Origin: Patescibacteria group bacterium | GTDB taxonomy: Bacteria; Patescibacteriota; Saccharimonadia; Saccharimonadales; UBA4665 | Assembly (NCBI GenBank): GCA_030271625.1 | Contig: JARXKN010000001.1 | Coordinates: 1-64,000, forward strand | DNA length: 64,000 nucleotides | Reading direction: 5' to 3' | In this document: positions 1 through 64,000 of the stretch, in pieces | Layout: the number at the start of each line of letters is the position of its first letter | How positions within the stretch are numbered: the stretch's first letter is position 1 | Made by a program: the position numbers and the translations under genes | The notes under the pieces: generated by a model | Database searches by the model: none | Seen by the model: the letters and a program-made list of their open reading frames with translations, nothing else | Told to the model about the DNA's origin: nothing

Positions 1-54
<54 letters not shown>

Positions 55-290
55 TGTGACCTTAACTTCAGTCTGCAAGTTCGTTCGTAATCTGACGACT
101 ACTCCCGAACACTGACTTAATTTAAAACAAATTCGCGCAAACCCGAAGGTTTGCTGTTGAACTTCAACTTTCGTTGAAAACTCGCTAAACCGAAGTTTAG
201 ACAAGCTTGACGTTGATTTGCACTATTCAATTGTTAACGAACACACAGCTCTCAGAGATACACATGAAGAGACCTCAAAAGCGTTATTAA
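55..290 (-). other. rRNA operon leader with UUCG-type hairpins
   Basis: This gene-free stretch lies between the candidate rRNA promoter and the 16S 5' end. Read on the minus strand it holds at least three small hairpins: CTAAAC-ttcg-GTTTAG, TTCAAC-gaa-GTTGAA and GCAAACC-ttc-GGGTTTGC. Leaders of rRNA operons commonly carry antitermination and RNase III processing structures, so that role is the inference. I see no coding potential. Confidence 0.5.
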
Positions 291-320
291 ATCATACTCT
301 ATTAAATACTTTACAGTCAA
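291..320 (-). promoter_or_regulatory. Candidate rRNA operon promoter
   Basis: On the minus strand a -35 TTGACT (315-320) and a -10 TATGAT (291-296) are separated by 18 bases. Transcription would start about 230 bases before 16S. No other good match lies between gyrA and the rRNA. Confidence 0.5.
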
Positions 321-369
321 GAGGTTAAATCGTCTGTCCTGCCGTATTTATTGCAACGATTATTGTTGC

Positions 370-2997
370 CTATTCAGCTGGGCTAGAAGCGGGTTCCAGG
401 ACTACTGTTTCGTCGAGCGGGGTTTCGTCTATCTCTTCTGACTTCTCTACGAGGGCCAACGAGACGACTTCGTCACCGTCGTTGAGGCGCATGATACGGA
501 CACCTTGGGTGGCCCGACCGAGGGCTGGAATGTCCTTCAGGCCAAGTCGAATTGTCTGACCACTAGCGCTAATGATGATGACTTCTTGGTCATCATGATC
601 GCCGAGGGTTTTCACGCCCATCAGTTCACCAGTCTTGGTATTTACAATTGCCGAACGGATACCAACACCACCCCGAGCGTGCGGCGTAAACTGCGCCACC
701 TTAGTGCGTTTACCGTAACCAAACTTAGAAATCACGAACACCGAAGAACCCTCTTCGACAATGTCCATGCCAATGACATGGTCACCAGGTCGCAAGCGGA
801 TACCGCGGACACCGCGACTAACGCGGCCCATTGGACGAGCATCTTTTTCATGGAAGCGAATGGCTTGTCCTTGGGAAGTCGAGATAACAACTTCGTTGTC
901 ACCACTGGTCATACGGATCCACTTCAGCTCATCACCACTATCGAGGTTAATGGCAATTAAACCACTGGTTCGAACGTTCTGGTACTGCTCAAACGGCGTC
1001 TTCTTAACGACTCCGCGTACGGTACACATTATCAGGTTCTGAGCGTTGTTTGTCTTAGAGACGTTGATGACGCTGGTAACGGTCTCTTCCGGCTGCAGCT
1101 GCAACAGGTTAACAATCGCCACACCTTTAGCGTTGAGACCAACGGCTGGCACTTCGTAGGTCTTCATACGGAAGACGCGACCCTTATTCGTAAAGAACAG
1201 CAAGTAATCGTGGGTGCTGGCATTGACGACGTGTTCAATCACGTCCTCTTCACGGGTAGCCATACCGCGGCGGCCCTTGCCACCTCGGCCCTGCTTCTTG
1301 TACTCAGCTAGTGGTGAACGCTTGATGTAATTGGCAGCAGTTAAGGTAACAGCCATCTGTTCGTCGGCAATTAAGTCTTCATCACTCATCTTACCAAGTT
1401 CACTGTTAACGACCTTGGTGCGGCGCTCATCACCGTATTGCTTCTTAAGCTCTAATAGTTCAGCACGAATAATCTTGAGGATTTTCTTTTCGTCACCCAA
1501 GATGCCTTCTAATTTCTCAATTAACTTCAGTAACTCGGCTAGTTCGTTTTCAATCTTGGCGCGTTCCAAGCCGGCTAAGGTGCGGAGCTGCATCGCCAAG
1601 ATGGCTTTCGATTGAATCTCACTCAGGTCAAATTTGACCATCAAGTTTTTACCAGCTTCATCAGTTGTCTGGGAGGCCCGAATCGTTGCAATTACCTCAT
1701 CAATGTGGTCGAGCGCTATCTTGAGACCCTCTAAAATGTGGGCCCGTTCTTTAGCTTTACGGAGTTCGAATTCGGTGCGACGACGGATGACGACGCGGCG
1801 GTGCTTAATGTGCTCGCTAAGGATATCTTGCAGACCAAGAATGCGGGGTTGGATACCATCAATCAGCGCCATCATATTAAAGTGGAAGGTACTTTGCAGC
1901 GGTGTCAGCTTGTACAGCTGGTTGAGTAGCTTCTTAGGATAGGCGTCGCGCTTGAGGTCTACCACAATCCTGACCTTACCACGGGCGGTTTCGTCACGGA
2001 GGTCAGAGATACCAGTCACCTTTTTGGTGTTAGCCAGTTCGGCAATCTTTAACACCAGTGTCTCTTTATTCAACCCATACGGAATTTCGGTAATAACAAT
2101 CTGATGCTTGCCTTTAGCGTTCTCAACGATTTCAGCGATACCACGGGTGACGACGCCACCCCGGCCAGTGGCATAGGCGGTACGGATTGATTCCTTACCG
2201 TAAATAACACCGCCGGTTGGGAAATCTGGGCCCTTGATGTGCTCGAGTAAATCGTCTAAGGTAGCGTTCGGGTTATCGATTAAGGTAACCTCGGCGTCGA
2301 TCAGCTCGCTCAAGTTGTGCGGCGGGATATTAGTGGCCATACCAACGGCAATACCAAGCTGACCGTTCAATAGAAGGTTTGGCAGACGTGCCGGCAGCAC
2401 CGTAGGTTCAGTGGTCGTGCCATCGTAGTTTTCACGGAAATCAACGGTTTCTTTATCAATGTCAGCCAGAGTTTCATCGGCTAAGCGAGCCATTTTGGCT
2501 TCGGTGTAACGCATAGCAGCTGGTGGATCGCCATCCATAGAACCGAAGTTACCCTGCCCGTTAACTAGCATGTAGCGCATCGCCCATGGCTGCGCCATCC
2601 GTACCATGGCGTCATAAATACTGGAGTCACCGTGCGGGTGGTACTTACCCATCACAGCACCAACCACGTTAGCACTCTTGCGGTGACGAGCACCGGAGCG
2701 CAGGCCTTCTTCATTCATAGAATATAAAATGCGTCGGTGTACCGGTTTCATACCATCACGGACGTCAGGCAAGGCCCGATCAATGATAACGCTCATGCTA
2801 TAACGCAAATAGCTATCTTCCATGATATTTTCTACGGTACGAAGTTCGACCGAACGTGAGTGACCACTATCAAGAACATCGGCAGCGTGTTCAACGCCGC
2901 GGCGGCGCTCTTCCATCGTGCCCTCAGAAGCTGGCGCAACGTGGTTTTGCGGGCGGTCGTTCAAATTTTCTTCTGGTTTCAAAGTGTCATCATCCAT
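370..2997 (-). CDS. gyrA: DNA gyrase subunit A
   Basis: Breakage-reunion subunit of DNA gyrase, which forms an A2B2 enzyme with GyrB to introduce negative supercoils using ATP. The 875-residue protein has the active-site tyrosine in AAMRYTE (Tyr164), the quinolone-pocket motif [15 protein letters not shown] with the Ser and Asp of sensitive enzymes, and the GyrA box QGRGGKG before the C-terminal beta-pinwheel. It carries about 40 more N-terminal residues than E. coli GyrA. The ATG follows the gyrB stop by one base, so the two are one operon in gyrB-gyrA order and probably translationally coupled. Confidence 0.98.
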
Positions 2998-2998
2998 A

Positions 2999-4999
<2,001 letters not shown>

Positions 5000-5000
5000 T

Positions 5001-5016
5001 CAAAAGCTTGCGTCGC
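5001..5016 (-). promoter_or_regulatory. Hairpin in the gyrB leader
   Basis: Between the gyrBA promoter and the gyrB start, the minus strand reads GCTTGCG-A-CGCAAGC followed by TTTTGAG. It is a near-perfect 7-bp stem with a short T tract, so it could be an attenuator or a transcript-stabilising hairpin. Function is not shown. Confidence 0.35.
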
Positions 5017-5051
5017 AAGCCCCCCTGTTAAGAATTAATCCACTGCTCAAT

Positions 5052-5080
5052 ATTATAGACGATTTCCCAGACCCCTGCAA
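5052..5080 (-). promoter_or_regulatory. Promoter for gyrB-gyrA
   Basis: Minus-strand -35 TTGCAG (5075-5080), 17-base spacer and perfect -10 TATAAT (5052-5057). The start would leave a leader of about 60 bases that contains the hairpin near 5001-5016. Confidence 0.65.
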
Positions 5081-5199
5081 TTAGAAGTAATCGTCAGCTG
5101 GCATGTGTGCAATATCACGCTTGTGCTTACAGGTTGAGCGTGGTTAAATACGTCTTGAATTGTAATAAAACAAAAAATTAACAAAAAAGTATCAACCAT

Positions 5200-6729
5200 A
5201 TGTTTGAAAAACTCTTGAGTTCTCTGCCCTACAACCCCAGTTTAGTGCAACAATTAAGCTTCTATAGTAAGCGCATGCGCCGCGAGTCAATCGTGCGCCG
5301 GACGGGCATTATCTTTTTAGTGTTGGCATTTTTTGTCCAGTTCTTTGCCTTTATTAGCCCGCCCCAACCCACTATTGCCTACTCCAGCAACGACATGATC
5401 AATGGCGGCATAACCAGTCGCGCCGAAGCTGTCAGCGCTTGCCAGAGTGACACCAAGAGCTATGGCACGGTGTTGAAAGATTTTGGGATTAGCTGTACGG
5501 CCGTGGCTGCAGCTGCTACCGTCTCGATTAGCTCTAAGGACCACAACAATACGCTGTATTCCATGGGCTGGTTGCCACAAGGCCAAACCAATCATCGCAC
5601 CCACAAAGCTACCAATGAAGTTGGCCCCTTAAACTTAGTGGGCATCAGCGCACCGAACACATTATACGGTCGCCTACTGTCTAGCTTTGATAGCTATGAC
5701 CACTCAACCTACAAGGCACTCCAAGTTACCAACACCGCCGGTAAGACCTTCTTTATCCTGTTTGATTGCGGCAACTTGGTTGCAATTGGCCAACCAACGC
5801 CAGTTACACCTTGTAAGTACGACACCACGCTCCTTTCCACCGACGCCAAGTGTTACCAACCATGTACCTACAACAAAGCTATCCCGGCTACTAGCAGCCA
5901 ATGTTTTGAGGCCTGCCCAATCAGTGGCAAGCAGACCCTACCGAAGTCTTCACCGCAGTGTGTCGCCGCCTGCCCATACAACAAAGCCTTACCGGCTAAC
6001 AGTCCTAAATGTTTTTCACCGTGCACTTACAACAAAACCATTCCGGCCACTAGTGCTGAGTGTTTCCCTCCCTGTGAGTACAACCAAGCGATTCCAAGTA
6101 CTAATGCCGAGTGTAAGCCGTGCGATAAATCAGTTAGCAGCGTCGACGCCCTCGCCTGTATTGAGCGCCACAAGACGGCCACTAATGTAACTCAGAAATT
6201 AGCCGACGCTAACAATAGTAAGGCTAACGCTGGCGATGTCATTACCTACACCCTAACGACTAAGAACAATGGCAAAGCCGATATTAAAAATGTCATGATC
6301 TTTGAAAATCTCAGTGATGTCCTAGATTACGCCACCGTTACCGATCCCCATGACGGCGTCGTGAATGCCAACGGCGCTATTAGCTGGCCGGCTATGACCA
6401 TCAAAGCCGGCGAGACCGTCACCAAGCAGATTACGGTCACCGTTAAGAGTCCCCTACCAGTCACACCAGTTGGCGCAACTGATGGTGCGCACTTCGACAG
6501 CTTTATGACCAACGTCTATGGTGATACGGTTACGATCGAAATCCCGCAACCACCAGTCAAAGTCTTAGAGACAGTCACTACTACCGCCCTACCTAACACC
6601 GGTCCAGGTACCAGCTTGGCCACCTTTGCCGCTATCATCATTGTTGCTAGCTACTTCTTTGCCCGCTCACGCCTACTTGCTAACGAAGCGCTCATCGCCG
6701 TACAAGACAATAACAGTGGAGGATTTTAA
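5200..6729 (+). CDS. Surface protein with cysteine-pair repeats, DUF11 domain and LPNTG-like C-terminus
   Basis: 509-residue predicted exported protein of unknown function. A basic N-terminus precedes a hydrophobic segment at about residues 35-57, consistent with a signal peptide or anchor. Residues ~203-309 hold about six short repeats of the type C-x-YNKxIPAxSxxC, each with regularly spaced cysteines. A DUF11-like beta domain follows at ~329-424. The end has LPNTGPG near residue 463, a hydrophobic stretch and RSR, resembling a sortase signal, but 18 further residues follow the positive charges, longer than usual. Start ATG lacks a clear Shine-Dalgarno. The next gene follows by one base, suggesting an operon. 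Role in adhesion is inference. Confidence 0.85.
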   Translation: MFEKLLSSLPYNPSLVQQLSFYSKRMRRESIVRRTGIIFLVLAFFVQFFAFISPPQPTIAYSSNDMINGGITSRAEAVSACQSDTKSYGTVLKDFGISCTAVAAAATVSISSKDHNNTLYSMGWLPQGQTNHRTHKATNEVGPLNLVGISAPNTLYGRLLSSFDSYDHSTYKALQVTNTAGKTFFILFDCGNLVAIGQPTPVTPCKYDTTLLSTDAKCYQPCTYNKAIPATSSQCFEACPISGKQTLPKSSPQCVAACPYNKALPANSPKCFSPCTYNKTIPATSAECFPPCEYNQAIPSTNAECKPCDKSVSSVDALACIERHKTATNVTQKLADANNSKANAGDVITYTLTTKNNGKADIKNVMIFENLSDVLDYATVTDPHDGVVNANGAISWPAMTIKAGETVTKQITVTVKSPLPVTPVGATDGAHFDSFMTNVYGDTVTIEIPQPPVKVLETVTTTALPNTGPGTSLATFAAIIIVASYFFARSRLLANEALIAVQDNNSGGF

Positions 6730-6730
6730 G

Positions 6731-7312
6731 ATGTCTGAACAAGCCCCAAACAACCTGGAACATGGCGAAGCCTTATTGCCGGCTGGCGAAACTGAAAAGC
6801 TCCTAGAAGCTACGACTGAGCGCTCTCCGGCTGAACTGCAAGCCGAAGCGGCTGCTCAACAAGCTACGGTTGAAGCCGCCCGGGCCGTTGCCGAGACTGT
6901 CGAACGCGACGATCCATTAGCCCGTCTAGAGGCCAACGAAGCCGCTGCCGCCAATCAAGAACCGGCTGCGCCGCCTAACTCGTTTTTACTGAAACAGAGC
7001 CTTAAACAAGAGCTTCGTAGCGTGCAGCGCAAAGAATCACGCAGCGCCCGAACCCTCAGCAAGGTTGTTCACCAGCCAGCTGTCCAAGTAGCTTCAGATG
7101 TTGCCGCCAAAACCGTCAGTCGACCTTCCGGCCTGCTTGGTGGTGGCCTGTTGGCCTTAGTGGGCAGTAGCTGCTACTTATATCTAGCCTATCATATTGG
7201 CTTTGTCTATCAGCCAACGGTCTTCTTGCTCCTGTTAGTCCTCGGCTTTGGGCTGGGCGTAGTTGCAGAATTAGTTATTCGACTCGTCGTTCGTACTAAG
7301 CCGACTGTCTAG
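6731..7312 (+). CDS. Alanine-rich membrane protein of unknown function
   Basis: 193-residue protein. The ATG at 6731 is chosen because GGAGG sits 7 bases upstream and it follows the preceding stop directly; an earlier in-frame start at 6626 would overlap that gene by about 100 bases. The N-terminal ~90 residues are acidic, Ala/Glu-rich and probably helical or disordered. Two hydrophobic segments lie near residues 135-160 and 163-188, ending in a basic tail. Probably co-expressed with the surface protein upstream. No family recognised. Confidence 0.8.
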   Translation: MSEQAPNNLEHGEALLPAGETEKLLEATTERSPAELQAEAAAQQATVEAARAVAETVERDDPLARLEANEAAAANQEPAAPPNSFLLKQSLKQELRSVQRKESRSARTLSKVVHQPAVQVASDVAAKTVSRPSGLLGGGLLALVGSSCYLYLAYHIGFVYQPTVFLLLLVLGFGLGVVAELVIRLVVRTKPTV

Positions 7313-7317
7313 CTTAC

Positions 7318-10300
7318 TTAACTGACGGTAACTTCGTCGGACTGAATCATGTTACCATCGTGATCAATTAGGATGGTGTCACCCTCCATGACTTTTGGCA
7401 TAACGGGCATGGTTAGCAACGCTGACTCTAGCGGTGCTTCGACTGGTACTGGCGTAGGTACAGCAGCTGGTTGTTCTACGGCCGCGGCTGGTTCGGTTGC
7501 AGTTTTATCCTTAAGCTGGGCTCGAAGCTCATCTGCAATCTTATCAACTTCGCTGCGTTCTATCGCCTCGCTAGAGATGTTGACCGTGCCCATAGGCGCA
7601 GTACTACTCGCTGTCGGCGTCACCGGTACAGCTGGGCTAAAGTCGTGGCTGTCACGTGCAAGGGCTGGTAGCGGCTCGAGCGGTTGAGTCGGTGTCGAAC
7701 TGCGAGCTGGGCTAATACTGGCTTCTGGCGGGCTGTACGGTGGGCTGGTGGGGGTTGCAGCTAACGGCTCGGCAGTAGCAACTGGCGGCGGTGTTGATGC
7801 GACGACTGGGGAGGTGGCCGGAACTGTTGCTGGCGGCATTGTCTGACGCTTGTTAAGCCAATCATCTAAGAAGGAACCGCCGGCAGCGGGGCTCGTAGCT
7901 GCCGGAGCACTCGGGCCAGTTGCAGCTGGTGTAGTGCCAGCGGCAAATGGTGACGGCGCCGCCGCCCCAAACGGTGAACCGGCCGGCGCAAAAGCGGGCT
8001 TTGGTGGCTCAGGAACGGTCATACGAGCAAAGATCTCTTTCTCGACAGTCGCTTTCGGACGACCAAACTTAGCGGCCGACAGTTGTTTTAAAGCATCCAA
8101 GAGACGCGGGTTCGGCGTGCCAAGGGCCGGTAAAGTAGCCATGCTGAACGGCTGGGTGGGTACGCCACCAATCAAGGTCCGCACGATGGTGTTGTAGTTC
8201 GGAATCCGTAGTAGGTCGTCGCCGTCGAAGATAGGCTGGAAGTATTTACCCAAGCTCTCAACATCATTCTGACCGATACGGAATGACACAATAGTACCCA
8301 TGTTACCAAAGACAGCGTCACGAATTTCTTGGGTTAGCTGGGTCGTAAACTGGTTGGCGACAATCAAGTTGAGGTGATACTTACGAGCCTCGGACATAAT
8401 CGTGGCAAAGCTGTCGGTCGAGAAGTTTTGGAACTCATCAACGTACAAACTGAAGTCCACCCGATCATCTTCTGGGATGTCGCTTCGACTCATCGCCGCG
8501 GCTTGGAATTTCATAACAAAGATCATACCGAGCAGCTTAGAGTTTAAGTCCCCTGTTCGGCCTTTGGATAGGTTGACCAGCAGAATTTTCTTGTTGTCCA
8601 TGATGTCGCGTAAATCAAAAGCGCTCTTCGTCTGACCGATGATATTACGCATCATTTCGTTGCTTAAAAAGGCACCGAACTTACTGACAAACCAGGCCGT
8701 CACTTCACCCGATTCGTTGGAGCGTTGGGAGGCCGGGAACTGCTTGGTCCAAAAGTCCATAACTGTCTTGTCTTTGACATGCTTAAGCTTCTCTTTTAAG
8801 AAGGCGGGGTCGCGGAACAGCTGGGGGATATCAACGAACGTACCACCGTTAGGATCGGCCATAATGGCCAAGGCGGCGTTACGGAACATATCTTCGTAGC
8901 GTGGCCCCATAATACCCTGATGCTGCGGGTCATAGAGCTTATAGAGCATGTTCAGGACCTCTTGGATCAAGAAGTCTTTTTGGTCAGGCGTATTGTACTC
9001 AAACAGGTTGAGCCCCATCGGGAAGTCCATCTCAGCTGGACTAAAGTAGATGACGTCTTCGGTGCGCTCTTTAGGAACCATCGCTAGCAGCTTTTCAACC
9101 ACATCACCATGCGGGTCTACGAACGCAAAACCGTTGCCGCTAATCATGTCCTGCAGCGCCAGATTCTCGAGGTAGGTTGATTTACCAGTACCGGTCTGGC
9201 CGACGACGTACATGTGTCGCTGGCGGTCACCAAGCCCCAGTCGGATGGCCTTCTTGGCACCGCGGAAGACGTTGTAACCCATTAGTAAGCCCTCATCAGG
9301 AATGTTGCGCGGGCCATCAACTTGTTTCGATTCCTGACGAGTCAGCTGGGAGGTTGGGATGCTGCGCTGATCCGGGAAGTGGAACAGGGTGGCCAGTTCA
9401 ACGCTGTTCAGGATGGTTTTGGTGTTCTGCTGCGGAAAGAAGCGCATTATATAAGCCGTTGCTAAACTCGGAATATCTTTGGCTGGGGCGTATTTAAAGC
9501 CATTCTTACCAGGAGCATCATATAACGAGAAGCTAGCAATGATGTTGCTGAGAATCGCCTGTGAACGCTGTGAGACATTGGATGACACGACGACTCTAAT
9601 TAAGACTTCAAAGCCCGCGTGGCGGGTCTTATCATCAACTGCGTCAAGGATAGCTTGATCCAAGTTAGACAGTTCCGGCGACTTCTTTTCAGCCCCATCC
9701 TTTCCGGTCTCCGGCACTTTAAAGGGCGCCTGAGCAATGGACTTAAGGATACCCCCGGCATCAAGCTTTTTGTCATTACCCTTACGTTTCTTGCTGGCGA
9801 CCGAGGCCGCGTGTTTGCGCCAACTTGGGTCAGCCGGGCGCATCAGAATCTGGATACCTGCCCCGTCCTCTTTATCAAGCGTTGAGAGGGCATTAAGGAG
9901 TGATTGCATACCATCACGCTTTAAATCCTGGTAGGTAGCGATTGGATACGCATAAGATTCCTTAAGACTCAGCTCACCACCAAGCGTTCCATTAGCTTTG
10001 CCGACCGGGCTAAAAATATTGTGTTCAGCTACTTCTTCTAAGCGCGCGGTTGGATAGGCGCTGACAATTGCCTGCCGCACCACGTCTACTAAAGCTATCG
10101 GCACGGCAGCGTAAAAGTGCACGAAGCCTTGGCTACCAACAATTTCAAAGCCAAAGTGACGCTGCCCATAAAACTTAGACTTCCAGCCTTTCTGAATAGT
10201 GCTGGCGATAATGTTGTAGATTATCTGCGCCTTACTGATTGTCTCTTCAGTTACGTCGCGGACGTCTCGACCACCCAATTCAATGTCGTCACTGATGGGC

Positions 10301-10449
10301 GGCAGGTGGATATAGAGCGGCACAATTTTAAGGCCCCGTTCATAGTTTTTTTGCTCACGAAATGATTTTCTGACACGGTTAAAAACCAGTGGCGCAGCAA
10401 TAGCTGCAAGTACAAAAAACATCATTATAATTATTAAGAACGTTGTCAT
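7318..10449 (-). CDS. VirD4/TraG-like type IV secretion ATPase
   Basis: 1043-residue protein with an N-terminal membrane segment (residues ~3-23), a long cytoplasmic region, and an ATPase domain of the conjugative coupling-protein/HerA class. Walker A is GQTGTGKST near residue 418 and Walker B is LYVDEFQNF near 670. The motif AFVDPHGD after Walker A is typical of these CPR proteins. The last ~230 residues are Pro/Ala/Thr-rich and probably disordered. Coupling ATPases feed DNA or protein into a type IV secretion channel, but no VirB-type genes are in the window apart from small unknown neighbours. A role in DNA or effector export is inference. The stop lies 5 bases from the convergent membrane gene. 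Confidence 0.88.
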   Translation of the reverse strand: MTTFLIIIMMFFVLAAIAAPLVFNRVRKSFREQKNYERGLKIVPLYIHLPPISDDIELGGRDVRDVTEETISKAQIIYNIIASTIQKGWKSKFYGQRHFGFEIVGSQGFVHFYAAVPIALVDVVRQAIVSAYPTARLEEVAEHNIFSPVGKANGTLGGELSLKESYAYPIATYQDLKRDGMQSLLNALSTLDKEDGAGIQILMRPADPSWRKHAASVASKKRKGNDKKLDAGGILKSIAQAPFKVPETGKDGAEKKSPELSNLDQAILDAVDDKTRHAGFEVLIRVVVSSNVSQRSQAILSNIIASFSLYDAPGKNGFKYAPAKDIPSLATAYIMRFFPQQNTKTILNSVELATLFHFPDQRSIPTSQLTRQESKQVDGPRNIPDEGLLMGYNVFRGAKKAIRLGLGDRQRHMYVVGQTGTGKSTYLENLALQDMISGNGFAFVDPHGDVVEKLLAMVPKERTEDVIYFSPAEMDFPMGLNLFEYNTPDQKDFLIQEVLNMLYKLYDPQHQGIMGPRYEDMFRNAALAIMADPNGGTFVDIPQLFRDPAFLKEKLKHVKDKTVMDFWTKQFPASQRSNESGEVTAWFVSKFGAFLSNEMMRNIIGQTKSAFDLRDIMDNKKILLVNLSKGRTGDLNSKLLGMIFVMKFQAAAMSRSDIPEDDRVDFSLYVDEFQNFSTDSFATIMSEARKYHLNLIVANQFTTQLTQEIRDAVFGNMGTIVSFRIGQNDVESLGKYFQPIFDGDDLLRIPNYNTIVRTLIGGVPTQPFSMATLPALGTPNPRLLDALKQLSAAKFGRPKATVEKEIFARMTVPEPPKPAFAPAGSPFGAAAPSPFAAGTTPAATGPSAPAATSPAAGGSFLDDWLNKRQTMPPATVPATSPVVASTPPPVATAEPLAATPTSPPYSPPEASISPARSSTPTQPLEPLPALARDSHDFSPAVPVTPTASSTAPMGTVNISSEAIERSEVDKIADELRAQLKDKTATEPAAAVEQPAAVPTPVPVEAPLESALLTMPVMPKVMEGDTILIDHDGNMIQSDEVTVS

Positions 10450-10454
10450 TATAA

Positions 10455-10862
10455 CTATTCGCTCAACTTAATAACTTTGTTGTAACGTTTTTGCATGTAG
10501 TCAGCTTTAAAATAACTAAGTTCCCTACTCTGTTGGTTTGGGTCATTCTGGGTCTTATTGATAATTTCCTTAGCTTTTTGGACCCATTCTTTTTCTATTA
10601 GATCTGCGTCATCAGCAATGGCAGGAGCAGCTGAGTTTGTTGTACTAGATACATTGCTTATCGGAACTTGAGGCAACGGTGCACTTGGAATTGGCAGCGC
10701 AATTGGCGGCATAATTGGATTTGGAGCTAAGCTAGTTTCGGCAGCGGCAGGCGCCATTTCTAGGGAACCAATAGCAGCACCGGGCATTGATCCAGGCATG
10801 TTTTCTGGGGCTATTGGCGGCGGCAAATTAATACCCGCTACCTCATTAGTCGTTGGATTCAT
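10455..10862 (-). CDS. Proline-rich small protein upstream of the T4SS-like ATPase
   Basis: 135 residues. The first ~85 are Pro/Ala/Met-rich and low complexity; the last ~50 (DADLIEKEW to the end) are charged and helical, and are the likely folded part. It ends 5 bases before the ATPase start, so the two are an operon. A -10 TATACT (10869-10874 on the minus strand) lies exactly 6 bases before the ATG with no Shine-Dalgarno, which predicts a leaderless message. No function known to me; an accessory to the ATPase is plausible. Confidence 0.75.
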   Translation of the reverse strand: MNPTTNEVAGINLPPPIAPENMPGSMPGAAIGSLEMAPAAAETSLAPNPIMPPIALPIPSAPLPQVPISNVSSTTNSAAPAIADDADLIEKEWVQKAKEIINKTQNDPNQQSRELSYFKADYMQKRYNKVIKLSE

Positions 10863-10927
10863 ATATATAGTATACAGAATTAGCCGCTAAATAGCAGCCG
10901 GATTACACCTATAACGAGCAGGCTGAG

Positions 10928-11287
10928 TTAGGGCGAAGCAGATCGTTTACCATATACCGAATAGGCATAGAGCACACTGGCCGCTAAGGTGATTAACAGG
11001 CTATCCCTCGAGGTCAGTTGTCCAACTGATTGTAAGGCTAACAGTACCCCTAAGCCGATAACTACCGTTAGGCTCAGCTGTTTTTGACCGGCTAACCAAG
11101 GTACATACAGAGCACTTAGCCTTTGGAGGTTGTACAGTAGCCAATACATTGTTAGCAGTACCAGGGCAAAGCCAGCAATAAGCAGTATAGATGCCACCTT
11201 AACAGGGTTCGTTAACCCAAAAAAGAGAGCATCAGTAATGATAAGACCGATTGTTAACCAAAACGGTCGACTGCGTATGTTTTTCAT
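10928..11287 (-). CDS. Small four-segment membrane protein
   Basis: 119 residues with about four hydrophobic stretches (near 9-25, 28-50, 67-85 and 92-110) and a basic C-terminus (YGKRSASP). No family recognised. It starts at ATG 11287; a weak AAGGG lies just upstream. It lies downstream of a structured noncoding stretch, so a long leader RNA is possible. Confidence 0.7.
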   Translation of the reverse strand: MKNIRSRPFWLTIGLIITDALFFGLTNPVKVASILLIAGFALVLLTMYWLLYNLQRLSALYVPWLAGQKQLSLTVVIGLGVLLALQSVGQLTSRDSLLITLAASVLYAYSVYGKRSASP

Positions 11288-11364
11288 GGCGCCCTTGTAG
11301 TTATGGCCCTAAATTCACCTAAAAGTGAACTGTACCGTATTTTTAGATAAGAGAAATAGAGCCA

Positions 11365-11546
11365 GGGTGATAAATCCGCCCATAAAAATTAATATATAGC
11401 GCTTATCACCCATGGCATGACTGACCGCTCTACAACGCCTTTAGGGCGAGCAGAGCGATAAACGGATTCCTCCGTACGATTTGTTAATCTTGACCCCGCG
11501 AGGTGGATTAACCCAAGTTGTAAGTGTTTTTGTTTTTGTGACTTAC
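11365..11546. ncRNA. Candidate structured RNA: five consecutive inverted repeats
   Basis: Perfect inverted repeats follow each other: GGGTGATAA/TTATCACCC (11365-11373, 11403-11411); CGCTCT/AGAGCG (11426-11431, 11452-11457) enclosing CGCC-ttta-GGCG; ACGGA-ttcc-TCCGT (11462-11475); GTTAATC/GATTAAC (11483-11489, 11506-11512); GTAAGT/ACTTAC (11520-11525, 11541-11546). The strand is not determined. I could not match it to tmRNA, SRP RNA, 6S RNA or a known riboswitch. If on minus, it would be the leader of the small membrane protein. Confidence 0.35.
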
Positions 11547-11789
11547 CCTCATAGGTTAGCACGCAGACCGGTTTTTGTCAACGAGCTTATGCTAATTAAC
11601 AGGGGTAGTTCTTGCGTTCACTGGCTTTTACTAGTTAGGTCGGGACTTCCGTTTACAGATACAGAATCGTTTATTGACCCTTATTTGTATGCTGATACAT
11701 CGGCTATATTATGTAGAAAATGGCGTAAAAGTAAGAACGATTTTGTGTACTATGGCTTACTAAATGCCTGGCCTGACTAATCTTTGATA

Positions 11790-12039
11790 TGTGGAAAAAT
11801 GATACAAAAATCACGAAACACAACGTTGTATCCTGTGCATATTTACCCTGTTATGAACAGGTTGAACACCTCCAGAACAGGGGTAAAAGTTATACACAGG
11901 TTTAGATAAGAATAAGCATTATTGTTATTGACGTTATGCTTAGTATTTATTACTATAAGCGTAGTACTTGAACAAATTAAGTGCTCAAAAACAAAAAACG
12001 ACATTGAATCAGCGGTTTCTCGCAAGCCGCTGATCCACA
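11790..12039. other. Possible replication origin: AT-rich, DnaA-box-like nonamers
   Basis: One perfect DnaA box TTATACACA lies at 11890-11898. Nonamers with one mismatch to TTATNCACA lie at 11790-11798 and 11834-11842 (minus) and 12031-12039 (plus). The stretch 11900-12000 is AT-rich. Genes diverge from the region locally and gyrB-gyrA lie 7 kb away, as near many origins. Against it, most genes to the right are on the minus strand and no dnaA or dnaN is present. Confidence 0.28.
12008..12034. repeat. 8-bp inverted repeat
   Basis: ATCAGCGG and CCGCTGAT flank an 11-base loop. No T tract follows on either strand, so it is not a typical terminator. Confidence 0.4.
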
Positions 12040-12091
12040 CTTAACAGTCGTAACACCAAAACAACGCAAACAAACATCTTAATTATTTCTT

Positions 12092-12124
12092 AAACACCTT
12101 GCCTCAAATTTAGGCAAGGTGTTT
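12092..12124 (+). terminator. Strong hairpin, probable terminator before comM
   Basis: AAACACCTTGCCT and AGGCAAGGTGTTT form a 13-bp perfect stem with a 7-base loop, followed by TAATTT. On plus it would stop a transcript from the gene-free region upstream, which supports transcription there. T tracts on both sides are weak. Confidence 0.55.
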
Positions 12125-12196
12125 TAATTTGGCTGAGGGCAAAATAATACCGCAGACAGCGAACGGGCTGGGGGAGAAAGGTAGGCTAGGTATACC

Positions 12197-13735
12197 GTGG
12201 TAGTTAAAAGCGTTATAGCGCATGGCGCTACCGGACTAGTGGTTGAGATTGAGTGCCATCTTTCCAACAATCTCCCTAACATCGTTATTGTCGGCTTTGC
12301 TAATAAGGCAGTCGACGAAGCGCGCGAACGGCTACGGGGCGCGTTTGCTAGCTGCCAGCTAGCCTTACCGCGTAAGCGTATCATTGTTAACCTGGCTCCA
12401 GCCGACATCCCTAAAGCTGACAGTGGCTTTGACTTAGCAATAGCCGTAAGTATCCTGCAGGCCAGCCAGCAGCTAACGCTGATAGCAGCCGACAAGACGG
12501 CCTTTATTGGTGAACTAGGGCTAGATGGCAGCACCAGAGCGGTTCGCGGTATTATCGGCAAGCTGTTGGCTGGCCGTGATCAAGGCATCACATCGTTTTA
12601 CATTCCCCGAGCGAACTTGCAACAGTCCCTTTTAGTCCCGGGCATTACTATAGTGGCGATTGCTAATCTTAGGGAGTTGGCCGACCATCTAACGGGTGTA
12701 AATATCATTGCCGCCAGCCAGGCAAGTACTACTGAGGCCGCAAAAAATACAATGTCGCACAATGTTGAGTTTGATCGGAGCAGGGTAGCAATATCAATGG
12801 TCGTTGGACAGTTGCAAGCCAAACGAGCCATCGAAATTGCGGCCGCCGGCGGCCATAACATACTGCTCAGCGGGCCGCCTGGTACTGGCAAGTCTATGCT
12901 GGCTAAAGCCATGCCGTCTATAATGCCGCCGCTCGATCGCGAAGAAATTCTGGAAGTAACGCATTTACATAGTCTAGCTAGCCACGATTACGACCGGATT
13001 ATTTTTGAACGGCCGATTCGAGCGCCACATCATAGCGCTAGTCATGCAGCCATTGTGGGCGGCGGCGCAACCAGTCGTCCCGGCGAAATTACCTTAGCTC
13101 ATCGTGGCATTCTGTTCTTTGATGAGCTGCCGGAGTTTGGTCGGTCGACCTTAGAAGCTTTACGGCAACCACTCGAAGACCGACGGATAACCGTCAGCCG
13201 CGTTCGAGATAGCATCGATTACCCAGCTAACTTTGTGCTCATTGCTACCGCCAATCCGTGTCCCTGTGGCTATTACGGTTACACGGCAGCTGGTATCTGT
13301 CGTTGTTTACCGCAACACATCATGCACTATCAGCAGAAGCTATCTGGCCCCATCATTGACCGAATTGATCTCTATACATCGGTCCATGAGGTCGAGCATG
13401 CCACACTGCTAGCCACGGCGGCCGATGCGAAAGCCGATGAGGCGATTCGACAACGAGTCGTCAGAGCCCGGCGGATGCAGGCCAAACGGTACGGTAGTCA
13501 CCAGCTAAACGCCGATGTCAGCAATCTGCAACTACGACAGTTAGGCCAATTAGAGGCCCCTGCCAAGCTTTTATTAGATACGGCGGCGGCTAAACTGCAA
13601 CTTTCAGCTCGAGCCTACATGCGAACCGTCAAAGTTGCTCGAACTATTGCCGATCTGGCCGCCAGTCCGGCTATCTCCCCTGCCCACCTGAGCGAGGCGC
13701 TAGCCTATCGGCCTCAGCTGACTGCCCCTGTTTGA
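12197..13735 (+). CDS. comM: Mg chelatase-like AAA+ ATPase, ComM family
   Basis: 512-residue YifB/ComM-family protein. The N-terminal Lon-protease-like subdomain (residues ~1-160) carries PNIVIVGFANKAVDEARERL, typical of the family. The AAA+ core has Walker A GPPGTGKS (~residue 229) and Walker B LFFDELPEF. A zinc-type cysteine cluster, NPCPCGYYG and CRC, follows, then the C-terminal Mg-chelatase helical domain. ComM is a DNA branch-migration helicase that helps integrate transformed DNA; with the type IV pilus in this window, a role in DNA uptake is plausible. The start is a GTG after AGG, six bases away. The infC promoter overlaps its stop codon. Confidence 0.93.
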   Translation: MVVKSVIAHGATGLVVEIECHLSNNLPNIVIVGFANKAVDEARERLRGAFASCQLALPRKRIIVNLAPADIPKADSGFDLAIAVSILQASQQLTLIAADKTAFIGELGLDGSTRAVRGIIGKLLAGRDQGITSFYIPRANLQQSLLVPGITIVAIANLRELADHLTGVNIIAASQASTTEAAKNTMSHNVEFDRSRVAISMVVGQLQAKRAIEIAAAGGHNILLSGPPGTGKSMLAKAMPSIMPPLDREEILEVTHLHSLASHDYDRIIFERPIRAPHHSASHAAIVGGGATSRPGEITLAHRGILFFDELPEFGRSTLEALRQPLEDRRITVSRVRDSIDYPANFVLIATANPCPCGYYGYTAAGICRCLPQHIMHYQQKLSGPIIDRIDLYTSVHEVEHATLLATAADAKADEAIRQRVVRARRMQAKRYGSHQLNADVSNLQLRQLGQLEAPAKLLLDTAAAKLQLSARAYMRTVKVARTIADLAASPAISPAHLSEALAYRPQLTAPV

Positions 13736-13760
13736 CCTCTGTAGCCTTATCTGTTAAAAT
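13732..13760 (+). promoter_or_regulatory. Promoter for infC-rpmI-rplT
   Basis: TTGACC (13732-13737), 17-base spacer, TAAAAT (13755-13760) with an extended -10 TG. The -35 overlaps the comM stop codon. The predicted leader is about 30 bases and includes the AAGGAG that sets the infC start. Confidence 0.65.
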
Positions 13761-13797
13761 GGCTCTAGTTAAAATCAATAACTAAGGAGAAGTACCT

Positions 13798-14406
13798 ATC
13801 GCCAAATTTACTCGCTTGAATGGACAAATTCAGGCACCACAAATGCGTGTGATCGACGAAGACGGCAAGCAACTTGGCGTGTTATCTCGACAAGAAGCAT
13901 TAGACCTAGCCCGGGAACGTGAACTCGACCTAGTCGAAATATCGCCTGATGCTAAGCCGCCGGTGGTAAAAATAGTAGATTGGGGTAAGTTCAACTACCA
14001 GCGTACCAAGCAACTGCAGGCTAACCGCAAGACAACCAAGGCGGCCGAGCTGAAGCAAATGCGATTTGGGCTCAAAATTGGTGAACATGACCTAGCCATC
14101 AAGATGGATAAAGTCAGTAAGTTCCTCGATGGTGGTCACAAGGTAAAGATAACTATCTTCTACCGCGGCCGCGAGCAAGCTCATAAGGAAATTGGTTTTA
14201 AACTGGCAGATAAGGTTATCGCCGACTTTGGTGATACAATAGCGGTTGACCAAAACCCGCAACTGACCGGTAAACAGCTTAACTTTGTCGTCCGCGCCAG
14301 TGCCACCCGCCTCGCCGCAGCCGCCAAGGCCAGCGCTAAACCTAAAACTGACACACCAATAGAAGATTCGAAATACGTAGCAATAAAGGAGAAGACAAAT
14401 GCCTAA
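13798..14406 (+). CDS. infC: Translation initiation factor IF-3, apparently AUC-initiated
   Basis: IF-3 binds the 30S subunit, blocks premature 50S joining and proofreads start codon choice. The protein has the N-domain motif RVIDEDGKQLGVLS, the linker EISPDAKPPVVKIVDWGKF and the C-domain MRFGLKIGEHDL. The start is placed at ATC 13798: AAGGAG lies at 13784-13789, 8 bases away, and no ATG, GTG or TTG falls between the in-frame stop at 13783 and TTG 13816, which is 26 bases from the Shine-Dalgarno. E. coli infC uses AUU, a codon IF-3 itself disfavours, giving autoregulation; the same logic is inferred here. First residues read (M)AKFTRLNGQI. Confidence 0.94.
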   Translation: MAKFTRLNGQIQAPQMRVIDEDGKQLGVLSRQEALDLARERELDLVEISPDAKPPVVKIVDWGKFNYQRTKQLQANRKTTKAAELKQMRFGLKIGEHDLAIKMDKVSKFLDGGHKVKITIFYRGREQAHKEIGFKLADKVIADFGDTIAVDQNPQLTGKQLNFVVRASATRLAAAAKASAKPKTDTPIEDSKYVAIKEKTNA

Positions 14407-14593
14407 ACTAAAGACCCACAGCGGCACCAAAGACCGCGTCAAGATTACCAAGAACGGAAAAGTTCGAGCTGGCCACGCCAACATGAACCACTTTTTGTCT
14501 AAGAAGAGCGGCAGCCGTAAGCGCAGCCTAACTGGCCTGACTACCCGCAGTGGTGGCAACGCCCGCAACATTAAACGAGCCCTTGGCGTCTAG
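14399..14593 (+). CDS. rpmI: Ribosomal protein bL35
   Basis: 64-residue basic protein with the bL35 signature MPKLKTHSGTKDRVK and the GxxRAGHANMNHFLSKKS region. It is a large-subunit protein. Its ATG overlaps the end of infC by 8 bases and AAAGGAG lies 8-14 bases upstream, inside infC. In E. coli the L35-L20 pair is repressed by L20; no clear L20-binding leader was identified here. Confidence 0.97.
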   Translation: MPKLKTHSGTKDRVKITKNGKVRAGHANMNHFLSKKSGSRKRSLTGLTTRSGGNARNIKRALGV

Positions 14594-14620
14594 GCCAGAA
14601 AGCATTATTAAGGAGTTATC

Positions 14621-14965
14621 ATGAGAGTAAAACGAGGCGTCACCAGTCGCGCTAAGCACAATAAAATTCGCAAAGCGACTAAAGGCTTTAGCCACCCTAA
14701 CCGGGTTAGTATCAAGCGCGGCCGCCAGGCTGTAACTAAGAGCTTACAGTTCGCTACCCGCGACCGTAAAAACCGTAAGCGAACCTTCCGCGAGCTGTGG
14801 AACACCCGCATTAACGCGGCCGCTCGCCTAAACGGCACCACCTACAGCAAGTTTATTGCCGCTCTTAAAACCGCTGGCATTACTATCGATCGCAAGATCT
14901 TGGCTGAACTGGCTGTTAACGAACCTGCAGCTTTTACTGCCGTTGTTAAAGCTACCGAAAAATAG
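14621..14965 (+). CDS. rplT: Ribosomal protein bL20
   Basis: 114 residues with the bL20 signature [22 protein letters not shown], here seen as separate pieces, and [21 protein letters not shown]. It is an assembly protein that binds 23S rRNA early. AAGGAG sits 7 bases before the ATG. Last gene of the infC operon; the downstream interval has an 80-base palindrome and a shared terminator. Confidence 0.97.
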
Positions 14966-14976
14966 TCTTCTTCATA

Positions 14977-15056
14977 GTAGTTTTCTACTTGGCACGCCAA
15001 ACGGGCTTCCACGCTGCGCTTGTGCAGAAGTTTGGCTTAGCCAAGTAGAAAACTAC
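14977..15056. repeat. 80-base nested palindrome between rplT and rnpB
   Basis: A 17-bp perfect inverted repeat, GTAGTTTTCTACTTGGC at 14977-14993 and its complement at 15040-15056, encloses a second pair GCCAAAC/GTTTGGC (14996-15002, 15030-15036) and an inner CTTC/GAAG. It lies in the 3' region of rplT, before the ordinary terminator. It resembles the palindromic intervals next to the tRNAs in this window. Confidence 0.75.
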
Positions 15057-15078
15057 CCCCAACCCAGCCTGTTTTACT

Positions 15079-15108
15079 AAAAAAGACCTCCGCTCGGAGG
15101 TCTTTTTT
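15079..15108. terminator. Bidirectional terminator for rplT and rnpB
   Basis: AAAAAAGACCTCCG and CGGAGGTCTTTTTT form a 14-bp stem with A and T tracts on both sides, so it can stop rplT transcription on plus and rnpB on minus. Confidence 0.9.
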
Positions 15109-15111
15109 AGT

Positions 15112-15475
15112 GCCAGATTATCTGTAAGCCGGGTTTTGTCCCACTTGCGCGGGGCTAATCATCTATCTAGGCCCCTTGTTGCCAAAGGGCTCAAGCGGGT
15201 TTACGATGAATCCTTAACGGGACGCTTCGAGTTTTAGACTCAAAGAATCCATCTCCTTGCAGCAGACAGGGTTTACCCCTTCCACCGGTCACCCGGCAGA
15301 ACTGTGAGCTCTTACCTCACTCGTTTCATCCTTACCAGTCGAAACTGGCGGTATCGTTTCTGTGGCACTTTCCCTAGGCTCGCGCCCGGTCGCCGTTAGC
15401 GACTGTCCTTCCCTATGCTGCCCGGACTTTCCTCGTATACTTTTTAGGGCACACGCGATTAGCCGATAATCTGGC
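15112..15475 (-). ncRNA. rnpB: RNase P RNA, bacterial class A
   Basis: Catalytic RNA of RNase P, which trims 5' leaders of tRNA precursors. Ends pair to form P1 (GCCAGATTATC with GATAATCTGGC). Conserved pieces on minus include GAGGAAAGTCCGGGC, CGAGCCTAGGGAAAGTGCCACAGAAA in separate parts, GGTAAACCC and the 3' ACAAAACCCGGCTTA. A perfect -10 TATAAT lies six bases upstream of the P1 start, inside the 3' flank of the RNase H fusion gene; no strong -35 was seen. Confidence 0.95.
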
Positions 15476-15493
15476 AGTAATATTATAGCACTA

Positions 15494-16201
15494 CTAGTTT
15501 ACTAGCTGGGCTTTGGGGTGAGTAATTCCGAGTTCTTTATCCATTGCTCGGTTGACGGCGGCGTCAGCTAGTTTGTTCAGCTCGCGCGGTACGTGAACAT
15601 AATCGATGTGTTGAAAGCTTTTGGCGAGCTCTTTGATAGCCTGATGTATGGGCCATAGTTCCCTGTTACGGATTTTAAAGACACCTTTCATCTGATTAAC
15701 TACCAGCAGGCTATCCATATGCACAAATACTTCGTGAGCGTCCATTTTCTTGCACGCTTCTAGGGCGAGCTTGAGCGCCGTATACTCAGCCTGGTTGTTG
15801 GTAGTTATGCCGAGATAGACACCCTGCTCCATCAGTACCGTGTCGTCCATATCTAAGATAACAAAGCCGCTGGCACTGGGGCCGGGGTTACCGCGCGAGC
15901 CACCATCGGCATAGACTTTAACTTTATCCTGACGTGGTATCGCCGCTGGTAGCGGCGTATCAGTTTGAGCTTCGACTAAATTATCGATAGCCGCCGCTAA
16001 TTGCCTATCGCGGTCGCTGATAGCCAAACTGTCAGAGCGAGTTGCCAACCAGATTTGCACCACGCTCCACTCGTTTTCCCACCGGGGATAGTGATGATGT
16101 TGGTGGGCCAATTGCGCCACTCGAGTCATAAAGGCAAACGACTCATTAAAATCTTTAAAATTAAACTGTTTGTATAGACCTTGTTCGGTTTCTTGCCACA
16201 T
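15494..16201 (-). CDS. Fusion of pterin-4a-carbinolamine dehydratase-like domain and RNase H
   Basis: 235 residues in two parts. Residues ~1-80 match the PCD/DCoH fold: F..FM..VA..A, HHHYPRW, a VQIWLATR strand and ISDRD, like the dehydratase signature HHPxW...T. Residues ~92-225 are RNase HI-like with all carboxylates: Asp in YADGGSRGNPG, Glu in NNQAEYTAL, Asp in VHMDSLLV and Asp in NKLADAAVN. RNase H cuts RNA in RNA-DNA hybrids. What the dehydratase part does is unknown; a folding or dimerisation module is possible. A TG-extended -10 TACTAT ends 6 bases before the ATG, predicting a leaderless mRNA. Confidence 0.88.
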   Translation of the reverse strand: MWQETEQGLYKQFNFKDFNESFAFMTRVAQLAHQHHHYPRWENEWSVVQIWLATRSDSLAISDRDRQLAAAIDNLVEAQTDTPLPAAIPRQDKVKVYADGGSRGNPGPSASGFVILDMDDTVLMEQGVYLGITTNNQAEYTALKLALEACKKMDAHEVFVHMDSLLVVNQMKGVFKIRNRELWPIHQAIKELAKSFQHIDYVHVPRELNKLADAAVNRAMDKELGITHPKAQLVN

Positions 16202-16271
16202 GTACTTATAGTACCATGCTTACGCTTTGTTCTCCCCTGTTATTACGCTAGAATAAGGACCAGACACACAT

Positions 16272-16347
16272 CGGGGTGTGGCGCAGTTGGTAGCGCGTAC
16301 GGCTGGGGGCCGTGAGGTCGCAGGTTCAAGTCCTGTCACCCCGACCA
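16272..16347 (+). tRNA. tRNA-Pro (anticodon GGG)
   Basis: Full cloverleaf: acceptor CGGGGTG pairs with CACCCCG, D-arm GCGCAGTTGGTAGCGC, anticodon loop CTGGGGG giving GGG, T-arm GCAGGTTCAAGTCCTGT. The 3' ACCA is encoded. A terminator follows at 16363-16396. Confidence 0.97.
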
Positions 16348-16362
16348 TTACCGCTCAGAAAA

Positions 16363-16396
16363 CTAAAAAAACCAAGCATCTAGCTTGGTTTTTTAG
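16363..16396 (+). terminator. Terminator after tRNA-Pro
   Basis: CTAAAAAAACCAAGC and GCTTGGTTTTTTAG form a perfect stem with a short loop and a T run. Confidence 0.85.
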
Positions 16397-16479
16397 TGCC
16401 GGGTGCCGAGGTGATCTACCTGAGAAACCCCAGGTGGGAACGCGCACCGGCCAACCACGGTTGGCCGAAATATTGCACT
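16395..16479. ncRNA. Candidate structured RNA element after tRNA-Pro
   Basis: The 85-base stretch closes on itself: AGTGC (16395-16399) pairs with GCACT (16475-16479), GGTGC (16402-16406) with GCACC (16444-16448), ACCT with AGGT inside, and CGGCCAACC with GGTTGGCCG (16448-16467). That is a closed multi-stem layout. I recognise no RNA family, and strand is not determined. Confidence 0.35.
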
Positions 16480-16567
16480 CCCTAATGACTAGTATCAGAT
16501 AATCATTACTCGACAAAGGACGAATTACCGCCCTACCCGGCTTCACCATTATACAGGCCACTTCTAC

Positions 16568-17182
16568 TTACGGCAGTAGATTTAGGACGTAATTATTTAG
16601 CGTCGTCAGGAAACCGCCCAGGCCACCGGCTAAAACCAGCCCGAAAACTATCAGCAAACCGTATGGTTCGAGCTGGATCATTAAGCGTTGCAACGACTCC
16701 GGAGCAAAGGCATACAGGACCCGCGATCCATCGAGGGGCGGAATGGGTAACATATTAAAGATAAACAAGGCCACGTTAAGAGTTACAAACAATTCTAAGG
16801 CGTAGGCCCAGAACGTTCCGGGTGTTACAGCCCGGGCCAATAGTGCGGCTAAAAAGGCCAGCACCAGATTGGAGAGCGGCCCGGCAGCAGCCAATATGGC
16901 AGCGCCAAACTCGTCGTAGCGGACATTGCGGGGGTCAAATGGTACCGGTTTGGCAGCTAGAATTGGGGCTCCAAATAGCAGTAGCGTCGCAATTGGTAAG
17001 GCAACCGTCATAAGCGGGTCGATGTGACTGAGCGGGTTTAGGCTCAGGCGGCCGTCGGCTTTGGCGGTATGGTCGCCGAGGACATAGCCGGCATAGGCGT
17101 GCATAAATTCATGCACGGTGAGCGAAAGCAAAATCGAGACAATCAGAACCGCGATGTATTCTAAGTTAATATTACCAATCAT
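16568..17182 (-). CDS. Site-2 protease family (M50) membrane metalloprotease
   Basis: 204-residue intramembrane zinc protease of the short S2P group. Zinc ligands are HEFMHAY near residue 24 and the Asp in NMLPIPPLDGSRVL near residue 150; five or six hydrophobic segments surround them. These enzymes cleave membrane-bound anti-sigma factors, remnant signal peptides or other segments; the substrate here is unknown. A TG-extended -10 TATACT lies 8 bases before the ATG, so the leader is at most a few bases. Confidence 0.9.
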   Translation of the reverse strand: MIGNINLEYIAVLIVSILLSLTVHEFMHAYAGYVLGDHTAKADGRLSLNPLSHIDPLMTVALPIATLLLFGAPILAAKPVPFDPRNVRYDEFGAAILAAAGPLSNLVLAFLAALLARAVTPGTFWAYALELFVTLNVALFIFNMLPIPPLDGSRVLYAFAPESLQRLMIQLEPYGLLIVFGLVLAGGLGGFLTTLNNYVLNLLP

Positions 17183-17217
17183 TACCTATTAGTATAGCAG
17201 TTGCAGCGCCGGCCGCG

Positions 17218-17246
17218 TTGACTTAGACTGCTTTTTCGGCTACAAT
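17218..17246 (+). promoter_or_regulatory. Promoter for rpmB
   Basis: TTGACT (17218-17223), 17-base spacer, TACAAT (17241-17246). The leader is about 30 bases and carries AAGGA before the rpmB ATG. Confidence 0.7.
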
Positions 17247-17281
17247 AACACCTTGAATCATCAGTAACTTTAAGGATTTAT

Positions 17282-17494
17282 ATGAACAAGTGTGAACTCA
17301 CCGGCAAAGGCAAGCAGTTCGGCAGCAATGTCAGCTTCTCTCAGCGCCACACCAAGAAAGTTTGGAAGCCAAACTTACAGACCAAGACGATTGTCGTCGA
17401 CGGTAAAAAAATCACCCTCAAGATTAGCACCCAGGCTATTCGCTCACTCAAGAAAAAGGGCTTATTGACCTCCCCTACTGCCGCTACAAAATAG
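17282..17494 (+). CDS. rpmB: Ribosomal protein bL28
   Basis: 70 residues with the bL28 pattern: CELTGKGKQFGSNVSFSQRHTKK split across the N-terminus, RxWKPNLQ-like KVWKPNLQTK, and the C-terminal IRSLKKKG. Large-subunit protein. The N-terminal region keeps one Cys only (CELTGKG), so no CxxC zinc pair. AAGGA lies 6 bases before the ATG. Single-gene unit with its own promoter and terminator. Confidence 0.95.
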   Translation: MNKCELTGKGKQFGSNVSFSQRHTKKVWKPNLQTKTIVVDGKKITLKISTQAIRSLKKKGLLTSPTAATK

Positions 17495-17510
17495 TTGCGC
17501 CGGAAGTATT

Positions 17511-17538
17511 AAAAAGCCCCGTTGTTACGGGGCTTTTT
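17511..17538. terminator. Bidirectional terminator after rpmB
   Basis: AAAAAGCCCC and GGGGCTTTTT flank an 8-base loop. It serves rpmB on plus and the metallo-hydrolase-like gene on minus. Confidence 0.85.
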
Positions 17539-17556
17539 GCTATCTACCGTCGGTAA

Positions 17557-18180
17557 CTAAGACTTTTCAAGGACAACTAATTGAGCCACGTCGGTGATAT
17601 CGGCCGGCTTTAATTTGAGCTTGCCGGCTTGTTCGCGGGACTCCATACCTAACTCTTTAAGAGCGGTCTGTAGATCGGTCTGCGGAACTGGGTAGTTGAT
17701 GCCGCTCATGGCATAGTGCGTCGGGATAATCAGCTTCGGCTCAACTTCTTTAATCAGCTTTAGAGCCCCAAGCGGGTCAAGCGTATAGCCACTGCCGCCA
17801 ACAGGCACAATCATGATGTCGGTTAAGCCTATCCGCTCCAGTTGATCTTCATTGATGTTGGGGTAGACATGACCAACCACCAATAGGCTGAGGTCGCTGG
17901 TAATAATCTTGAACATGGTCGATCGAAGTCCGCTCTCGTCAATGTGTAAGCGTTCTGGGATACCGACAATCGAGATATCGGCTACTTCGAACTCTCCGGG
18001 GCTATCAAACATTAAACGGCCCGTAGGCGCGTCGTCAGCGTGTGGACCAGTGTATAAAACAATGTCGTCAGCCTTAACAATACTCTTACCGCCCAGTTCA
18101 GCCAGATTGTCGTCAATAACAAGCCGCACGCCCTTGTAGGTAATCGTTACACAGTTTGCACCATAAAATTGTATATCCAT
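17557..18180 (-). CDS. Metallo-beta-lactamase-fold protein with degenerate metal site
   Basis: 207 residues of the UlaG-like MBL superfamily. It begins MDIQFYGANCVTITYKG and keeps the fold markers SPGEFEV, VGHVYPN and PTHYAMSG. The usual HxHxDH motif is absent: the corresponding stretch reads YTGPHADDA. Metal binding may therefore be reduced or lost, and enzymatic activity is uncertain. The ATG at 18180 has AGGGGA upstream; a longer in-frame start at 18204 would overlap the preceding gene. Follows a wHTH gene by 10 bases, so probably co-transcribed. Confidence 0.82.
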   Translation of the reverse strand: MDIQFYGANCVTITYKGVRLVIDDNLAELGGKSIVKADDIVLYTGPHADDAPTGRLMFDSPGEFEVADISIVGIPERLHIDESGLRSTMFKIITSDLSLLVVGHVYPNINEDQLERIGLTDIMIVPVGGSGYTLDPLGALKLIKEVEPKLIIPTHYAMSGINYPVPQTDLQTALKELGMESREQAGKLKLKPADITDVAQLVVLEKS

Positions 18181-18190
18181 TGTTAGTCCC

Positions 18191-18820
18191 CTATTGTTCT
18201 GCATCTAATAAATTGTGTACGTCCACCAAAACTTGCTTCTTGGCAGCCGTAATTGAAACGGCAAAGCGGTCACGGATTTGTTGGCGGTATTGGAAGTCTT
18301 GCAAGCTCATAACCGTGTAGCGCAAGCTCTTATTCTCTTGCTGTTCTAGTTGGTCAACGTACTTCTGTAAAGCATTAGAGTTCACCTCACCAACAATAAA
18401 CAGGTCAACGCCAGCCGTTTCATCACGGGTGAATTGCCCAGTGTAGACGGCCAGGTCAATGTGCCCGACAGACTTTAAATCGTTGTTAGCGGTCGCTTCG
18501 TCTACCACCTGCTCTTCGGCAACGCCATCAACCGTAACGGTTTTTTTAACGGCTTTTTTCTTAACACCACCGCCAAAGATTTGTTGCAACGGATCGTAAA
18601 ATTCAAACTTTTGGTTGACCTCGTAATACAATTTATTGTTGGTATTGTCGGACGTAATAATGCCGACGCTTAGCAAATTGCTTAGCTCACGGCGGACGGA
18701 ATTTATTTGCTCGTCAATCTTCCGAGTAATTTCTCGGACATAAAATGACCGGTTAGGGTTACTGTAAAAAAGCTGTAAAAGCTTAACGCGCGTTTTCGAT
18801 CCAAAGAGTTGTTCAACCAT
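18191..18820 (-). CDS. Winged-helix protein with nucleotidyltransferase-like C-terminal region
   Basis: 209 residues. Residues 1-80 form a winged helix: GSKTRVKLLQLFYSNPNRSFYVREI and EINSVRRELSNLL-like pieces. The C-terminal half (FTRDETAGVDLFIVGEV) resembles the catalytically inactive nucleotidyltransferase-like domain seen behind such wHTH modules, found widely in CPR genomes. A regulatory role is inferred. A TG-extended -10 TACAAT lies 6 bases before the ATG with no Shine-Dalgarno, so the transcript is predicted leaderless. Confidence 0.8.
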   Translation of the reverse strand: MVEQLFGSKTRVKLLQLFYSNPNRSFYVREITRKIDEQINSVRRELSNLLSVGIITSDNTNNKLYYEVNQKFEFYDPLQQIFGGGVKKKAVKKTVTVDGVAEEQVVDEATANNDLKSVGHIDLAVYTGQFTRDETAGVDLFIVGEVNSNALQKYVDQLEQQENKSLRYTVMSLQDFQYRQQIRDRFAVSITAAKKQVLVDVHNLLDAEQ

Positions 18821-18857
18821 AAATACATTGTAGCAACTTTTAGTGTTTGGCCAAAGC

Positions 18858-19766
18858 TTATTTGCTCAGGAATGTTGTGGCTAAAGCTACAGCAGCCTGT
18901 GGATTTACAGGGGTAGAAAGCCACTGTATACTTTTGTTACGCTTGAACCAAGTTCGTTGCCGCTTAGCTAAATCAAGCGTGGCCTTGATGATTTTAATTC
19001 GGGTTCGGTCTAACTCAGCGGGGCTTTTTTGGCCCAGAAAGTAGTCTTTCCACTGGCTGTAGCCGACGCCTTTGAGGGCTTCGCAGCCCCAACCATAGCG
19101 GCGCTGCAAGTCATCCACTTCTTGCTCTAAGCCGGCCGCCAGCATGGCGTCGACGCGGTCAGTAATTCGGGTCATCAAAGTCTCACGGTCAGTCACGATC
19201 CCCAGTATGAGTGTGTTTCGGCGCAGCGGGTGACGGACTTGCTCGGCGCCATTTGTTTCTAGCAGCCGTATCAGTCGGCGTTTATTGCCGGTATCAATGT
19301 CGCCCAGTTCCAGCCCTTGGTCAGCTATTTTTTGGAGCAGCTCAGCATTAGTACATTCATTCAGTCGTAGCCGCTCCTGCCTATCGCCGGCCGGCAAAAA
19401 GTTAAAGTCAAACAGCACGCCGTCTATATATAGTCCAGTGCCACCAACTAGAATTGGCAGTTTGCCACGAGCCGTGATAGCAGTAATTTTTTCATTGGCT
19501 AAGCGCTTAAAGACAGCCGCCGTAAAGTCAGCCCCCGGCTCCACGATATCAATCAGATGATGTGGCACCTGGGCCTGCTGCTCAGCTGTTGGCTTGGCGG
19601 TGCCAATAGTTACCTCGCGGCGTACCGTCCAACTGTCGGCACAAATAATCTCACCGTTCAATTGGAGTGCTAGCTCAATCGCCAAGGCGCTCTTACCGCT
19701 GGCAGTTTCACCAACAATAACGATCAGCTGTGGCGGATCGTTAGTAGTCTTAGTCGTCGTCTTCAT
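18858..19766 (-). CDS. miaA: tRNA dimethylallyltransferase
   Basis: Adds an isopentenyl group to A37 of tRNAs reading codons that start with U. 302 residues: P-loop GETASGKSA near residue 22, the substrate-binding segment IGTAKPT, HHLIDIVEP, and VGGTGLYIDG. The usual DSRQVY after the first strand reads DSWTVRRE here, a departure at positions that contact the tRNA or catalyse. The C-terminal zinc-finger region is missing, as in shorter bacterial forms. Start chosen at ATG 19766, which overlaps the previous gene by 17 bases. Confidence 0.92.
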   Translation of the reverse strand: MKTTTKTTNDPPQLIVIVGETASGKSALAIELALQLNGEIICADSWTVRREVTIGTAKPTAEQQAQVPHHLIDIVEPGADFTAAVFKRLANEKITAITARGKLPILVGGTGLYIDGVLFDFNFLPAGDRQERLRLNECTNAELLQKIADQGLELGDIDTGNKRRLIRLLETNGAEQVRHPLRRNTLILGIVTDRETLMTRITDRVDAMLAAGLEQEVDDLQRRYGWGCEALKGVGYSQWKDYFLGQKSPAELDRTRIKIIKATLDLAKRQRTWFKRNKSIQWLSTPVNPQAAVALATTFLSK

Positions 19767-20127
19767 CGTCAAAGTCAAAATCTAGCTCAACCTCGTGAGC
19801 TTTCGGCTTCTCTGGTGGCCACCACAACAGCTTGTCGATATCGACAGTTAAACCATCGCTGACTGGTATGCCTTCGGCTTCCAAAACTTGTTTGTGACCA
19901 CTGCGGCCGCCAGGATAGCCAGCGGCGAGTCCGCCAGTTTTGTTGACGACTCGTTGCCATGGCAGTTTGGGGTTACCGAAGTGAGCTATGCCGCCAACTA
20001 TCCGCGCTGCCCGGGCATTACCAGCTAAGGCTGCTAACTGCCCATAGGTCATGACTCGACCCTTTGGGATTTGCATCACGATCGCCTCTACCTTCTTACG
20101 AAAGCCAAAATCTAGTTTATCTCTCAT
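19750..20127 (-). CDS. Alkyltransferase-like (ATL) DNA-binding protein
   Basis: 125 residues of the O6-alkylguanine-DNA methyltransferase C-terminal fold: IPKGRVMTYGQLAALAG, the arginine finger in RAARIVGG, and LPWQRVVN. The catalytic PCHRV cysteine is replaced by Trp (PWQRV), the hallmark of ATL proteins, which bind O6-alkylguanine without removing the group and hand it to nucleotide excision repair. The C-terminal tail is very acidic (ELDFDFDDEDDD). Lies between thrS and miaA with one-base and overlapping junctions. Confidence 0.92.
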   Translation of the reverse strand: MRDKLDFGFRKKVEAIVMQIPKGRVMTYGQLAALAGNARAARIVGGIAHFGNPKLPWQRVVNKTGGLAAGYPGGRSGHKQVLEAEGIPVSDGLTVDIDKLLWWPPEKPKAHEVELDFDFDDEDDD

Positions 20128-20128
20128 A

Positions 20129-21970
20129 CTATAGGGCCGACTTTAAGGTGCGCGTCAGCGACTCAGCTAGTACAGTTTGGAGGAAGTTGGTGATCGGCAG
20201 CGCTACTACCTCGTCATTAACGGACAGATCTTTGCGGATGCGCGGTGTTACCTGCCCGCCCTCGATTTCTTTTTGACCAAGGACAATGGTGTACGGAATC
20301 TTATACAGCTCAGCTGCCCGAATCCTTTTACCGACTGATTCACCAGCGTTATCAACCGTGGCCCGGACGCCCATATTCTTGGCCTGCTGCCAGACATCAT
20401 TAGCAAAATTAACCGTTTCGTCTTCTTGGTTTAAGGTAATGATGCGTACCTGTTCTGGGGCTGTCCAAACTGGAAATTTACCGGCAGTGTGCTCTATATA
20501 AACGCTCATAAAGCGTTCAATCGAGCCAAGCAAAGCACAGTGAATCATGACCGGTGTTTGTCGGCTGCCATCTTCGGCTGTGTAGTCTAAACTAAACCGT
20601 TCTGGCTGGACAAAGTCTAATTGCACCGTTGCCACCTGGAACTCACGACCGATGGCATCGGTTACCATAAAGTCGATTTTAGGACCGTAAAAGGCTGCTT
20701 CGCCGGCTTGCTCGAAGTAATTTAAGCCGTTCTTAATAACAGCCGTCTTCAACTGATCTTGAGCGCTGGCCCATAGTTCGGCAGACCCCAGATACGCATC
20801 AGTATCATCACGATAACTCAGGCGAACCCGGAGCTGCATATCCACGGTGGCATAGAGGTCGTTGGCAGCCGCCAACAGATTATCAATTTCTGCCTCCAGC
20901 TGATCTGGTCGGCAAAAAACATGGCTATCATCTTGAGTGAGGGCGCGCACCCGGTTCAGACCACCTAATTCACCAGATTTTTCATCTCTATAATCGGTGG
21001 TAGTTTCCAAATAACGGACGGGCATGTCTCGGTATGACCGAGGTTGTGAGTTGTAAATCCGCGTATGGTGCGGACAGTTCATGGGCTTCATGACCATCTT
21101 GTCGCTAGTTTCCTGGCTAGTCACCAAGAACAACTCATCTTTGAACTTGGCCCAGTGGCCACTAGTCTCATACAGTTCTATCTTGGTGATGTTAGGGGTC
21201 CACACCTTCTCAAAGCCATAGCGTTGACGTAAGCTGTTCGAAAATGCGGCCAGTTCTTCACGAATGACGGTGCCGCGCGGTGTAAACATCGGTAAGCCAG
21301 AACCAACCATCTCAGAAAAGACGAATAGATCGAGCTCCTGCCCTAACTTGCGGTGATCGCGTTTGCGCGCCTCTTCCAGTATATCCAGATACTGTCGTAG
21401 TTCCTTGGGGGTAGCGAAAGCCACGCCGTAGACTCGTTGCATCTGGGGATTGCTGTCTTTTCCACGCCAATAGACGCCGCCGACGCGCTGTAGTTTAAAG
21501 GCTCCCACCTTACCTGTTGATTCAACGTGTGGGCCGCGGCATAAATCGGTAAAGGCACCGTTCTTATAGAAGGATACGTTTTCTACCTGCGCATCACCAG
21601 TAGCAATCGTGCCCAGCTCATCGGCGTTCAGATCCTTGGCAACAGTGGTACCGGCGCGCTTTAAATCATTCAACAGTTCGGCTTTGTAGGGCTGATTAGC
21701 CTCGGTGGCCCAACTAATAGCTTCGTCGATTGGCATTTCAAAGCGCTCAAACGTCTGGTTATCTTTTACGATGGCCTGCATCTCGGTTTCAATACGGCCA
21801 AAGTCTTCTTCGGAAATTTTGTCGGTACCTAGGTCAATATCGTAATAAAAGCCGTTTTCAACAACCGGACCGACGCCAAATCTAGCTTCCGGCCACAAGC
21901 GTTGAACCGCAGTCGCTAAGATGTGGGCGCAACTGTGGCGCATGGCGTGTAACTGATCTTGATCGGGCAT
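20129..21970 (-). CDS. thrS: Threonyl-tRNA synthetase without TGS domain
   Basis: 613 residues. It starts directly in the N2 editing domain with RHSCAHILA and CRGPHVE, the zinc-type editing motifs that clear Ser-tRNA(Thr). The class II core has motif 2 region RYLETTTDYRDEKSGELGG in parts and the zinc-site MNCPHH; the anticodon-binding domain closes the protein (VRIITLNQEDE, RIRAAELYKIPY, IEGGQVTPR). The N-terminal TGS domain (about 60 residues in E. coli) is missing. AAGGAG lies 8 bases before the ATG. A T-box leader precedes it; the ATL and miaA genes follow, giving a probable operon. Confidence 0.97.
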   Translation of the reverse strand: MPDQDQLHAMRHSCAHILATAVQRLWPEARFGVGPVVENGFYYDIDLGTDKISEEDFGRIETEMQAIVKDNQTFERFEMPIDEAISWATEANQPYKAELLNDLKRAGTTVAKDLNADELGTIATGDAQVENVSFYKNGAFTDLCRGPHVESTGKVGAFKLQRVGGVYWRGKDSNPQMQRVYGVAFATPKELRQYLDILEEARKRDHRKLGQELDLFVFSEMVGSGLPMFTPRGTVIREELAAFSNSLRQRYGFEKVWTPNITKIELYETSGHWAKFKDELFLVTSQETSDKMVMKPMNCPHHTRIYNSQPRSYRDMPVRYLETTTDYRDEKSGELGGLNRVRALTQDDSHVFCRPDQLEAEIDNLLAAANDLYATVDMQLRVRLSYRDDTDAYLGSAELWASAQDQLKTAVIKNGLNYFEQAGEAAFYGPKIDFMVTDAIGREFQVATVQLDFVQPERFSLDYTAEDGSRQTPVMIHCALLGSIERFMSVYIEHTAGKFPVWTAPEQVRIITLNQEDETVNFANDVWQQAKNMGVRATVDNAGESVGKRIRAAELYKIPYTIVLGQKEIEGGQVTPRIRKDLSVNDEVVALPITNFLQTVLAESLTRTLKSAL

Positions 21971-21997
21971 AAGAATTCTCCTTTAGATAAATAAAAA

Positions 21998-22168
21998 GAC
22001 GCATCCTATTACATACTCTCGCACTGTATGTAATATTTGGATGCGTCTCGGTCCTAGTTCTACAACTCAGGAGGTTCCACCTCGACGTTTACTCTTGCCG
22101 CGTCGTATTACGTATGACGTTGCCACTCCCACGAAGCTCCGCAGTTGGTGAGTCTGCCTCAGTGCTTA
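21998..22168 (-). promoter_or_regulatory. T-box leader controlling thrS
   Basis: On the minus strand the leader starts about 6 bases after a perfect TATAAT (22175-22180). It contains the T-box core AGGTGGAACCTCC at 22070-22082, close to the consensus GGGUGGnACC, then a terminator: GACGCATCC (21998-22006) pairs with GGATGCGTC (22039-22047), with TATTACATAC/GTATGTAATA stacked inside and TTTTTATTT after. The bulge TGGA (22076-22079) is complementary to TCCA, the 3' end of the tRNA-Thr at 25565-25640. Family knowledge: uncharged tRNA favours the antiterminator and turns on the gene. The specifier codon was not firmly located; an ACC lies at 22147-22149. Confidence 0.85.
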
Positions 22169-22192
22169 CTAATTATTATAGCAAATAAAAAA

Positions 22193-22223
22193 CGGTTAGA
22201 TGATCTCGCAATTCATCTAACCG
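22193..22223 (-). terminator. Terminator of a short upstream transcript
   Basis: CGGTTAGATGA and TCATCTAACCG form an 11-bp stem; on minus it is followed by TTTTTTATTT. It sits just before the T-box promoter, so it must end a different, upstream transcript. Confidence 0.8.
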
Positions 22224-22296
22224 CATTTATGACTTGGTTGGTCGAGAAAACATTCTCTAGAAAACCTCGCCTCACTCAATTACTATAGCAAGGTTA
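22193..22296 (-). ncRNA. Candidate small RNA of about 100 bases
   Basis: A terminator with no gene in front of it, and a -10 TATAAT at 22298-22303 (a second candidate TATAGT at 22282-22287) on the same strand, suggest a short transcript. It includes GGTTTTCTAGAGAATG and a CGAGG/CCTCG-like pairing potential. No RNA family was recognised and no strong -35 was seen. Confidence 0.3.
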
Positions 22297-22303
22297 GTAT
22301 TAT

Positions 22304-22488
22304 ATGGCTAGCCATAGATTGCTGTATTTGTTACATACCCACATGGGGATAACTGTTTTTGTTTGACGTCATAGATAGTGTTAAAGCTTAAGAAAGATTG
22401 GTTACCTTTCTGAACACTGCTCTCTGCTCGCGAACAGCATAGGTCTTGAACTAATAAACGTGGTGTCGTACATTATTCGTCTACCAGG
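22304..22488. other. Gene-free stretch between candidate sRNA and tRNA-Val copy
   Basis: I see no coding frame with a ribosome binding site. GGCTAGCC (22307-22314) is a small palindrome. Nothing else stands out. Confidence 0.4.
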
Positions 22489-22505
22489 GGTGGGCGATAT
22501 AGGAT
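22489..22505 (-). repeat. Partial copy of the tRNA-Val 3' end
   Basis: The 17 bases GGTGGGCGATATAGGAT are identical to 22657-22673, the CCA end, acceptor and start of the T-arm of tRNA-Val. Directly after it comes AGCGGACTTCGTCC, a small UUCG-type hairpin. A near-complement, ATCTTATATCACCC, follows at about 22600-22613. The copy has the orientation and place of an attachment-site half. Confidence 0.8.
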
Positions 22506-22655
22506 AGCGGACTTCGTCCTTCTCCACTGCGGCGTGCTCGAAGTAAACTTCTGCGCGCGTCCTCGCTTCACCGAACCTCGGCTACGCCGTACGGTTCAAA
22601 TCTTATATCACCCATACAAAAGAAAAACTCACCCCCGTTGGGAGTGAGTTTTTCT
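22506..22655. other. Palindrome-rich 150-base interval between the tRNA-Val copy and tRNA-Val
   Basis: Starts with AGCGGACTTCGTCC, has further short GC-rich inverted pairs, and ends in a terminator (22619-22655) where AAGAAAAACTCAC pairs with GTGAGTTTTTCTT. It has almost the same length and opening as the interval next to tRNA-Asp (31922-32073). No gene. Confidence 0.6.
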
Positions 22656-22732
22656 TGGTGGGCGATATAGGATTCGAACCTATCACCTCCACAACGTCAA
22701 TGTGGCGCTCTAGCCAAATGAGCTAATCGCCC
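22656..22732 (-). tRNA. tRNA-Val (anticodon GAC)
   Basis: Acceptor GGGCGAT pairs with ATCGCCC, anticodon stem CCACA/TGTGG with loop TTGACGT giving GAC, T-arm AGGTTCGAATCCT. CCA is encoded. A promoter lies upstream at 22765-22793 and a strong terminator follows at once. Confidence 0.97.
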
Positions 22733-22764
22733 TTACTGCTAGTAAGTAGCTGAGTACCAGAAGA

Positions 22765-22793
22765 ACTATAGCCTAGTTTGACCCCTGTTGCAA
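22765..22793 (-). promoter_or_regulatory. Promoter for tRNA-Val
   Basis: Minus-strand TTGCAA (22788-22793), 17-base spacer, TATAGT (22765-22770). Confidence 0.55.
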
Positions 22794-22817
22794 GCATTAG
22801 CTTAATGACGCTTAGTG

Positions 22818-22846
22818 TTGACTATCCTGGGCATGTCATGTAGCAT
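22818..22846 (+). promoter_or_regulatory. Promoter for the 34-codon gene
   Basis: TTGACT (22818-22823), 17-base spacer, TAGCAT (22841-22846). Transcription would start about 18 bases before the GTG codon. Confidence 0.5.
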
Positions 22847-22870
22847 AAACAAGTTAAACAAGAGGTTTTG

Positions 22871-22975
22871 GTGAGTTCCAAAAAAAGCGGTGTCCTTGAC
22901 ACCTTCCAGTTGTTTTACGAAGAGATCACTTCGAAACCAACCGCCCGGATTCGCCGGATGCGCGCCACAAGTTAA
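22871..22975 (+). CDS. Small basic protein of 34 residues, unknown
   Basis: Starts GTG at 22871 and reads MSSKKSGVLDTFQLFYEEIT then SKPTARIRRMRATS. AAGAGG lies 5-10 bases upstream, a promoter-like sequence lies at 22818-22846 and a terminator follows at 23004-23040, so the unit has every signal of a real gene. The C-terminal third is arginine-rich and could bind nucleic acid or the ribosome; the N-terminal part is a probable short helix. I do not recognise a family. It sits just before nrdR. Confidence 0.55.
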   Translation: MSSKKSGVLDTFQLFYEEITSKPTARIRRMRATS

Positions 22976-23003
22976 TCTTTGGTAGACATCTGACCAATTC
23001 GGT

Positions 23004-23040
23004 AGCCCCTTCTCAGTCTAAAAGCTGAGGAGGGGCTTTT
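23004..23040 (+). terminator. Terminator after the 34-codon gene
   Basis: AGCCCCTTCTCAG and CTGAGgAGGGGCT form a long stem with one bulge, followed by TTTTAATTT. Confidence 0.85.
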
Positions 23041-23107
23041 AATTTGTCCCCTATTCCCCAGGTGTTATCCACTAGCGTTTTTATCAGCGATATGACAATA
23101 TGTAGTC

Positions 23108-23512
23108 ATGGTTTGTCTACAATGCTCAACTGAAACACAAATAATTAACTCCCGCCTGCAGAAGCGACTTAATCGGGTTTGGCGGCGGCGGCGCTGCTTA
23201 AACTGCCGTGCGGTCTTTACGACCCACGAGCAAGCCGATTACAGTGCGCTGTGGCGAGTGCAAGCGCCAAAAGGACCACTTATGGCTTTTAGTCGCGATA
23301 AACTGTTCCTAAGCCTTTACAACAGCTTGCAGCACCGGCCAACCGCCTTAGCCGATGCCAGCGGCCTGACCGATACGGTAATCTCTAAGTTATCACCTCA
23401 AGTCCAAGCTGGAATAGTTCGCCCCGCCCAGATAACGCAGCTAGCCACAGTTGCCCTGCATCGCTTCGATACGGCGGCCAGTGTCCACTACCAGGCCTTT
23501 CACAAAGCCTAA
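23108..23512 (+). CDS. nrdR: NrdR-type transcriptional repressor, divergent
   Basis: 134 residues. The N-terminal zinc ribbon has CLQC near residue 3 and CLNC near residue 31, followed by RAVFTTHEQ; an ATP-cone region follows (VQAPKGPLMAFSRDKLFLSL). This is the layout of NrdR, which senses ATP/dATP and represses ribonucleotide reductase genes. It is shorter and more divergent than usual (about 150 residues), with CLQCST in place of the common CPxC start. A NrdR-box-like ACAATATGTAGT overlaps the start region (23095-23106), compatible with autorepression. No ribonucleotide reductase gene is in the window. Confidence 0.8.
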   Translation: MVCLQCSTETQIINSRLQKRLNRVWRRRRCLNCRAVFTTHEQADYSALWRVQAPKGPLMAFSRDKLFLSLYNSLQHRPTALADASGLTDTVISKLSPQVQAGIVRPAQITQLATVALHRFDTAASVHYQAFHKA

Positions 23513-23513
23513 A

Positions 23514-25142
23514 CTATTCGGGGTTGGCGTCGGTAGAGATAGTTTTACCGGCTTCGGTAACGACGGCTTTTTCGGTGACATCAAATTTACTGAGGTAGCG
23601 CTTGAACATCAGCCGAGTCTGCGAGTTAAAAGCCGCTAAAGACCCGTAGGCCACACTGGTAACCGGCAGAAATAGCCATTGCGTAAGCATAAAAATTGAG
23701 CGGTGGCGCTTATAGCGCGCTGGTCGCGGTGGCAGCGTCACTAAACAGACATACAACGACACCAGCAAACCAGCAATCCCAAAGCGCTGTAAACGGCTAA
23801 CCGTCAGCGGTAACAGCTGACTGGTGATACTGTCGGGATTGATGAGCGATGGCACAAAGGCGGCAAAATACACCAGCAGCGTACCGGTGGCCCAGGTTAC
23901 ATGTCCCTCGAGGGTCCGTAACAGTTTGATAGTCACGTCGTATTTACTAGCTTTATTAGGGCTAAAGAAGCCCTTGCTGGCAATGTAGGCAATGTCGGAA
24001 GCGCCATAGGTCCAGCGGCGCAACTGTATAAACTGGGCCTTAAGAGTCCGTATATAGCCGTCAGCTAGGACAGCGTCTTGATAAATCGGAATACTGATTG
24101 GGTACACCCGGTAATCGCCGTCGTAACGGAAGTAGGACCGCCAGAAGTGGTGGCCGTCTTCGACGATGGTGCGAACGCTCCAGAAGTCCATATCAATCAG
24201 GGCTTGCATGCTTTGGGCGTGGGCCGAAAAGTTACGGGCCAGGTGCGGCCGCTGGGTACTGACGATGTAGTACAGGTTATTACCGGTGGCAATCACTCGC
24301 ATCAGCGTTGGGGCGTCCCAAATATTGTTGGTAAACATAGGCAGCGGCTGGAAGGAGGCCCGGATGGGGTCTGGCACCACGCAGTACATGTAGGTTAAGG
24401 CCGTAAAGTAGCGCTTATCGGGACGATTATCGGCGTCTAGCGTTGTTACAGCCACGCAGGCTGGATCAATCTTTTCGGCGGCCAAGTATTTTTGCAGTTC
24501 CCGGCCAGCAAAGGTAATGTTACCGCCCTTTCCAATCAGTTCGCCGGGGATATTGGCGGGGTGCTTCACCGCTATCATGTGCTTAAACTGCGACTTATAC
24601 AGATTGAGTAGCTCGAGCACCCGAGTTTCAGCCTCTTCCCCGGCTCGGCCCTCGTAGGCAATAACTAGAATCATGTTTTTAGCATCGTAGTCGCCGTCAA
24701 TAACCGATTGGAGGGTTGGTTCCAAGACTTCCCGGCTTTCGTTAACAGTGGCGATTACGACAGCATGCACCAACTGGCTAGGCTTTATAACGGCGCCCAT
24801 TTCCTGCAGCCGAGCCAAGTTAGCGGCATGCCATTTGGGGCGGCTTATGGCGCTAGCACTCTCCTGCCCGATTTCTAGATCGTCGCAGAGCACCCGCCAA
24901 TCAAGCGCCATATGGTGCTTCATGGTGCGGTAGCCAGCAATGGCTCGCACACTGTAACCAACTGATCGAACAAAGAATATCAGCAGATAGAACAGGATCG
25001 CCGCCACAGCAATATCAGGGTTAATAATCGACAGAATCACCGGTAGAAGCAGTACGGTGTAGCTTAAGGCGCCGGGCAGAATCTCAAAAAATCGATAGTG
25101 GCCTTTACGGTCCCGTTCAAAAGGAATCTCTAAATCGGTCAT
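23514..25142 (-). CDS. Membrane glycosyltransferase, GT2 family
   Basis: 542 residues. Two hydrophobic segments (about 28-65) precede a GT-A domain with VVIATVNESREV near residue 127 and the DxD-type TTLDADN near residue 234; the product-binding QLRRW near residue 375 resembles the QxxRW of processive polymerising enzymes. Three or four C-terminal hydrophobic segments follow. Such enzymes extend a polysaccharide and pass it across the membrane; the sugar is unknown. Stop is one base from the nrdR stop (convergent). The next gene starts 2 bases away, likely an operon with the small membrane protein upstream. Confidence 0.87.
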   Translation of the reverse strand: MTDLEIPFERDRKGHYRFFEILPGALSYTVLLLPVILSIINPDIAVAAILFYLLIFFVRSVGYSVRAIAGYRTMKHHMALDWRVLCDDLEIGQESASAISRPKWHAANLARLQEMGAVIKPSQLVHAVVIATVNESREVLEPTLQSVIDGDYDAKNMILVIAYEGRAGEEAETRVLELLNLYKSQFKHMIAVKHPANIPGELIGKGGNITFAGRELQKYLAAEKIDPACVAVTTLDADNRPDKRYFTALTYMYCVVPDPIRASFQPLPMFTNNIWDAPTLMRVIATGNNLYYIVSTQRPHLARNFSAHAQSMQALIDMDFWSVRTIVEDGHHFWRSYFRYDGDYRVYPISIPIYQDAVLADGYIRTLKAQFIQLRRWTYGASDIAYIASKGFFSPNKASKYDVTIKLLRTLEGHVTWATGTLLVYFAAFVPSLINPDSITSQLLPLTVSRLQRFGIAGLLVSLYVCLVTLPPRPARYKRHRSIFMLTQWLFLPVTSVAYGSLAAFNSQTRLMFKRYLSKFDVTEKAVVTEAGKTISTDANPE

Positions 25143-25144
25143 AT

Positions 25145-25501
25145 CTAACGGAGAGCCAGTAAGGCGTTACTAATAACAATCGCGAGCAGCTGCAACAGCA
25201 CGCCGAGGCTCAGAATCGCCACCGACATCTGTCGCCGAACATGATAGGCCCGCATCGCTAGAATGGTATGCGTAATCAGTACCAAAGCGCTAAAGCCAAT
25301 AAAGCTCAGTAGTTCAGTGACGCTGCCCGTCTTAAAGGCTCCAATACCAAGACTAGGTCGATACTGCACGATATAACCAGTGCTATGACTACTGCCGAGC
25401 CGTAATAAGACAACAATAGTTAACGCTAGTGCCAGAAAGGCATTAACGCTGAGTAATAAAAGGATCCAGTGGTCGTGAAAAAACTTCTTAGGTGTCGCCA
25501 T
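25145..25501 (-). CDS. Small membrane protein paired with the glycosyltransferase
   Basis: 118 residues, starting at the ATG that has AGGAG 6 bases upstream (an earlier in-frame start at 25522 lacks one). Hydrophobic segments near residues 12-34, 62-83 and 93-115. No family recognised. It ends 2 bases before the glycosyltransferase, suggesting a joint function in the membrane. Confidence 0.75.
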   Translation of the reverse strand: MATPKKFFHDHWILLLLSVNAFLALALTIVVLLRLGSSHSTGYIVQYRPSLGIGAFKTGSVTELLSFIGFSALVLITHTILAMRAYHVRRQMSVAILSLGVLLQLLAIVISNALLALR

Positions 25502-25543
25502 AGTTGCTCCTAATTGTACCATTAAGGTTAGACAATTATTTGC

Positions 25544-25549
25544 TATAAT
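25544..25549 (+). promoter_or_regulatory. -10 element for tRNA-Thr
   Basis: A perfect TATAAT with TG one base upstream lies 15 bases before the tRNA. The -35 is poor, so the extended -10 may suffice. Confidence 0.5.
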
Positions 25550-25564
25550 ACGGGCTGGCCAAAT

Positions 25565-25640
25565 GCCACCTTAGCTCAGTTGGTAGAGCACCTCATTCGT
25601 AACGAGGAGGTCGCCGGTTCGATCCCGGCAGGTGGCTCCA
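25565..25640 (+). tRNA. tRNA-Thr (anticodon CGT)
   Basis: Acceptor GCCACCT pairs with AGGTGGC, D-arm GCTCAGTTGGTAGAGC, anticodon loop TTCGTAA giving CGT, T-arm GCCGGTTCGATCCCGGC. CCA is encoded, and the discriminator is T, so the end TCCA matches the TGGA bulge of the thrS T-box. One non-standard pair (A-C) closes the anticodon loop. Confidence 0.96.
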
Positions 25641-25686
25641 AGTTATTCGTACTTATCCAAAGGATTAGTACGAATAACTTGGAGCC
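25634..25686. repeat. 19-bp inverted repeat that includes the tRNA-Thr 3' end
   Basis: GGCTCCAAGTTATTCGTAC (25634-25652) starts inside the tRNA acceptor arm and its exact complement lies at 25668-25686, with a 15-base loop that itself pairs ATCC/GGAT. There is no T tract, so it is not an ordinary terminator. Confidence 0.85.
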
Positions 25687-25813
25687 TGCAGGAGCGAACC
25701 GAGTCGCGCAGCGACTGGTTCGTTAACAAGAAGCCCTCGCAGGAGCTAGCTCCGAGAAGGCGACGCAGTTGCCAGGCGGCAAAGCCGACTGCTCCGGCAG
25801 ACTAAGTAGCCAT
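25687..25813. other. Palindrome-rich interval between tRNA-Thr and tRNA-Gly
   Basis: Contains CGAACC-G-AGTCGC / GCGACT-GGTTCG (25695-25722) as a strong hairpin, then CTCGCAGGAGCTAGCTCCGAGAA (about 25736-25758), whose complement recurs near tRNA-Asp at 31951-31973 with one mismatch. No gene. Confidence 0.7.
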
Positions 25814-25888
25814 GCGGGTGTCGTATAACGGCCATTATGTGACCTTCCCAAGGTCGAGACAGGGGTTCGACTCCCCTCACCCGCACCA
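25814..25888 (+). tRNA. tRNA-Gly (anticodon CCC)
   Basis: Acceptor GCGGGTG pairs with CACCCGC, anticodon loop TTCCCAA giving CCC, T-arm AGGGGTTCGACTCCCCT. CCA is encoded. Confidence 0.96.
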
Positions 25889-25941
25889 GATTCCATACGA
25901 CGCTTCGCTCGTGTCTACAAAACTGCCCACTGGGCAGTTTA

Positions 25942-25967
25942 GGGTTCGACTCCCCTCACCCGCACCA
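25942..25967 (+). repeat. Copy of the tRNA-Gly 3' third
   Basis: 26 bases from GGGTTCGACT through CACCCGCACCA repeat the T-arm, acceptor and CCA of tRNA-Gly (25863-25888) exactly. The 53 bases between the tRNA end and the copy hold two hairpins: ACGA.CGC-ttc-GC.TCGT and AAACTGCCCACTGGGCAGTTT (about 25920-25940). The copy lies just before the end of the CNNM gene on the other strand. Confidence 0.9.
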
Positions 25968-25970
25968 TGT

Positions 25971-27011
25971 TTAATTGTTACTATGGCCGTCGTCGCGGAT
26001 TTCGCCGACTAAATCTTCTAGAGCGTCTTCTAGCATTATTACCCCTAGTACTCGGCCACGGCTGTTAGCAACCTGCGCCATGTGCGCGCCAGAGCGCTGC
26101 ATAGCAATCAGGGCATCGTGCAGACTATCTTGCGTCTTCACCACTGGTAATGGACGAATCTCGTGTTTTGGCAGCGGCTTATTGTAATCATCGCGCGGGA
26201 TGTCGAGCATATCTTTTAAGTGTACGTAGCCGACCAGCTTTTTGAGCTTATTCTGAACTGGGAACCGGGAGTAGCCGGTTTGAGCAACTAATTTTTCAAT
26301 GTCGGTAGGCGTTGCCAGCACCGACGTCATAATCAGCTTTTCGACCGGGATAATAATCGCTCCGACTAGCTTCTGGTCGAAACGGAGTGACCCGCGCAGC
26401 AACTGCTCTTCGTCGCTATTAAGCAAGCCTTCACGGTGTGATTCTTCCACAAAACCCGCCACTTCATCACGGGTAAAGCTGCTGGTTATTTCGTCCTTAG
26501 GGCTAATGCCAAACAAACGAGTGATGACCGAAGCCAAGGCGTTTAACGAAATCACTAATGGGTAAAAAATGCGCACTAACCAAAACAGCGTTGGCGTTAA
26601 GGCAATTGCCGCCCGGTCTGGTCCAGCGAGCGCTAAGTTCTTAGGTATCATTTCGCCAAACACCACATGCAGGTAGGTCATAATTAACAGTGCTACCGCG
26701 ATCGAAAATGGGTGCAATAACAGCGTCGACACGTGCAGTGACGTAAAGGGCTGTTCTAGTAACCGAGCGATTAACGGTTCGCCGATAGCACCTAAGCCTA
26801 GTGAACACAAAGTTACACCCAATTGCGCGCCGGCCAACATAACCGAGACTTTTTCCATGGCTTTCAAGGTCGTTTTGGCTAGATTAGATCCGTTCAGGGC
26901 CTGCAACTCGATGACGCTGCGCCGGGCGCTGACTAGTCCAAACTCGGCGGCCACAAAATAGGCGTTACCAGCAATCAAGAATATGATGGCGAAAAAGTCG
27001 TGCCAGGTCAT
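25971..27011 (-). CDS. CNNM/CBS-domain membrane protein, shorter paralog
   Basis: 346 residues of the hemolysin C/CNNM family. N-terminal DUF21 transmembrane domain (residues ~1-170) with SARRSVIELQAL and FGEMIPKNLAL, then a CBS pair (~205-335). It ends right after the second CBS domain (LEDALEDLVGEI) and lacks the C-terminal CorC/HlyC domain that its neighbour has. Family members are linked to magnesium or other divalent-ion transport. Its start overlaps the stop of the upstream paralog by 4 bases (ATGA), so the two are coupled. Confidence 0.88.
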   Translation of the reverse strand: MTWHDFFAIIFLIAGNAYFVAAEFGLVSARRSVIELQALNGSNLAKTTLKAMEKVSVMLAGAQLGVTLCSLGLGAIGEPLIARLLEQPFTSLHVSTLLLHPFSIAVALLIMTYLHVVFGEMIPKNLALAGPDRAAIALTPTLFWLVRIFYPLVISLNALASVITRLFGISPKDEITSSFTRDEVAGFVEESHREGLLNSDEEQLLRGSLRFDQKLVGAIIIPVEKLIMTSVLATPTDIEKLVAQTGYSRFPVQNKLKKLVGYVHLKDMLDIPRDDYNKPLPKHEIRPLPVVKTQDSLHDALIAMQRSGAHMAQVANSRGRVLGVIMLEDALEDLVGEIRDDGHSNN

Positions 27012-28366
27012 GCTGTTTCCTCGCCCTCAAGGCTATCACCCGGCTTCGGTTCTAATTGCAGACGCATACGGTCGACCCGGCGGCCATCCATACGCTCAAT
27101 TGTCAGAATTACCTGCAGCTCTTCGGCGTCACGGTCAATAGCTGGGATGGTGGCGGTTTCGCCGACCTTCGGAACCCGCTCTAAAACATCAATCGCTAAG
27201 CCACCAATCGTTTCGTATTCCCGATCCTCTGGTAAAAAGATGCCCAGTTCCTGACCAATCTCATCGGGCCGCAGCAAGCCAGATACTAGCCAGCCGCCAT
27301 CGTTACGTTTACGAATAAGCGTGCGCGACCGGTCATGCTCATCGTAGACTTCGCCAACCAGCTCTTCTATAAGGTCCTCAATGGTCACAATCCCGTCGGC
27401 GCCACCAAATTCATCGATGATGATGGCCATTTGCAAGCCACCGCCGCGTAAGCGCTTGAGTAACGGATCAAGCTCGATGCTCGACGGCACCACGACTGGC
27501 TCTTGCATAATTTGGGAGGTCAGCGTGGTTTCGCGATCAGCCTCGGGTACACTGACGGCTTTTTTAATGTGGACCGTGCCAATCACGTCATCAAGGCTAC
27601 TGTTTTTAACGACCGGAAAGCGTGAAAAGCCAGTCCGCCGGGCTAAGGCAATAACGGCCGAGACTGGATCGTCAACATTAATGGTGTAGACCCGGACGCG
27701 GGGCGTCATAACATCGAGCGCCGTTAATTCACCAAAGGCGAGTGACCGCTCCAGCATGCGAGCAGTTTCACGCGGCAAGGTTCCCTTATCGGCCGAACGG
27801 CGAACCAGGCTCGCTAACTCGTCGGCTGATCGGGCGGAAGCTAATTCTTCGCGGGGCTCCATACCAAAGCGGCGCAGAATAAAGGCCGCACTGCCATTAA
27901 AAACAATGATTGGCCCGCGCATCACTTGGGTAAATAACCGAATCACCGCCTGCACTCGTCGGGCGGTGCCAAACGGAATGGCAATGGCGACATATTTCGG
28001 TACTAGTTCTCCGAGCACCATGGTGACGACGGTAGCAATTGCCAAACCAACAATCGTGGCCACCGATGTCGCTGCTGCCCCGTGTACACCGAGAGAAATT
28101 AACGGTTCGTGTAAGACCCGGATTAGCGTCGGTTCGGCCAGGAAACCAATCGCCAGGTTAGTTATAGTGATGCCAACCTGCGAGCCCGATAACTGGGTGT
28201 TAAATGACTTGAGAGCCAGCAGCACCCCAGCGGCTTGTTTATCGCCGCGGGCCGCATGGCGCTCGACGGTCGTACGGTTAACGGTAATTAACGCAAACTC
28301 GGCAGCTACAAAGATGGCACAAAGTCCCACCAGACCTAAACTTACTAATAACAGGAGGACACTCAT
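27008..28366 (-). CDS. CNNM/CBS/CorC membrane protein, full-length paralog
   Basis: 452 residues: DUF21 domain (FAAEFALITVNRTTVER, LGELVPKYVAIA), CBS pair (~210-335) and a CorC/HlyC domain (~355-440, GGWLVSGLLRPDEIGQELG, YETIGGLAIDVLERVPKVGE). Same family as the downstream gene, and probably a partner in a heteromeric ion transporter or sensor. Two tandem paralogs are a common arrangement in many bacteria. Function is by family. Confidence 0.9.
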   Translation of the reverse strand: MSVLLLLVSLGLVGLCAIFVAAEFALITVNRTTVERHAARGDKQAAGVLLALKSFNTQLSGSQVGITITNLAIGFLAEPTLIRVLHEPLISLGVHGAAATSVATIVGLAIATVVTMVLGELVPKYVAIAIPFGTARRVQAVIRLFTQVMRGPIIVFNGSAAFILRRFGMEPREELASARSADELASLVRRSADKGTLPRETARMLERSLAFGELTALDVMTPRVRVYTINVDDPVSAVIALARRTGFSRFPVVKNSSLDDVIGTVHIKKAVSVPEADRETTLTSQIMQEPVVVPSSIELDPLLKRLRGGGLQMAIIIDEFGGADGIVTIEDLIEELVGEVYDEHDRSRTLIRKRNDGGWLVSGLLRPDEIGQELGIFLPEDREYETIGGLAIDVLERVPKVGETATIPAIDRDAEELQVILTIERMDGRRVDRMRLQLEPKPGDSLEGEETA

Positions 28367-28411
28367 TAAGTCCCTCTACTGTAGCGCTCTAGAGGTGAAA
28401 AGGCAACAATT

Positions 28412-29872
28412 TTAAGCGTTATAGGTCGAGGAGCTAATAGTGCCGCCTTGGCCGGTCCAGTTAGTGTGAAAGACTTCGCCGCGCGGCTTATCAGTTCGTT
28501 CGTAAGTGTGAGCCCCAAAGTAATCACGCTGGGCTTGCAACAAATTGGCGGGTAGCTGCTGGCTGCGGTAGGCGTCATAAAACGCTAAGGCGGTCGACAT
28601 CGCTGGAACCGGGATGCCGGCGGTAGTTGCTACCCCTATCACCCGGCGCCATGAGGCTTGGGTGTCGGTAATTACTTTCGTAAAGAACGGATCGAGCAAC
28701 AAGTTCTCCAGCTGTGGATTAGTATCAAAGGCAGCTTTTATATCACCCAAGAAGCGGCTACGGATGATACAGCCGCCACGCCACATCAGAGCGACACCGC
28801 CATAATTAAGATTCCAACCATACTCCGCCGCCGCGGCGCGCAGCAACATGTACCCCTGAGCGTAGCTAACAACCTTCGAGGCGTATAAGGCCTGCCGAAT
28901 GTGTTCCACTAGCTCACGGTCACCGCTGCCATCAGGCTTGGGGCCGCCGAGCAGCTTACTGGCCGCTAAGCGCTGCTCTTTAAAGGAGGAGATAGTCCGA
29001 GCGTAGACCGCCTCCGCAATCAAAGAAACCGGCTGGCCCAGATCAGCCGAGCTGATAACCGTCCATTTACCGGTACCCTTTTGACCGGCTGTATCTAAAA
29101 TTTTATCCACCAGCGGTTGGCCGTCAGCGTCTTTATACTCAAGGATGTCGGCGGTGATCTTTATCAGAAAGCTATCGAGCTCGCCGGCGTCCCAATCGCG
29201 GAAAATAGCCGCCATTTCATCGGCCTGCAAGCCTAAATGTTCATGCAATAACTGATAGGCTTCACCAATAAGCTGCATATCGCCATACTCAATACCGTTG
29301 TGAACCATCTTTACGTAGTGGCCAGCGCCACCTTCACCAACCCACTCGCAACACGGTGAACCGTCCTCGACCTTGGCGGCAATCGACTGGAAGATGTCTT
29401 TAACATGAGGCCAAGCCGCCGGCGAGCCGCCGGGCATAATCGATGGGCCATGGCGGGCGCCCTCTTCACCACCAGAGACGCCAGTACCAATGTAGAGTAA
29501 ATCTTTGGACTCAGCGTAGGCCACGCGACGGATAGTATCGGTAAACAGTGAGTTGCCGCCATCAATAATAATGTCGCCGGGTTCCAAATGCGGCAGCAGA
29601 TGTTCTATTGTCTGGTCAACTGCTTCACCAGCCTTTACCATCAACATGACCCGACGCGGCGTCTTAAGCTGGGCGACCATTTCTTCTATGGAATGAGCAC
29701 CGACGACGTTCGTGCCCTTGGCTTCGGTCGCCAAGAAGTCATCAACCTTACTGACCGTTCGGTTAAAGGCCACAACTTTAAAACCGTGGTCGTTCATGTT
29801 TAGGATGAGATTCTGACCCATTACTGCCAGTCCAATTACGGCAATATCGGCTTTTGCTCCAGATTCATCCAT
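28412..29872 (-). CDS. gnd: 6-phosphogluconate dehydrogenase, decarboxylating
   Basis: Converts 6-phosphogluconate to ribulose 5-phosphate with NADP+ reduction and CO2 release. 486 residues. N-terminal dinucleotide fold GLAVMGQNLILNMNDHGF and NRT, then the substrate signature GTGVSGGEEGARHGPSIMPGG, the catalytic Lys/Asn in HYVKMVHNGIEYGDMQ, and the C-terminal GTGKWT. Typical length for the long form. AAGGGG lies 8 bases before the ATG. It indicates at least part of an oxidative pentose phosphate route in an organism otherwise expected to be metabolically reduced. Confidence 0.97.
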   Translation of the reverse strand: MDESGAKADIAVIGLAVMGQNLILNMNDHGFKVVAFNRTVSKVDDFLATEAKGTNVVGAHSIEEMVAQLKTPRRVMLMVKAGEAVDQTIEHLLPHLEPGDIIIDGGNSLFTDTIRRVAYAESKDLLYIGTGVSGGEEGARHGPSIMPGGSPAAWPHVKDIFQSIAAKVEDGSPCCEWVGEGGAGHYVKMVHNGIEYGDMQLIGEAYQLLHEHLGLQADEMAAIFRDWDAGELDSFLIKITADILEYKDADGQPLVDKILDTAGQKGTGKWTVISSADLGQPVSLIAEAVYARTISSFKEQRLAASKLLGGPKPDGSGDRELVEHIRQALYASKVVSYAQGYMLLRAAAAEYGWNLNYGGVALMWRGGCIIRSRFLGDIKAAFDTNPQLENLLLDPFFTKVITDTQASWRRVIGVATTAGIPVPAMSTALAFYDAYRSQQLPANLLQAQRDYFGAHTYERTDKPRGEVFHTNWTGQGGTISSSTYNA

Positions 29873-29949
29873 GTGTAGTCCCCTTAGTTATACTGCTATT
29901 GTACCGTACTTGCCGCTTGCAAATGTACTGCGTGGTACCATGGACCAAT

Positions 29950-30795
29950 ATGCATCTGTACATCTTGCCGCTCATTGCCGCTTTGCTCTGCGCCGTCTGT
30001 AACGGTAGCGCCGCTGTGCTACAAAAAATCAGTGCCGATAAAGAGAAGAACGTGCAGTCCCTGGACGCCGGCTTACTCTGGCGGCTAGCCCAAAACAAAA
30101 CTTACTTAGCGGGCATCGTGCTCGATATTTTAGGTTGGGTATTTACGCTCTACGCCGTCCACTATTTGCCACTGTTTTTAGTAGAAGCGATTATTGCCGC
30201 CAACATTGTGTTCACCGCCCTACTAGAGCGCTTTGTCCGGCATCAAGCATTAAGCCGTAAAGCCTACACCGCAATTTCGATAATTCTGGCTGGGTTAGTT
30301 TTGATTGCACTTGCCTCGGCACCCGAAAAAGCCCATCCTATAAGCCGTTTCATAGAACTACTTATCCTGCTATCGCCGTTACCGATAGCCTTGGCCGGCC
30401 TACTCTTAGCTCGCAGCAAGCGTTACATAGCCTGTATCGGGTTAGCTGCGCTTGGTGGCTTATCTTTTGGTGATACGTCTATTATTGGCCGCATCTTCAG
30501 TCCTTCGATACCACTGTGGCATACCCTTTATAGCCCGCAAGTATTTGCCCTCATTGCCAGCGGCACCCTTGGAGTACTGTTATTTTCAATCGCTCTGCAG
30601 CGGGCCCAGGCAACGATCGTTAACGCCACCATGTCTGCCAGTCAAACGCTTATTCCGGCTCTGGTGGGGATTGTGTTTCTAGGTGACCGAGCCCGTGGGG
30701 GCTTGTGGTACTTAATCTTTGTCGGTGGCGCTTTGGCGTTTTCCGGGCTATTCATTCTTACCATCAAAGTTCCAGCCAAAAATACTACTGTCTAA
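29950..30795 (+). CDS. DMT-superfamily membrane transporter-like protein (EamA-like)
   Basis: About 281 residues with nine or ten hydrophobic segments arranged as two halves, and the drug/metabolite-transporter look (FLVEAIIAANIVFTALLERF; TIVNATMSASQTLIPALVGIVFLGDR). The substrate cannot be assigned. Start chosen at ATG 29950, where the first hydrophobic segment begins; in-frame ATGs at 29854 and 29923 are possible. No clear Shine-Dalgarno is seen for any of them. Divergent from gnd. Confidence 0.8.
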   Translation: MHLYILPLIAALLCAVCNGSAAVLQKISADKEKNVQSLDAGLLWRLAQNKTYLAGIVLDILGWVFTLYAVHYLPLFLVEAIIAANIVFTALLERFVRHQALSRKAYTAISIILAGLVLIALASAPEKAHPISRFIELLILLSPLPIALAGLLLARSKRYIACIGLAALGGLSFGDTSIIGRIFSPSIPLWHTLYSPQVFALIASGTLGVLLFSIALQRAQATIVNATMSASQTLIPALVGIVFLGDRARGGLWYLIFVGGALAFSGLFILTIKVPAKNTTV

Positions 30796-30804
30796 TTCTT
30801 TAAC

Positions 30805-30840
30805 TTGGCGGGCCGTGGCTCTTGCGGTACAGAACTATTT
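30805..30840 (-). repeat. 36-bp element at the end of an AT-rich single-gene unit (copy A)
   Basis: TTGGCGGGCCGTGGCT (30805-30820), 11 variable bases, then GAACTATTT (30832-30840). The same two blocks with identical spacing occur at 31204-31239. The first 10-11 bases also match the tRNA-Asp 3' end and its copy. On minus the element overlaps the stop codon of the 110-residue protein. Confidence 0.75.
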
Positions 30841-31167
30841 CTCTACGCCGAGCACTGCCAGTAACCCAGTGGCTGCAATACGTTTATCTTCAGAAAGTGT
30901 TTGATTCTGCTCTGCTAAAAGAGCACTTGTTATGATTGCACTTTTAAATTCGGCTGTTGAGCCGCCACGAAAGTGAGCTTTTAGGTCATCCATTGTTTCG
31001 GTGTCGCTATCAGAGAGTTCATGGGCACGTTGCAGAGCACGTAAACTGCTTACTGCATCTGGACAGGCCTCAGTAATCTCCAAAACATTGATTGCTGTGT
31101 CTACTTGAAGCCTGCCTGAGAGAAACATTTCATCGGGACCAAACCGGTTTGCGTCGAAAGCTGTCAT
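30835..31167 (-). CDS. Unknown 110-residue protein in a single-gene unit
   Basis: Acidic, soluble, probably helical (residues ~20-100), no cysteine motif beyond one Cys, no signal peptide. No family recognised. A TTGATT, 17-base spacer and TATTAT promoter (31175-31203) ends 7 bases before the ATG with no Shine-Dalgarno, so the mRNA should be leaderless. The -35 begins right where repeat copy B ends, and the gene's stop codon lies inside copy A, so promoter, gene and element form a compact unit. Confidence 0.65.
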   Translation of the reverse strand: MTAFDANRFGPDEMFLSGRLQVDTAINVLEITEACPDAVSSLRALQRAHELSDSDTETMDDLKAHFRGGSTAEFKSAIITSALLAEQNQTLSEDKRIAATGLLAVLGVEK

Positions 31168-31174
31168 AAAATAA

Positions 31175-31203
31175 ATAATACCATAATAGTAGTATTAAAT
31201 CAA
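31175..31203 (-). promoter_or_regulatory. Leaderless promoter of the 110-residue protein gene
   Basis: Minus-strand TTGATT, 17-base spacer, TATTAT ending 7 bases before the ATG. It abuts repeat copy B. Confidence 0.5.
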
Positions 31204-31239
31204 TTGGCGGGCCGTGGCTTCGGAAATATGGAACTATTT
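31204..31239 (-). repeat. 36-bp element (copy B)
   Basis: TTGGCGGGCCGTGGCT (31204-31219), 11 variable bases, GAACTATTT (31231-31239), identical in both blocks and spacing to copy A. It sits right after the stop codon of the peptidase-like gene (on minus). Confidence 0.75.
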
Positions 31240-31847
31240 TAGCTTGTCAGAATGTAGTCTGAATCTCCAAGAGTCTTCACCGTAGCGTACTGAGCCATAT
31301 CGATAGCGCACTTATCTAATACCTCTATGTACTTTTCATTTCCCCAATGCGGTATGATTCCATAATCTACTAAGCCCAAACCATCCCAAATCACTTCAGG
31401 CGCAAGGTTTGAATCGTCTATGTTCTCTATACCATGTAAAGTCCTACCAGCGATTACCGCACCTGCACTTTCGCCACCATAGACAAGCCCGTTCTTAATT
31501 AATTCTATGATTAACTTATGAAAACTAGATTGTTGAATAGCCCAATTTAAATAAAAGGTATTGCCACCCATTATCCAGACTCCTTGAAAATTTCTTAACG
31601 TCTTCTTTAAATCGTCTCTTCGGTCTTTATATTCTAAAAGGTCTAGAATTATCGGCTCGAAGCCCATAGATTTCAACCTGACACAAAGTGCCTCGACGTA
31701 AGGCAAACTTTTCTCTTTAGGATAAACATCCCCGGCATTTGGTATGATAGCGATTCTATTAGACTGAGTTTTCTCAAATAGTTGCTTGAATGCCTGTTCG
31801 TTAGGGATGGAAAGTGACGAAAGGTATATTTTTTGTACTTGATTCAT
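31239..31847 (-). CDS. Peptidase S51-like (dipeptidase E family) protein
   Basis: 202 residues. The nucleophile elbow GGESAGAVIAG near residue 123, IMGGNTF near 92 and the N-terminal strand IAIIPNAGD mark the peptidase E/S51 branch of the class I glutamine amidotransferase-like fold, which includes Asp-dipeptidase and cyanophycinase. Substrate not assignable. Base composition is clearly more AT-rich and codon use differs from neighbours, suggesting transfer. A -10 TATCAT ends 6 bases before the ATG, predicting a leaderless mRNA; a terminator-like hairpin (31863-31886) lies just upstream. Confidence 0.85.
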   Translation of the reverse strand: MNQVQKIYLSSLSIPNEQAFKQLFEKTQSNRIAIIPNAGDVYPKEKSLPYVEALCVRLKSMGFEPIILDLLEYKDRRDDLKKTLRNFQGVWIMGGNTFYLNWAIQQSSFHKLIIELIKNGLVYGGESAGAVIAGRTLHGIENIDDSNLAPEVIWDGLGLVDYGIIPHWGNEKYIEVLDKCAIDMAQYATVKTLGDSDYILTS

Positions 31848-31862
31848 AAAATAATGATAGCA

Positions 31863-31886
31863 AAAAGAGACTATAAGGTCTCTTTT
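31863..31886. terminator. Hairpin with A and T tracts upstream of the S51-like gene
   Basis: AAAAGAGAC and GTCTCTTTT form a 9-bp stem with a 6-base loop. Either a terminator for a transcript from tRNA-Asp side or part of the mobile unit. Confidence 0.55.
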
Positions 31887-31901
31887 GTATAGTACTTATG
31901 C

Positions 31902-31921
31902 TTGGCGGGCCCGACCGGACT
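31902..31921 (-). repeat. Copy of the tRNA-Asp 3' end
   Basis: The 20 bases TTGGCGGGCCCGACCGGACT are identical to 32074-32093, the CCA, acceptor and T-stem of tRNA-Asp. AGCGCACTTCGTGC follows, a UUCG-type hairpin like the one after the tRNA-Val copy. Confidence 0.9.
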
Positions 31922-32073
31922 AGCGCACTTCGTGCTTTATCCGCTTACCTTTCTCGGAGCAAGCTCCTGCGAGAGGTTCGCTCCAAGAACCGGCGCCCTG
32001 CGGGCTGTGCCGCTTGCAAGCTCAGTTCGGGATTCAGCAAATAAAAAGACCTACACGAGGTAGGTCTTTTTAT
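31922..32073. other. Palindrome-rich 152-base interval between the copy and tRNA-Asp
   Basis: Opens with AGCGCACTTCGTGC, has TTCTCGGAGCAAGCTCCTGC (31951-31970) that recurs in complement near tRNA-Thr, and GGTTC/GAACC. It ends in a terminator (32039-32074) where AAATAAAAAGACCTAC pairs with GTAGGTCTTTTTATTT. No gene. Confidence 0.7.
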
Positions 32074-32074
32074 T

Positions 32075-32150
32075 TGGCGGGCCCGACCGGACTTGAACCG
32101 GCGATCTCCTCCGTGACAGGGAGGCGTGATAACCGCTTCACTACGAGCCC
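32075..32150 (-). tRNA. tRNA-Asp (anticodon GTC)
   Basis: Acceptor GGGCTCG pairs with CGGGCCC (one G-T), anticodon stem CCTCC/GGAGG with loop CTGTCAC giving GTC, T-arm GCCGGTTCAAGTCCGGT. CCA is encoded. A 16-bp terminator begins at once. Confidence 0.97.
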
Positions 32151-32237
32151 TCGTGGTGGTATTGCGGTGAAATACAGGGGTAATCATAGCAATTTTATTC
32201 GCTAAAAGCAACCCGGAGCCGCTGTGTAAATTATTGG

Positions 32238-33314
32238 CTAGATCTTAATGTACTGGTGGCTCGGCTGTTTGGCCGCCAGCGGCTTGATACGGCTATCGAT
32301 ATCTTTGATGTTGAACTGAATATGAGCCGCGTGGACACTGGAACCATTGGTATCTATGACCTTGATAATTTCGCGGGTGTAGCCGCTGGTTATTAAGCCG
32401 GAGGTTTCATTAGCTTTAAGGCTAAAGAAGGCGGCAGCTAACTGTGGTGGGACAGCGTGGTCGGAGCGCAAAATTGGGTTAGGGTACTGGCCGCCATTAG
32501 TTTTTGTAGCTGCATCGTCAGAATTGGCAGTAGCCAGGGCGGCAAAGTCGGCCCCACCCTGCACTTGCTTGAGTACGCTGTTGGCACGGTCCAAACTTAC
32601 GGTGTCGAGCGTGCTGGCTACTTTTTGTTGCAGTAACTGTTGGCGCAGTTCACGTTCGAAGTCAGTGACGCTCCAACCCCAGAATTCGTTGAGTACATCT
32701 TTAAAGACTCGGTCGTTACTACCCAACCGATTCTGGCTGCGGACCAAAGCAACTTGGTCATGTACTTCTTGGTCAGTGACATGAATGCCTTTAGGAGCGG
32801 CTAGTTCTTTGACGTAGGCCGCCTGAATCACAGAGTTCATAGCCTGAGTTTTTAAGCGCGCTAGCTGAGGTTTACCGTTCGGCGCACTGAAATCAATGTG
32901 TTGCTGCGTGTGGTAGTAGTGCATGTTGCGCTTTAGTTCGAACAAATAACTTTCGTAGCTCACCCATTTACTACCAGCTTTGGCGACAGGTAGCGGTATT
33001 ACCCGCGTGACATCGTATAAAAAAGTTGACGTTGATTGGAACCGGTACAGCGCCAGCCCAACATAACTAAAGAAGGCAATCAAAGCGGTTACCAGCAAGA
33101 TAGCCGAGGTGCGGACTACGCGGTGTTTAGAGTGCTGTAATGGATAAATAAACTTGCGGGCACCAGCCAACACCTCTTCACGGTGCTCGGCAACGGTGTC
33201 GTTGGTAATCCGCGGCACGTTGGCAAACGCCTCAGTTACCCGAGCTTCGGCGCCAAGCCGGCGCTTAATCGGGTTCTTCAGTTTTAACTTAGGGCTTAAT
33301 TTAGGTTTCTTCAT
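32238..33314 (-). CDS. Membrane-anchored parvulin-type peptidyl-prolyl isomerase (SurA/PpiC-like)
   Basis: 358 residues from ATG 33314. A single hydrophobic segment near residues 88-112 anchors a large extracellular part. It has the SurA N-like helical region (HVTDQEVHDQVA, LRQQLLQQKVA) and a parvulin-like stretch (ADFAALATANSDDAATKTNGGQ). The parvulin domain is weakly conserved, so isomerase activity is inferred; a chaperone for exported proteins such as pilins and surface proteins is the likely role. The ATG overlaps the end of the PH-domain gene by 14 bases; a longer start at 33377 would overlap more. Confidence 0.82.
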   Translation of the reverse strand: MKKPKLSPKLKLKNPIKRRLGAEARVTEAFANVPRITNDTVAEHREEVLAGARKFIYPLQHSKHRVVRTSAILLVTALIAFFSYVGLALYRFQSTSTFLYDVTRVIPLPVAKAGSKWVSYESYLFELKRNMHYYHTQQHIDFSAPNGKPQLARLKTQAMNSVIQAAYVKELAAPKGIHVTDQEVHDQVALVRSQNRLGSNDRVFKDVLNEFWGWSVTDFERELRQQLLQQKVASTLDTVSLDRANSVLKQVQGGADFAALATANSDDAATKTNGGQYPNPILRSDHAVPPQLAAAFFSLKANETSGLITSGYTREIIKVIDTNGSSVHAAHIQFNIKDIDSRIKPLAAKQPSHQYIKI

Positions 33315-33852
33315 CAGATAATTCTGCCGGTGAGGTAGCAGCTGCCGGATATGGTCCAGTGGCAATTCCTTCGGCACGCAGGATGTTCAAGATTTTTTTC
33401 TGAATCTTTCCAGGATGATGTACATCATGAATTGTCAGGTCTCCAACATACGTCTGCATCTTTATTGTACCAAATCCAAGCAGCGTTTCTTGTAATCCAG
33501 AGACTTCGTAATTAACTGACTGAATCTGACTAAGCGCTAAATCGGCCACTGCCCGGTGGAACATCCCCTTTTGACTAATCTGAATAAAGCGTTGGTTAGT
33601 AAGGATAAACACACTGAAGTGCCAGCCAATCCACGATGGCATAAAACAGAGAATCCCCAGAATAAAGCCAGCCGCCAGGCCGCCAAAGAAAAAGCCAAAA
33701 CCTAGATCTGGTTTAATGGCTGCTGGCAAAATACCAATCAGCGGCCCAAACATGGCCAAGACCAGACCTTTGCGCATAACTACCGGATGGCGATGGAAAA
33801 CGTACAAGACTTCTTCGTCATCAAACTGATCGGCAAAATATTTTGTGGCCAT
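33301..33852 (-). CDS. Membrane protein with bacterial PH domain
   Basis: 183 residues. Two hydrophobic segments at about 28-50 and 53-80, then a bPH2-type domain (FILTNQRFIQISQKGMFHRAVADLALSQIQSVNYEV in pieces, GFGTIKMQTY). This is the YdbS/YdbT-like layout. Function unknown; such proteins sit at the membrane. It overlaps the parvulin downstream and follows the small membrane protein by one base, so three genes form an operon. Confidence 0.85.
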   Translation of the reverse strand: MATKYFADQFDDEEVLYVFHRHPVVMRKGLVLAMFGPLIGILPAAIKPDLGFGFFFGGLAAGFILGILCFMPSWIGWHFSVFILTNQRFIQISQKGMFHRAVADLALSQIQSVNYEVSGLQETLLGFGTIKMQTYVGDLTIHDVHHPGKIQKKILNILRAEGIATGPYPAAATSPAELSDEET

Positions 33853-33853
33853 C

Positions 33854-34072
33854 TTATTTGGTACCGGTCTTATCGGTCATGCGGCAGTCCATGGTGCCGG
33901 TATCAGGATTTAGACAGGTATCGGCATCTAGACAATGTCCGGCTATTAGTTGTTGATTAGCACTACAGGTTTTTGGCCGTGACAGCTTATACAGCGCACC
34001 GCCGCCTACTAGTAGAATCAGGATGATAATCGCTAGAATAAACTTTGTGGAAAGTGTTCCAGACTTATACAT
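33854..34072 (-). CDS. Small membrane-anchored cysteine-containing protein
   Basis: 72 residues: N-terminal hydrophobic segment at about 10-30, then an exported tail with four cysteines (CSANQQLIAGHCLDADTC and MDC). Cysteine spacing recalls the Cys-pair repeats of the larger surface proteins in this window. Function unknown. It precedes the PH-domain gene by one base. Confidence 0.7.
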   Translation of the reverse strand: MYKSGTLSTKFILAIIILILLVGGGALYKLSRPKTCSANQQLIAGHCLDADTCLNPDTGTMDCRMTDKTGTK

Positions 34073-34118
34073 AAAAACAGTATAACAGCATAAGCGTGAT
34101 AACAGTGGTGCAAGTTAG

Positions 34119-34193
34119 TGGTGCCCCCACCACGATTCGAACGTAGAGCTTCTCCTTAGGACGGAGTTGTTTTATCCATTGAACTATGGGGGC
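34119..34193 (-). tRNA. tRNA-Arg (anticodon CCT)
   Basis: Acceptor GCCCCCA pairs with TGGGGGC, anticodon stem CTCC/GGAG with loop GTCCTAA giving CCT, T-arm GTTCGAA. CCA is encoded. Confidence 0.95.
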
Positions 34194-34249
34194 CTGAGTG
34201 AAGCATATCAGAAAAGATGCTTGCATATTTTTGATATGTGAACGATGGT

Positions 34250-34352
34250 CGCCATATGTATTCATATGGGGGCGAGGAAGGAAAGACAAAAATTTGTGTT
34301 TACATAAATTTTGGCTTTCCGACGAGCACCCGATTTTGCGAAGCAAAATGGG
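34250..34352. repeat. Serial palindromes between tRNA-Arg and ndk
   Basis: CCATATG-tatt-CATATGG (34252-34269), GGAAAG/CTTTCC (34280-34285, 34315-34320) and ATTTTGC-gaa-GCAAAAT (34333-34349) follow each other, the last flanked by CCC/GGG. It is the 3' region of ndk; no T tract marks an ordinary terminator. Confidence 0.65.
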
Positions 34353-34403
34353 CGAGGAACTATAAGTAGCTATACGGAACTAAGCGCAGAAACCAAGCGC
34401 CGC

Positions 34404-34868
34404 CTACTCCCGCTCATGCCCCTCGTACACATGCTCGTACTCAGACTTGTCGTAACCAAATAACTCGTCATCGTTAAAGAAGTTAGCTACTTCCGCTGCC
34501 CCGCTCTGTTTGCTGTCAGAAGCATGAATCAAGTTTCGGCCGGTACCGATAGCCAGGTCACCACGGATGGTTCCAGCGGCCGCCTGACGGGGGTTAGTCG
34601 AGCCAACCAAGATACGGATTGATTCAACGCACTCAAAGCCTTCCCAGGCCATCAGGACTACTGGTGAACTCTTCATAAACTGTTCTAACCCAGCATAAAA
34701 TGGCTTTTCAGTGTGCTCGGCATAGTGGGTTCGTAAGCGAGCTTCGTCTAAGGTTGCCATCTTCATGCCAATCAGCTTTAAGCCTTTGCGCTCAAGCCTC
34801 GAGATAATAGATCCAATCAGACCGCGTTGCACGGCATCTGGCTTAGCAATAATGAGTGTTCTTTCCAT
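34404..34868 (-). CDS. ndk: Nucleoside diphosphate kinase
   Basis: Transfers the terminal phosphate between nucleoside triphosphates and diphosphates through a phosphohistidine. 154 residues; KPDAVQRGL at the N-terminus, RGDLAIGTGRN and the active-site His in NLIHASDS (normally HGSDS). The C-terminus is slightly longer than usual and acidic. AGGAATT lies 6-12 bases before the ATG. Confidence 0.97.
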   Translation of the reverse strand: MERTLIIAKPDAVQRGLIGSIISRLERKGLKLIGMKMATLDEARLRTHYAEHTEKPFYAGLEQFMKSSPVVLMAWEGFECVESIRILVGSTNPRQAAAGTIRGDLAIGTGRNLIHASDSKQSGAAEVANFFNDDELFGYDKSEYEHVYEGHERE

Positions 34869-34960
34869 GAATAATTCCTGTTTAGATTACAGCTATTGTA
34901 ACAGATATAAACCCCCTGCTCTAGCGTGACAGTCGGGCGCTGTCGTCGTACAATATGCTT

Positions 34961-35881
34961 ATGTTGTTCGCCAAAGCCAAAACCGATTTTCTAGAGTACC
35001 TAGAGATTGAGCAAAACCGGTCGCAAAAAACGATCGCTAACTACGATCATTACCTAACCCGGCTGCATGATTTTGCCGGCGATATTCAGATAGCAGATAT
35101 CGATGCTGAGTTAATTAGAAAATGGCGGCTGTGGCTCAATCGGCTTGGCACAAACACATCAGATGAGCTCGGTAAGGCGACTCAGAATTACCACTTGATT
35201 GCCCTACGCAGCTTTTTGAAGTTTTGCGCTAAGCGTGACATCCCGGCCATGTCAGCCGATAAGATTGAACTGGCCCGCACTAAGCGGAAACAAGTGACTT
35301 TCTTAAATGAAGACGAGCTGCTGCGAGTGTTTGCCGAGCCTGATATCACCATGCTGGCTGGGTTGCGCGACCGGGCCATTCTGGAATTATTATTTAGCTC
35401 AGGACTGCGGGTGAGTGAGCTCGTCGGACTTGATAAAGACCACATCAACCTAAAGCGGCGTGAGTTTATGGTCCGTGGTAAGGGCCAAAAAGACCGGCCA
35501 ATCTTCATTAGTGAACAGGCTGCTACCTGGGTGCAGGCGTACATTGATAAACGCCAAGATACCACCCGCCCCCTGTTCGTCCGCTACAGCGGCCGTAAAA
35601 CCGTTGACCTATCGGGTAATTTCCATCGCCTGACGGCTCGGAGTATACAGCGGCTGGTAGCTCGCTACGCCCTCATGGCCGGCATTACCAAACATGTCAG
35701 CCCCCACACCCTGCGCCACTCATTCGCCACTGATTTGTTGATGAATGGTGCTGATCTGAGAAGTGTTCAGGCCATGCTTGGCCACAGTAATATTGCCACT
35801 ACCCAAATTTATACGCACGTCACCGACCCACACTTGCGGTCCGTTCATGAGAAGTTTCATGGCAAAGCGCCGGAAAGTTAA
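34961..35881 (+). CDS. Tyrosine recombinase, XerC/XerD family
   Basis: 306 residues. N-terminal SAM-like core-binding domain (~1-90), then the catalytic domain with Arg in SSGLRVSEL, Lys in GKGQKDRP, His-x-x-Arg in SPHTLRHSF, His in LGHSNIATTQ and the Tyr nucleophile in IYTHV: all residues are present. The likely job is chromosome dimer resolution, but it is also the only tyrosine integrase near the tRNA-linked repeats. Start chosen at the second ATG: GTGACA (34926-34931), 17 bases, TACAAT (34949-34954), then 6 bases, so the mRNA is predicted leaderless; an ATG at 34955 is the alternative. Confidence 0.94.
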   Translation: MLFAKAKTDFLEYLEIEQNRSQKTIANYDHYLTRLHDFAGDIQIADIDAELIRKWRLWLNRLGTNTSDELGKATQNYHLIALRSFLKFCAKRDIPAMSADKIELARTKRKQVTFLNEDELLRVFAEPDITMLAGLRDRAILELLFSSGLRVSELVGLDKDHINLKRREFMVRGKGQKDRPIFISEQAATWVQAYIDKRQDTTRPLFVRYSGRKTVDLSGNFHRLTARSIQRLVARYALMAGITKHVSPHTLRHSFATDLLMNGADLRSVQAMLGHSNIATTQIYTHVTDPHLRSVHEKFHGKAPES

Positions 35882-35882
35882 G

Positions 35883-36959
35883 CTATTGCCCGGTAACCGC
35901 ACATGCCGAATCGCCGTCTTCGGGCAAGACAGCGTTAGGTAAGCCAGGATCGCGCGGTACGATCAAGAACCGCTTACAAAGTGTATCCATTGAACTTAGG
36001 GAATAATCTGGAACATCTGTCCGGTTGTGCGGCAAACGGACTTGGATGCGGCGAGTTACATCGGCTGCTTGCCCCGTTACGTCAACTTGGACTTGCACGT
36101 CTTTAAAATCGGTTATAGCAGAACCGACGCTTGTTGTCCCAGTGACTTTCAATGAGACGGCTCGATACATCGAGGTAACGCGAACATATGAGGAGGTACT
36201 TGGCAGGCCGCTTATCGACACGCTACACTTAGCATTATCGCCCGTTCCGGTACATTGGCCATCTACTATATCGCCGCTGTTGGACGAGCCATAGTCTATT
36301 GTGCCAGTTGACGAACCATTACTCGCATTTGGGTATAGGTAATAGGTCTTGGTGTTGGAAATAAACGCATTTCTATCTAAGGTGTCGGCCGGTACAATAT
36401 CGACTTTCAGCAAGCCGGTAGAGTTCCATTTGGCTTCTGAAGTAAAGCTAATGTCAGAAACTGGGCGGAATTTGTCATAGCCGGCAGTAGTATCACGCCA
36501 ACTGAGTGTAATGCCTGAAACAGGCACGCCGTTGGCTGATGTTACTGGAAAAGCGGTGGCGTGGGCTGGGCGAATACTTTTATATTCGATAGATCCAGGA
36601 GATTGATCGATCAGTAAACAGGTATACTTGACTGATCCGTTGGCCGTCAGCATATTAGATTTTCCGGAGATTGCTGTCGGCGCACTAGCCGTCCCGGTAG
36701 CATATGGTTGACAGGTCGTCTTGTCGCCGCTAAATCCTTGCTCATTAATGGCCTTTACGGCATCGTTTACACCACTTTCGGCGGCGTAAAAAGCCTGCGA
36801 ACTGAGCTGCCTATCTAGGGAGCGTCGTTGTTCGTGGCGGATAATCTGCAAAAATCCAGTTACAATAGTGCTTAAAATTATAATTATCAGGATAGCGATA
36901 ACTAAGGATGCTAGACCGGACTGGTCTTTATGTAGTTTGGTTCTCATGTTTGTCCTCAT
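35883..36959 (-). CDS. PilX-like pilus assembly protein
   Basis: 358 residues. N-terminal hydrophobic helix preceded by QSGLASLVIAILII and followed by AAESGVNDAVKAI, as in PilX-type proteins that lack the FTxxE pilin cleavage site. The rest is a probable extracellular beta-rich part. Start at ATG 36959; an in-frame ATG at 36947 is possible. Last gene of the minor pilin run. Function by analogy: pilus assembly. Confidence 0.8.
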   Translation of the reverse strand: MRTNMRTKLHKDQSGLASLVIAILIIIILSTIVTGFLQIIRHEQRRSLDRQLSSQAFYAAESGVNDAVKAINEQGFSGDKTTCQPYATGTASAPTAISGKSNMLTANGSVKYTCLLIDQSPGSIEYKSIRPAHATAFPVTSANGVPVSGITLSWRDTTAGYDKFRPVSDISFTSEAKWNSTGLLKVDIVPADTLDRNAFISNTKTYYLYPNASNGSSTGTIDYGSSNSGDIVDGQCTGTGDNAKCSVSISGLPSTSSYVRVTSMYRAVSLKVTGTTSVGSAITDFKDVQVQVDVTGQAADVTRRIQVRLPHNRTDVPDYSLSSMDTLCKRFLIVPRDPGLPNAVLPEDGDSACAVTGQ

Positions 36960-36966
36960 TTTACGC

Positions 36967-37677
36967 TTAGCTTAACCGTTTTCCAACTACCGTTGTTAGT
37001 TGTGCCTTCGAACAAAACGCTGCAGAAAATACACTAGCATCCGATATGCAGGTCCATGTCGACGGATCGCTTGGTACGGGCTTATTCATCAAATCATCGT
37101 CACCATACATAATTGTTATCGTGACGTTAAAAAGCTGGCTGCTTGGTAGCCCATTTACGGTAGCTGGTGATATCGCGAATTTAGTGAGTCTCATATGGTC
37201 TCCCAACATGTCTTTGCCGACTAGACTAGGACTTGGATTGGTCAGACCAACATCTAATGGAGTACAGTCGGTGGCGGTATCATCTTTCCATAGCGCGTGC
37301 TTACTGTGCTGAATCTTGTCGGTGGTTGTGCCTGTCGGGTCATCAGCCGATTCTTCATAGCCAATAACGTAGCTGTAGCGTTGTTGTTGAATGCAATAAG
37401 ATTGATTTGAATAACCTGGCCCGTAACTAGGGTTCGTCGGTAAAGTACCAGTGGCAAGTCCGTTAAAACTACCGAATTCGATACTTTGGGTTACGTCATC
37501 CATTAGATTGCGGGCAGCTTGTTGAGTGGTAGCCTGGACAATCCCTCTGTAATACTGCTTGCTAAGCTGAATAATGCCAACACTTACCAGCAATAGTATC
37601 ACTGATAAGACGCTGATGGCTATCATCAGCTCGACAATAGTAAAGCCGGACTGTTTTTGATTGGTGCGGTGGTTCAT
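36967..37677 (-). CDS. Minor pilin, PilW-like
   Basis: 236 residues with a class III prepilin signal QSGFTIVELMIAISV (cleavage after Gly, Glu at +5) and a hydrophobic alpha1 helix. The rest is a probable globular exported part with cysteines near 103 and 149. Likely part of the tip or priming complex of the type IV pilus. Starts 2 bases from the PA14 pilin. Confidence 0.85.
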   Translation of the reverse strand: MNHRTNQKQSGFTIVELMIAISVLSVILLLVSVGIIQLSKQYYRGIVQATTQQAARNLMDDVTQSIEFGSFNGLATGTLPTNPSYGPGYSNQSYCIQQQRYSYVIGYEESADDPTGTTTDKIQHSKHALWKDDTATDCTPLDVGLTNPSPSLVGKDMLGDHMRLTKFAISPATVNGLPSSQLFNVTITIMYGDDDLMNKPVPSDPSTWTCISDASVFSAAFCSKAQLTTVVGKRLS

Positions 37678-37679
37678 AT

Positions 37680-39425
37680 TTAATATACCTTGTTCGGCGA
37701 GAACGTTATATTGTCGATGTAAAGATTTCTGTCCTGGCTAGCGCAGGATGGGCCACACCAAGCATCATTATCAAATGATGCTGTAATTGTATGATTGCCG
37801 GCGGCAAAGGACCCAACCTGAATTGTAAGTGGCAGGTAGGCTGTGTTAGCTACATCTACACCACTAGCAACCGTGGTGCCATCAATTGTAATTGTCATTT
37901 TGGGGGCACCAAGGTACTGATCACCACGCGCCCTGACAACAATCGACTGGAAAGCTGGCAGTGTGGCTGTTTTAGTTGCTGCGCCACTTGAATAATATTC
38001 TAAGGTTTGACCGGCCGATGCAGCACCATCGGCAGTAGGAACAGCGCCGCCTGGAGGAGTAAAGGTTTCGCCTTCTACAATTTGTCCTGGGGCGGTTGTG
38101 GCTTCACAGAGCTGTACACCAGTCTGCCACGGGCCATTGAAGTCGGCGGGCTCGTCTATAACAATACAGTTTTGACCAGCTATCGGCGATGCACTAAATG
38201 TCAGGCCTAAATCTGTTTTGGAGCACAGGTAATTATCGTTCCAGGTGTCGGGATCAGCTACTAATGCCTGCGCACAGTAATAGCCGGCAAGCGGACCAGC
38301 CTCATGCCAAACAATTTTTTGATCGATATTGGAACACAAGTAATTATTGTTCCAGCTTGAGGCGGTAGGCTCGGCAGTTTCGTTAACATCCCAGCAGTTG
38401 CTTTTACCGGTATGAGTCGTGGCTTCAGCGGGGCTACTACCGCCCTTATTAGTCCAAACTAGGCCAGTACGTGCCAGCTCGCCCTTCCTAAACCAGGATA
38501 GCTTGACGGCCGCCGCACCTCTGTTCTCGTAGTATTCTAGCTTTACAGTATGGGTAGTTCCAGATGTTATCCCATAATCCTCACTGTAGCTAGTGAAGCC
38601 TTGTTGATGAAACTGGTCAATAACTACTACTCCATCGATAGAAAGTCGGATGCCGTCGTCGCCGCCGGCCGTAAACTGATAAGCCCCGGGAGTAAAATTG
38701 AAGATACCTTGATACGAAGCCGAGAAATCATCGGTATCAACAGTCGGGTCTGGCGAGCCGAGGCCGAAATTGTCATCTAGGACGCTGGTGGCGTTAGCGT
38801 TTGCTACTGATGAGCCAACCGGGTTCTCGACCCTCTTGAGTATAAAACGACTTAAATTAATATCATTATAGTAACAAGCCTGTAGGGCGCCGGTCGGGAT
38901 AGTACTCGTAGGACACGGATCGGTCGGTGCGGGACTGCCCGAACCACCACCACCGGGGCCACCACCGCCGCCGGCAACCACCCCCCCGTCGGCATCGCTT
39001 AGGTACTCGGTTCTATAAACCAGATTTATGGAATCATGGCCGGCGGCACTTACGCTATCCCACTCGACTTTTTCGGTATACGTTTGGGTTGCTGTATCAA
39101 AACTAAAGTAGCCGCTGTAGCGGTTATTGACACCTGCATTGCAGGCGCCATTAGGCGTAGCGGTGGTATTAACGGTAACTACATGATTTGAGCTATCTAT
39201 ACAAAAAGTACTTGTCAATGCCGGGTCATTAATCGCTAATAGATTTTTAAGTCGCTCAATTTGTTCTTGGCCATAGGCGGCGGCTTCGCTACGCTCTTGG
39301 GCGGCCTGATTACTATCGGTAGCCTTTCCGGTTGCCGCAAAGGCGGCAGTTAAGGCTGAGCCTAAAATTACCACCACTAGCAATACTTCAACGATTGTCT
39401 CGCCGGCTTTATCGAGACGCATCAT
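37680..39425 (-). CDS. Minor pilin with PA14-like and carbohydrate-binding-like domains
   Basis: About 581 residues. Prepilin-like N-terminus (KAGETIVEVLLVVVILG), then a PA14-like domain (about 170-320: GIFNFTPGAYQFTAGGDDGIRL, VVIDQ, KLEYYENRG), a cysteine-rich stretch with three partial repeats around WNNNYLCS/WNDNYLCS (about 345-445), and a C-terminal segment (VRARGDQYLGAP, SFDNDAW, DRNLYIDNI) like calcium-dependent CBM36/60 sugar-binding domains. Such a tip protein would be a good candidate for attachment to host surface glycans; that role is inference. ATG 39425 forms an ATGA overlap with the previous stop; ATG 39434 is possible. Confidence 0.85.
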   Translation of the reverse strand: MMRLDKAGETIVEVLLVVVILGSALTAAFAATGKATDSNQAAQERSEAAAYGQEQIERLKNLLAINDPALTSTFCIDSSNHVVTVNTTATPNGACNAGVNNRYSGYFSFDTATQTYTEKVEWDSVSAAGHDSINLVYRTEYLSDADGGVVAGGGGGPGGGGSGSPAPTDPCPTSTIPTGALQACYYNDINLSRFILKRVENPVGSSVANANATSVLDDNFGLGSPDPTVDTDDFSASYQGIFNFTPGAYQFTAGGDDGIRLSIDGVVVIDQFHQQGFTSYSEDYGITSGTTHTVKLEYYENRGAAAVKLSWFRKGELARTGLVWTNKGGSSPAEATTHTGKSNCWDVNETAEPTASSWNNNYLCSNIDQKIVWHEAGPLAGYYCAQALVADPDTWNDNYLCSKTDLGLTFSASPIAGQNCIVIDEPADFNGPWQTGVQLCEATTAPGQIVEGETFTPPGGAVPTADGAASAGQTLEYYSSGAATKTATLPAFQSIVVRARGDQYLGAPKMTITIDGTTVASGVDVANTAYLPLTIQVGSFAAGNHTITASFDNDAWCGPSCASQDRNLYIDNITFSPNKVY

Positions 39426-40384
39426 ATAATACATCCTGAGTGTGGACCATCCTGCTTCAATGATTTAACTTGTACATCGAGTCCGCTTTGATTACTGCCA
39501 ATCGCTATAACGGATTGATGACCATAGCCATCAAGGACACAGAACGACACACCATATGGTGGATTGGTTTGGGCGGCTTCCTGGGCTGTAGATAAATTAT
39601 TTAAACCGTCGATAGCATCGGTAACCCGTGACTCGGTATTGCCTACAAAAGCTGTGCTGTCGAGCTCGACTAAATTGACACTGTTTATAGAGCCGCCCAG
39701 ACTATTAAGCCTCAGGACGAAAGCTACTGCGCCAATGTCTTTTTTGCTGCTACCATCGGCGTTGCGGACAAAGGCTTTAAATATACCGACGTTGGCAAAT
39801 GATTTACGGTCCGCCAGGTCGGGACGGGCGTTTCGAGTTGATCCGCCGCCAGGAGTACCGCAAGGAAAGCTATTAAAGTTGTCGTCGTTTGTTAAACAGG
39901 TCGCCAGCGCCATTGGCTTAGCCTCTGAAAAACTGGTAGGTGCAACACCCTGGTTGCCGCCAGCTAACGGGTTATAGGCTGGAAAATACTGGCGTCGAGC
40001 TGCGATCGGAATAATTGAATAACGGCTGCAGCTGTCAATACTGTCCTTGTTACAGATAGAATCATTGCCAACGCCTATGGCTTTACCTAGAAATACGCAG
40101 CCAGAATTATCGTCAACCGGCGTACCAGGGCTGAAAGATAACGGATTATTGAGCGGGTCGGCAACACAGTGATAACCAGTCAGTGCTGGTGCGTAGCTGC
40201 TGCTGACCTCATTAATGGTCGATTGTAGAATTGACTGGATGTCCCTAACACCCTGGCGGTACTGAACTTCGTGTTGTTGGCCAGTGTACTGGCTAATTGC
40301 ACCGGCAAATACCGAAGCCGAGACCGTTAAAAAAATTAACGTCTCAATAATCGTAAATCCCCTCTGGTTAGGACGGTGCCTCAT
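39422..40384 (-). CDS. Minor pilin
   Basis: 320 residues with prepilin signal QRGFTIIETLIFLTVSAS (Gly then F, Glu at +5) and an alpha1 helix. The exported part has several cysteine pairs (GYHC, DNSGC, CNKDSIDSC). First gene of the minor pilin run, coupled to the PA14 pilin by an ATGA overlap. Confidence 0.83.
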   Translation of the reverse strand: MRHRPNQRGFTIIETLIFLTVSASVFAGAISQYTGQQHEVQYRQGVRDIQSILQSTINEVSSSYAPALTGYHCVADPLNNPLSFSPGTPVDDNSGCVFLGKAIGVGNDSICNKDSIDSCSRYSIIPIAARRQYFPAYNPLAGGNQGVAPTSFSEAKPMALATCLTNDDNFNSFPCGTPGGGSTRNARPDLADRKSFANVGIFKAFVRNADGSSKKDIGAVAFVLRLNSLGGSINSVNLVELDSTAFVGNTESRVTDAIDGLNNLSTAQEAAQTNPPYGVSFCVLDGYGHQSVIAIGSNQSGLDVQVKSLKQDGPHSGCII

Positions 40385-40423
40385 AATCTTAAGTATAGCA
40401 TAAGCATCATGTTAGAAACTGGC

Positions 40424-41323
40424 TTAAGACAGTACTAAATTCAGATACCAGTGAACGATATTAGTCCCGAAAAGCACTAGCAACAAGCAAGCGATCATTA
40501 GGCAAGGACCAAACGGTACTTGAAGATTGCGTTTAAAGACGTGTTTGAACGCGGCTGGTAGCGCAAAGAATAGACCGATTATCGATGCCAGCATCAAGAG
40601 TAACAGTGCCTGTAATGGTGCTCCGACTAATAGTCCTAGGGCGAAACCAATCTTTACGTCACCACCCCCTATCCAGTTGCCGCCAGAGAGTTGGTACAGC
40701 ACGTAGAATATGCCGCCGCCAATCAGCGCCGCTACCAAGCTTGCAAGCAGATGCTTGGCGCTATCCTTAAAAAGGAGAGTATCGGCCAAGCGCTGAAACA
40801 GTGTCAGCCCAATTAAAGGATAAACAATGACATTTGGTAGAATCATCCACCGGAAGTCATAGATCGATAATGCCATAAAGGCCACAACTACGACCAGCCA
40901 GACGATTAGGTCAAAGACACCCTGCCCATGTAGTGCTTGTGGCCAATAAAGATACGACATTATTAGAAGTACTGCCGTTAGAATCTCGACTAACGGATAC
41001 TGCCAAGAGATGGGATTAGAACAATAGCGACATTTACCACCTACGCTTACCCAGCTAATGACCGGAACTAGGTCATACCAAGCTAGGCTATGGTTGCAGT
41101 CCGTACACATCGACCGGCCGGTGCTGATAGAGCGGTCTTTAATCTGAGTGCTGACATTGTTTATTTCGGCAGCCACTGCTTTGGTCTGCTTCTTGGCTTT
41201 GAGAGTTTCGAGCTTGTCGGTCAGCTCCTCCTTTTCATGAAGCCGCCAGGCTAGCGCGTTTACAAAGCTACCAAAGCACAGACCTAAGACAATTAGCACA
41301 GCAATAATCATTAGCAGTATCAT
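40424..41323 (-). CDS. pilD: Prepilin peptidase / N-methyltransferase
   Basis: 299 residues. Cleaves the prepilin leader and methylates the new N-terminus. Zinc-type CTDCNHS...CRYCSNP pair near residues 80-110 and the catalytic Asp pair: SIYDFR near 148 and GGGDVKIGFALG near 216. An insert (KAKKQTKAVAAEINNVSTQI) of about 30 residues sits in the first cytoplasmic loop. Seven or eight hydrophobic segments. Follows the major pilin. Confidence 0.95.
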   Translation of the reverse strand: MILLMIIAVLIVLGLCFGSFVNALAWRLHEKEELTDKLETLKAKKQTKAVAAEINNVSTQIKDRSISTGRSMCTDCNHSLAWYDLVPVISWVSVGGKCRYCSNPISWQYPLVEILTAVLLIMSYLYWPQALHGQGVFDLIVWLVVVVAFMALSIYDFRWMILPNVIVYPLIGLTLFQRLADTLLFKDSAKHLLASLVAALIGGGIFYVLYQLSGGNWIGGGDVKIGFALGLLVGAPLQALLLLMLASIIGLFFALPAAFKHVFKRNLQVPFGPCLMIACLLLVLFGTNIVHWYLNLVLS

Positions 41324-41336
41324 AGCATATTTAAAG

Positions 41337-41354
41337 AGGCCCTTTCGGGCCCCT
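41337..41354 (-). terminator. Terminator after the major pilin gene
   Basis: On minus AGGGGCCC-gaaa-GGGCCTC followed by TTTAAAT. Some transcripts may read through to pilD. Confidence 0.65.
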
Positions 41355-41377
41355 GTAAACTAATCTTAGCTACTAGA

Positions 41378-41896
41378 CTAGGATTCTTGACACTGACCGA
41401 CAACAGCACCAGCACTGTCTTCTACGGCATAGACGAGAACAGTTTGACGAGTCGTACCGGTAGTTAAGGCAACGGTGCCCGTGCCTGCACCACCAGCACC
41501 AGGTGCGGTGATTGTTACAAGCGCTGAAGGACATTTTGCACCCGTTACTAGAACGGCTGAAGTAAGGCTAGGCGCAGTGTTTGTGGCTCCCTTAGCTTCG
41601 ACGGTTACTAACGTAACGTTTTTAGCATTAGAAGAAGTTAAAATCTTTGCCGCATCACTGTTAGCGGTGCCACTCGCGCTGGCAGTTAATACGCTGCCGC
41701 CATTGTTAGCTGAGATCTCTTGGGCAGCCGCCAGAACACGGTTAGCTTCTGAACGGTAGCCACTGTTACGTTGGTTACGCTGTAATGCTGGTACAGCCAA
41801 GAAGACTACTAGCATGATCAGTCCGGCGATAGCCAGGACGATTAAGACTTCGATGATCGTGAAGCCTGAGTTATTTTTCTTTAGATTCTTAAGCAT
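41378..41896 (-). CDS. Major type IV pilin
   Basis: 172 residues. Prepilin signal KKNNSGFTIIEVLIVLAIAG with Glu5 and the following 30-residue hydrophobic helix (GLIMLVVFLAVPALQRNQRNS). The mature body is short, Ala/Thr/Gly/Val-rich, with two cysteines near 117 and 168 that can form the C-terminal disulfide loop. It has its own promoter and a terminator, as expected for an abundant subunit. AGGGGG lies about 8 bases before the ATG. Confidence 0.9.
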   Translation of the reverse strand: MLKNLKKNNSGFTIIEVLIVLAIAGLIMLVVFLAVPALQRNQRNSGYRSEANRVLAAAQEISANNGGSVLTASASGTANSDAAKILTSSNAKNVTLVTVEAKGATNTAPSLTSAVLVTGAKCPSALVTITAPGAGGAGTGTVALTTGTTRQTVLVYAVEDSAGAVVGQCQES

Positions 41897-41940
41897 TGCA
41901 AATGCCCCCTTTGCGTTGTTATTTAGTGCTTATGTTTAGA

Positions 41941-41969
41941 ATGATACGCATAAAACCTGCAAATAGCAA
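41941..41969 (-). promoter_or_regulatory. Promoter for the major pilin
   Basis: Minus-strand TTGCTA (41964-41969), 17-base spacer, TATCAT (41941-41946), about 45 bases before the ATG. Confidence 0.55.
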
Positions 41970-41992
41970 CTGTTATCCACAGCCCTCAGCCA

Positions 41993-43219
41993 TCAGCCAC
42001 CGAGGTTTTTGCCGGCTAGACCGTAAATCGGTAACAGTACTGCTGCCACAATAATAAAAGCTACCACGCCCATGATTACCATTAGTACCGGTTCGATGAT
42101 TGTCGAGATGGCCTTGATCTGGTTATCGAGTTCTTTTTCGTAGTATTCGGCAGCCTTGCCCAACATCTGTTCCATTGAACCCGATTGCTCGCCAATTCGT
42201 AGCATATTTGGCACTAATGGTAAGAAGTTCTCGTCTCCCTGTAATGACTCAGCTAACGACTTGCCTCCCTTAACTTTTTCGGCAGCCCGATTAATAGAGC
42301 CTTCCAAGTGAACATTGTTAATAGCGTTGGCGACAATCTCTAACATTTGCAGCAGCGGTACCCCGCTGGAAACTAAGGTCGTACCTGTACGCGCGAAGCG
42401 GGCCATATACAGCTCGTTAAAGAGCGGCGCAATTGGCCAGGACCGCATCTTGAAACGATCAGCCAAACTACGGCCAGGAGTCGTTTTAATAAAACGCGTG
42501 ACGGCGAAAGCCAGGCCTACAACAATCAAGATAACAATCCACCAGTAATGAGTGGTAAAGTGAGCAATTGCCAACATAATGACGGTTACCAGCGGTAGTT
42601 TGGCACCGGGAATGCCATCATAAAGCACCTGCACTTGCGGCAGTACCTTAACGACCATAAACAGTAATACTCCCATCATAACCACCAACACAATAGCTGG
42701 ATAAACCAAGGCGCCGCGGACTTTGCTTAAAACCTCAGCGTCTTTCTCTGTTTGATCGGCAATCCGTTCTAACGAGGTGTCGAGTGTACCGGAGGCTTCA
42801 CCGGCACTAATCAAGCTTAGATATATCTGGTTAAAGACTTTTGGATGCTTGGTAAGTGCCATGGAGAATGAGGCACCACCTTCGATGTCGGCAATAATTT
42901 CGCTAGTAACCAGCTTGAGCGGCTTACTACTAACCTGCGCGTTAACACTATGTAAGGCCTGTAGCAGCGGCAGTCCAGCGTTAATAAGTGTCGACAATTG
43001 TCTGGTAAATAGAATTTTATCTTTAATCTTAACTTTTTTGCCAAATATTTTCCGTAAAGGATTCTTTAGTCCTTCGGCATCTAAGTTTACTATCGATAAT
43101 GGCGCTAGGCCATTGGCTTTGATGAGTTTAGCGGCTGCCGATTCACTATCGGCTTGTACCTCAGCTTTTACTTTTTCGCCGGTGGTAGTGTTACGGGCTT
43201 CATATTGAAAAGTCAACAT
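41993..43219 (-). CDS. pilC: Type IV pilus inner-membrane platform protein
   Basis: 408 residues of the GspF/PilC family: two repeats of the T2SSF domain (about 65-190 and 270-395; ILFTRQLSTLINAGLPLLQAL and ARFARTGTTLVSSGVPLLQML pieces), three hydrophobic segments (~170-190, 218-240, 375-400). It is the membrane platform on which the PilB and PilT motors act. Confidence 0.94.
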   Translation of the reverse strand: MLTFQYEARNTTTGEKVKAEVQADSESAAAKLIKANGLAPLSIVNLDAEGLKNPLRKIFGKKVKIKDKILFTRQLSTLINAGLPLLQALHSVNAQVSSKPLKLVTSEIIADIEGGASFSMALTKHPKVFNQIYLSLISAGEASGTLDTSLERIADQTEKDAEVLSKVRGALVYPAIVLVVMMGVLLFMVVKVLPQVQVLYDGIPGAKLPLVTVIMLAIAHFTTHYWWIVILIVVGLAFAVTRFIKTTPGRSLADRFKMRSWPIAPLFNELYMARFARTGTTLVSSGVPLLQMLEIVANAINNVHLEGSINRAAEKVKGGKSLAESLQGDENFLPLVPNMLRIGEQSGSMEQMLGKAAEYYEKELDNQIKAISTIIEPVLMVIMGVVAFIIVAAVLLPIYGLAGKNLGG

Positions 43220-43222
43220 ATA

Positions 43223-44290
43223 CTATCCTCGCATTATCCTGTCTAACTCGTCGAGGTCAACGGCAAATTCTCGAGCTGTCTCGTAGTCAATAGTGCCGGC
43301 ATGGACTAAGCCAACCAGTGTTTTATCCATACTCTGCATTCCGAATTCGGAGCCGGTTTGGATTACAGCTTCCAACTGGTGACTCTTACCTTCTCGGATA
43401 ATATTACGGACAGCTGGATTGGCAACCAAAATTTCGGCGGCCGCAATTCGACCTCCGCCTATAGACGGCACTAAACGCTGCGAGACTATGGCCATCAAAA
43501 TGCTGGCTAACTGAGCCCGGATCTGAGGCTGCTGATGAGGCGGGAACACATCGATCATACGGTCAATACTCTGCGAGGCGCTGTTAGTGTGCAGCGTAGC
43601 AAAGACTAAGTGCCCTGTTTCCGCCATTGTAATGGCACTAGCTATGGTTTCGAGGTCGCGCATTTCTCCTAGCAGCACAACATCCGGGTCCTGGCGCAGG
43701 GCGCTACGCATGGCGGCGCTAAAACTGTAGGTATCGTAATGAACTTCACGCTGTACAATCACTGACTTCTTGGACTTGTGAGTAAACTCAATTGGATCTT
43801 CGATAGTAATAATATGCTTACTCTGCTCAGTGTTAATCTTGTGAATCAAGGCGGCCAAGGAGGTCGACTTACCAGAACCGGTCGGTCCCGTAACAAGAAC
43901 TAAACCGCGTGGGAATAAAGCAAATTTATTTACTACCTCTGGCAGACCCAGTTGCTCGATTGTAACGATTTCGTTAGGAATAAGCCGTAGTGCCGCTGCT
44001 AAATTGCCCCTTTCGTGGAAGGCGTTTACTCGGAAACGGCCAAGATCTCCAAAGGCGAAGCTAAAGTCAAACTCTTTGTCCTTTAATAATATCTGCTTTT
44101 GGTCATCATCTAGGATAGAAAAAATGAGACTTTCAATCGCTTCTTCGTCTAGGAGAGTTGCCTCACTGACAGCTAACAATGCACCGTCGACGCGCAACAT
44201 TGGTGGCAGGCCGACCTGCAGGTGTAAATCAGAAGCTTTCTTCTTGATAACTTCGTCTAGTAAGATTTCTATTCGCGGTTGAGCTTGCAT
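43223..44290 (-). CDS. pilT: Pilus retraction ATPase
   Basis: 355 residues. N-terminal PAS-like domain (KKASDLHLQVGLPPMLRVDG), Walker A GPTGSGKST near 128, the Asp box DPIEFTH, Walker B LLGEMRD near 205 and the His box HLVFATLHTN. Family PilT, which depolymerises the pilus to give retraction. AGAGGGTGG lies a few bases before the ATG. Confidence 0.96.
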   Translation of the reverse strand: MQAQPRIEILLDEVIKKKASDLHLQVGLPPMLRVDGALLAVSEATLLDEEAIESLIFSILDDDQKQILLKDKEFDFSFAFGDLGRFRVNAFHERGNLAAALRLIPNEIVTIEQLGLPEVVNKFALFPRGLVLVTGPTGSGKSTSLAALIHKINTEQSKHIITIEDPIEFTHKSKKSVIVQREVHYDTYSFSAAMRSALRQDPDVVLLGEMRDLETIASAITMAETGHLVFATLHTNSASQSIDRMIDVFPPHQQPQIRAQLASILMAIVSQRLVPSIGGGRIAAAEILVANPAVRNIIREGKSHQLEAVIQTGSEFGMQSMDKTLVGLVHAGTIDYETAREFAVDLDELDRIMRG

Positions 44291-44305
44291 ATTTCCACCC
44301 TCTTC

Positions 44306-46102
44306 TTAAGATATTTCAGCCGCTGCAACACGGTTGACCTCTGTAACTGTCGTAATTCCTTGTAAAGCTTTCAGGTAGCCATCTTCGCGCATTGTGACCA
44401 TTCCCTGCTCACGCGCTAAGTTTTGTATTACAGTGCTAGTTGATCGCTTCAGGATAAGATCCTGGATCTCTTCGGTTATCTCAAAGACCTCATAAAGACC
44501 CATTCGCCCTTTGTAACCCTTAGGTGACGCCGGACTATCGATGCCTCTGCGTAAAGTATAAGCGTTTTGGTTGGCTAAGGGCAAGTTTTCGTAACCCATA
44601 TCTTTTGAGAAGCTGGCAACTTCATCGGCATTTTTGGGCAAATATTTTCCTAAAGCTTCGTGTATAGCTGTCGCTTCGTTGTTGTCTGACTGATACTCCT
44701 CCGACTCCTCGCCAATACGGCGCACCAATCGCTGTCCGATCACGGTGTGGACCGTACTGGCGATCAAGAATGGTTCAATGCCCATATCGAGTAAACGGGG
44801 CAAGATACCGGCAGCACTGTTAGTGTGAAGCGTGCTGAACACTAAGTGCCCTGTTAGCGCCGCTTGGACAGCTAATTGAGCCGTTTCTTTATCACGAATT
44901 TCTCCTACCATTACGACGTCCGGGTCTTGACGCAAAATAGAACGTAAACCGGCGGCAAAAGTTAAGCCGACTTCGGCGTTAACTTGGATTTGATTTATGC
45001 CGTCCATTTTATATTCCACTGGATCTTCCAAAGTAACAATATTGACCGTATCATTCTTGATTTCCTGAATGAGGGCATACAATGAGGTCGACTTTCCGGA
45101 ACCAGTTGGACCCGAAGTCAAGATCATACCGTTGGGTCTTTCAAGACCTTTACGGATCGTTCGTAACGCGCGTCCATGATATCCCATCTCTTCCAGTTTG
45201 AGAGAAGTGCCAGATTTATCGAGCAAACGAATCACAACCTGCTCACCCCAAACTACTGGGGATATAGCAATACGGAGATCGATTCCTTTATTGTCTACTA
45301 AGACAGTAAACTGACCATCTTGGGGGATACGGTGCTCGTCTATCTTTAAATTAGAAAGAATTTTGATACGCGATACCAGCGGCGGCTCAGTACTTTTAGG
45401 TAACCGCATTATTTCACGTAGCACACCATCGATACGGCACCGGATCTTGAATTCTTTCTCTAGAGGTTCCATATGAATATCGCTAGCTCGGTTTTTAGCA
45501 GCATATTCTAATATTGCTGATAATGCTTTACTTATTGGCGAATCTTGGACGATAGTCTGGACTTTTTTCTCGGCGGTCTCGGGTGTTGCTTGACCGGACT
45601 GATTATTAACAGCCTTTTCAGGCGTAGACTGCATTACATCTGTGACGTCTTTTTCAATGTCTTGTTGATACTGTCTTAAGATATTACGGATACCAGTTTC
45701 GCTCGCTGCATAGACCTTAAGTGCTCGTCCAGTTTTATTCGACAAAAAGTCGACTGCCTGGATATTATCGGCGTCGAGCATCGCAACGACTAAACGATGG
45801 TTCATTTCCCCTAACGGAACAGCCATGTAACGTTCAGCTATTTCCTGAGACAAAAGCCGAAGCGTAAGTTTGTCCACTACTGCACTGCTGAGATTGACAT
45901 AAGGTACGCTATTGGCTGTTGCCGTCGCCCGGGTTAACTGCTCGTCGCTAACCTTACCGTCACTTAACAAGACACTTAAGAAAGGCCTGTTAGTGGATGT
46001 GGCTTTTTGTTTCAATTCGCTTAATGAATCAGTAGTCAGAACCCCCTGTTTAACAAGCTCTTCTTCTACTTTCTGCTGTATATCGGCCGAAAGCACGCTC
46101 AT
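44306..46102 (-). CDS. pilB: Pilus extension ATPase
   Basis: 598 residues. N-terminal MshEN-type domain (SVLLSDGKVSDEQL), the segment RASDIHMEPLE, Walker A GPTGSGKST near 325, Asp box EDPVEYKMDG, MVGEIRDKETA. The zinc tetracysteine of many PilB proteins is not seen: the region between 450 and 545 has no CxxC pair. GGAGGTA lies 8 bases before the ATG. Confidence 0.95.
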   Translation of the reverse strand: MSVLSADIQQKVEEELVKQGVLTTDSLSELKQKATSTNRPFLSVLLSDGKVSDEQLTRATATANSVPYVNLSSAVVDKLTLRLLSQEIAERYMAVPLGEMNHRLVVAMLDADNIQAVDFLSNKTGRALKVYAASETGIRNILRQYQQDIEKDVTDVMQSTPEKAVNNQSGQATPETAEKKVQTIVQDSPISKALSAILEYAAKNRASDIHMEPLEKEFKIRCRIDGVLREIMRLPKSTEPPLVSRIKILSNLKIDEHRIPQDGQFTVLVDNKGIDLRIAISPVVWGEQVVIRLLDKSGTSLKLEEMGYHGRALRTIRKGLERPNGMILTSGPTGSGKSTSLYALIQEIKNDTVNIVTLEDPVEYKMDGINQIQVNAEVGLTFAAGLRSILRQDPDVVMVGEIRDKETAQLAVQAALTGHLVFSTLHTNSAAGILPRLLDMGIEPFLIASTVHTVIGQRLVRRIGEESEEYQSDNNEATAIHEALGKYLPKNADEVASFSKDMGYENLPLANQNAYTLRRGIDSPASPKGYKGRMGLYEVFEITEEIQDLILKRSTSTVIQNLAREQGMVTMREDGYLKALQGITTVTEVNRVAAAEIS

Positions 46103-46117
46103 AGTCGTACCTCCATG

Positions 46118-46360
46118 TTACTGCTTGAACGGTTGCGAATTACTGTTGCTACCGATTGTTACTGTTTGTGTAGAATCGATTGATTGGTCGTTAAAATAGC
46201 GCTTATCTGGTTGAGTGAAATTGCTTGAGATACTATCCAGGACTGGTACTTGGGCCTGCCTTTTTTTAGGGCCGCCGATAACTAAACTTGCTAAAACAAA
46301 AGCGATAATAGTACTAATGCCGGCAACTGCAACAATCATGGCGATGTCTTTTTGTTTCAT
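46118..46360 (-). CDS. Small membrane protein in the pilus locus
   Basis: 80 residues with one N-terminal hydrophobic segment (~8-29) and an exported hydrophilic tail (SISSNFTQPDKRYFND). It overlaps the PilO-like gene by 4 bases and precedes pilB by 15. Position fits a PilP-like or alignment-complex role, but sequence resemblance is not visible. Confidence 0.78.
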   Translation of the reverse strand: MKQKDIAMIVAVAGISTIIAFVLASLVIGGPKKRQAQVPVLDSISSNFTQPDKRYFNDQSIDSTQTVTIGSNSNSQPFKQ

Positions 46361-47031
46361 TTTATTACCTTAGGTGTGATGCTTAAATTTTTTCCTGGCT
46401 GAAAGTAGGTTTTGGCAGTGATACTCAAATTGACGTTAGATCCATTGCTGGTAAGCTGCATAGTCTGGACTGAGATTGGCCTAACCGATCGTTCTAAAAC
46501 GCTAGATAAATCTTTAACGGAGTTATAAGAACCGGTCACACTAAACTGGAAAGGAATATCAACCGGCTGAGGACTCGTAGAGGTCGCAGCATCAGCTTGT
46601 GCGGCGTCGTCAATACCGGACACAGAGTCTGCCTTAAAGCCATGTGTCGAGAGCAGATTAGCTAGGCCAGTAATCATGGCCGGGAAATCATATTGGCTAG
46701 GTAAAGCATCAAGAATGATCTTTGGGTTGCTGCCATCCTGCGGGCCACTACCTTTGCTTATACCACCAATAATGTTTGTCGGACTATCTTTAAAGGCGTT
46801 ATAAGAATTATTTAATCCATCAACCGCTACTAGATCAGCTTTGGCGACTTTCAGAGATTTTTGTTCCGCGGTTATAACTCTGTTCTGATAACCATGCTGG
46901 CTGAGTAAAGCTTTTACTGAAACTAATGAGAAGGCTGTGATTACCGCCGCAATCGAAACTATCAGGACGATTGTGGTGTTGGTTTTATCAACCTGGATTT
47001 GTTTGGCAGATTTTTTTGCTTTTGTGGCCAT
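46357..47031 (-). CDS. pilO: PilO-like pilus alignment protein
   Basis: 224 residues. One hydrophobic segment at ~21-43, then a coiled-coil stretch and a C-terminal region (VTGSYNSVKDLSSVLERSVRPISVQTMQL in parts) matching the ferredoxin-like fold of PilO. It bridges PilN and the outer parts of the machine. Start overlaps the pilN stop by one base. Confidence 0.85.
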   Translation of the reverse strand: MATKAKKSAKQIQVDKTNTTIVLIVSIAAVITAFSLVSVKALLSQHGYQNRVITAEQKSLKVAKADLVAVDGLNNSYNAFKDSPTNIIGGISKGSGPQDGSNPKIILDALPSQYDFPAMITGLANLLSTHGFKADSVSGIDDAAQADAATSTSPQPVDIPFQFSVTGSYNSVKDLSSVLERSVRPISVQTMQLTSNGSNVNLSITAKTYFQPGKNLSITPKVIK

Positions 47032-47720
47032 TACTTTATCCCCGTTTTTGTTACTGTAGCAGGCTGAAATAAGGCATTGGCTCCGTCAAGTTGGGAACGG
47101 GTGGTTATTGTATTAGGTACCTTTAAAGTAATCTTTTGCTGGTTATCAAAAATTATTGGGTCGAAGGCCATAGTTATCTGGTAGCTGGCACTCTTTTCTC
47201 CTGACGAAAAACTAGCGAGCAGTACTTTCGAAAATGCCGGTGATCTTTGGCTGCCAGTGGCATCGCTCGTATAACCAGTAAACTTAAGCGTATCGATATA
47301 AGTATTTATAGCTAATAAGTCCTTGGCGCTGCCGCTGATAGTAATATTACTGGCCGTAAAATCAGTAGCAATACTGGCAATTGAAACTGAATTTGGGGTT
47401 ACTTGCGATACGTAATCGTATAACCGTGAAGGAGCTAATTTTTTGTTATGTAAGGCAGTTAGACTTTCCAATTGGTTCTGAACAGTGATGATTTTATTCA
47501 AATCCGGTGTCGCTTGGAGTTTAGTTGCGGCGGCTGTTATCTGCTTGTTGAGGTCATTCATATGCTTCTTTTGTGCTACATTTACGCCAAGGAAAAGCAA
47601 TATTGCTACTACCATGCTGCCGGAAGCAACTAAAACCGAGATAGATACCATCGTCTGCTTAAGACGCTTAGCCTTAATGTATTCTAGTTTTATATCTGGC
47701 AAGAGGTTAAACTGAATCAT
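47031..47720 (-). CDS. pilN: PilN-like pilus alignment protein
   Basis: 229 residues. Begins MIQFNLLPDIKLEYIKAKR, the classic INLLP motif that binds PilM, then a hydrophobic segment (~25-48) and a coiled-coil/ferredoxin-like part. Overlaps the pilM stop by 4 bases. Confidence 0.9.
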   Translation of the reverse strand: MIQFNLLPDIKLEYIKAKRLKQTMVSISVLVASGSMVVAILLFLGVNVAQKKHMNDLNKQITAAATKLQATPDLNKIITVQNQLESLTALHNKKLAPSRLYDYVSQVTPNSVSIASIATDFTASNITISGSAKDLLAINTYIDTLKFTGYTSDATGSQRSPAFSKVLLASFSSGEKSASYQITMAFDPIIFDNQQKITLKVPNTITTRSQLDGANALFQPATVTKTGIK

Positions 47721-48772
47721 GATTCAACACGCTCCGCCAACCCGACCGCTGCGCCGAACTGATTAGATATAGCAAGCAATTCGTTCTGCCTGTCGCGAGG
47801 ATAAGCCACGTTACGCCAGGCATTGCCGATCTCGACGTTAATACCGAACTTATTTGCCAAAAACAGTGGGAACTCGGGAATAACTGATGCGCCGCCAGTA
47901 ACTATAATCTGGTCCAGCTTGTTACTTGGGTAACGAGTCTGAAAGAATTTAAGAGACTTTTCAATTTCGCTCGTTAAGATATCTATTGTGGCGCTTATTG
48001 CCCGCAAAATTTGGCCTTCCAGCTTTTCTTTGCTGACACCAAATTTCATAACAAACTGCTGGGCTTGGGCTTCATCGATGTTTAAGTTTTGCATAGCCGA
48101 TCGAATAATTGCCTCTGAACCAGTGGGGATTGAGCGAGTTAAGCGTGGCGCACCGTTGATGTTGATGATAATATCGGTGGCTTTATGCCCTACATCTAAG
48201 ACCATAGTGGCACCCGTAGAAATCGCCGCATCTTTAGCTAGCAGTGCCCGGGTAATGGCAAACGTATCCGGCTCGAAGGCAATAACATTAAGTCCGATCG
48301 ATTCAAGCATATCAAGGCGTTTCTCAACAAATTCGTTGGCAACACTAGAGAGTAGAACTTCGACTTTAGTTTTATCAACGGGCGAGTCCCCTATCATCGA
48401 CCAGTCCATCTTCGATTCGTCTAGGGGCGTCGGAATGAGAGAGTCGGCCTGGAACTTAATTGTTTTGGCAAGCTCATCGTTTGATAAACGTTCGATATCA
48501 ACTACTGCCGTAAAGACCCGCTGAGATGGTAAACCAACAGCCACGTTCTTGGTAGTTATTTTGGCATCGGCTATTAATTGTTGGATAGCCTGTGCTACCT
48601 TTTGCTGGTCGCCGGGAGCATCACTGAGAGCGAGCTTGTTATCGATTGGCACGTAAGCGTAGCGAAGAAGCGAACTAACACCTGCATTGCTTCTGAGTTC
48701 CACGACACGTAAGGCTGTCGTACCGATATCCAAACCGAAGAACTCTTGTACCCCACCTCTTAATATATTCAT
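47717..48772 (-). CDS. pilM: PilM actin-like pilus assembly ATPase
   Basis: 351 residues. Actin-like ATP-binding fold: FGLDIGTTALRVVEL, MVLDVGHKATDIII and IIVTGGASVIPEF. Cytoplasmic partner of PilN that connects the motor to the alignment complex. AGGTAAG lies directly before the ATG. Confidence 0.95.
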   Translation of the reverse strand: MNILRGGVQEFFGLDIGTTALRVVELRSNAGVSSLLRYAYVPIDNKLALSDAPGDQQKVAQAIQQLIADAKITTKNVAVGLPSQRVFTAVVDIERLSNDELAKTIKFQADSLIPTPLDESKMDWSMIGDSPVDKTKVEVLLSSVANEFVEKRLDMLESIGLNVIAFEPDTFAITRALLAKDAAISTGATMVLDVGHKATDIIININGAPRLTRSIPTGSEAIIRSAMQNLNIDEAQAQQFVMKFGVSKEKLEGQILRAISATIDILTSEIEKSLKFFQTRYPSNKLDQIIVTGGASVIPEFPLFLANKFGINVEIGNAWRNVAYPRDRQNELLAISNQFGAAVGLAERVES

Positions 48773-48822
48773 CTTACCTCCAAGTATAGCATAAGCACTT
48801 CATTCGCCAAGGACATAAAAAC

Positions 48823-51800
48823 TTATTGCAGTACAGGTGGCAGACCCTTAATACTGTCGTATTGAAGCGGGTTCGATTTAAAGACCGGATGACCAATAAA
48901 CTGTTCTGCTGAACTCTGGAAAATCTCGGCAATATTGGGCGAATTACTAGCTTCAGCCGTACCGCCATTATCGGAAGCCAGGTTGATTGTACCAGTAGTA
49001 CGCTCTAAGAGAATCCGCTGTGCAACAAAGCTACCAGTAACCCTTAACTGGTTATCGCAGCGATCCTTTAGGTCAGAGGCATTGCCGTTAGTAAGCTTCC
49101 AATAAGTACAGGTATAAATCCGCCCCGTACCGTCCGTAGGTGACGTTCTAGGTTGGGCTATAAACAAGCCGTTAAGGTCAGATACACTCTCATCGATGTA
49201 GATATTACCCTTCGCTATAATAGTCAGATAAGGAATACTGTTGGTGTCGGCCCATGGCCCATCATTGTAAACGATGTTGCTAGTAATCTGGGCATCACCA
49301 TCGATAAATAGAGTATGGCGGATGCCAGTTTTACCGGTACTGGCATGTATCTGCACACGAGCACCAACGGGGGGCTTAATTACAGTCTGGCCACCATTTG
49401 CAAGCCCTGACGAAACATCAACGTCAGTGCTGGTACTGTTAGTGAGGTTAGTGCTGGATGAGCCAAATCTTTCATCATTGTAATAGTCTGGGGCACAGTG
49501 ACCCGTGCCATCACTGTAGAAGCCGCCCATTAGAGTTGGAGGGTTAGGATTTACATCACTTCCTGAGTTAGCGAAGGTTAAACCATTCGGCGCTGTCGGC
49601 GATACCGAGCGGAGCGCTGCCGAAGCGACATTACTAACCCGTGCCAAAGCGATTGCCGCTAAATCGGTGCTGGCTCCACCCTTTGAAGGATTGTACTGTC
49701 CAATAATAGAAGCGTTTACACCGCTGGTGCAGACACCAGCTGAGGCAAACGAACCGCCAGCAAAAATATCACTGCCATAGACTTTGTAATAAGGCTTATT
49801 CCCTACTCTGTCTGAGCATATCTCAATTGATTCGGTACTCGAGTCGGTGTTCTGAACCAAGCCGTTTTCATCCATAGTTCCTGCGGCATTCGGTAATTGA
49901 ACACGGAAACAAATTTGGTCACCATAGTTTAAAGGTGGTCGGGAAGTGCTGGCGGAGCTTACGCTTGCGCTGTCAACAATGCTAAAACCACTGTAGGACC
50001 GGGCAAGAGCCGAATCTGCCACATAAATCGGGTTGATATTGAAATCAAAGTCAGTTACGCCAGTGATTACATTGCCGTTAATATCCTTTGTGTAGTAAAC
50101 GCCTTTTATCGGGACGCTAACTTTTAAGCTCCGCCGGACACCGGTACCATGATCAGTTGCCGACAGCAAGCCAGGGTTAACATTGGCTATGAAGTTAACA
50201 CTGGTGGGGTTTTCGCTATCGTCAAGACTAGCGCTCGATGATATCGGTACTAAGTTAAAGCTACGGTCGAAACATTCGGGCAGAGTTGGGGCGGCGAAGT
50301 CACTGCCAGAACTGTTTGCGAACCCGGCATCAATAACATCACCGGCAGCGTATCTGGTAATTAGATACCCTAGATTTGAGGCTGCGTAAGTATGAGTACA
50401 GGTGCTACCAGACACCGTGTCGCCCGAGTTACAACCTGCTGTGGCGGTATAGGTATGAGTACAAGTAGTGCCACTTAGCGTGTCCGCACCGTTACAGTAT
50501 GGACCTGACGAGTGGGAGGAGACACATTTAGTGCCGGACAGCGTGCCGCCCGAAGGACAAGTGTAAACGTAATACTTATGTAAGGTGCACAGCGTCCCAG
50601 GACCCGCGGTGCTATAGTCAGAAGTACGAGTACAAGGTGCTGGGCCGGGATAAGTATGCGTGCACTCAGTACCAGTGTCAGTAAAACCAGAAAAGCCTGC
50701 ACACTTATTAGTGCTAGCGTTATATGAACTGCTACACGTCGATCCCGATAGCGTCTCGCCGGCCGCACAGCCGGATGGTGCAGCATATGTACTTGTACAG
50801 GTTGTGCCGCTTAAAGTACCCCCCGAAGGACAATTATATGTACTGCTGTATGTATGCTTACAAGTCGTTCCAACTGGAGCCGGATCGCCAGAATCGCAGC
50901 CGTACGTTGGGCTAGCCGCAGATCTATAGGCTAAACTGTCGTAGTAGCTATCATAATTTACGTTTGGACGGTGGCTATCATATGGGTAGTTGTCGATATA
51001 GCTGGAATAGTTAATTGTAAAGTCATTGACGCTCTTACCGGTTGGCGTCCAGGTACCAGTACCGGCACCTACTGATTCAAACTCATCATAGACGCTATCT
51101 ATCTTATATTTACCATTGGCGGAATAGACATTATAAGTTTGACTTGCTTGAGGTGCATACCCGGTACTAGATGGCTCGTTGGTAGAGACTGGAATATTCT
51201 TAGGAGTCAGGGTGACTTTTTGAGTAGTCGGAGCTCTTGGACAGTTTGACGGTATAGCTGCCGGACTACAAGTAGCGGTTGCCGAGCCATTATTTCCATC
51301 TGCCGTGCCGGCGGCGTTTACCCCTTTTGCGACAACTCCAAAAACGTGATTGGACCCGTCGGTCATTAACGAAGCTGCCGAAAAGCTGAAGTTGCCAGCA
51401 GCATCGGTCTGCAAAGGTCCGGCGGCGATCGCCGTTCCGTCCCGAGTAAAGCTCAACGCTAAAGCTATAGCCTTGTCCGGATCCTTAGCGTTGCCAGTTA
51501 TTTTATAAGCTGAATCACAGGCAATGCTGACCACCGGTTTTCCCGGGGCGCCAAAGGTAACGCAGACTTTGGCACTATCGGAGATTGTCGTTCCAGAGGG
51601 TGGGCTTTCAAAGCCATCGATGCGCAGCATTTCACACAGCTTAGATCCGGGCCCGTCACTACTTTGAGCCGTATAGCTATCTACCCCAGCACTTAGCGCA
51701 GTAGAGCTTTTAGGTATGGTGGCATTTTTTACGTCAATACCACCGGCACCTCTGTTAGATAGAATTAGGGTTCCGTCGGCTTTATACCGAAAATAGTAAG

Positions 51801-52545
51801 CCGTGTAGTCGACACTAGTGGCTGTATCCGGCCCAAGGTGGCGATCAATCGTATGAGTAAACTTCACTACCTGTCCTGGACTTGCGGTAGTCTTGTCGAC
51901 CACCGATTTGGGCGCCAGCGTCCATTTAGGAACTCGAGGCAAGCCTAGATAGTCTCCTACCGGGTTCGCGCAACGGTGCTTAATAGCATAGGCTACGCTA
52001 CCATTTTTGTGATAGAAGACAAAAGTATGAGCCTCTGAATCACAGTCAGAATAGAAAGCGACATCATCAGGATTGGAATCTACTCCGTGATTATGAATAT
52101 TGTAACTGTTATAACAGTAAGCAAAAGTTGCATCTGGATTAAAACTTCCACCAGAGGATATTAAGTAATCGATTTGTTGTTGCCAAGCAGTTATATCGGC
52201 ATTACTAATACTGCTGTTGTAATTCCAGTTACCGCTTGCGTCTGGCCCCATCATTGATCGTATAATGAATGCTCCGCCGATATGATTCCAGGTGGTCGTA
52301 CTCTTATACTCACCGAGTACATAAGCCTTGAATTCGGCAATGGTATTGACTGAGTACGGCATGGACGGATTAGCGAAGGTACCGCCGGGAATCACAAAAT
52401 CGCCACTACCAGAGTTTAAATAGTTAGTGAAATAACCGTGTTTAACTGCCCGATTACCCGGGAGCGCCGAAGCGTGTGCTTGATAAGCAATTTGGCCCAG
52501 ACCCAGTACCAGAAACATAATTAGCAGTAACTTCTTTAGTTTCAT
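48823..52545 (-). CDS. Large secreted protein with cysteine-pair repeats in the pilus locus
   Basis: 1240 residues with a signal peptide (MKLKKLLLIMFLVLGLGQIAY, cleaved after AHA). Residues ~320-400 look like an Ig-type domain. Residues ~548-720 hold about nine repeats of C-x-xGxTLSGxxCxxxY type. The C-terminal ~250 residues (IYIDESVSDLNGLFIAQ, LRVTGSFVAQRILLERTTG) resemble a beta-helix or polymer-forming surface module. No transmembrane anchor is seen. It lies between the TPR gene and pilM, so it is probably exported with, or assembled on, the pilus; a PilY1-like tip role is inference. The largest gene in the window. Confidence 0.85.
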   Translation of the reverse strand: MKLKKLLLIMFLVLGLGQIAYQAHASALPGNRAVKHGYFTNYLNSGSGDFVIPGGTFANPSMPYSVNTIAEFKAYVLGEYKSTTTWNHIGGAFIIRSMMGPDASGNWNYNSSISNADITAWQQQIDYLISSGGSFNPDATFAYCYNSYNIHNHGVDSNPDDVAFYSDCDSEAHTFVFYHKNGSVAYAIKHRCANPVGDYLGLPRVPKWTLAPKSVVDKTTASPGQVVKFTHTIDRHLGPDTATSVDYTAYYFRYKADGTLILSNRGAGGIDVKNATIPKSSTALSAGVDSYTAQSSDGPGSKLCEMLRIDGFESPPSGTTISDSAKVCVTFGAPGKPVVSIACDSAYKITGNAKDPDKAIALALSFTRDGTAIAAGPLQTDAAGNFSFSAASLMTDGSNHVFGVVAKGVNAAGTADGNNGSATATCSPAAIPSNCPRAPTTQKVTLTPKNIPVSTNEPSSTGYAPQASQTYNVYSANGKYKIDSVYDEFESVGAGTGTWTPTGKSVNDFTINYSSYIDNYPYDSHRPNVNYDSYYDSLAYRSAASPTYGCDSGDPAPVGTTCKHTYSSTYNCPSGGTLSGTTCTSTYAAPSGCAAGETLSGSTCSSSYNASTNKCAGFSGFTDTGTECTHTYPGPAPCTRTSDYSTAGPGTLCTLHKYYVYTCPSGGTLSGTKCVSSHSSGPYCNGADTLSGTTCTHTYTATAGCNSGDTVSGSTCTHTYAASNLGYLITRYAAGDVIDAGFANSSGSDFAAPTLPECFDRSFNLVPISSSASLDDSENPTSVNFIANVNPGLLSATDHGTGVRRSLKVSVPIKGVYYTKDINGNVITGVTDFDFNINPIYVADSALARSYSGFSIVDSASVSSASTSRPPLNYGDQICFRVQLPNAAGTMDENGLVQNTDSSTESIEICSDRVGNKPYYKVYGSDIFAGGSFASAGVCTSGVNASIIGQYNPSKGGASTDLAAIALARVSNVASAALRSVSPTAPNGLTFANSGSDVNPNPPTLMGGFYSDGTGHCAPDYYNDERFGSSSTNLTNSTSTDVDVSSGLANGGQTVIKPPVGARVQIHASTGKTGIRHTLFIDGDAQITSNIVYNDGPWADTNSIPYLTIIAKGNIYIDESVSDLNGLFIAQPRTSPTDGTGRIYTCTYWKLTNGNASDLKDRCDNQLRVTGSFVAQRILLERTTGTINLASDNGGTAEASNSPNIAEIFQSSAEQFIGHPVFKSNPLQYDSIKGLPPVLQ

Positions 52546-52546
52546 C

Positions 52547-53137
52547 CTATTGAGCCTTTACTGCCGCTGCCAAATCGGCCTTAAATGATTCTATCTCTGA
52601 ATCGTAAAGAGGACTGTTCTTTGGCCATAAGGTAATAGCCTGCTGCAAATACTTAGCTGCATTCTTATTGTCATTAATAGCAAGGTATTTATACGCCAGC
52701 TGCTTCGCTATACTGCCGGTCATGCCATTAGTTGCAGCAGCATCTTCATAGGCCCGGATGGCAGCTGGGCCGTTATTCTCGTTATCTAAAGTATTTGCCA
52801 AACGTACATATAAGTAGGCTTTTTGTGGCTTTGATTTAGTCAGGCGGATTGCTTTATGAAGCAGCTCTTCGGCGTGCTTATTTTCCTGCTTGTTCTGGGC
52901 GTTAGTAATTTCAGTTAGAGTTGGCACTCGGTAGGCACGGTAAACAAATATTGATAATACTAAGATTATTGTTAGAACGAACGCACTTAAAATTATTATT
53001 CGTAGTGCTTTTTTATTTTGTAACAGTCCACTTAGGCCCGACTGCTTAATTGTACCCGACACAGCGGTGCTGCTGAGGGCTTCCGCTCTCACATCATCCG
53101 CAGTCAAAGTGGCGTTGTCTTTCGGCCGACTTTTCAT
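52547..53137 (-). CDS. Membrane-anchored TPR protein, first gene of the pilus locus
   Basis: 196 residues. One hydrophobic segment at ~48-68, then three TPR-like helical pairs (AEELLHKAIRLTKSKPQKAYLYVRLA, DNENNGPAAIRAYEDA, AAKYLQQAITLWPKNSPLYDS in parts). Probably an assembly or scaffolding protein comparable to PilF-type TPR proteins. The stop is one base before the large secreted protein. A promoter lies about 54 bases upstream. Confidence 0.83.
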   Translation of the reverse strand: MKSRPKDNATLTADDVRAEALSSTAVSGTIKQSGLSGLLQNKKALRIIILSAFVLTIILVLSIFVYRAYRVPTLTEITNAQNKQENKHAEELLHKAIRLTKSKPQKAYLYVRLANTLDNENNGPAAIRAYEDAAATNGMTGSIAKQLAYKYLAINDNKNAAKYLQQAITLWPKNSPLYDSEIESFKADLAAAVKAQ

Positions 53138-53190
53138 TCTTTTACCAAATCCCCTACCGCTCGTCTCGTATTAGGCTTATCTTTAGTTGA

Positions 53191-53219
53191 AGTATAGCAA
53201 AACGCTAGTGCTATGTAAA
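53191..53219 (-). promoter_or_regulatory. Promoter at the head of the pilus locus
   Basis: Minus-strand TTTACA (53214-53219), 17-base spacer, TATACT (53191-53196). It is the only good promoter found between the TPR gene and the next gene upstream. Confidence 0.6.
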
Positions 53220-53303
53220 AAAGGTTATGTTTGTCCGCTATACGACATGCATTTTACTTTTTGTAAAATTTCTACGTCGTCATGAAATTAATGCGTATAA
53301 CTG

Positions 53304-54413
53304 CTACTGCTGGCCAGTTACCGTATCACGCACAGCGTAATCCAGCCGGTACATATCTTCGTCAGAGTTCAGCTCAATCTCTCCGACCGCCACAGTCGAC
53401 TCGCCACGAAGTTTAGCGGCGCCTACCCGGTGCGATCCATCGGTTGTAGCTATACCCCAGTACTCACCGGCACTATCTTGAACGATAACAATCCTAGCTT
53501 CGTTAACATAATCCTTGTTTGGCTCATAAGGAATTTGGGCGTAATCAGTAATGGCACCCCTGGAAGTTTGCTCCATGTCCGGAAGATTGCGTGGTACGAA
53601 GTTCTTGCCGCCCATACCATTTGGCAACTTCGTTGCTTGCCAGCCAGTTCCCTGTTGCTCACCGCGGCCCGCCCAGGACGAAAAGGAGGCAATCCCAATA
53701 ATACGCTCAGTCGGGAAATTAAAGTGGCCTTTAATGGTAATCCCTGGATGTTGGCGAGGTTCTACCATCCGGACATCTTCCCAGTTAACAAACGGTAAAC
53801 TGTTAAGCTGATCGGCGGCGGCTTGGGGATTAGTGGTTGGTTTATCAGTTTCTGGAAGATTGTAAGCGGCACCTAATTGATTTGGTTCAGCAATAAATCG
53901 ACGATAGACACTGGGGTCTATGTCATCGGTAAATTCTAGGACCCGATTATAGTTTTTGGCGTAGTCTAACTGTTGGTTTAGTCGGTTAAATCGACGGCTT
54001 AACTGCTCGGCTGTATCGTGCAGCTCACCATAGCTGCCATAGCGTTTACTAATGCCCCGGCGGACGAGCTCACCGTCATTAAGCCAGTTGTGTCCTGCCC
54101 GCTCGGCTTTGCCGGCTTTAGTGCTCAGTGCCCACGATCGCTCGGCTTTGGCGCTATTGTCGGCCGCTTTACTGGTAACAGCCTCTAGCTCGCCCGTCAG
54201 CGTACTGGTCCAGGCAGTCATTTCGGCGCTGTAGTTTTCTGATACTGGCGTTTCGGGTGCGTCGAACATCGGCGTTTCTGCAACCCCCATGTCCTGGACT
54301 TGGACGGCTTTGGACCCAGTTAAACGTCCCATTAAACGGGCTACTCTACCCCGCTGGGCTAGCGGGTCCGCAGTTTCGACTGCTAAGGGTTGGGGTGTTT
54401 CAGGTGATGGCAT
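53304..54413 (-). CDS. Unknown protein with a ParB-like motif
   Basis: 369 residues, soluble. The N-terminal ~150 residues are low complexity and helical. Near the C-terminus TTDGSHRVGAAKLRGESTVAV resembles the DGxHRxxAxxxxG signature of ParB/Srx-type nuclease domains; an upstream QHPGITIKGHF may be part of the fold. No HTH is seen. A -10-like CCTAAT lies 6 bases before the ATG. Function unknown. Confidence 0.72.
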   Translation of the reverse strand: MPSPETPQPLAVETADPLAQRGRVARLMGRLTGSKAVQVQDMGVAETPMFDAPETPVSENYSAEMTAWTSTLTGELEAVTSKAADNSAKAERSWALSTKAGKAERAGHNWLNDGELVRRGISKRYGSYGELHDTAEQLSRRFNRLNQQLDYAKNYNRVLEFTDDIDPSVYRRFIAEPNQLGAAYNLPETDKPTTNPQAAADQLNSLPFVNWEDVRMVEPRQHPGITIKGHFNFPTERIIGIASFSSWAGRGEQQGTGWQATKLPNGMGGKNFVPRNLPDMEQTSRGAITDYAQIPYEPNKDYVNEARIVIVQDSAGEYWGIATTDGSHRVGAAKLRGESTVAVGEIELNSDEDMYRLDYAVRDTVTGQQ

Positions 54414-54514
54414 ATTTTTATTAGGGTATTTACTATATAAACATTAGCATATTTTTGCTTAATTAGCAACTTATCATCTTAAACTTATTCGTCTTTTCTG
54501 CTAAAATGGACGGA

Positions 54515-55600
54515 ATGAGTTCTCTTTCAATTGGCATTGTCGGCCTGCCGAACGTTGGTAAGTCCACCCTGTTTAATGCTTTAACGGGCAGTAATATTTT
54601 GGCGGCCAATTATCCGTTTGCAACTATTGAACCAAACACCGGTATTGTGCCGGTTCCGGACGAACGGCTAAACCAGCTATCGGCGTTGTATAACAACGCA
54701 CCCATCAAGCCAGCGACCGTCACCTTCGTAGACATTGCCGGCTTGGTAGCCGGGGCTAGCCAAGGTGAAGGCCTCGGCAATCAGTTTCTAGGACACATCC
54801 GTACCACCAACGCCATTGTGCAAGTGGTACGAGCCTTTAATGACGATAATGTTATCCATGTTGATACCGAACATGACCCCAAAAAGGATATCGATATTAT
54901 TAATACCGAACTAGTAATTGCCGACCTCCAGACAGTCCAAAAGCGTTTGCCGAAGATAGACAAGGAAGCCCGGGCTAATCCAAAACTAAAGCCGTTGGCT
55001 GATGTTTACCAGCAAGTGCATGACCTACTCGATGCCGGTACGCCGGTCTGGGCCGAACCGAGCATCGACCTGACTTTGATTGCTGACCTACAACTCCTGA
55101 CCGCCAAACCAGTTATTTATTTGTTCAATCTAGATGAAGCCGGGTTAGCCGATGCCGCCAAGCAGCAGCAACTGCGCGATCTCGTGGCACCAGCCACCGC
55201 CCTGTTTGTATGCGCCAAACTTGAAAGTGAATTAAAAGATCTTGATCCGGCCGATGCCAAAGAATTATTAGAAAGTTATGGTCAGACTGAATCTGGATTG
55301 CTGCAGCTAATCCATGCCGCCTACGCTACCTTAGGGTTGCAGAGTTACTTAACGGCTGGAGAACAGGAAGTCCGGGCCTGGACCGTAGCTGTTGGCGCCA
55401 CCGCTCCGCAGGCTGCCGGAGTAATTCATGGTGACTTTGAGCGCGGTTTTATCGCTGCCGAAGTAGTGGCCAGCGCTGATTTACTAGCCGCCGGTTCCCT
55501 CGTCGCTGCCAAAGCTGCTGGTAAGGTTAGGACCGAAGGTAAAACCTATGTTATGCAGCCCGATGACGTCGTAGAATTCCGGTTTAACGTTTCTAAGTAA
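54515..55600 (+). CDS. ychF: YchF/OLA1 family ribosome-associated GTPase-ATPase
   Basis: 361 residues. P-loop GLPNVGKSTLFNALTG near residue 9, G3 DIAGLVAGASQGEGLGNQFLGHI, the G4 position NLDE and the C-terminal TGS domain (AWTVAVGATAPQAAGVIHGDFERGFIAAEVV). Binds ribosomes and hydrolyses ATP. Start placed at ATG 54515: an extended -10 TGCTAAAAT (54499-54507) ends 7 bases before it, predicting a leaderless mRNA; the in-frame ATG at 54506 overlaps the -10 itself. Confidence 0.94.
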   Translation: MSSLSIGIVGLPNVGKSTLFNALTGSNILAANYPFATIEPNTGIVPVPDERLNQLSALYNNAPIKPATVTFVDIAGLVAGASQGEGLGNQFLGHIRTTNAIVQVVRAFNDDNVIHVDTEHDPKKDIDIINTELVIADLQTVQKRLPKIDKEARANPKLKPLADVYQQVHDLLDAGTPVWAEPSIDLTLIADLQLLTAKPVIYLFNLDEAGLADAAKQQQLRDLVAPATALFVCAKLESELKDLDPADAKELLESYGQTESGLLQLIHAAYATLGLQSYLTAGEQEVRAWTVAVGATAPQAAGVIHGDFERGFIAAEVVASADLLAAGSLVAAKAAGKVRTEGKTYVMQPDDVVEFRFNVSK

Positions 55601-55606
55601 CGGGCC

Positions 55607-56698
55607 TTAAGCGCCAGCAACTTGTGATGTACCGGCTAAGCCGACAGTTTCGTCTGGTTTAGGTAGTAGCGATGGCGCGCTAAACTTGCGGTTTCGCAAC
55701 AGCGTCGGCAATTTCGCGTAAGCAATTTTTAATGGGTGGACTTCCATATTGAGGTAGTTCAACGGCGTTTGCAGCGGCTTAATGGCCGCTAGGGCCTTGG
55801 ATCCAAAGATCTCGCGGCGGCCGGCTTCGACTAAACTAGCCACGTCATCATCGGCTCGCGGCGTACTATTTGTACTAGTAGGTTGCGGCGCGGCAGTGGC
55901 CGGTGGTAATGGGACCATCTGGAGTGCCAGCGATGTCACGGTGGGTGCAGTTGGCTGGGCGGCAGCGGCACTGTCGAGCATAGCGGCGGGAATTGCCGGC
56001 ACAGCTGACGGTGTAGCGAGGGCCGCCGCTGGATTACTGGCAGTCGCCGTATCAGCAGCCGGCTGCGTGGCTTGATGCTGCTGCATCAAACTTTGGGCGT
56101 ATAGAAAGTCGGCTAATTCGGGCGCTGGCTTAATGGGTTGGGCCAGTTCTGGGGGGGCGACTGGTTGAGCGGCTTTGTCTTGTGACTCTTCGAGCTTACG
56201 ACGTAAATCTTCTTGCTGTTGGTGCTGTGCCAATAAGTAGGCTTGTAGCTGCTGATTAATACGCTCTAAGTGCTGCTGTTGGGTCTCGGCAGAATTAGAC
56301 TGCTCGCGCTTGATATCGGCCATCTGGTGCTGGATGTGATTTATCAGCTTACGTAAGCGCTGCTGATTAAAGCTGGTAAACTTGAGGTTTTTAACTCCGG
56401 TGCTAATGTTTATCCGGGCCCCCATCAGCCGGTGGCTATAGTCAATCTGGTTAATCATGTCGAACCGAAGGTCTTCGACAGTTAAAAACTTGAGCGGTTT
56501 TTTATCAATTAAGAGTAGGCGAATATTAGTGGCACATAAGAGCGCAAAACCGCCTTCGTAGGTACCATTGACGCATTCAAAAATCTTTTCGTCATCCATC
56601 AGGATGTTCGGGAGTTCGTTAATCTCGGCTTTGCCCCACGCTTTAGTGTTAAAACGAATCGTGCTGAGCTGTTTCTCTACGGACTTTAAGCTGACCAT
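55607..56698 (-). CDS. PH-domain protein with long low-complexity tail
   Basis: 363 residues. Residues ~20-125 match a YokE-like bacterial PH domain (LLCATNIRLLLIDKKPLKFLTVE, SYH-like INQIDYSHRLMGARINISTG). A coiled coil follows (~130-175, QQHLERINQQLQAYLL), then an Ala/Pro/Thr-rich segment up to ~290 and a short conserved end. GGGAGG lies 8 bases before the ATG. Convergent with ychF. Function unknown. Confidence 0.8.
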   Translation of the reverse strand: MVSLKSVEKQLSTIRFNTKAWGKAEINELPNILMDDEKIFECVNGTYEGGFALLCATNIRLLLIDKKPLKFLTVEDLRFDMINQIDYSHRLMGARINISTGVKNLKFTSFNQQRLRKLINHIQHQMADIKREQSNSAETQQQHLERINQQLQAYLLAQHQQQEDLRRKLEESQDKAAQPVAPPELAQPIKPAPELADFLYAQSLMQQHQATQPAADTATASNPAAALATPSAVPAIPAAMLDSAAAAQPTAPTVTSLALQMVPLPPATAAPQPTSTNSTPRADDDVASLVEAGRREIFGSKALAAIKPLQTPLNYLNMEVHPLKIAYAKLPTLLRNRKFSAPSLLPKPDETVGLAGTSQVAGA

Positions 56699-56874
56699 GT
56701 GCGAGACCTCCCTTATGTAAAGGCATTGTACCTGGTTTTTGATTTATAAGTCGTGAAATTACTCACTAAGATACTGTCGGTTTGGTCACATACTGTTATC
56801 GGCCGCCGGAAGCTGCTTTTGAGGGCTATACACTTGCTATTTACATTTCGTTATTTTACTAGCATAATTGATAT

Positions 56875-57528
56875 ATGTTGGCTACCCTCAAGCAAATGGC
56901 TGAGTTGGTGGAGATCTTCCGGTCCCGGGGTGTTAAGCAAACGTACCGAAAAGGTGACTTTATAATCCGTCCTGGCGAGACCCCATCAGGGGTCCATTAT
57001 ATATATCAGGGTCTTGTGAAGGCTTATGATATTACTCGATACAATGAAGAGAATCTGCTTATTATCCGTAAAGAGGATGAGGTATTCCCCCTTATTTGGG
57101 GCTTAACCGGTCAAGAACGTTCCGTTATTTATCAAGCCCTAGCCCCAACGGTCACCCTTTGCTTGAGCCGTGAGAAATTCTTAAGCTACATTAATGAGCG
57201 TCCCGAAGCCCTAGCGCCGATTGTTGATATGACCATAGAAATGTATCGACTGCATAGCGAACGGATTCTAAATTTGGAATATCGGACAGTGCGAGAGCGC
57301 ATAATTTCCTTCTTATTGACCATGAGCCAGCGCTTTGGCAAGCAAACTGATGATGGCCTGCTGATTGAAGCGCCGCTGCGGCATCAAGATATTGCCAGTT
57401 CTATCAATGCTACCCGCGAAACCACCAGTCGTGAGCTATCTGCCCTGGAGCGCAAAGGCTTACTGGTAAATAAGCAGTCCTTAATACTACTTAAGGATGT
57501 TGAGGGTTTGCGACACTACTTGTCGTAG
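56875..57528 (+). CDS. Crp/Fnr family transcription regulator
   Basis: 217 residues. Cyclic nucleotide-binding-like domain (~20-115; IRPGETPSGVHYIYQGLVKAY, PLIWGL), dimer helix, and HTH_Crp (~150-210; LRHQDIASSINATRETTSRELSALERKGLL). The nucleotide-contact residues of Crp are not all kept, and there is no Fnr-type cysteine set. Effector unknown. TTTACA (56840-56845), 17 bases, CATAAT (56863-56868), then 6 bases before the ATG, predicting a leaderless mRNA. Confidence 0.9.
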   Translation: MLATLKQMAELVEIFRSRGVKQTYRKGDFIIRPGETPSGVHYIYQGLVKAYDITRYNEENLLIIRKEDEVFPLIWGLTGQERSVIYQALAPTVTLCLSREKFLSYINERPEALAPIVDMTIEMYRLHSERILNLEYRTVRERIISFLLTMSQRFGKQTDDGLLIEAPLRHQDIASSINATRETTSRELSALERKGLLVNKQSLILLKDVEGLRHYLS

Positions 57529-57529
57529 G

Positions 57530-58186
57530 TTATTGCCACTGTAAAACAATTTTCTCGATAGTTTCAATGATAGTTTGATGATCTGGTTTATCGTTCGCTT
57601 CATAATAGTGATCGGTATCCATGTAATCTTCAACGACGCTCAGACAGTTAATTTCGTCGACGGTGATGTGCATACGGTCGATAGCCTTCACACTGGCGAG
57701 TGGTGTCGCGACTATTAATTTTTCAATCTTAATCGGCTTTAAGAATTGCAGCGCCATATCAAGCGTAAAACTATCTTTAAAACCATCCGAAGCCAGAATA
57801 ATATTGTGGCCCCGCAACAGATCACGATTGATTAAGCCGCCACTACCAAGCAGGCCGTTCATCTTGTGGAAGACACTGAGTTTTTCTTGTTCAATCACGC
57901 CGTGGTACTCGCTCGTCATCTCATCGAGCTCACCGGCCGACATGCTATTGTTGTAGCTAAATGTACCGTCCTCGAGCATGCCACCAATGGCTATCGGCTC
58001 ACGGGGCAGATTTATCTCTTCAATCATCAGCATCGTCAGCACGCAGTGCAGTTGCGAGGCAATTTGGGCACCAATCATCACTCCCCCGTCGCCAATGCCA
58101 ATAACGGCACAGTTTTCGTACCGATACTTAGGTAGGAGCTGCGTGGCTAGCATCCGGCCAGCTTGGACCCGTGAGGCAAAATACAT
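57530..58186 (-). CDS. Phosphoribosyltransferase-like protein with degenerate PRPP site
   Basis: 218 residues. The fold markers of type I phosphoribosyltransferases are visible (CAVIGIGDGGVMIGAQIA; IILASDGFKDSFTLDMAL; IVATPLASVKAIDRM), but the PRPP loop normally reads DDGxxTGxT and here is SDGFKDSFT. Enzyme activity is therefore doubtful; a regulatory role is possible. Similar to the COG1926-type family. Its stop is one base from the Crp gene's stop (convergent). Closes the rpsF-to-tlyA run. Confidence 0.78.
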   Translation of the reverse strand: MYFASRVQAGRMLATQLLPKYRYENCAVIGIGDGGVMIGAQIASQLHCVLTMLMIEEINLPREPIAIGGMLEDGTFSYNNSMSAGELDEMTSEYHGVIEQEKLSVFHKMNGLLGSGGLINRDLLRGHNIILASDGFKDSFTLDMALQFLKPIKIEKLIVATPLASVKAIDRMHITVDEINCLSVVEDYMDTDHYYEANDKPDHQTIIETIEKIVLQWQ

Positions 58187-58260
58187 ATCTGTAGTGTAGC
58201 TGAAATGCTAGTGCTTTGCACTGGTAAACAGCTGCTGCTGTGCGCTGTGCGGTTATAAAT

Positions 58261-58980
58261 TTATAATTTGCGCAGCAAGTAAAAACGCTCGCGGTTACCC
58301 TTAGCGCCCGCCACTTCAGAATCGGCCTTATCGATGATGGTAAAGCTATGGAGCGCCCAATCTTCAAAGTCTTTCAGGATTTGGCGTCGAATTTTGTCGT
58401 TTTTAATAACACCTTTATGTTTGAGGTTGCTGGCACTGGCTTCAAACTGCGGTTTCACCATTAAGGCCAGTTGGGTTACCGGCGTCACCAGCTGCAGGAT
58501 GCTTGGTAACAGTTCGCGCAAGCTAACGAATGAGACATCGGCAACGACAATATCAATCCGCTCGCTAGTTTTAAAGTTACGGATATCAGTTTTTTCGTGC
58601 AGCTCAATCCGGGGGTCGCCATGCAAACTGGGGTGCAGCTGGTTCGAGCCGACTTCAACAGCAAAGACTTTCGTGGCCCCATGCTGCAGTGCGTAATCAG
58701 TAAAACCACCAGTGCTACTGCCAACATCGAGTACGGTTTTGCTGCGAAAATCGAGTTTTAAAATCTGAGCAATCGAAGCTAACTTTAAGCCGGCCCGACT
58801 AACATATTGTTCGGTGGCCGTTAGCTTGATAGCTGCTTCCTCGCCGACCATAGTGCCTGCCTTGGTCTCGACGCGTCCGTTAAGGGTGACTTTGCCCAGT
58901 TTTATATAACTCTCAGCTTGGCTGCGAGTTGGCACTAAACCCAGCTTCACCAGGGCTTGATCGAGTCGTATTTTAGGCAT
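58261..58980 (-). CDS. tlyA: TlyA-type rRNA 2'-O-methyltransferase
   Basis: 239 residues. S4 RNA-binding domain (~1-62; RLDQALVKLGLVPTRSQAESYI), then an FtsJ/RrmJ methyltransferase with SAM motif LDVGSSTGGFTDYALQHGA and KDKT-like catalytic set (Lys in YVSRAGLKL, Asp in VADVSFVSLREL, Lys in LMVKPQFEA). TlyA methylates 16S C1409 and/or 23S C1920. The ATG follows efp by zero bases. Confidence 0.93.
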   Translation of the reverse strand: MPKIRLDQALVKLGLVPTRSQAESYIKLGKVTLNGRVETKAGTMVGEEAAIKLTATEQYVSRAGLKLASIAQILKLDFRSKTVLDVGSSTGGFTDYALQHGATKVFAVEVGSNQLHPSLHGDPRIELHEKTDIRNFKTSERIDIVVADVSFVSLRELLPSILQLVTPVTQLALMVKPQFEASASNLKHKGVIKNDKIRRQILKDFEDWALHSFTIIDKADSEVAGAKGNRERFYLLRKL

Positions 58981-59547
58981 TTATTCCTTCACGCGTTCGC
59001 GGTAAGCACCGGTAGCGGTATCGACTGACAGAATATCACCCTGCTTAATAAAGGCAGGCACCTTGATGGTAATACCAGTTTCGAGGGTTGCTTCTTTGGT
59101 AATCGAGCTGCTGGTATCGCCCTTCACCGCATCTTCGGTATAGGTAACTTTGAGAGGTACGTTCTTAGGTAGCTCGACATTAATCGCAATGCCATTAAAG
59201 AACTGGAGGCTAACTTTGTCGCCTTCTTTTAAGTAACCAGCCCCATCACCCATCAAGTCGGCAGCTACTTCGAACTGCTCGAAGCTGTCTTCATTCATGA
59301 AGAAGAAGGTTGAGCCGTCGGTGTAGAGGTACTGCACCGTTTGGTTCGTGACATCGGCGCGGTCGAGCTGCTCGTTGCCTTTAAAAGTCTTTTCCAGGAC
59401 CTTACCATCGAGCAGGCTCTTGATGCGGACATTTACAATTGAACCACCCCGGCCCATCACTTTTTGGTTGTAATCAACCACCCGAAACGGCTCGCCTTCC
59501 CACTGGAAAAGCGTGCCTTTTTTTAGTTCAGTTATGCTTAAAGCCAT
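58981..59547 (-). CDS. efp: Elongation factor P with arginine at the tip
   Basis: 188 residues. EF-P rescues ribosomes paused at polyproline. KOW-like domain I, and OB domains II and III (TLETGITIKVPAFIKQGD). The modified tip residue that is Lys34 in E. coli falls in VMGRGGSIVNV; the tip Arg is at position 33. Arg at this position is rhamnosylated by EarP in some bacteria and unmodified in others; no earP is in the window. Confidence 0.96.
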   Translation of the reverse strand: MALSITELKKGTLFQWEGEPFRVVDYNQKVMGRGGSIVNVRIKSLLDGKVLEKTFKGNEQLDRADVTNQTVQYLYTDGSTFFFMNEDSFEQFEVAADLMGDGAGYLKEGDKVSLQFFNGIAINVELPKNVPLKVTYTEDAVKGDTSSSITKEATLETGITIKVPAFIKQGDILSVDTATGAYRERVKE

Positions 59548-59554
59548 GCTGACC

Positions 59555-59758
59555 CTAGTTATTAGCTACGAACGGTAGTAAAGCAATGTGACGGGCGCGC
59601 TTGATAGCGGTGCTGAGGCGACGCTGTTGGCTTTCGGTTAGACCAGTCTTTTTGCGAGACTCAATCTGTCCATACATGTTGACGTAGCGTTGCAGGGTTT
59701 TGAAATCTTTGTAGTCAAAAAAGGCTACATCGGTTCGGTGTTTAAAAATCTTGGCCAT
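59555..59758 (-). CDS. rpsR: Ribosomal protein bS18
   Basis: 67 residues with the bS18 region DVAFFDYKDFKTLQRYVN and RLSTAIKRARHIALLPFV. Typical rpsF-ssb-rpsR neighbourhood. Confidence 0.97.
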   Translation of the reverse strand: MAKIFKHRTDVAFFDYKDFKTLQRYVNMYGQIESRKKTGLTESQQRRLSTAIKRARHIALLPFVANN

Positions 59759-59780
59759 AAATATCCTTTAGTTAAATTAT

Positions 59781-60260
59781 CTAGAATGGAATGTCATCGA
59801 GGTTGATGGGTTCATCACCGATATCTTCGATAACGACATCATCTTTTTTCTGAGCGGGAGCTGGTTTGCTGCTGGCACCGGCGTTACCACCGTGACTGCT
59901 GCTACCCTCGCCGCCTTCGTTGCCTTCACCACGAGCATCTAGGAATGTGACGTCGCTAGCGAGGACTTCTACTTTATTGCGCTTTACGCCATCTTGTTCC
60001 CATGATCGACTTTGCAGACGACCCTGAACGAGGCAGCGGCGACCCTTACTTAGGTATTGGGCAACGCGTTCAGCAAGTGGACCCCAAGAAGTGATATCGA
60101 TGTAATCGGTCGCTTCCTGCCACTGACCACTTTGGTCTTTGTAGCTGCGGTTTAGCGCCAGGCTAAAACTGGTGACGTTTTGGCCGGTTGGCGTTTGACG
60201 CAGTTCTGGGTCGCGGGTTAAGTTACCCATTAGTGTTACTTGGTTTAAGCTTCGTGCCAT
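59781..60260 (-). CDS. ssb: Single-stranded DNA-binding protein
   Basis: 159 residues. OB fold (~1-105; LNQVTLMGNLTRDPELRQTPTG, SFSLALNRSYKDQSGQWQEATDYIDITSWG in parts), a Gly/Ser-rich linker and the acidic C-terminal tip INLDDIPF that recruits partner proteins. Follows rpsF after about 116 bases. GAGGAG lies a few bases before the ATG. Confidence 0.97.
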   Translation of the reverse strand: MARSLNQVTLMGNLTRDPELRQTPTGQNVTSFSLALNRSYKDQSGQWQEATDYIDITSWGPLAERVAQYLSKGRRCLVQGRLQSRSWEQDGVKRNKVEVLASDVTFLDARGEGNEGGEGSSSHGGNAGASSKPAPAQKKDDVVIEDIGDEPINLDDIPF

Positions 60261-60376
60261 TACTGACTCCTCCTGTTATAAGACATATGTCTTGCTTAGT
60301 TGTTGTATTCCTACCCTACTCCCTTGGCCCGAAAGTCGTCAAGAATAGCGTCGGAATTTTAAGAGATAGTAAAGAT

Positions 60377-60766
60377 TTACTCTTCTGACTCTTCTTTATC
60401 GCCGTCATCACCACGGTCACCACGCTTAGCGGCTTGCTCGGCTTTAAGCTGCTTGGCAGCTTCGGCTTTAGCGATGGCCGCCAGGTCAGGCTTAGTAATC
60501 AGGAAACGGATTACCTCATCGGTAATGTTGAGGGTACTCTCTACCTTCATGACGCCTTCACCAGGCATTTCAACGGTATAGAACACGTAGACAGCGTGTT
60601 CGTTGCCCTTGATGTTGTAGTTGAGCTTGCGCTTACCCCAGTTGTCGGTAGCGGTGATTTTACCACCGTTATCGTTAATAATCTTAGTGACACGGTCCTC
60701 GGCCTTGCTCAGGTCGACTTCCAGGTCTGGGTGATATAACACCGCAATTTCGTATTGATTTGTCAA
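60377..60766 (-). CDS. rpsF: Ribosomal protein bS6
   Basis: 129 residues. bS6 strand-helix pattern (YEIAVLYHPDL, KRKLNYNIKGNEHAVYVFY with KLNY and the helix) and an extended charged tail (KRGDRGDDGDKEESEE). Starts with TTG 60766, with AAGGGG 5 bases upstream; no ATG fits. Confidence 0.96.
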   Translation of the reverse strand: MTNQYEIAVLYHPDLEVDLSKAEDRVTKIINDNGGKITATDNWGKRKLNYNIKGNEHAVYVFYTVEMPGEGVMKVESTLNITDEVIRFLITKPDLAAIAKAEAAKQLKAEQAAKRGDRGDDGDKEESEE

Positions 60767-60884
60767 ATTGACCCCTTCATACGGTTACCAGAGCTTTCGA
60801 TCTGGACAGCCCATGTGCACGAGTGGCCATGAGCTGAAGTTGATAGTGGACTAATTATAGCCTAATTCTATCTGTTAGGCAAGC

Positions 60885-61634
60885 TTAGGAGACTAGTCGC
60901 AGTTTCTGCTCGAGCGGCTCGTAGTAGTCAATTAATTTACCGCGTTTAATCATGCGACTGACGGCCGGTCGTAGTTTAGTCCGGCCAGGCTGGACCATAC
61001 CCTCATCAAGCAGCGTCCGGTGCATCGACAAAACCGGCGCTAGACTAACATCCAACGCCTCATTCAAAATAAAGTTCCCAATTTCTTTTTTACGATTCCC
61101 GCTTGTGGTCCCTAAGAACTCATCTACCAGGGCGGGCGAAATATGCCCCAGGTCCTGTTCCAGCGCGTATTTCAAAAAGAACATGCCGATGATTTTTTCG
61201 CGGTGGATGGCTCCGCGCGGCTTGAGCGCCTGCTCATAATGCAGCCGCTTGTAGTCGGTGACGTAGGCAAAGGTGGTGTCGTCCATATAGGTCAGTAAGT
61301 CGTCGTCGGGCCGACGCAGGTCGATGGCCCAGCGCGAGACGACACCGGCGCAAGCCTTGACGGCGACCGCAAACTTCTCATCGCGTGTTTGGGGCAATAG
61401 CGGGCCACTCAGGCGTTCGTGCTTCTTGCGGTGGAGCCACATTGGCAGTACCTGCCCGCGCGACATACGGACGGCCAAGCCGGCGTCATCGCGCAGCGCC
61501 GGATCGTTGCGGTCGAAGAAGCTGTGGTCATAATTTGCCAGGCCGCTGGCTCGGTTATCGGGGTGATTATAAATCAGAATCGGGTGTGGCAAGCCGGTTA
61601 CTTCGCAGGTCGGCGTCATGACCTTAGGGGTCAT
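60885..61634 (-). CDS. Unknown 249-residue protein
   Basis: Soluble, no signal peptide. The N-terminus has CEVTGLPHPIL, then a charged body with a mostly helical prediction (RWAIDLRRPDDDLLTYM; ALEQDLGHISPALVDEFLG). The C-terminal ~60 residues look like a winged-helix type arrangement (RTLLDEGMVQPGRTKLRPAVSRMIKRG), but I cannot assign a family. Its ATG overlaps the stop of an upstream 35-codon ORF as ATGA. ATG 61619 is an alternative start. Confidence 0.75.
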   Translation of the reverse strand: MTPKVMTPTCEVTGLPHPILIYNHPDNRASGLANYDHSFFDRNDPALRDDAGLAVRMSRGQVLPMWLHRKKHERLSGPLLPQTRDEKFAVAVKACAGVVSRWAIDLRRPDDDLLTYMDDTTFAYVTDYKRLHYEQALKPRGAIHREKIIGMFFLKYALEQDLGHISPALVDEFLGTTSGNRKKEIGNFILNEALDVSLAPVLSMHRTLLDEGMVQPGRTKLRPAVSRMIKRGKLIDYYEPLEQKLRLVS

Positions 61635-61738
61635 ACTGTGCCGCCAATCAAAAAGCCCCCGTCGTAATCGACAGGGGCTAGTGGAGGCACGGCGAGCTCA
61701 GCTTTAATTCCTGGTGGAGATATTGGCTGAAAGCTCAC
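61631..61738 (-). CDS. Short leader ORF, 35 codons
   Basis: GTG at 61738 with AAAGGAG 11 bases upstream opens a 35-codon frame (SFQPISPPGIKAEL, DYDGGFLIGG) that ends in an ATGA overlap with the next gene. A terminator-like hairpin (61654-61679) with T tract lies inside it, and TTGCTA-17-TACTAT lies upstream on minus (about 61775-61805). The set looks like a leader peptide with attenuator; alternatively the frame is chance and the hairpin is simply the terminator of ftsK. A longer frame from 61819 is possible. Confidence 0.4.
   Translation of the reverse strand: MSFQPISPPGIKAELAVPPLAPVDYDGGFLIGGTV
61654..61679 (-). terminator. Terminator or attenuator hairpin downstream of ftsK
   Basis: On minus AGCCCCTGTCG-atta-CGACGGGGGCT followed by TTTTTGATT. 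It lies inside the 35-codon frame. Confidence 0.7.
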
Positions 61739-61825
61739 AGTGCGCTCGACTCCTTTAATAGTTTTTGTTCTTATGCTTATAGTATGCTGGTTATCCGGCT
61801 TTAGCAACTGCTTTTGCACACCTAC

Positions 61826-64000
61826 TTAGCGGGTTAGAAATTCGTCTTCGTCGGACTGACCGAAATGGTCTTCAGCAGCAATTGGAGCGCCGCCACCAAA
61901 CACCTCCTCGAGTGAGCTCACTAGGACTTCTCGCGGTTTATTACCGGTGGCAGAGCTAACAATGCCCTGCTCTTCCATAGTATCGATAAGCTTAGCGGCA
62001 CGGCCATAGCCAATACCCAAGCGGCGCTGCAGCAAGCTCGTGCTGGCTTTACCACCGTCAATTACCACCCGCACTGCATCACGGTACATCGGCTCTTCGG
62101 CACCGCTACCAGCCCCATTCCCACTGTAGTCGGCGACAACGCCACCCTTGCCGTTAAGCTGTACTGGCTGGCTAACCACTTCGTCGTCATACTGTGGTGG
62201 TCGTTGCATCTTCAGGAATTCCGTAACTTTAGCCGTCTCTTCGTCTTCAATTAAGGCCGCCTGAACACGCTTTGGTTTTGGCATATCACTGGTGAGTAAC
62301 AGCATGTCACCACGGCCCAGTAACTTCTCGGCACCCATCTGGTCGATGATGGTTCGGGAGTCGATCTGACTGGCCACCGTAAAGGCAATTCGAGCTGGGA
62401 CGTTAGCTTTAATTAAGCCAGTAATAACGTCAACACTTGGACGCTGTGTAGCCAGCACTAAGTGGATACCGGCGGCTCGGGCCTTCTGAGCCAAGCGCAC
62501 AATTAAGGCTTCGACGTCGCGGGCCGCCATCATCATCAGGTCAGCTAACTCATCAATGACAATCACAATATATGGCATACCCTCTTCTTTTTTGAGGTTA
62601 TTGTATTCGCTAATGTTTCGCTTACCGACTTCGGCCATGGCGCGCAATCGGCGCTCCATTTCGGCTACCGCCCACTTTAAGGCACTAATACACTTCTCTG
62701 GTTCATTAATAACCGGCGTTAACAGGTGTGGAATATCGTTGTATGGTGCCATTTCAACCTGCTTGGGGTCGACCAGTATGAGCTTTAAATCTGATGGCGA
62801 GTTACGGTACAGCAAGCTGGTTAAGAAGGTGTTAATCATCACCGACTTACCAGAGCCAGTCTGTCCAGCAACCAACAAGTGAGGCATCTTGGCCAAATCA
62901 GCCACCACTGGCTTACCGGCAATATCCTTACCGATTACGAAAGTTAAGGTGCCGTCGAGTTCATTCCACTCTTTAGATGTTAGGAGTGACGCCATGCGCA
63001 CGGTAGCGGCTTTTTTATTAGGTACTTCGATACCAACAGCTCGTTTACCAGGAATCGGCGCTTCCATACGAATCGAGTGGGCCGCCAGGTCGAGCGCTAA
63101 GTTGTTCTCTAAGGCCGTAATCTTAGTTAACTTAACGCCAGTTGGTGGTTTCATCGTGTACTGCGTAACGCGGGGGCCAATGTTGGCACCCTCCATCTCA
63201 ACTTCGATATTAAAGTTGGCAAAGGTATCGTGAATAATCTGGGCGTTGCCATTAACATCGCCGGCATCGGCCTTATCTTGCTTCTGATTTAACAATGATA
63301 AGGCTGGGAACTGCCAGTTCGGATCGCTCGCAATCGTTAAGGCGTCGTGATTCTCATTAATCGTCAGCTTAGCAGCGGTGTTGCGCATACTATTGTGGCG
63401 TGGCGCTTCCTTCTCTTTTTCGGCAACGACTTCGGCAGCTGTGTGGTGCATGACCGGTACGCCTTCGTTAGTTTTAAAGCTACTGGCCACGGCCCGCTTC
63501 TTTAAAGCCACTAGGTCGCCTTCTTCGGCTGCTTCTCGTTCTGGACGCTTGAAGAGGTTTACGACATTAGCTAACACCTGTAATGAGATACCGAGAGCGA
63601 AGAATAGTGACAGTAACGTTAAGACAACAAATAATAAACTGGCTGGAAACTTATCGAGGGCGCCTAAAATGACATTGCCGAGCACTCGGCCGACACTGCC
63701 CCCATGCCCACCTGTGATTACACCTAGCTGATCTTTGTGGCTAAAAGCAACGTGAGCCCAGGCCGATGAAAAGACTAAGACCCCCAACATGCTCATAAAT
63801 TTACTAAACGGCATGCGGTGATCTTCGCTAGAAAATTTAATAACACCCCAGTAAACTAATGCTGCTGGGACTAGATAAGCCATCCAGCCGTAGAGCCAGT
63901 ACGCCGCCTCAAACAAGCCTTTCGGCAAACTACCGCCGGTGCCAAAGCCGCCGAGTAGCGCAAAGACACCGAATAGAATCAGTAAAATCGCGCCGCTGTA
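61826..64000 (-). CDS. ftsK: FtsK/SpoIIIE DNA translocase (5' end beyond the right edge)
   Basis: Hexameric ATP-driven DNA pump for chromosome segregation at the septum. Walker A GQTGSGKSVMINTFL, Walker B VIVIDELADLMM, RLAQKARAAGIHLVLATQRPSVDVITGLIKANVP in parts, and a C-terminal winged-helix gamma domain (LLQRRLGIGYGRAAKLIDTMEEQG). N-terminal transmembrane helices come before. The reading frame stays open from 63928 to 64000 and encodes another hydrophobic helix (AILLILFGVFALLGG), so the true start lies beyond the window and TTG 63928 is not it. Confidence 0.95.
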   Translation of the reverse strand, partial: YSGAILLILFGVFALLGGFGTGGSLPKGLFEAAYWLYGWMAYLVPAALVYWGVIKFSSEDHRMPFSKFMSMLGVLVFSSAWAHVAFSHKDQLGVITGGHGGSVGRVLGNVILGALDKFPASLLFVVLTLLSLFFALGISLQVLANVVNLFKRPEREAAEEGDLVALKKRAVASSFKTNEGVPVMHHTAAEVVAEKEKEAPRHNSMRNTAAKLTINENHDALTIASDPNWQFPALSLLNQKQDKADAGDVNGNAQIIHDTFANFNIEVEMEGANIGPRVTQYTMKPPTGVKLTKITALENNLALDLAAHSIRMEAPIPGKRAVGIEVPNKKAATVRMASLLTSKEWNELDGTLTFVIGKDIAGKPVVADLAKMPHLLVAGQTGSGKSVMINTFLTSLLYRNSPSDLKLILVDPKQVEMAPYNDIPHLLTPVINEPEKCISALKWAVAEMERRLRAMAEVGKRNISEYNNLKKEEGMPYIVIVIDELADLMMMAARDVEALIVRLAQKARAAGIHLVLATQRPSVDVITGLIKANVPARIAFTVASQIDSRTIIDQMGAEKLLGRGDMLLLTSDMPKPKRVQAALIEDEETAKVTEFLKMQRPPQYDDEVVSQPVQLNGKGGVVADYSGNGAGSGAEEPMYRDAVRVVIDGGKASTSLLQRRLGIGYGRAAKLIDTMEEQGIVSSATGNKPREVLVSSLEEVFGGGAPIAAEDHFGQSDEDEFLTR

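Follow-up and report, generated by a model that had tools for sequence, protein, structure and literature searches.

Gene cassettes anchored at tRNA-Asp in Saccharibacteria: an integron-like arrangement with a site probably derived from a large serine recombinase

The stretch of DNA considered here, called the window throughout, comprises the first 64,000 nucleotides of contig JARXKN010000001.1 (assembly GCA_030271625.1), from a member of the Saccharimonadales. Near its middle lies a tRNA-Asp gene behind which come, in the order of the minus strand, a 152-bp interval, a copy of the tRNA 3' end, a gene of peptidase family S51, a 36-bp site (element B), a gene for a 110-residue protein and a second 36-bp site (element A; Table 1). 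Both genes face the same way, as had been seen in an earlier note made from the letters alone, all measurable points of which proved correct. Its left-to-right listing took the units backwards: on the coding strand the gene comes first and the element second, and each element ends the gene lying upstream of it. On the minus strand both elements have the form AAATAGTTC-N11-AGCCACGGCCCGCCAA. The shared blocks and their equal 11-base gap, singled out in that note, are hardly fortuitous, as a pair with 25 fixed positions and equal spacing is expected by chance about 2e-6 times per 64 kb. The duplicated tRNA end is equally real: the 20 nucleotides of the copy are identical to those at 32074-32093, the 3' end of tRNA-Asp, 152 bases apart.

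The matches of the S51 gene to NCBIfam all fell below cut-off, searches of family collections including Pfam and NCBIfam gave no match for the 110-residue protein, and comparison of the 152-bp interval with Rfam gave weak sub-threshold matches only. A tRNA-end copy placed before the first cassette is also found at another locus, L123. GC-rich intervals of 150-185 bp following the tRNA-Asp terminator occur at L174, L181, L189 and L123 as they do in the window; they contain inverted and direct tRNA fragments and a terminal copy of the tRNA 3' end, and they span several families, including some loci without cassettes.

Table 1. Features of the tRNA-Asp locus, with positions in the window
Feature	Position	Strand	Remarks
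tRNA-Asp(GTC)	32075-32150	minus	3' end ..CGGTCGGGCCCGCCA, the array anchor (attB / attI-like site)
Interval, 152 bp, GC-rich	31922-32073	none	tRNA terminator and tRNA-like fragments inside
Exact 20-nt copy of tRNA-Asp 3' end, TTGGCGGGCCCGACCGGACT	31902-31921	minus	apparent insertion platform of cassette 1
Cassette 1 proper, 698 bp	31205-31902	minus	leader, S51 gene, element B; directly after the tRNA-end copy
Peptidase family S51 gene (dipeptidase E / cyanophycinase-like), 202 aa	31239-31847	minus	Pfam PF03575, E 3e-26
Element B, 36-bp site AAATAGTTCCATATTTCCGAAGCCACGGCCCGCCAA	31204-31239	minus	end of cassette 1; 50 bits
Cassette 2, 399 bp	30806-31204	minus	37-bp leader, 110-aa gene, element A
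Cassette 2 leader	31168-31204	minus	promoter-like TTGATT ... TATTAT, ends at ATG
110-aa gene, matches no family	30835-31167	minus	stop codon inside element A
Element A, 36-bp site AAATAGTTCTGTACCGCAAGAGCCACGGCCCGCCAA	30805-30840	minus	distal end of cassette 2; more diverged, 38 bits
XerC/XerD-type tyrosine recombinase	34955-35881	plus	conserved neighbour of the locus; not favoured as cassette enzyme

The element is not peculiar to this genome. Within the family, a pattern search allowing up to three mismatches recovered it from 23 of 93 genomes. With a refined pattern, the order (Candidatus Saccharibacteria) yielded 41 bearers among 393 genomes, all genomes being sampled at one per species and many of them being MAGs; the bearers include Candidatus Saccharibacteria MAGs. 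The reversed control pattern gave no match in either search. A position matrix was then built from 97 distinct sites (consensus AAATAGTTCCAGACCTCCTCAGCTACGGCCCGCCAA); on 722 kb of shuffled sequence it gave no score above 8, the cut-offs used being 14 or more. This matrix was trained on the loci to which it was applied, orientation and anchor remaining outside the training. It found the element in 5 of 19 loci from genomes that the pattern search had picked as free of arrays, and the prevalence given above is therefore a lower bound. Of the 36 bp, eight or nine (GCCCGCCA) are common to the tRNA, and the left 27 are not. The units join at GCCCGCCA|, to the right of which the sequence is almost unconserved: a conserved right half-site was sought across the cassettes and was not found. 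A second type of site, approximately GTTCGAAAGTCCGACTCGATGTCCCGCCA, splits composite cassettes at seven loci (L041, L044, L049, L053, L060, L117 and L139); its antisense reading, WRDIESD, looks as if it came from another subfamily of large serine recombinases (LSRs).

The arrays are anchored at tRNA-Asp. In the 43 loci where the stretch also holds tRNA-Asp, 80 of 81 elements lie downstream of this gene and on its strand, and the arrays start immediately at its terminal ..CGGTCGGGCCCGCCA. The element that departs from this, at L122, seems to belong to an array that was displaced and whose upstream site is truncated, and a few ectopic arrays begin at sequences resembling the tRNA end (L053, L055).

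Extraction of the units produced 89 cassettes, three of them from a duplicate contig, with a median length of 778 bp. The usual unit measures about 0.4-1.5 kb, up to five following one another in an array, and it is made of an often present promoter directly after ...CCGCCA, one gene or a toxin-antitoxin pair, and the element. A minority are longer (2-8 kb), several of these being LSR units, or composites in which a site has decayed or is of the second type. Among 67 short cassettes, 64 have their longest open reading frame in the sense of the element, and stop codons often fall inside the element or just before it, the element itself being able to supply TAG. Many leaders are 37-44 bp long, and motifs of the -35/-10 type were present in 28 of the 89, against 1.6 expected and 3 of 88 cassette bodies. 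By our own count about 36 of the 86 non-duplicate cassettes carry toxin-antitoxin-like genes, such as PIN proteins with MazE/AbrB-like or other small partners, or YafQ with a RelB-like partner; NUDIX, GNAT, APH, M15, macro, HAD, PP2C, methyltransferase and cupin proteins make up other cargo. Most units have no integrase. At L060:2009-3178 a composite cassette encodes a protein with a match to PDC-S01 (E 6e-113), a candidate family for phage defence.

It is worth emphasizing that the content of these arrays is exchanged between genomes. Homologous cassettes occupy different positions in arrays of different genera, and in clear pairs the similarity begins right after CCA| and stops at CCA|. In the cleanest pair, 96% identical over 695/695 bp, the cassette follows the tRNA directly in G032 and comes second in G063. 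The two genes of the window are not a fixed feature of their locus either: within the same genus, one relative (G085) has a different cassette there and two others (G088 and G089) show no recognisable element, the genes on the upstream side being the same in all. Recurrence, common anchor, swapped positions and variable content strongly support serial insertion of cassettes at the 3' end of tRNA-Asp, as the earlier note had proposed. Divergence from the consensus is greater in distal than in proximal elements (30 arrays, Wilcoxon p=0.012), and this decay fits growth of the array from the tRNA. The units thus appear to move, or to have moved; neither a circular intermediate nor gain or loss within a species was seen in a sample of this composition. 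Two local peculiarities may be recorded here. At L051 an insertion of about 1.4 kb bearing a transposase separates tRNA-Asp from the first cassette, and is absent from the near-identical L137. L037 and L059, identical three-cassette arrays, come from two MAGs (G009, G055) whose assigned genera differ; an error of binning may be the cause.

What, then, could have moved them? Serine recombinases were present in all 12 array genomes tested. In two genomes, G125 and G363, the space separating tRNA-Asp from the first element contains an intact antisense LSR of 516-517 residues, of which the final dozen codons (WRARPDSNRRSPP in G363) are read from the strand opposite to the 3' end of tRNA-Asp. These LSR units start at the tRNA 3' end and stop at the 36-bp element, the same two ends as those of the other cassettes, and a search for a boundary inside them found none. 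In G177 an LSR 58% identical is placed in the same way at tRNA-Met, and an element of the 36-bp type (33 bits) makes the other end of its 4.9-kb unit. The element hence goes with the LSR, not only with tRNA-Asp. Resolvase, recombinase and zinc-ribbon domains were confirmed in the LSRs of these three units, the assignment being made on general LSR domains only. A paper reconstruction in which the ends of each LSR unit are brought together shows no interruption of the LSR frame across the element; this holds for five units out of five, three with intact and two with truncated LSRs, whose read-through sequences are WRTVTLEVWNYF, WRAVAKEVCNYY, WWSLTEQVWNYI, WRAVVQDIWNYF and WRAVALQVWNYY. On this ground the element is best read as an attP half-site that would also encode the C-terminus of the LSR. 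Truncated remnants of LSR genes in units of G053, G075 and G029 connect the autonomous units to the cassettes devoid of LSR. The two cassettes of the window belong to the latter kind; its genome has only a 30%-identical LSR, located elsewhere, and they would be non-autonomous derivatives. At ten loci of Saccharibacteria (L247-L256), an LSR of one broad clade follows a tRNA gene (Val/Ala, Gln, Lys, Ala, Gly, Met, Arg) immediately and in antisense, the C-terminal codons of several overlapping the tRNA; this clade looks as though targeting of tRNA genes were its general habit.

We may now put forward a scenario, which we consider probable: the locus in the window would be a small member of a family of mobile cassette arrays, anchored at tRNA-Asp across the order, with a site derived from an LSR and units mobilised in trans. 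In a typical cassette a promoter would precede a single gene or a toxin-antitoxin pair, and at the end would come a site equivalent to the P arm, or left half, of an attP belonging to a tRNA-directed LSR; in the autonomous parent element this site would have the further role of coding for the end of the enzyme. The site of a free unit, presumably circular, would recombine with the 3' end of the tRNA within the GCCCGCCA common to both, the crossover probably falling at CA. The tRNA would be restored in the process and the new unit placed between it and the older ones, so that the array would grow from the tRNA. Most units would have lost the LSR, and would rely on one provided in trans when, now and then, an autonomous element comes in.

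Several facts go against the LSR as catalyst. Its close relatives were found in 4 of the 393 genomes at E<=1e-75, against 41 with elements, the codon-position pattern within the element is only suggestive (p=0.06), and the left border of some homologous cassettes is off by 1-7 bp. In addition, the sequence beyond CCA on its right side is hardly conserved; a recombination site with two arms would not be expected to look like this, and neither an LSR nor a Xer enzyme explains it. Carriage by viruses, a separate matter, was rejected, as a search of IMG/VR returned neither the element nor a relative of the LSR. Rarity of the LSR genes relative to the arrays, together with the unconserved right arm, would suit some other trans-acting recombinase, of phage or plasmid origin, with the LSR units as mere passengers. 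This we regard as improbable, in view of the LSR frame that crosses the element in all five LSR units, and of an association between LSR and element that is repeated at a second tRNA. The chromosomal XerC/D-like recombinase that lies 3 kb away, named in the earlier note as a possible actor, is an unlikely agent too, if a slightly better one. According to this explanation, the elements and the tRNA 3' end would be sites of the Xer type. The gene is close to tRNA-Asp across the order, its product is the sole PF00589 protein in 10 of the 11 array genomes that have any (that of the window excluded), and the protein is 83-88% identical within the family when nearly all its neighbours are much less conserved. 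Its linkage to tRNA-Asp is, however, equal in genomes without arrays; since proximity holds with or without them, it is probably ordinary synteny, and the attribution of the cassettes to this enzyme is probably wrong. Furthermore, the element has no evident 11-6-11 layout of inverted repeats, the locus sits 100-180 kb from dnaA and not at the terminus, and the element also ends an LSR unit at tRNA-Met. A dif site was sought near the skew switch or replication terminus of G127 and G076, where a CIRCE-like element but no convincing dif was found.

Two other explanations have much less in their favour. As tRNA 3' ends are common targets of integration, and IS and LSR elements lie at the same place in some genomes, several unrelated integrative elements with their own integrases might have accreted in tandem, the shared element being a copied end of the target. 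This is very unlikely: only 8-9 of the 36 bp are common to the tRNA, the remaining 27 forming a conserved motif that the target lacks, and most units carry no integrase of their own. A divergent integron, working through an integron integrase and attC-like sites in folded single-stranded form, is what the layout first evokes, with a gene followed by a site, a single orientation, an anchored array, toxin-antitoxin cargo and decay with distance. The only candidate integrase nearby reaches 135 bits against a cut-off of 265 for TIGR02249, and fits XerC, XerD or XerA better; ten folds of the element, on both strands, were no better than those of shuffled sequences (z-scores -0.8 to +1.0); and the junction is GCCCGCCA|, not GTTRRRY. 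Integron identity was rejected on the score of the integrase and the lack of an attC-like fold, and we give it hardly any credence. The word integron-like, used in the earlier note, therefore holds for the layout and not for the machinery: the idea of cassettes was right, and the resemblance is functional, not genealogical.

No prior description of such arrays was found in the open-access literature on integrons, cassettes, Xer, serine integrases, tRNA elements or Saccharibacteria, as far as titles and the openings of abstracts tell. Several known systems are nevertheless built on comparable principles. Staphylococcal SCC elements, whose large serine recombinases are of the ccr type, have in common with the present arrays a recombinase of the general LSR kind, insertion at a conserved gene's 3' end, tandem accretion and units devoid of LSR; the differences are that our units are the size of single genes, that the target is tRNA-Asp and not rlmH, and that most arrays have no LSR at all. 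CIME/IME, too, are units with att sites on either side that lack autonomy, pile up at a tRNA and are mobilised in trans. Their accretion at tRNA genes is among the subjects reviewed in PMC5704250. The present units share the stacking at a tRNA and would share the mobilisation in trans, differing in their size, in a number of five at most per array, and in a 36-bp half-site conserved across the order. The pdif sites of Acinetobacter plasmids are 28-bp XerC/XerD sites. Papers on these pdif (Xer) modules present them as single genes bounded by short recombination sites (PMC7399989, PMC11705084). That much is common to both systems, whereas the element described here is longer and linked to an LSR. 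The tycheposons of marine bacteria also bring cargo to tRNA genes in streamlined genomes, as in the present case, but they rely on tyrosine recombinases and are much larger than our units.

Class 1 and chromosomal integrons provide a close functional parallel: small cassettes in one orientation, a site at the 3' end of the gene, an anchored first site, wealth of toxin-antitoxin genes and distal decay. Unlike them, the arrays have no IntI, attC hairpin or GTTRRRY junction; they are anchored at a tRNA, and many of their cassettes come with their own promoter. Saccharibacteria, whose genomes are tiny, live on other bacteria. To our knowledge, little is understood of the way they take up adaptive genes. 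We are inclined to think that integron-like gene capture evolved independently in these organisms, from a tRNA as platform, half of an attP as cassette site, and integrase-less cassettes with promoters of their own, mobilised in trans by rare autonomous relatives. If this is true, adaptive genes could arrive by way of a permanent platform where single genes accumulate at one fixed tRNA, and its exact 36-bp tag lets mobile genes be found in metagenomes. The task fulfilled by integrons would then have received a second, independently evolved solution, built this time on a serine integrase.
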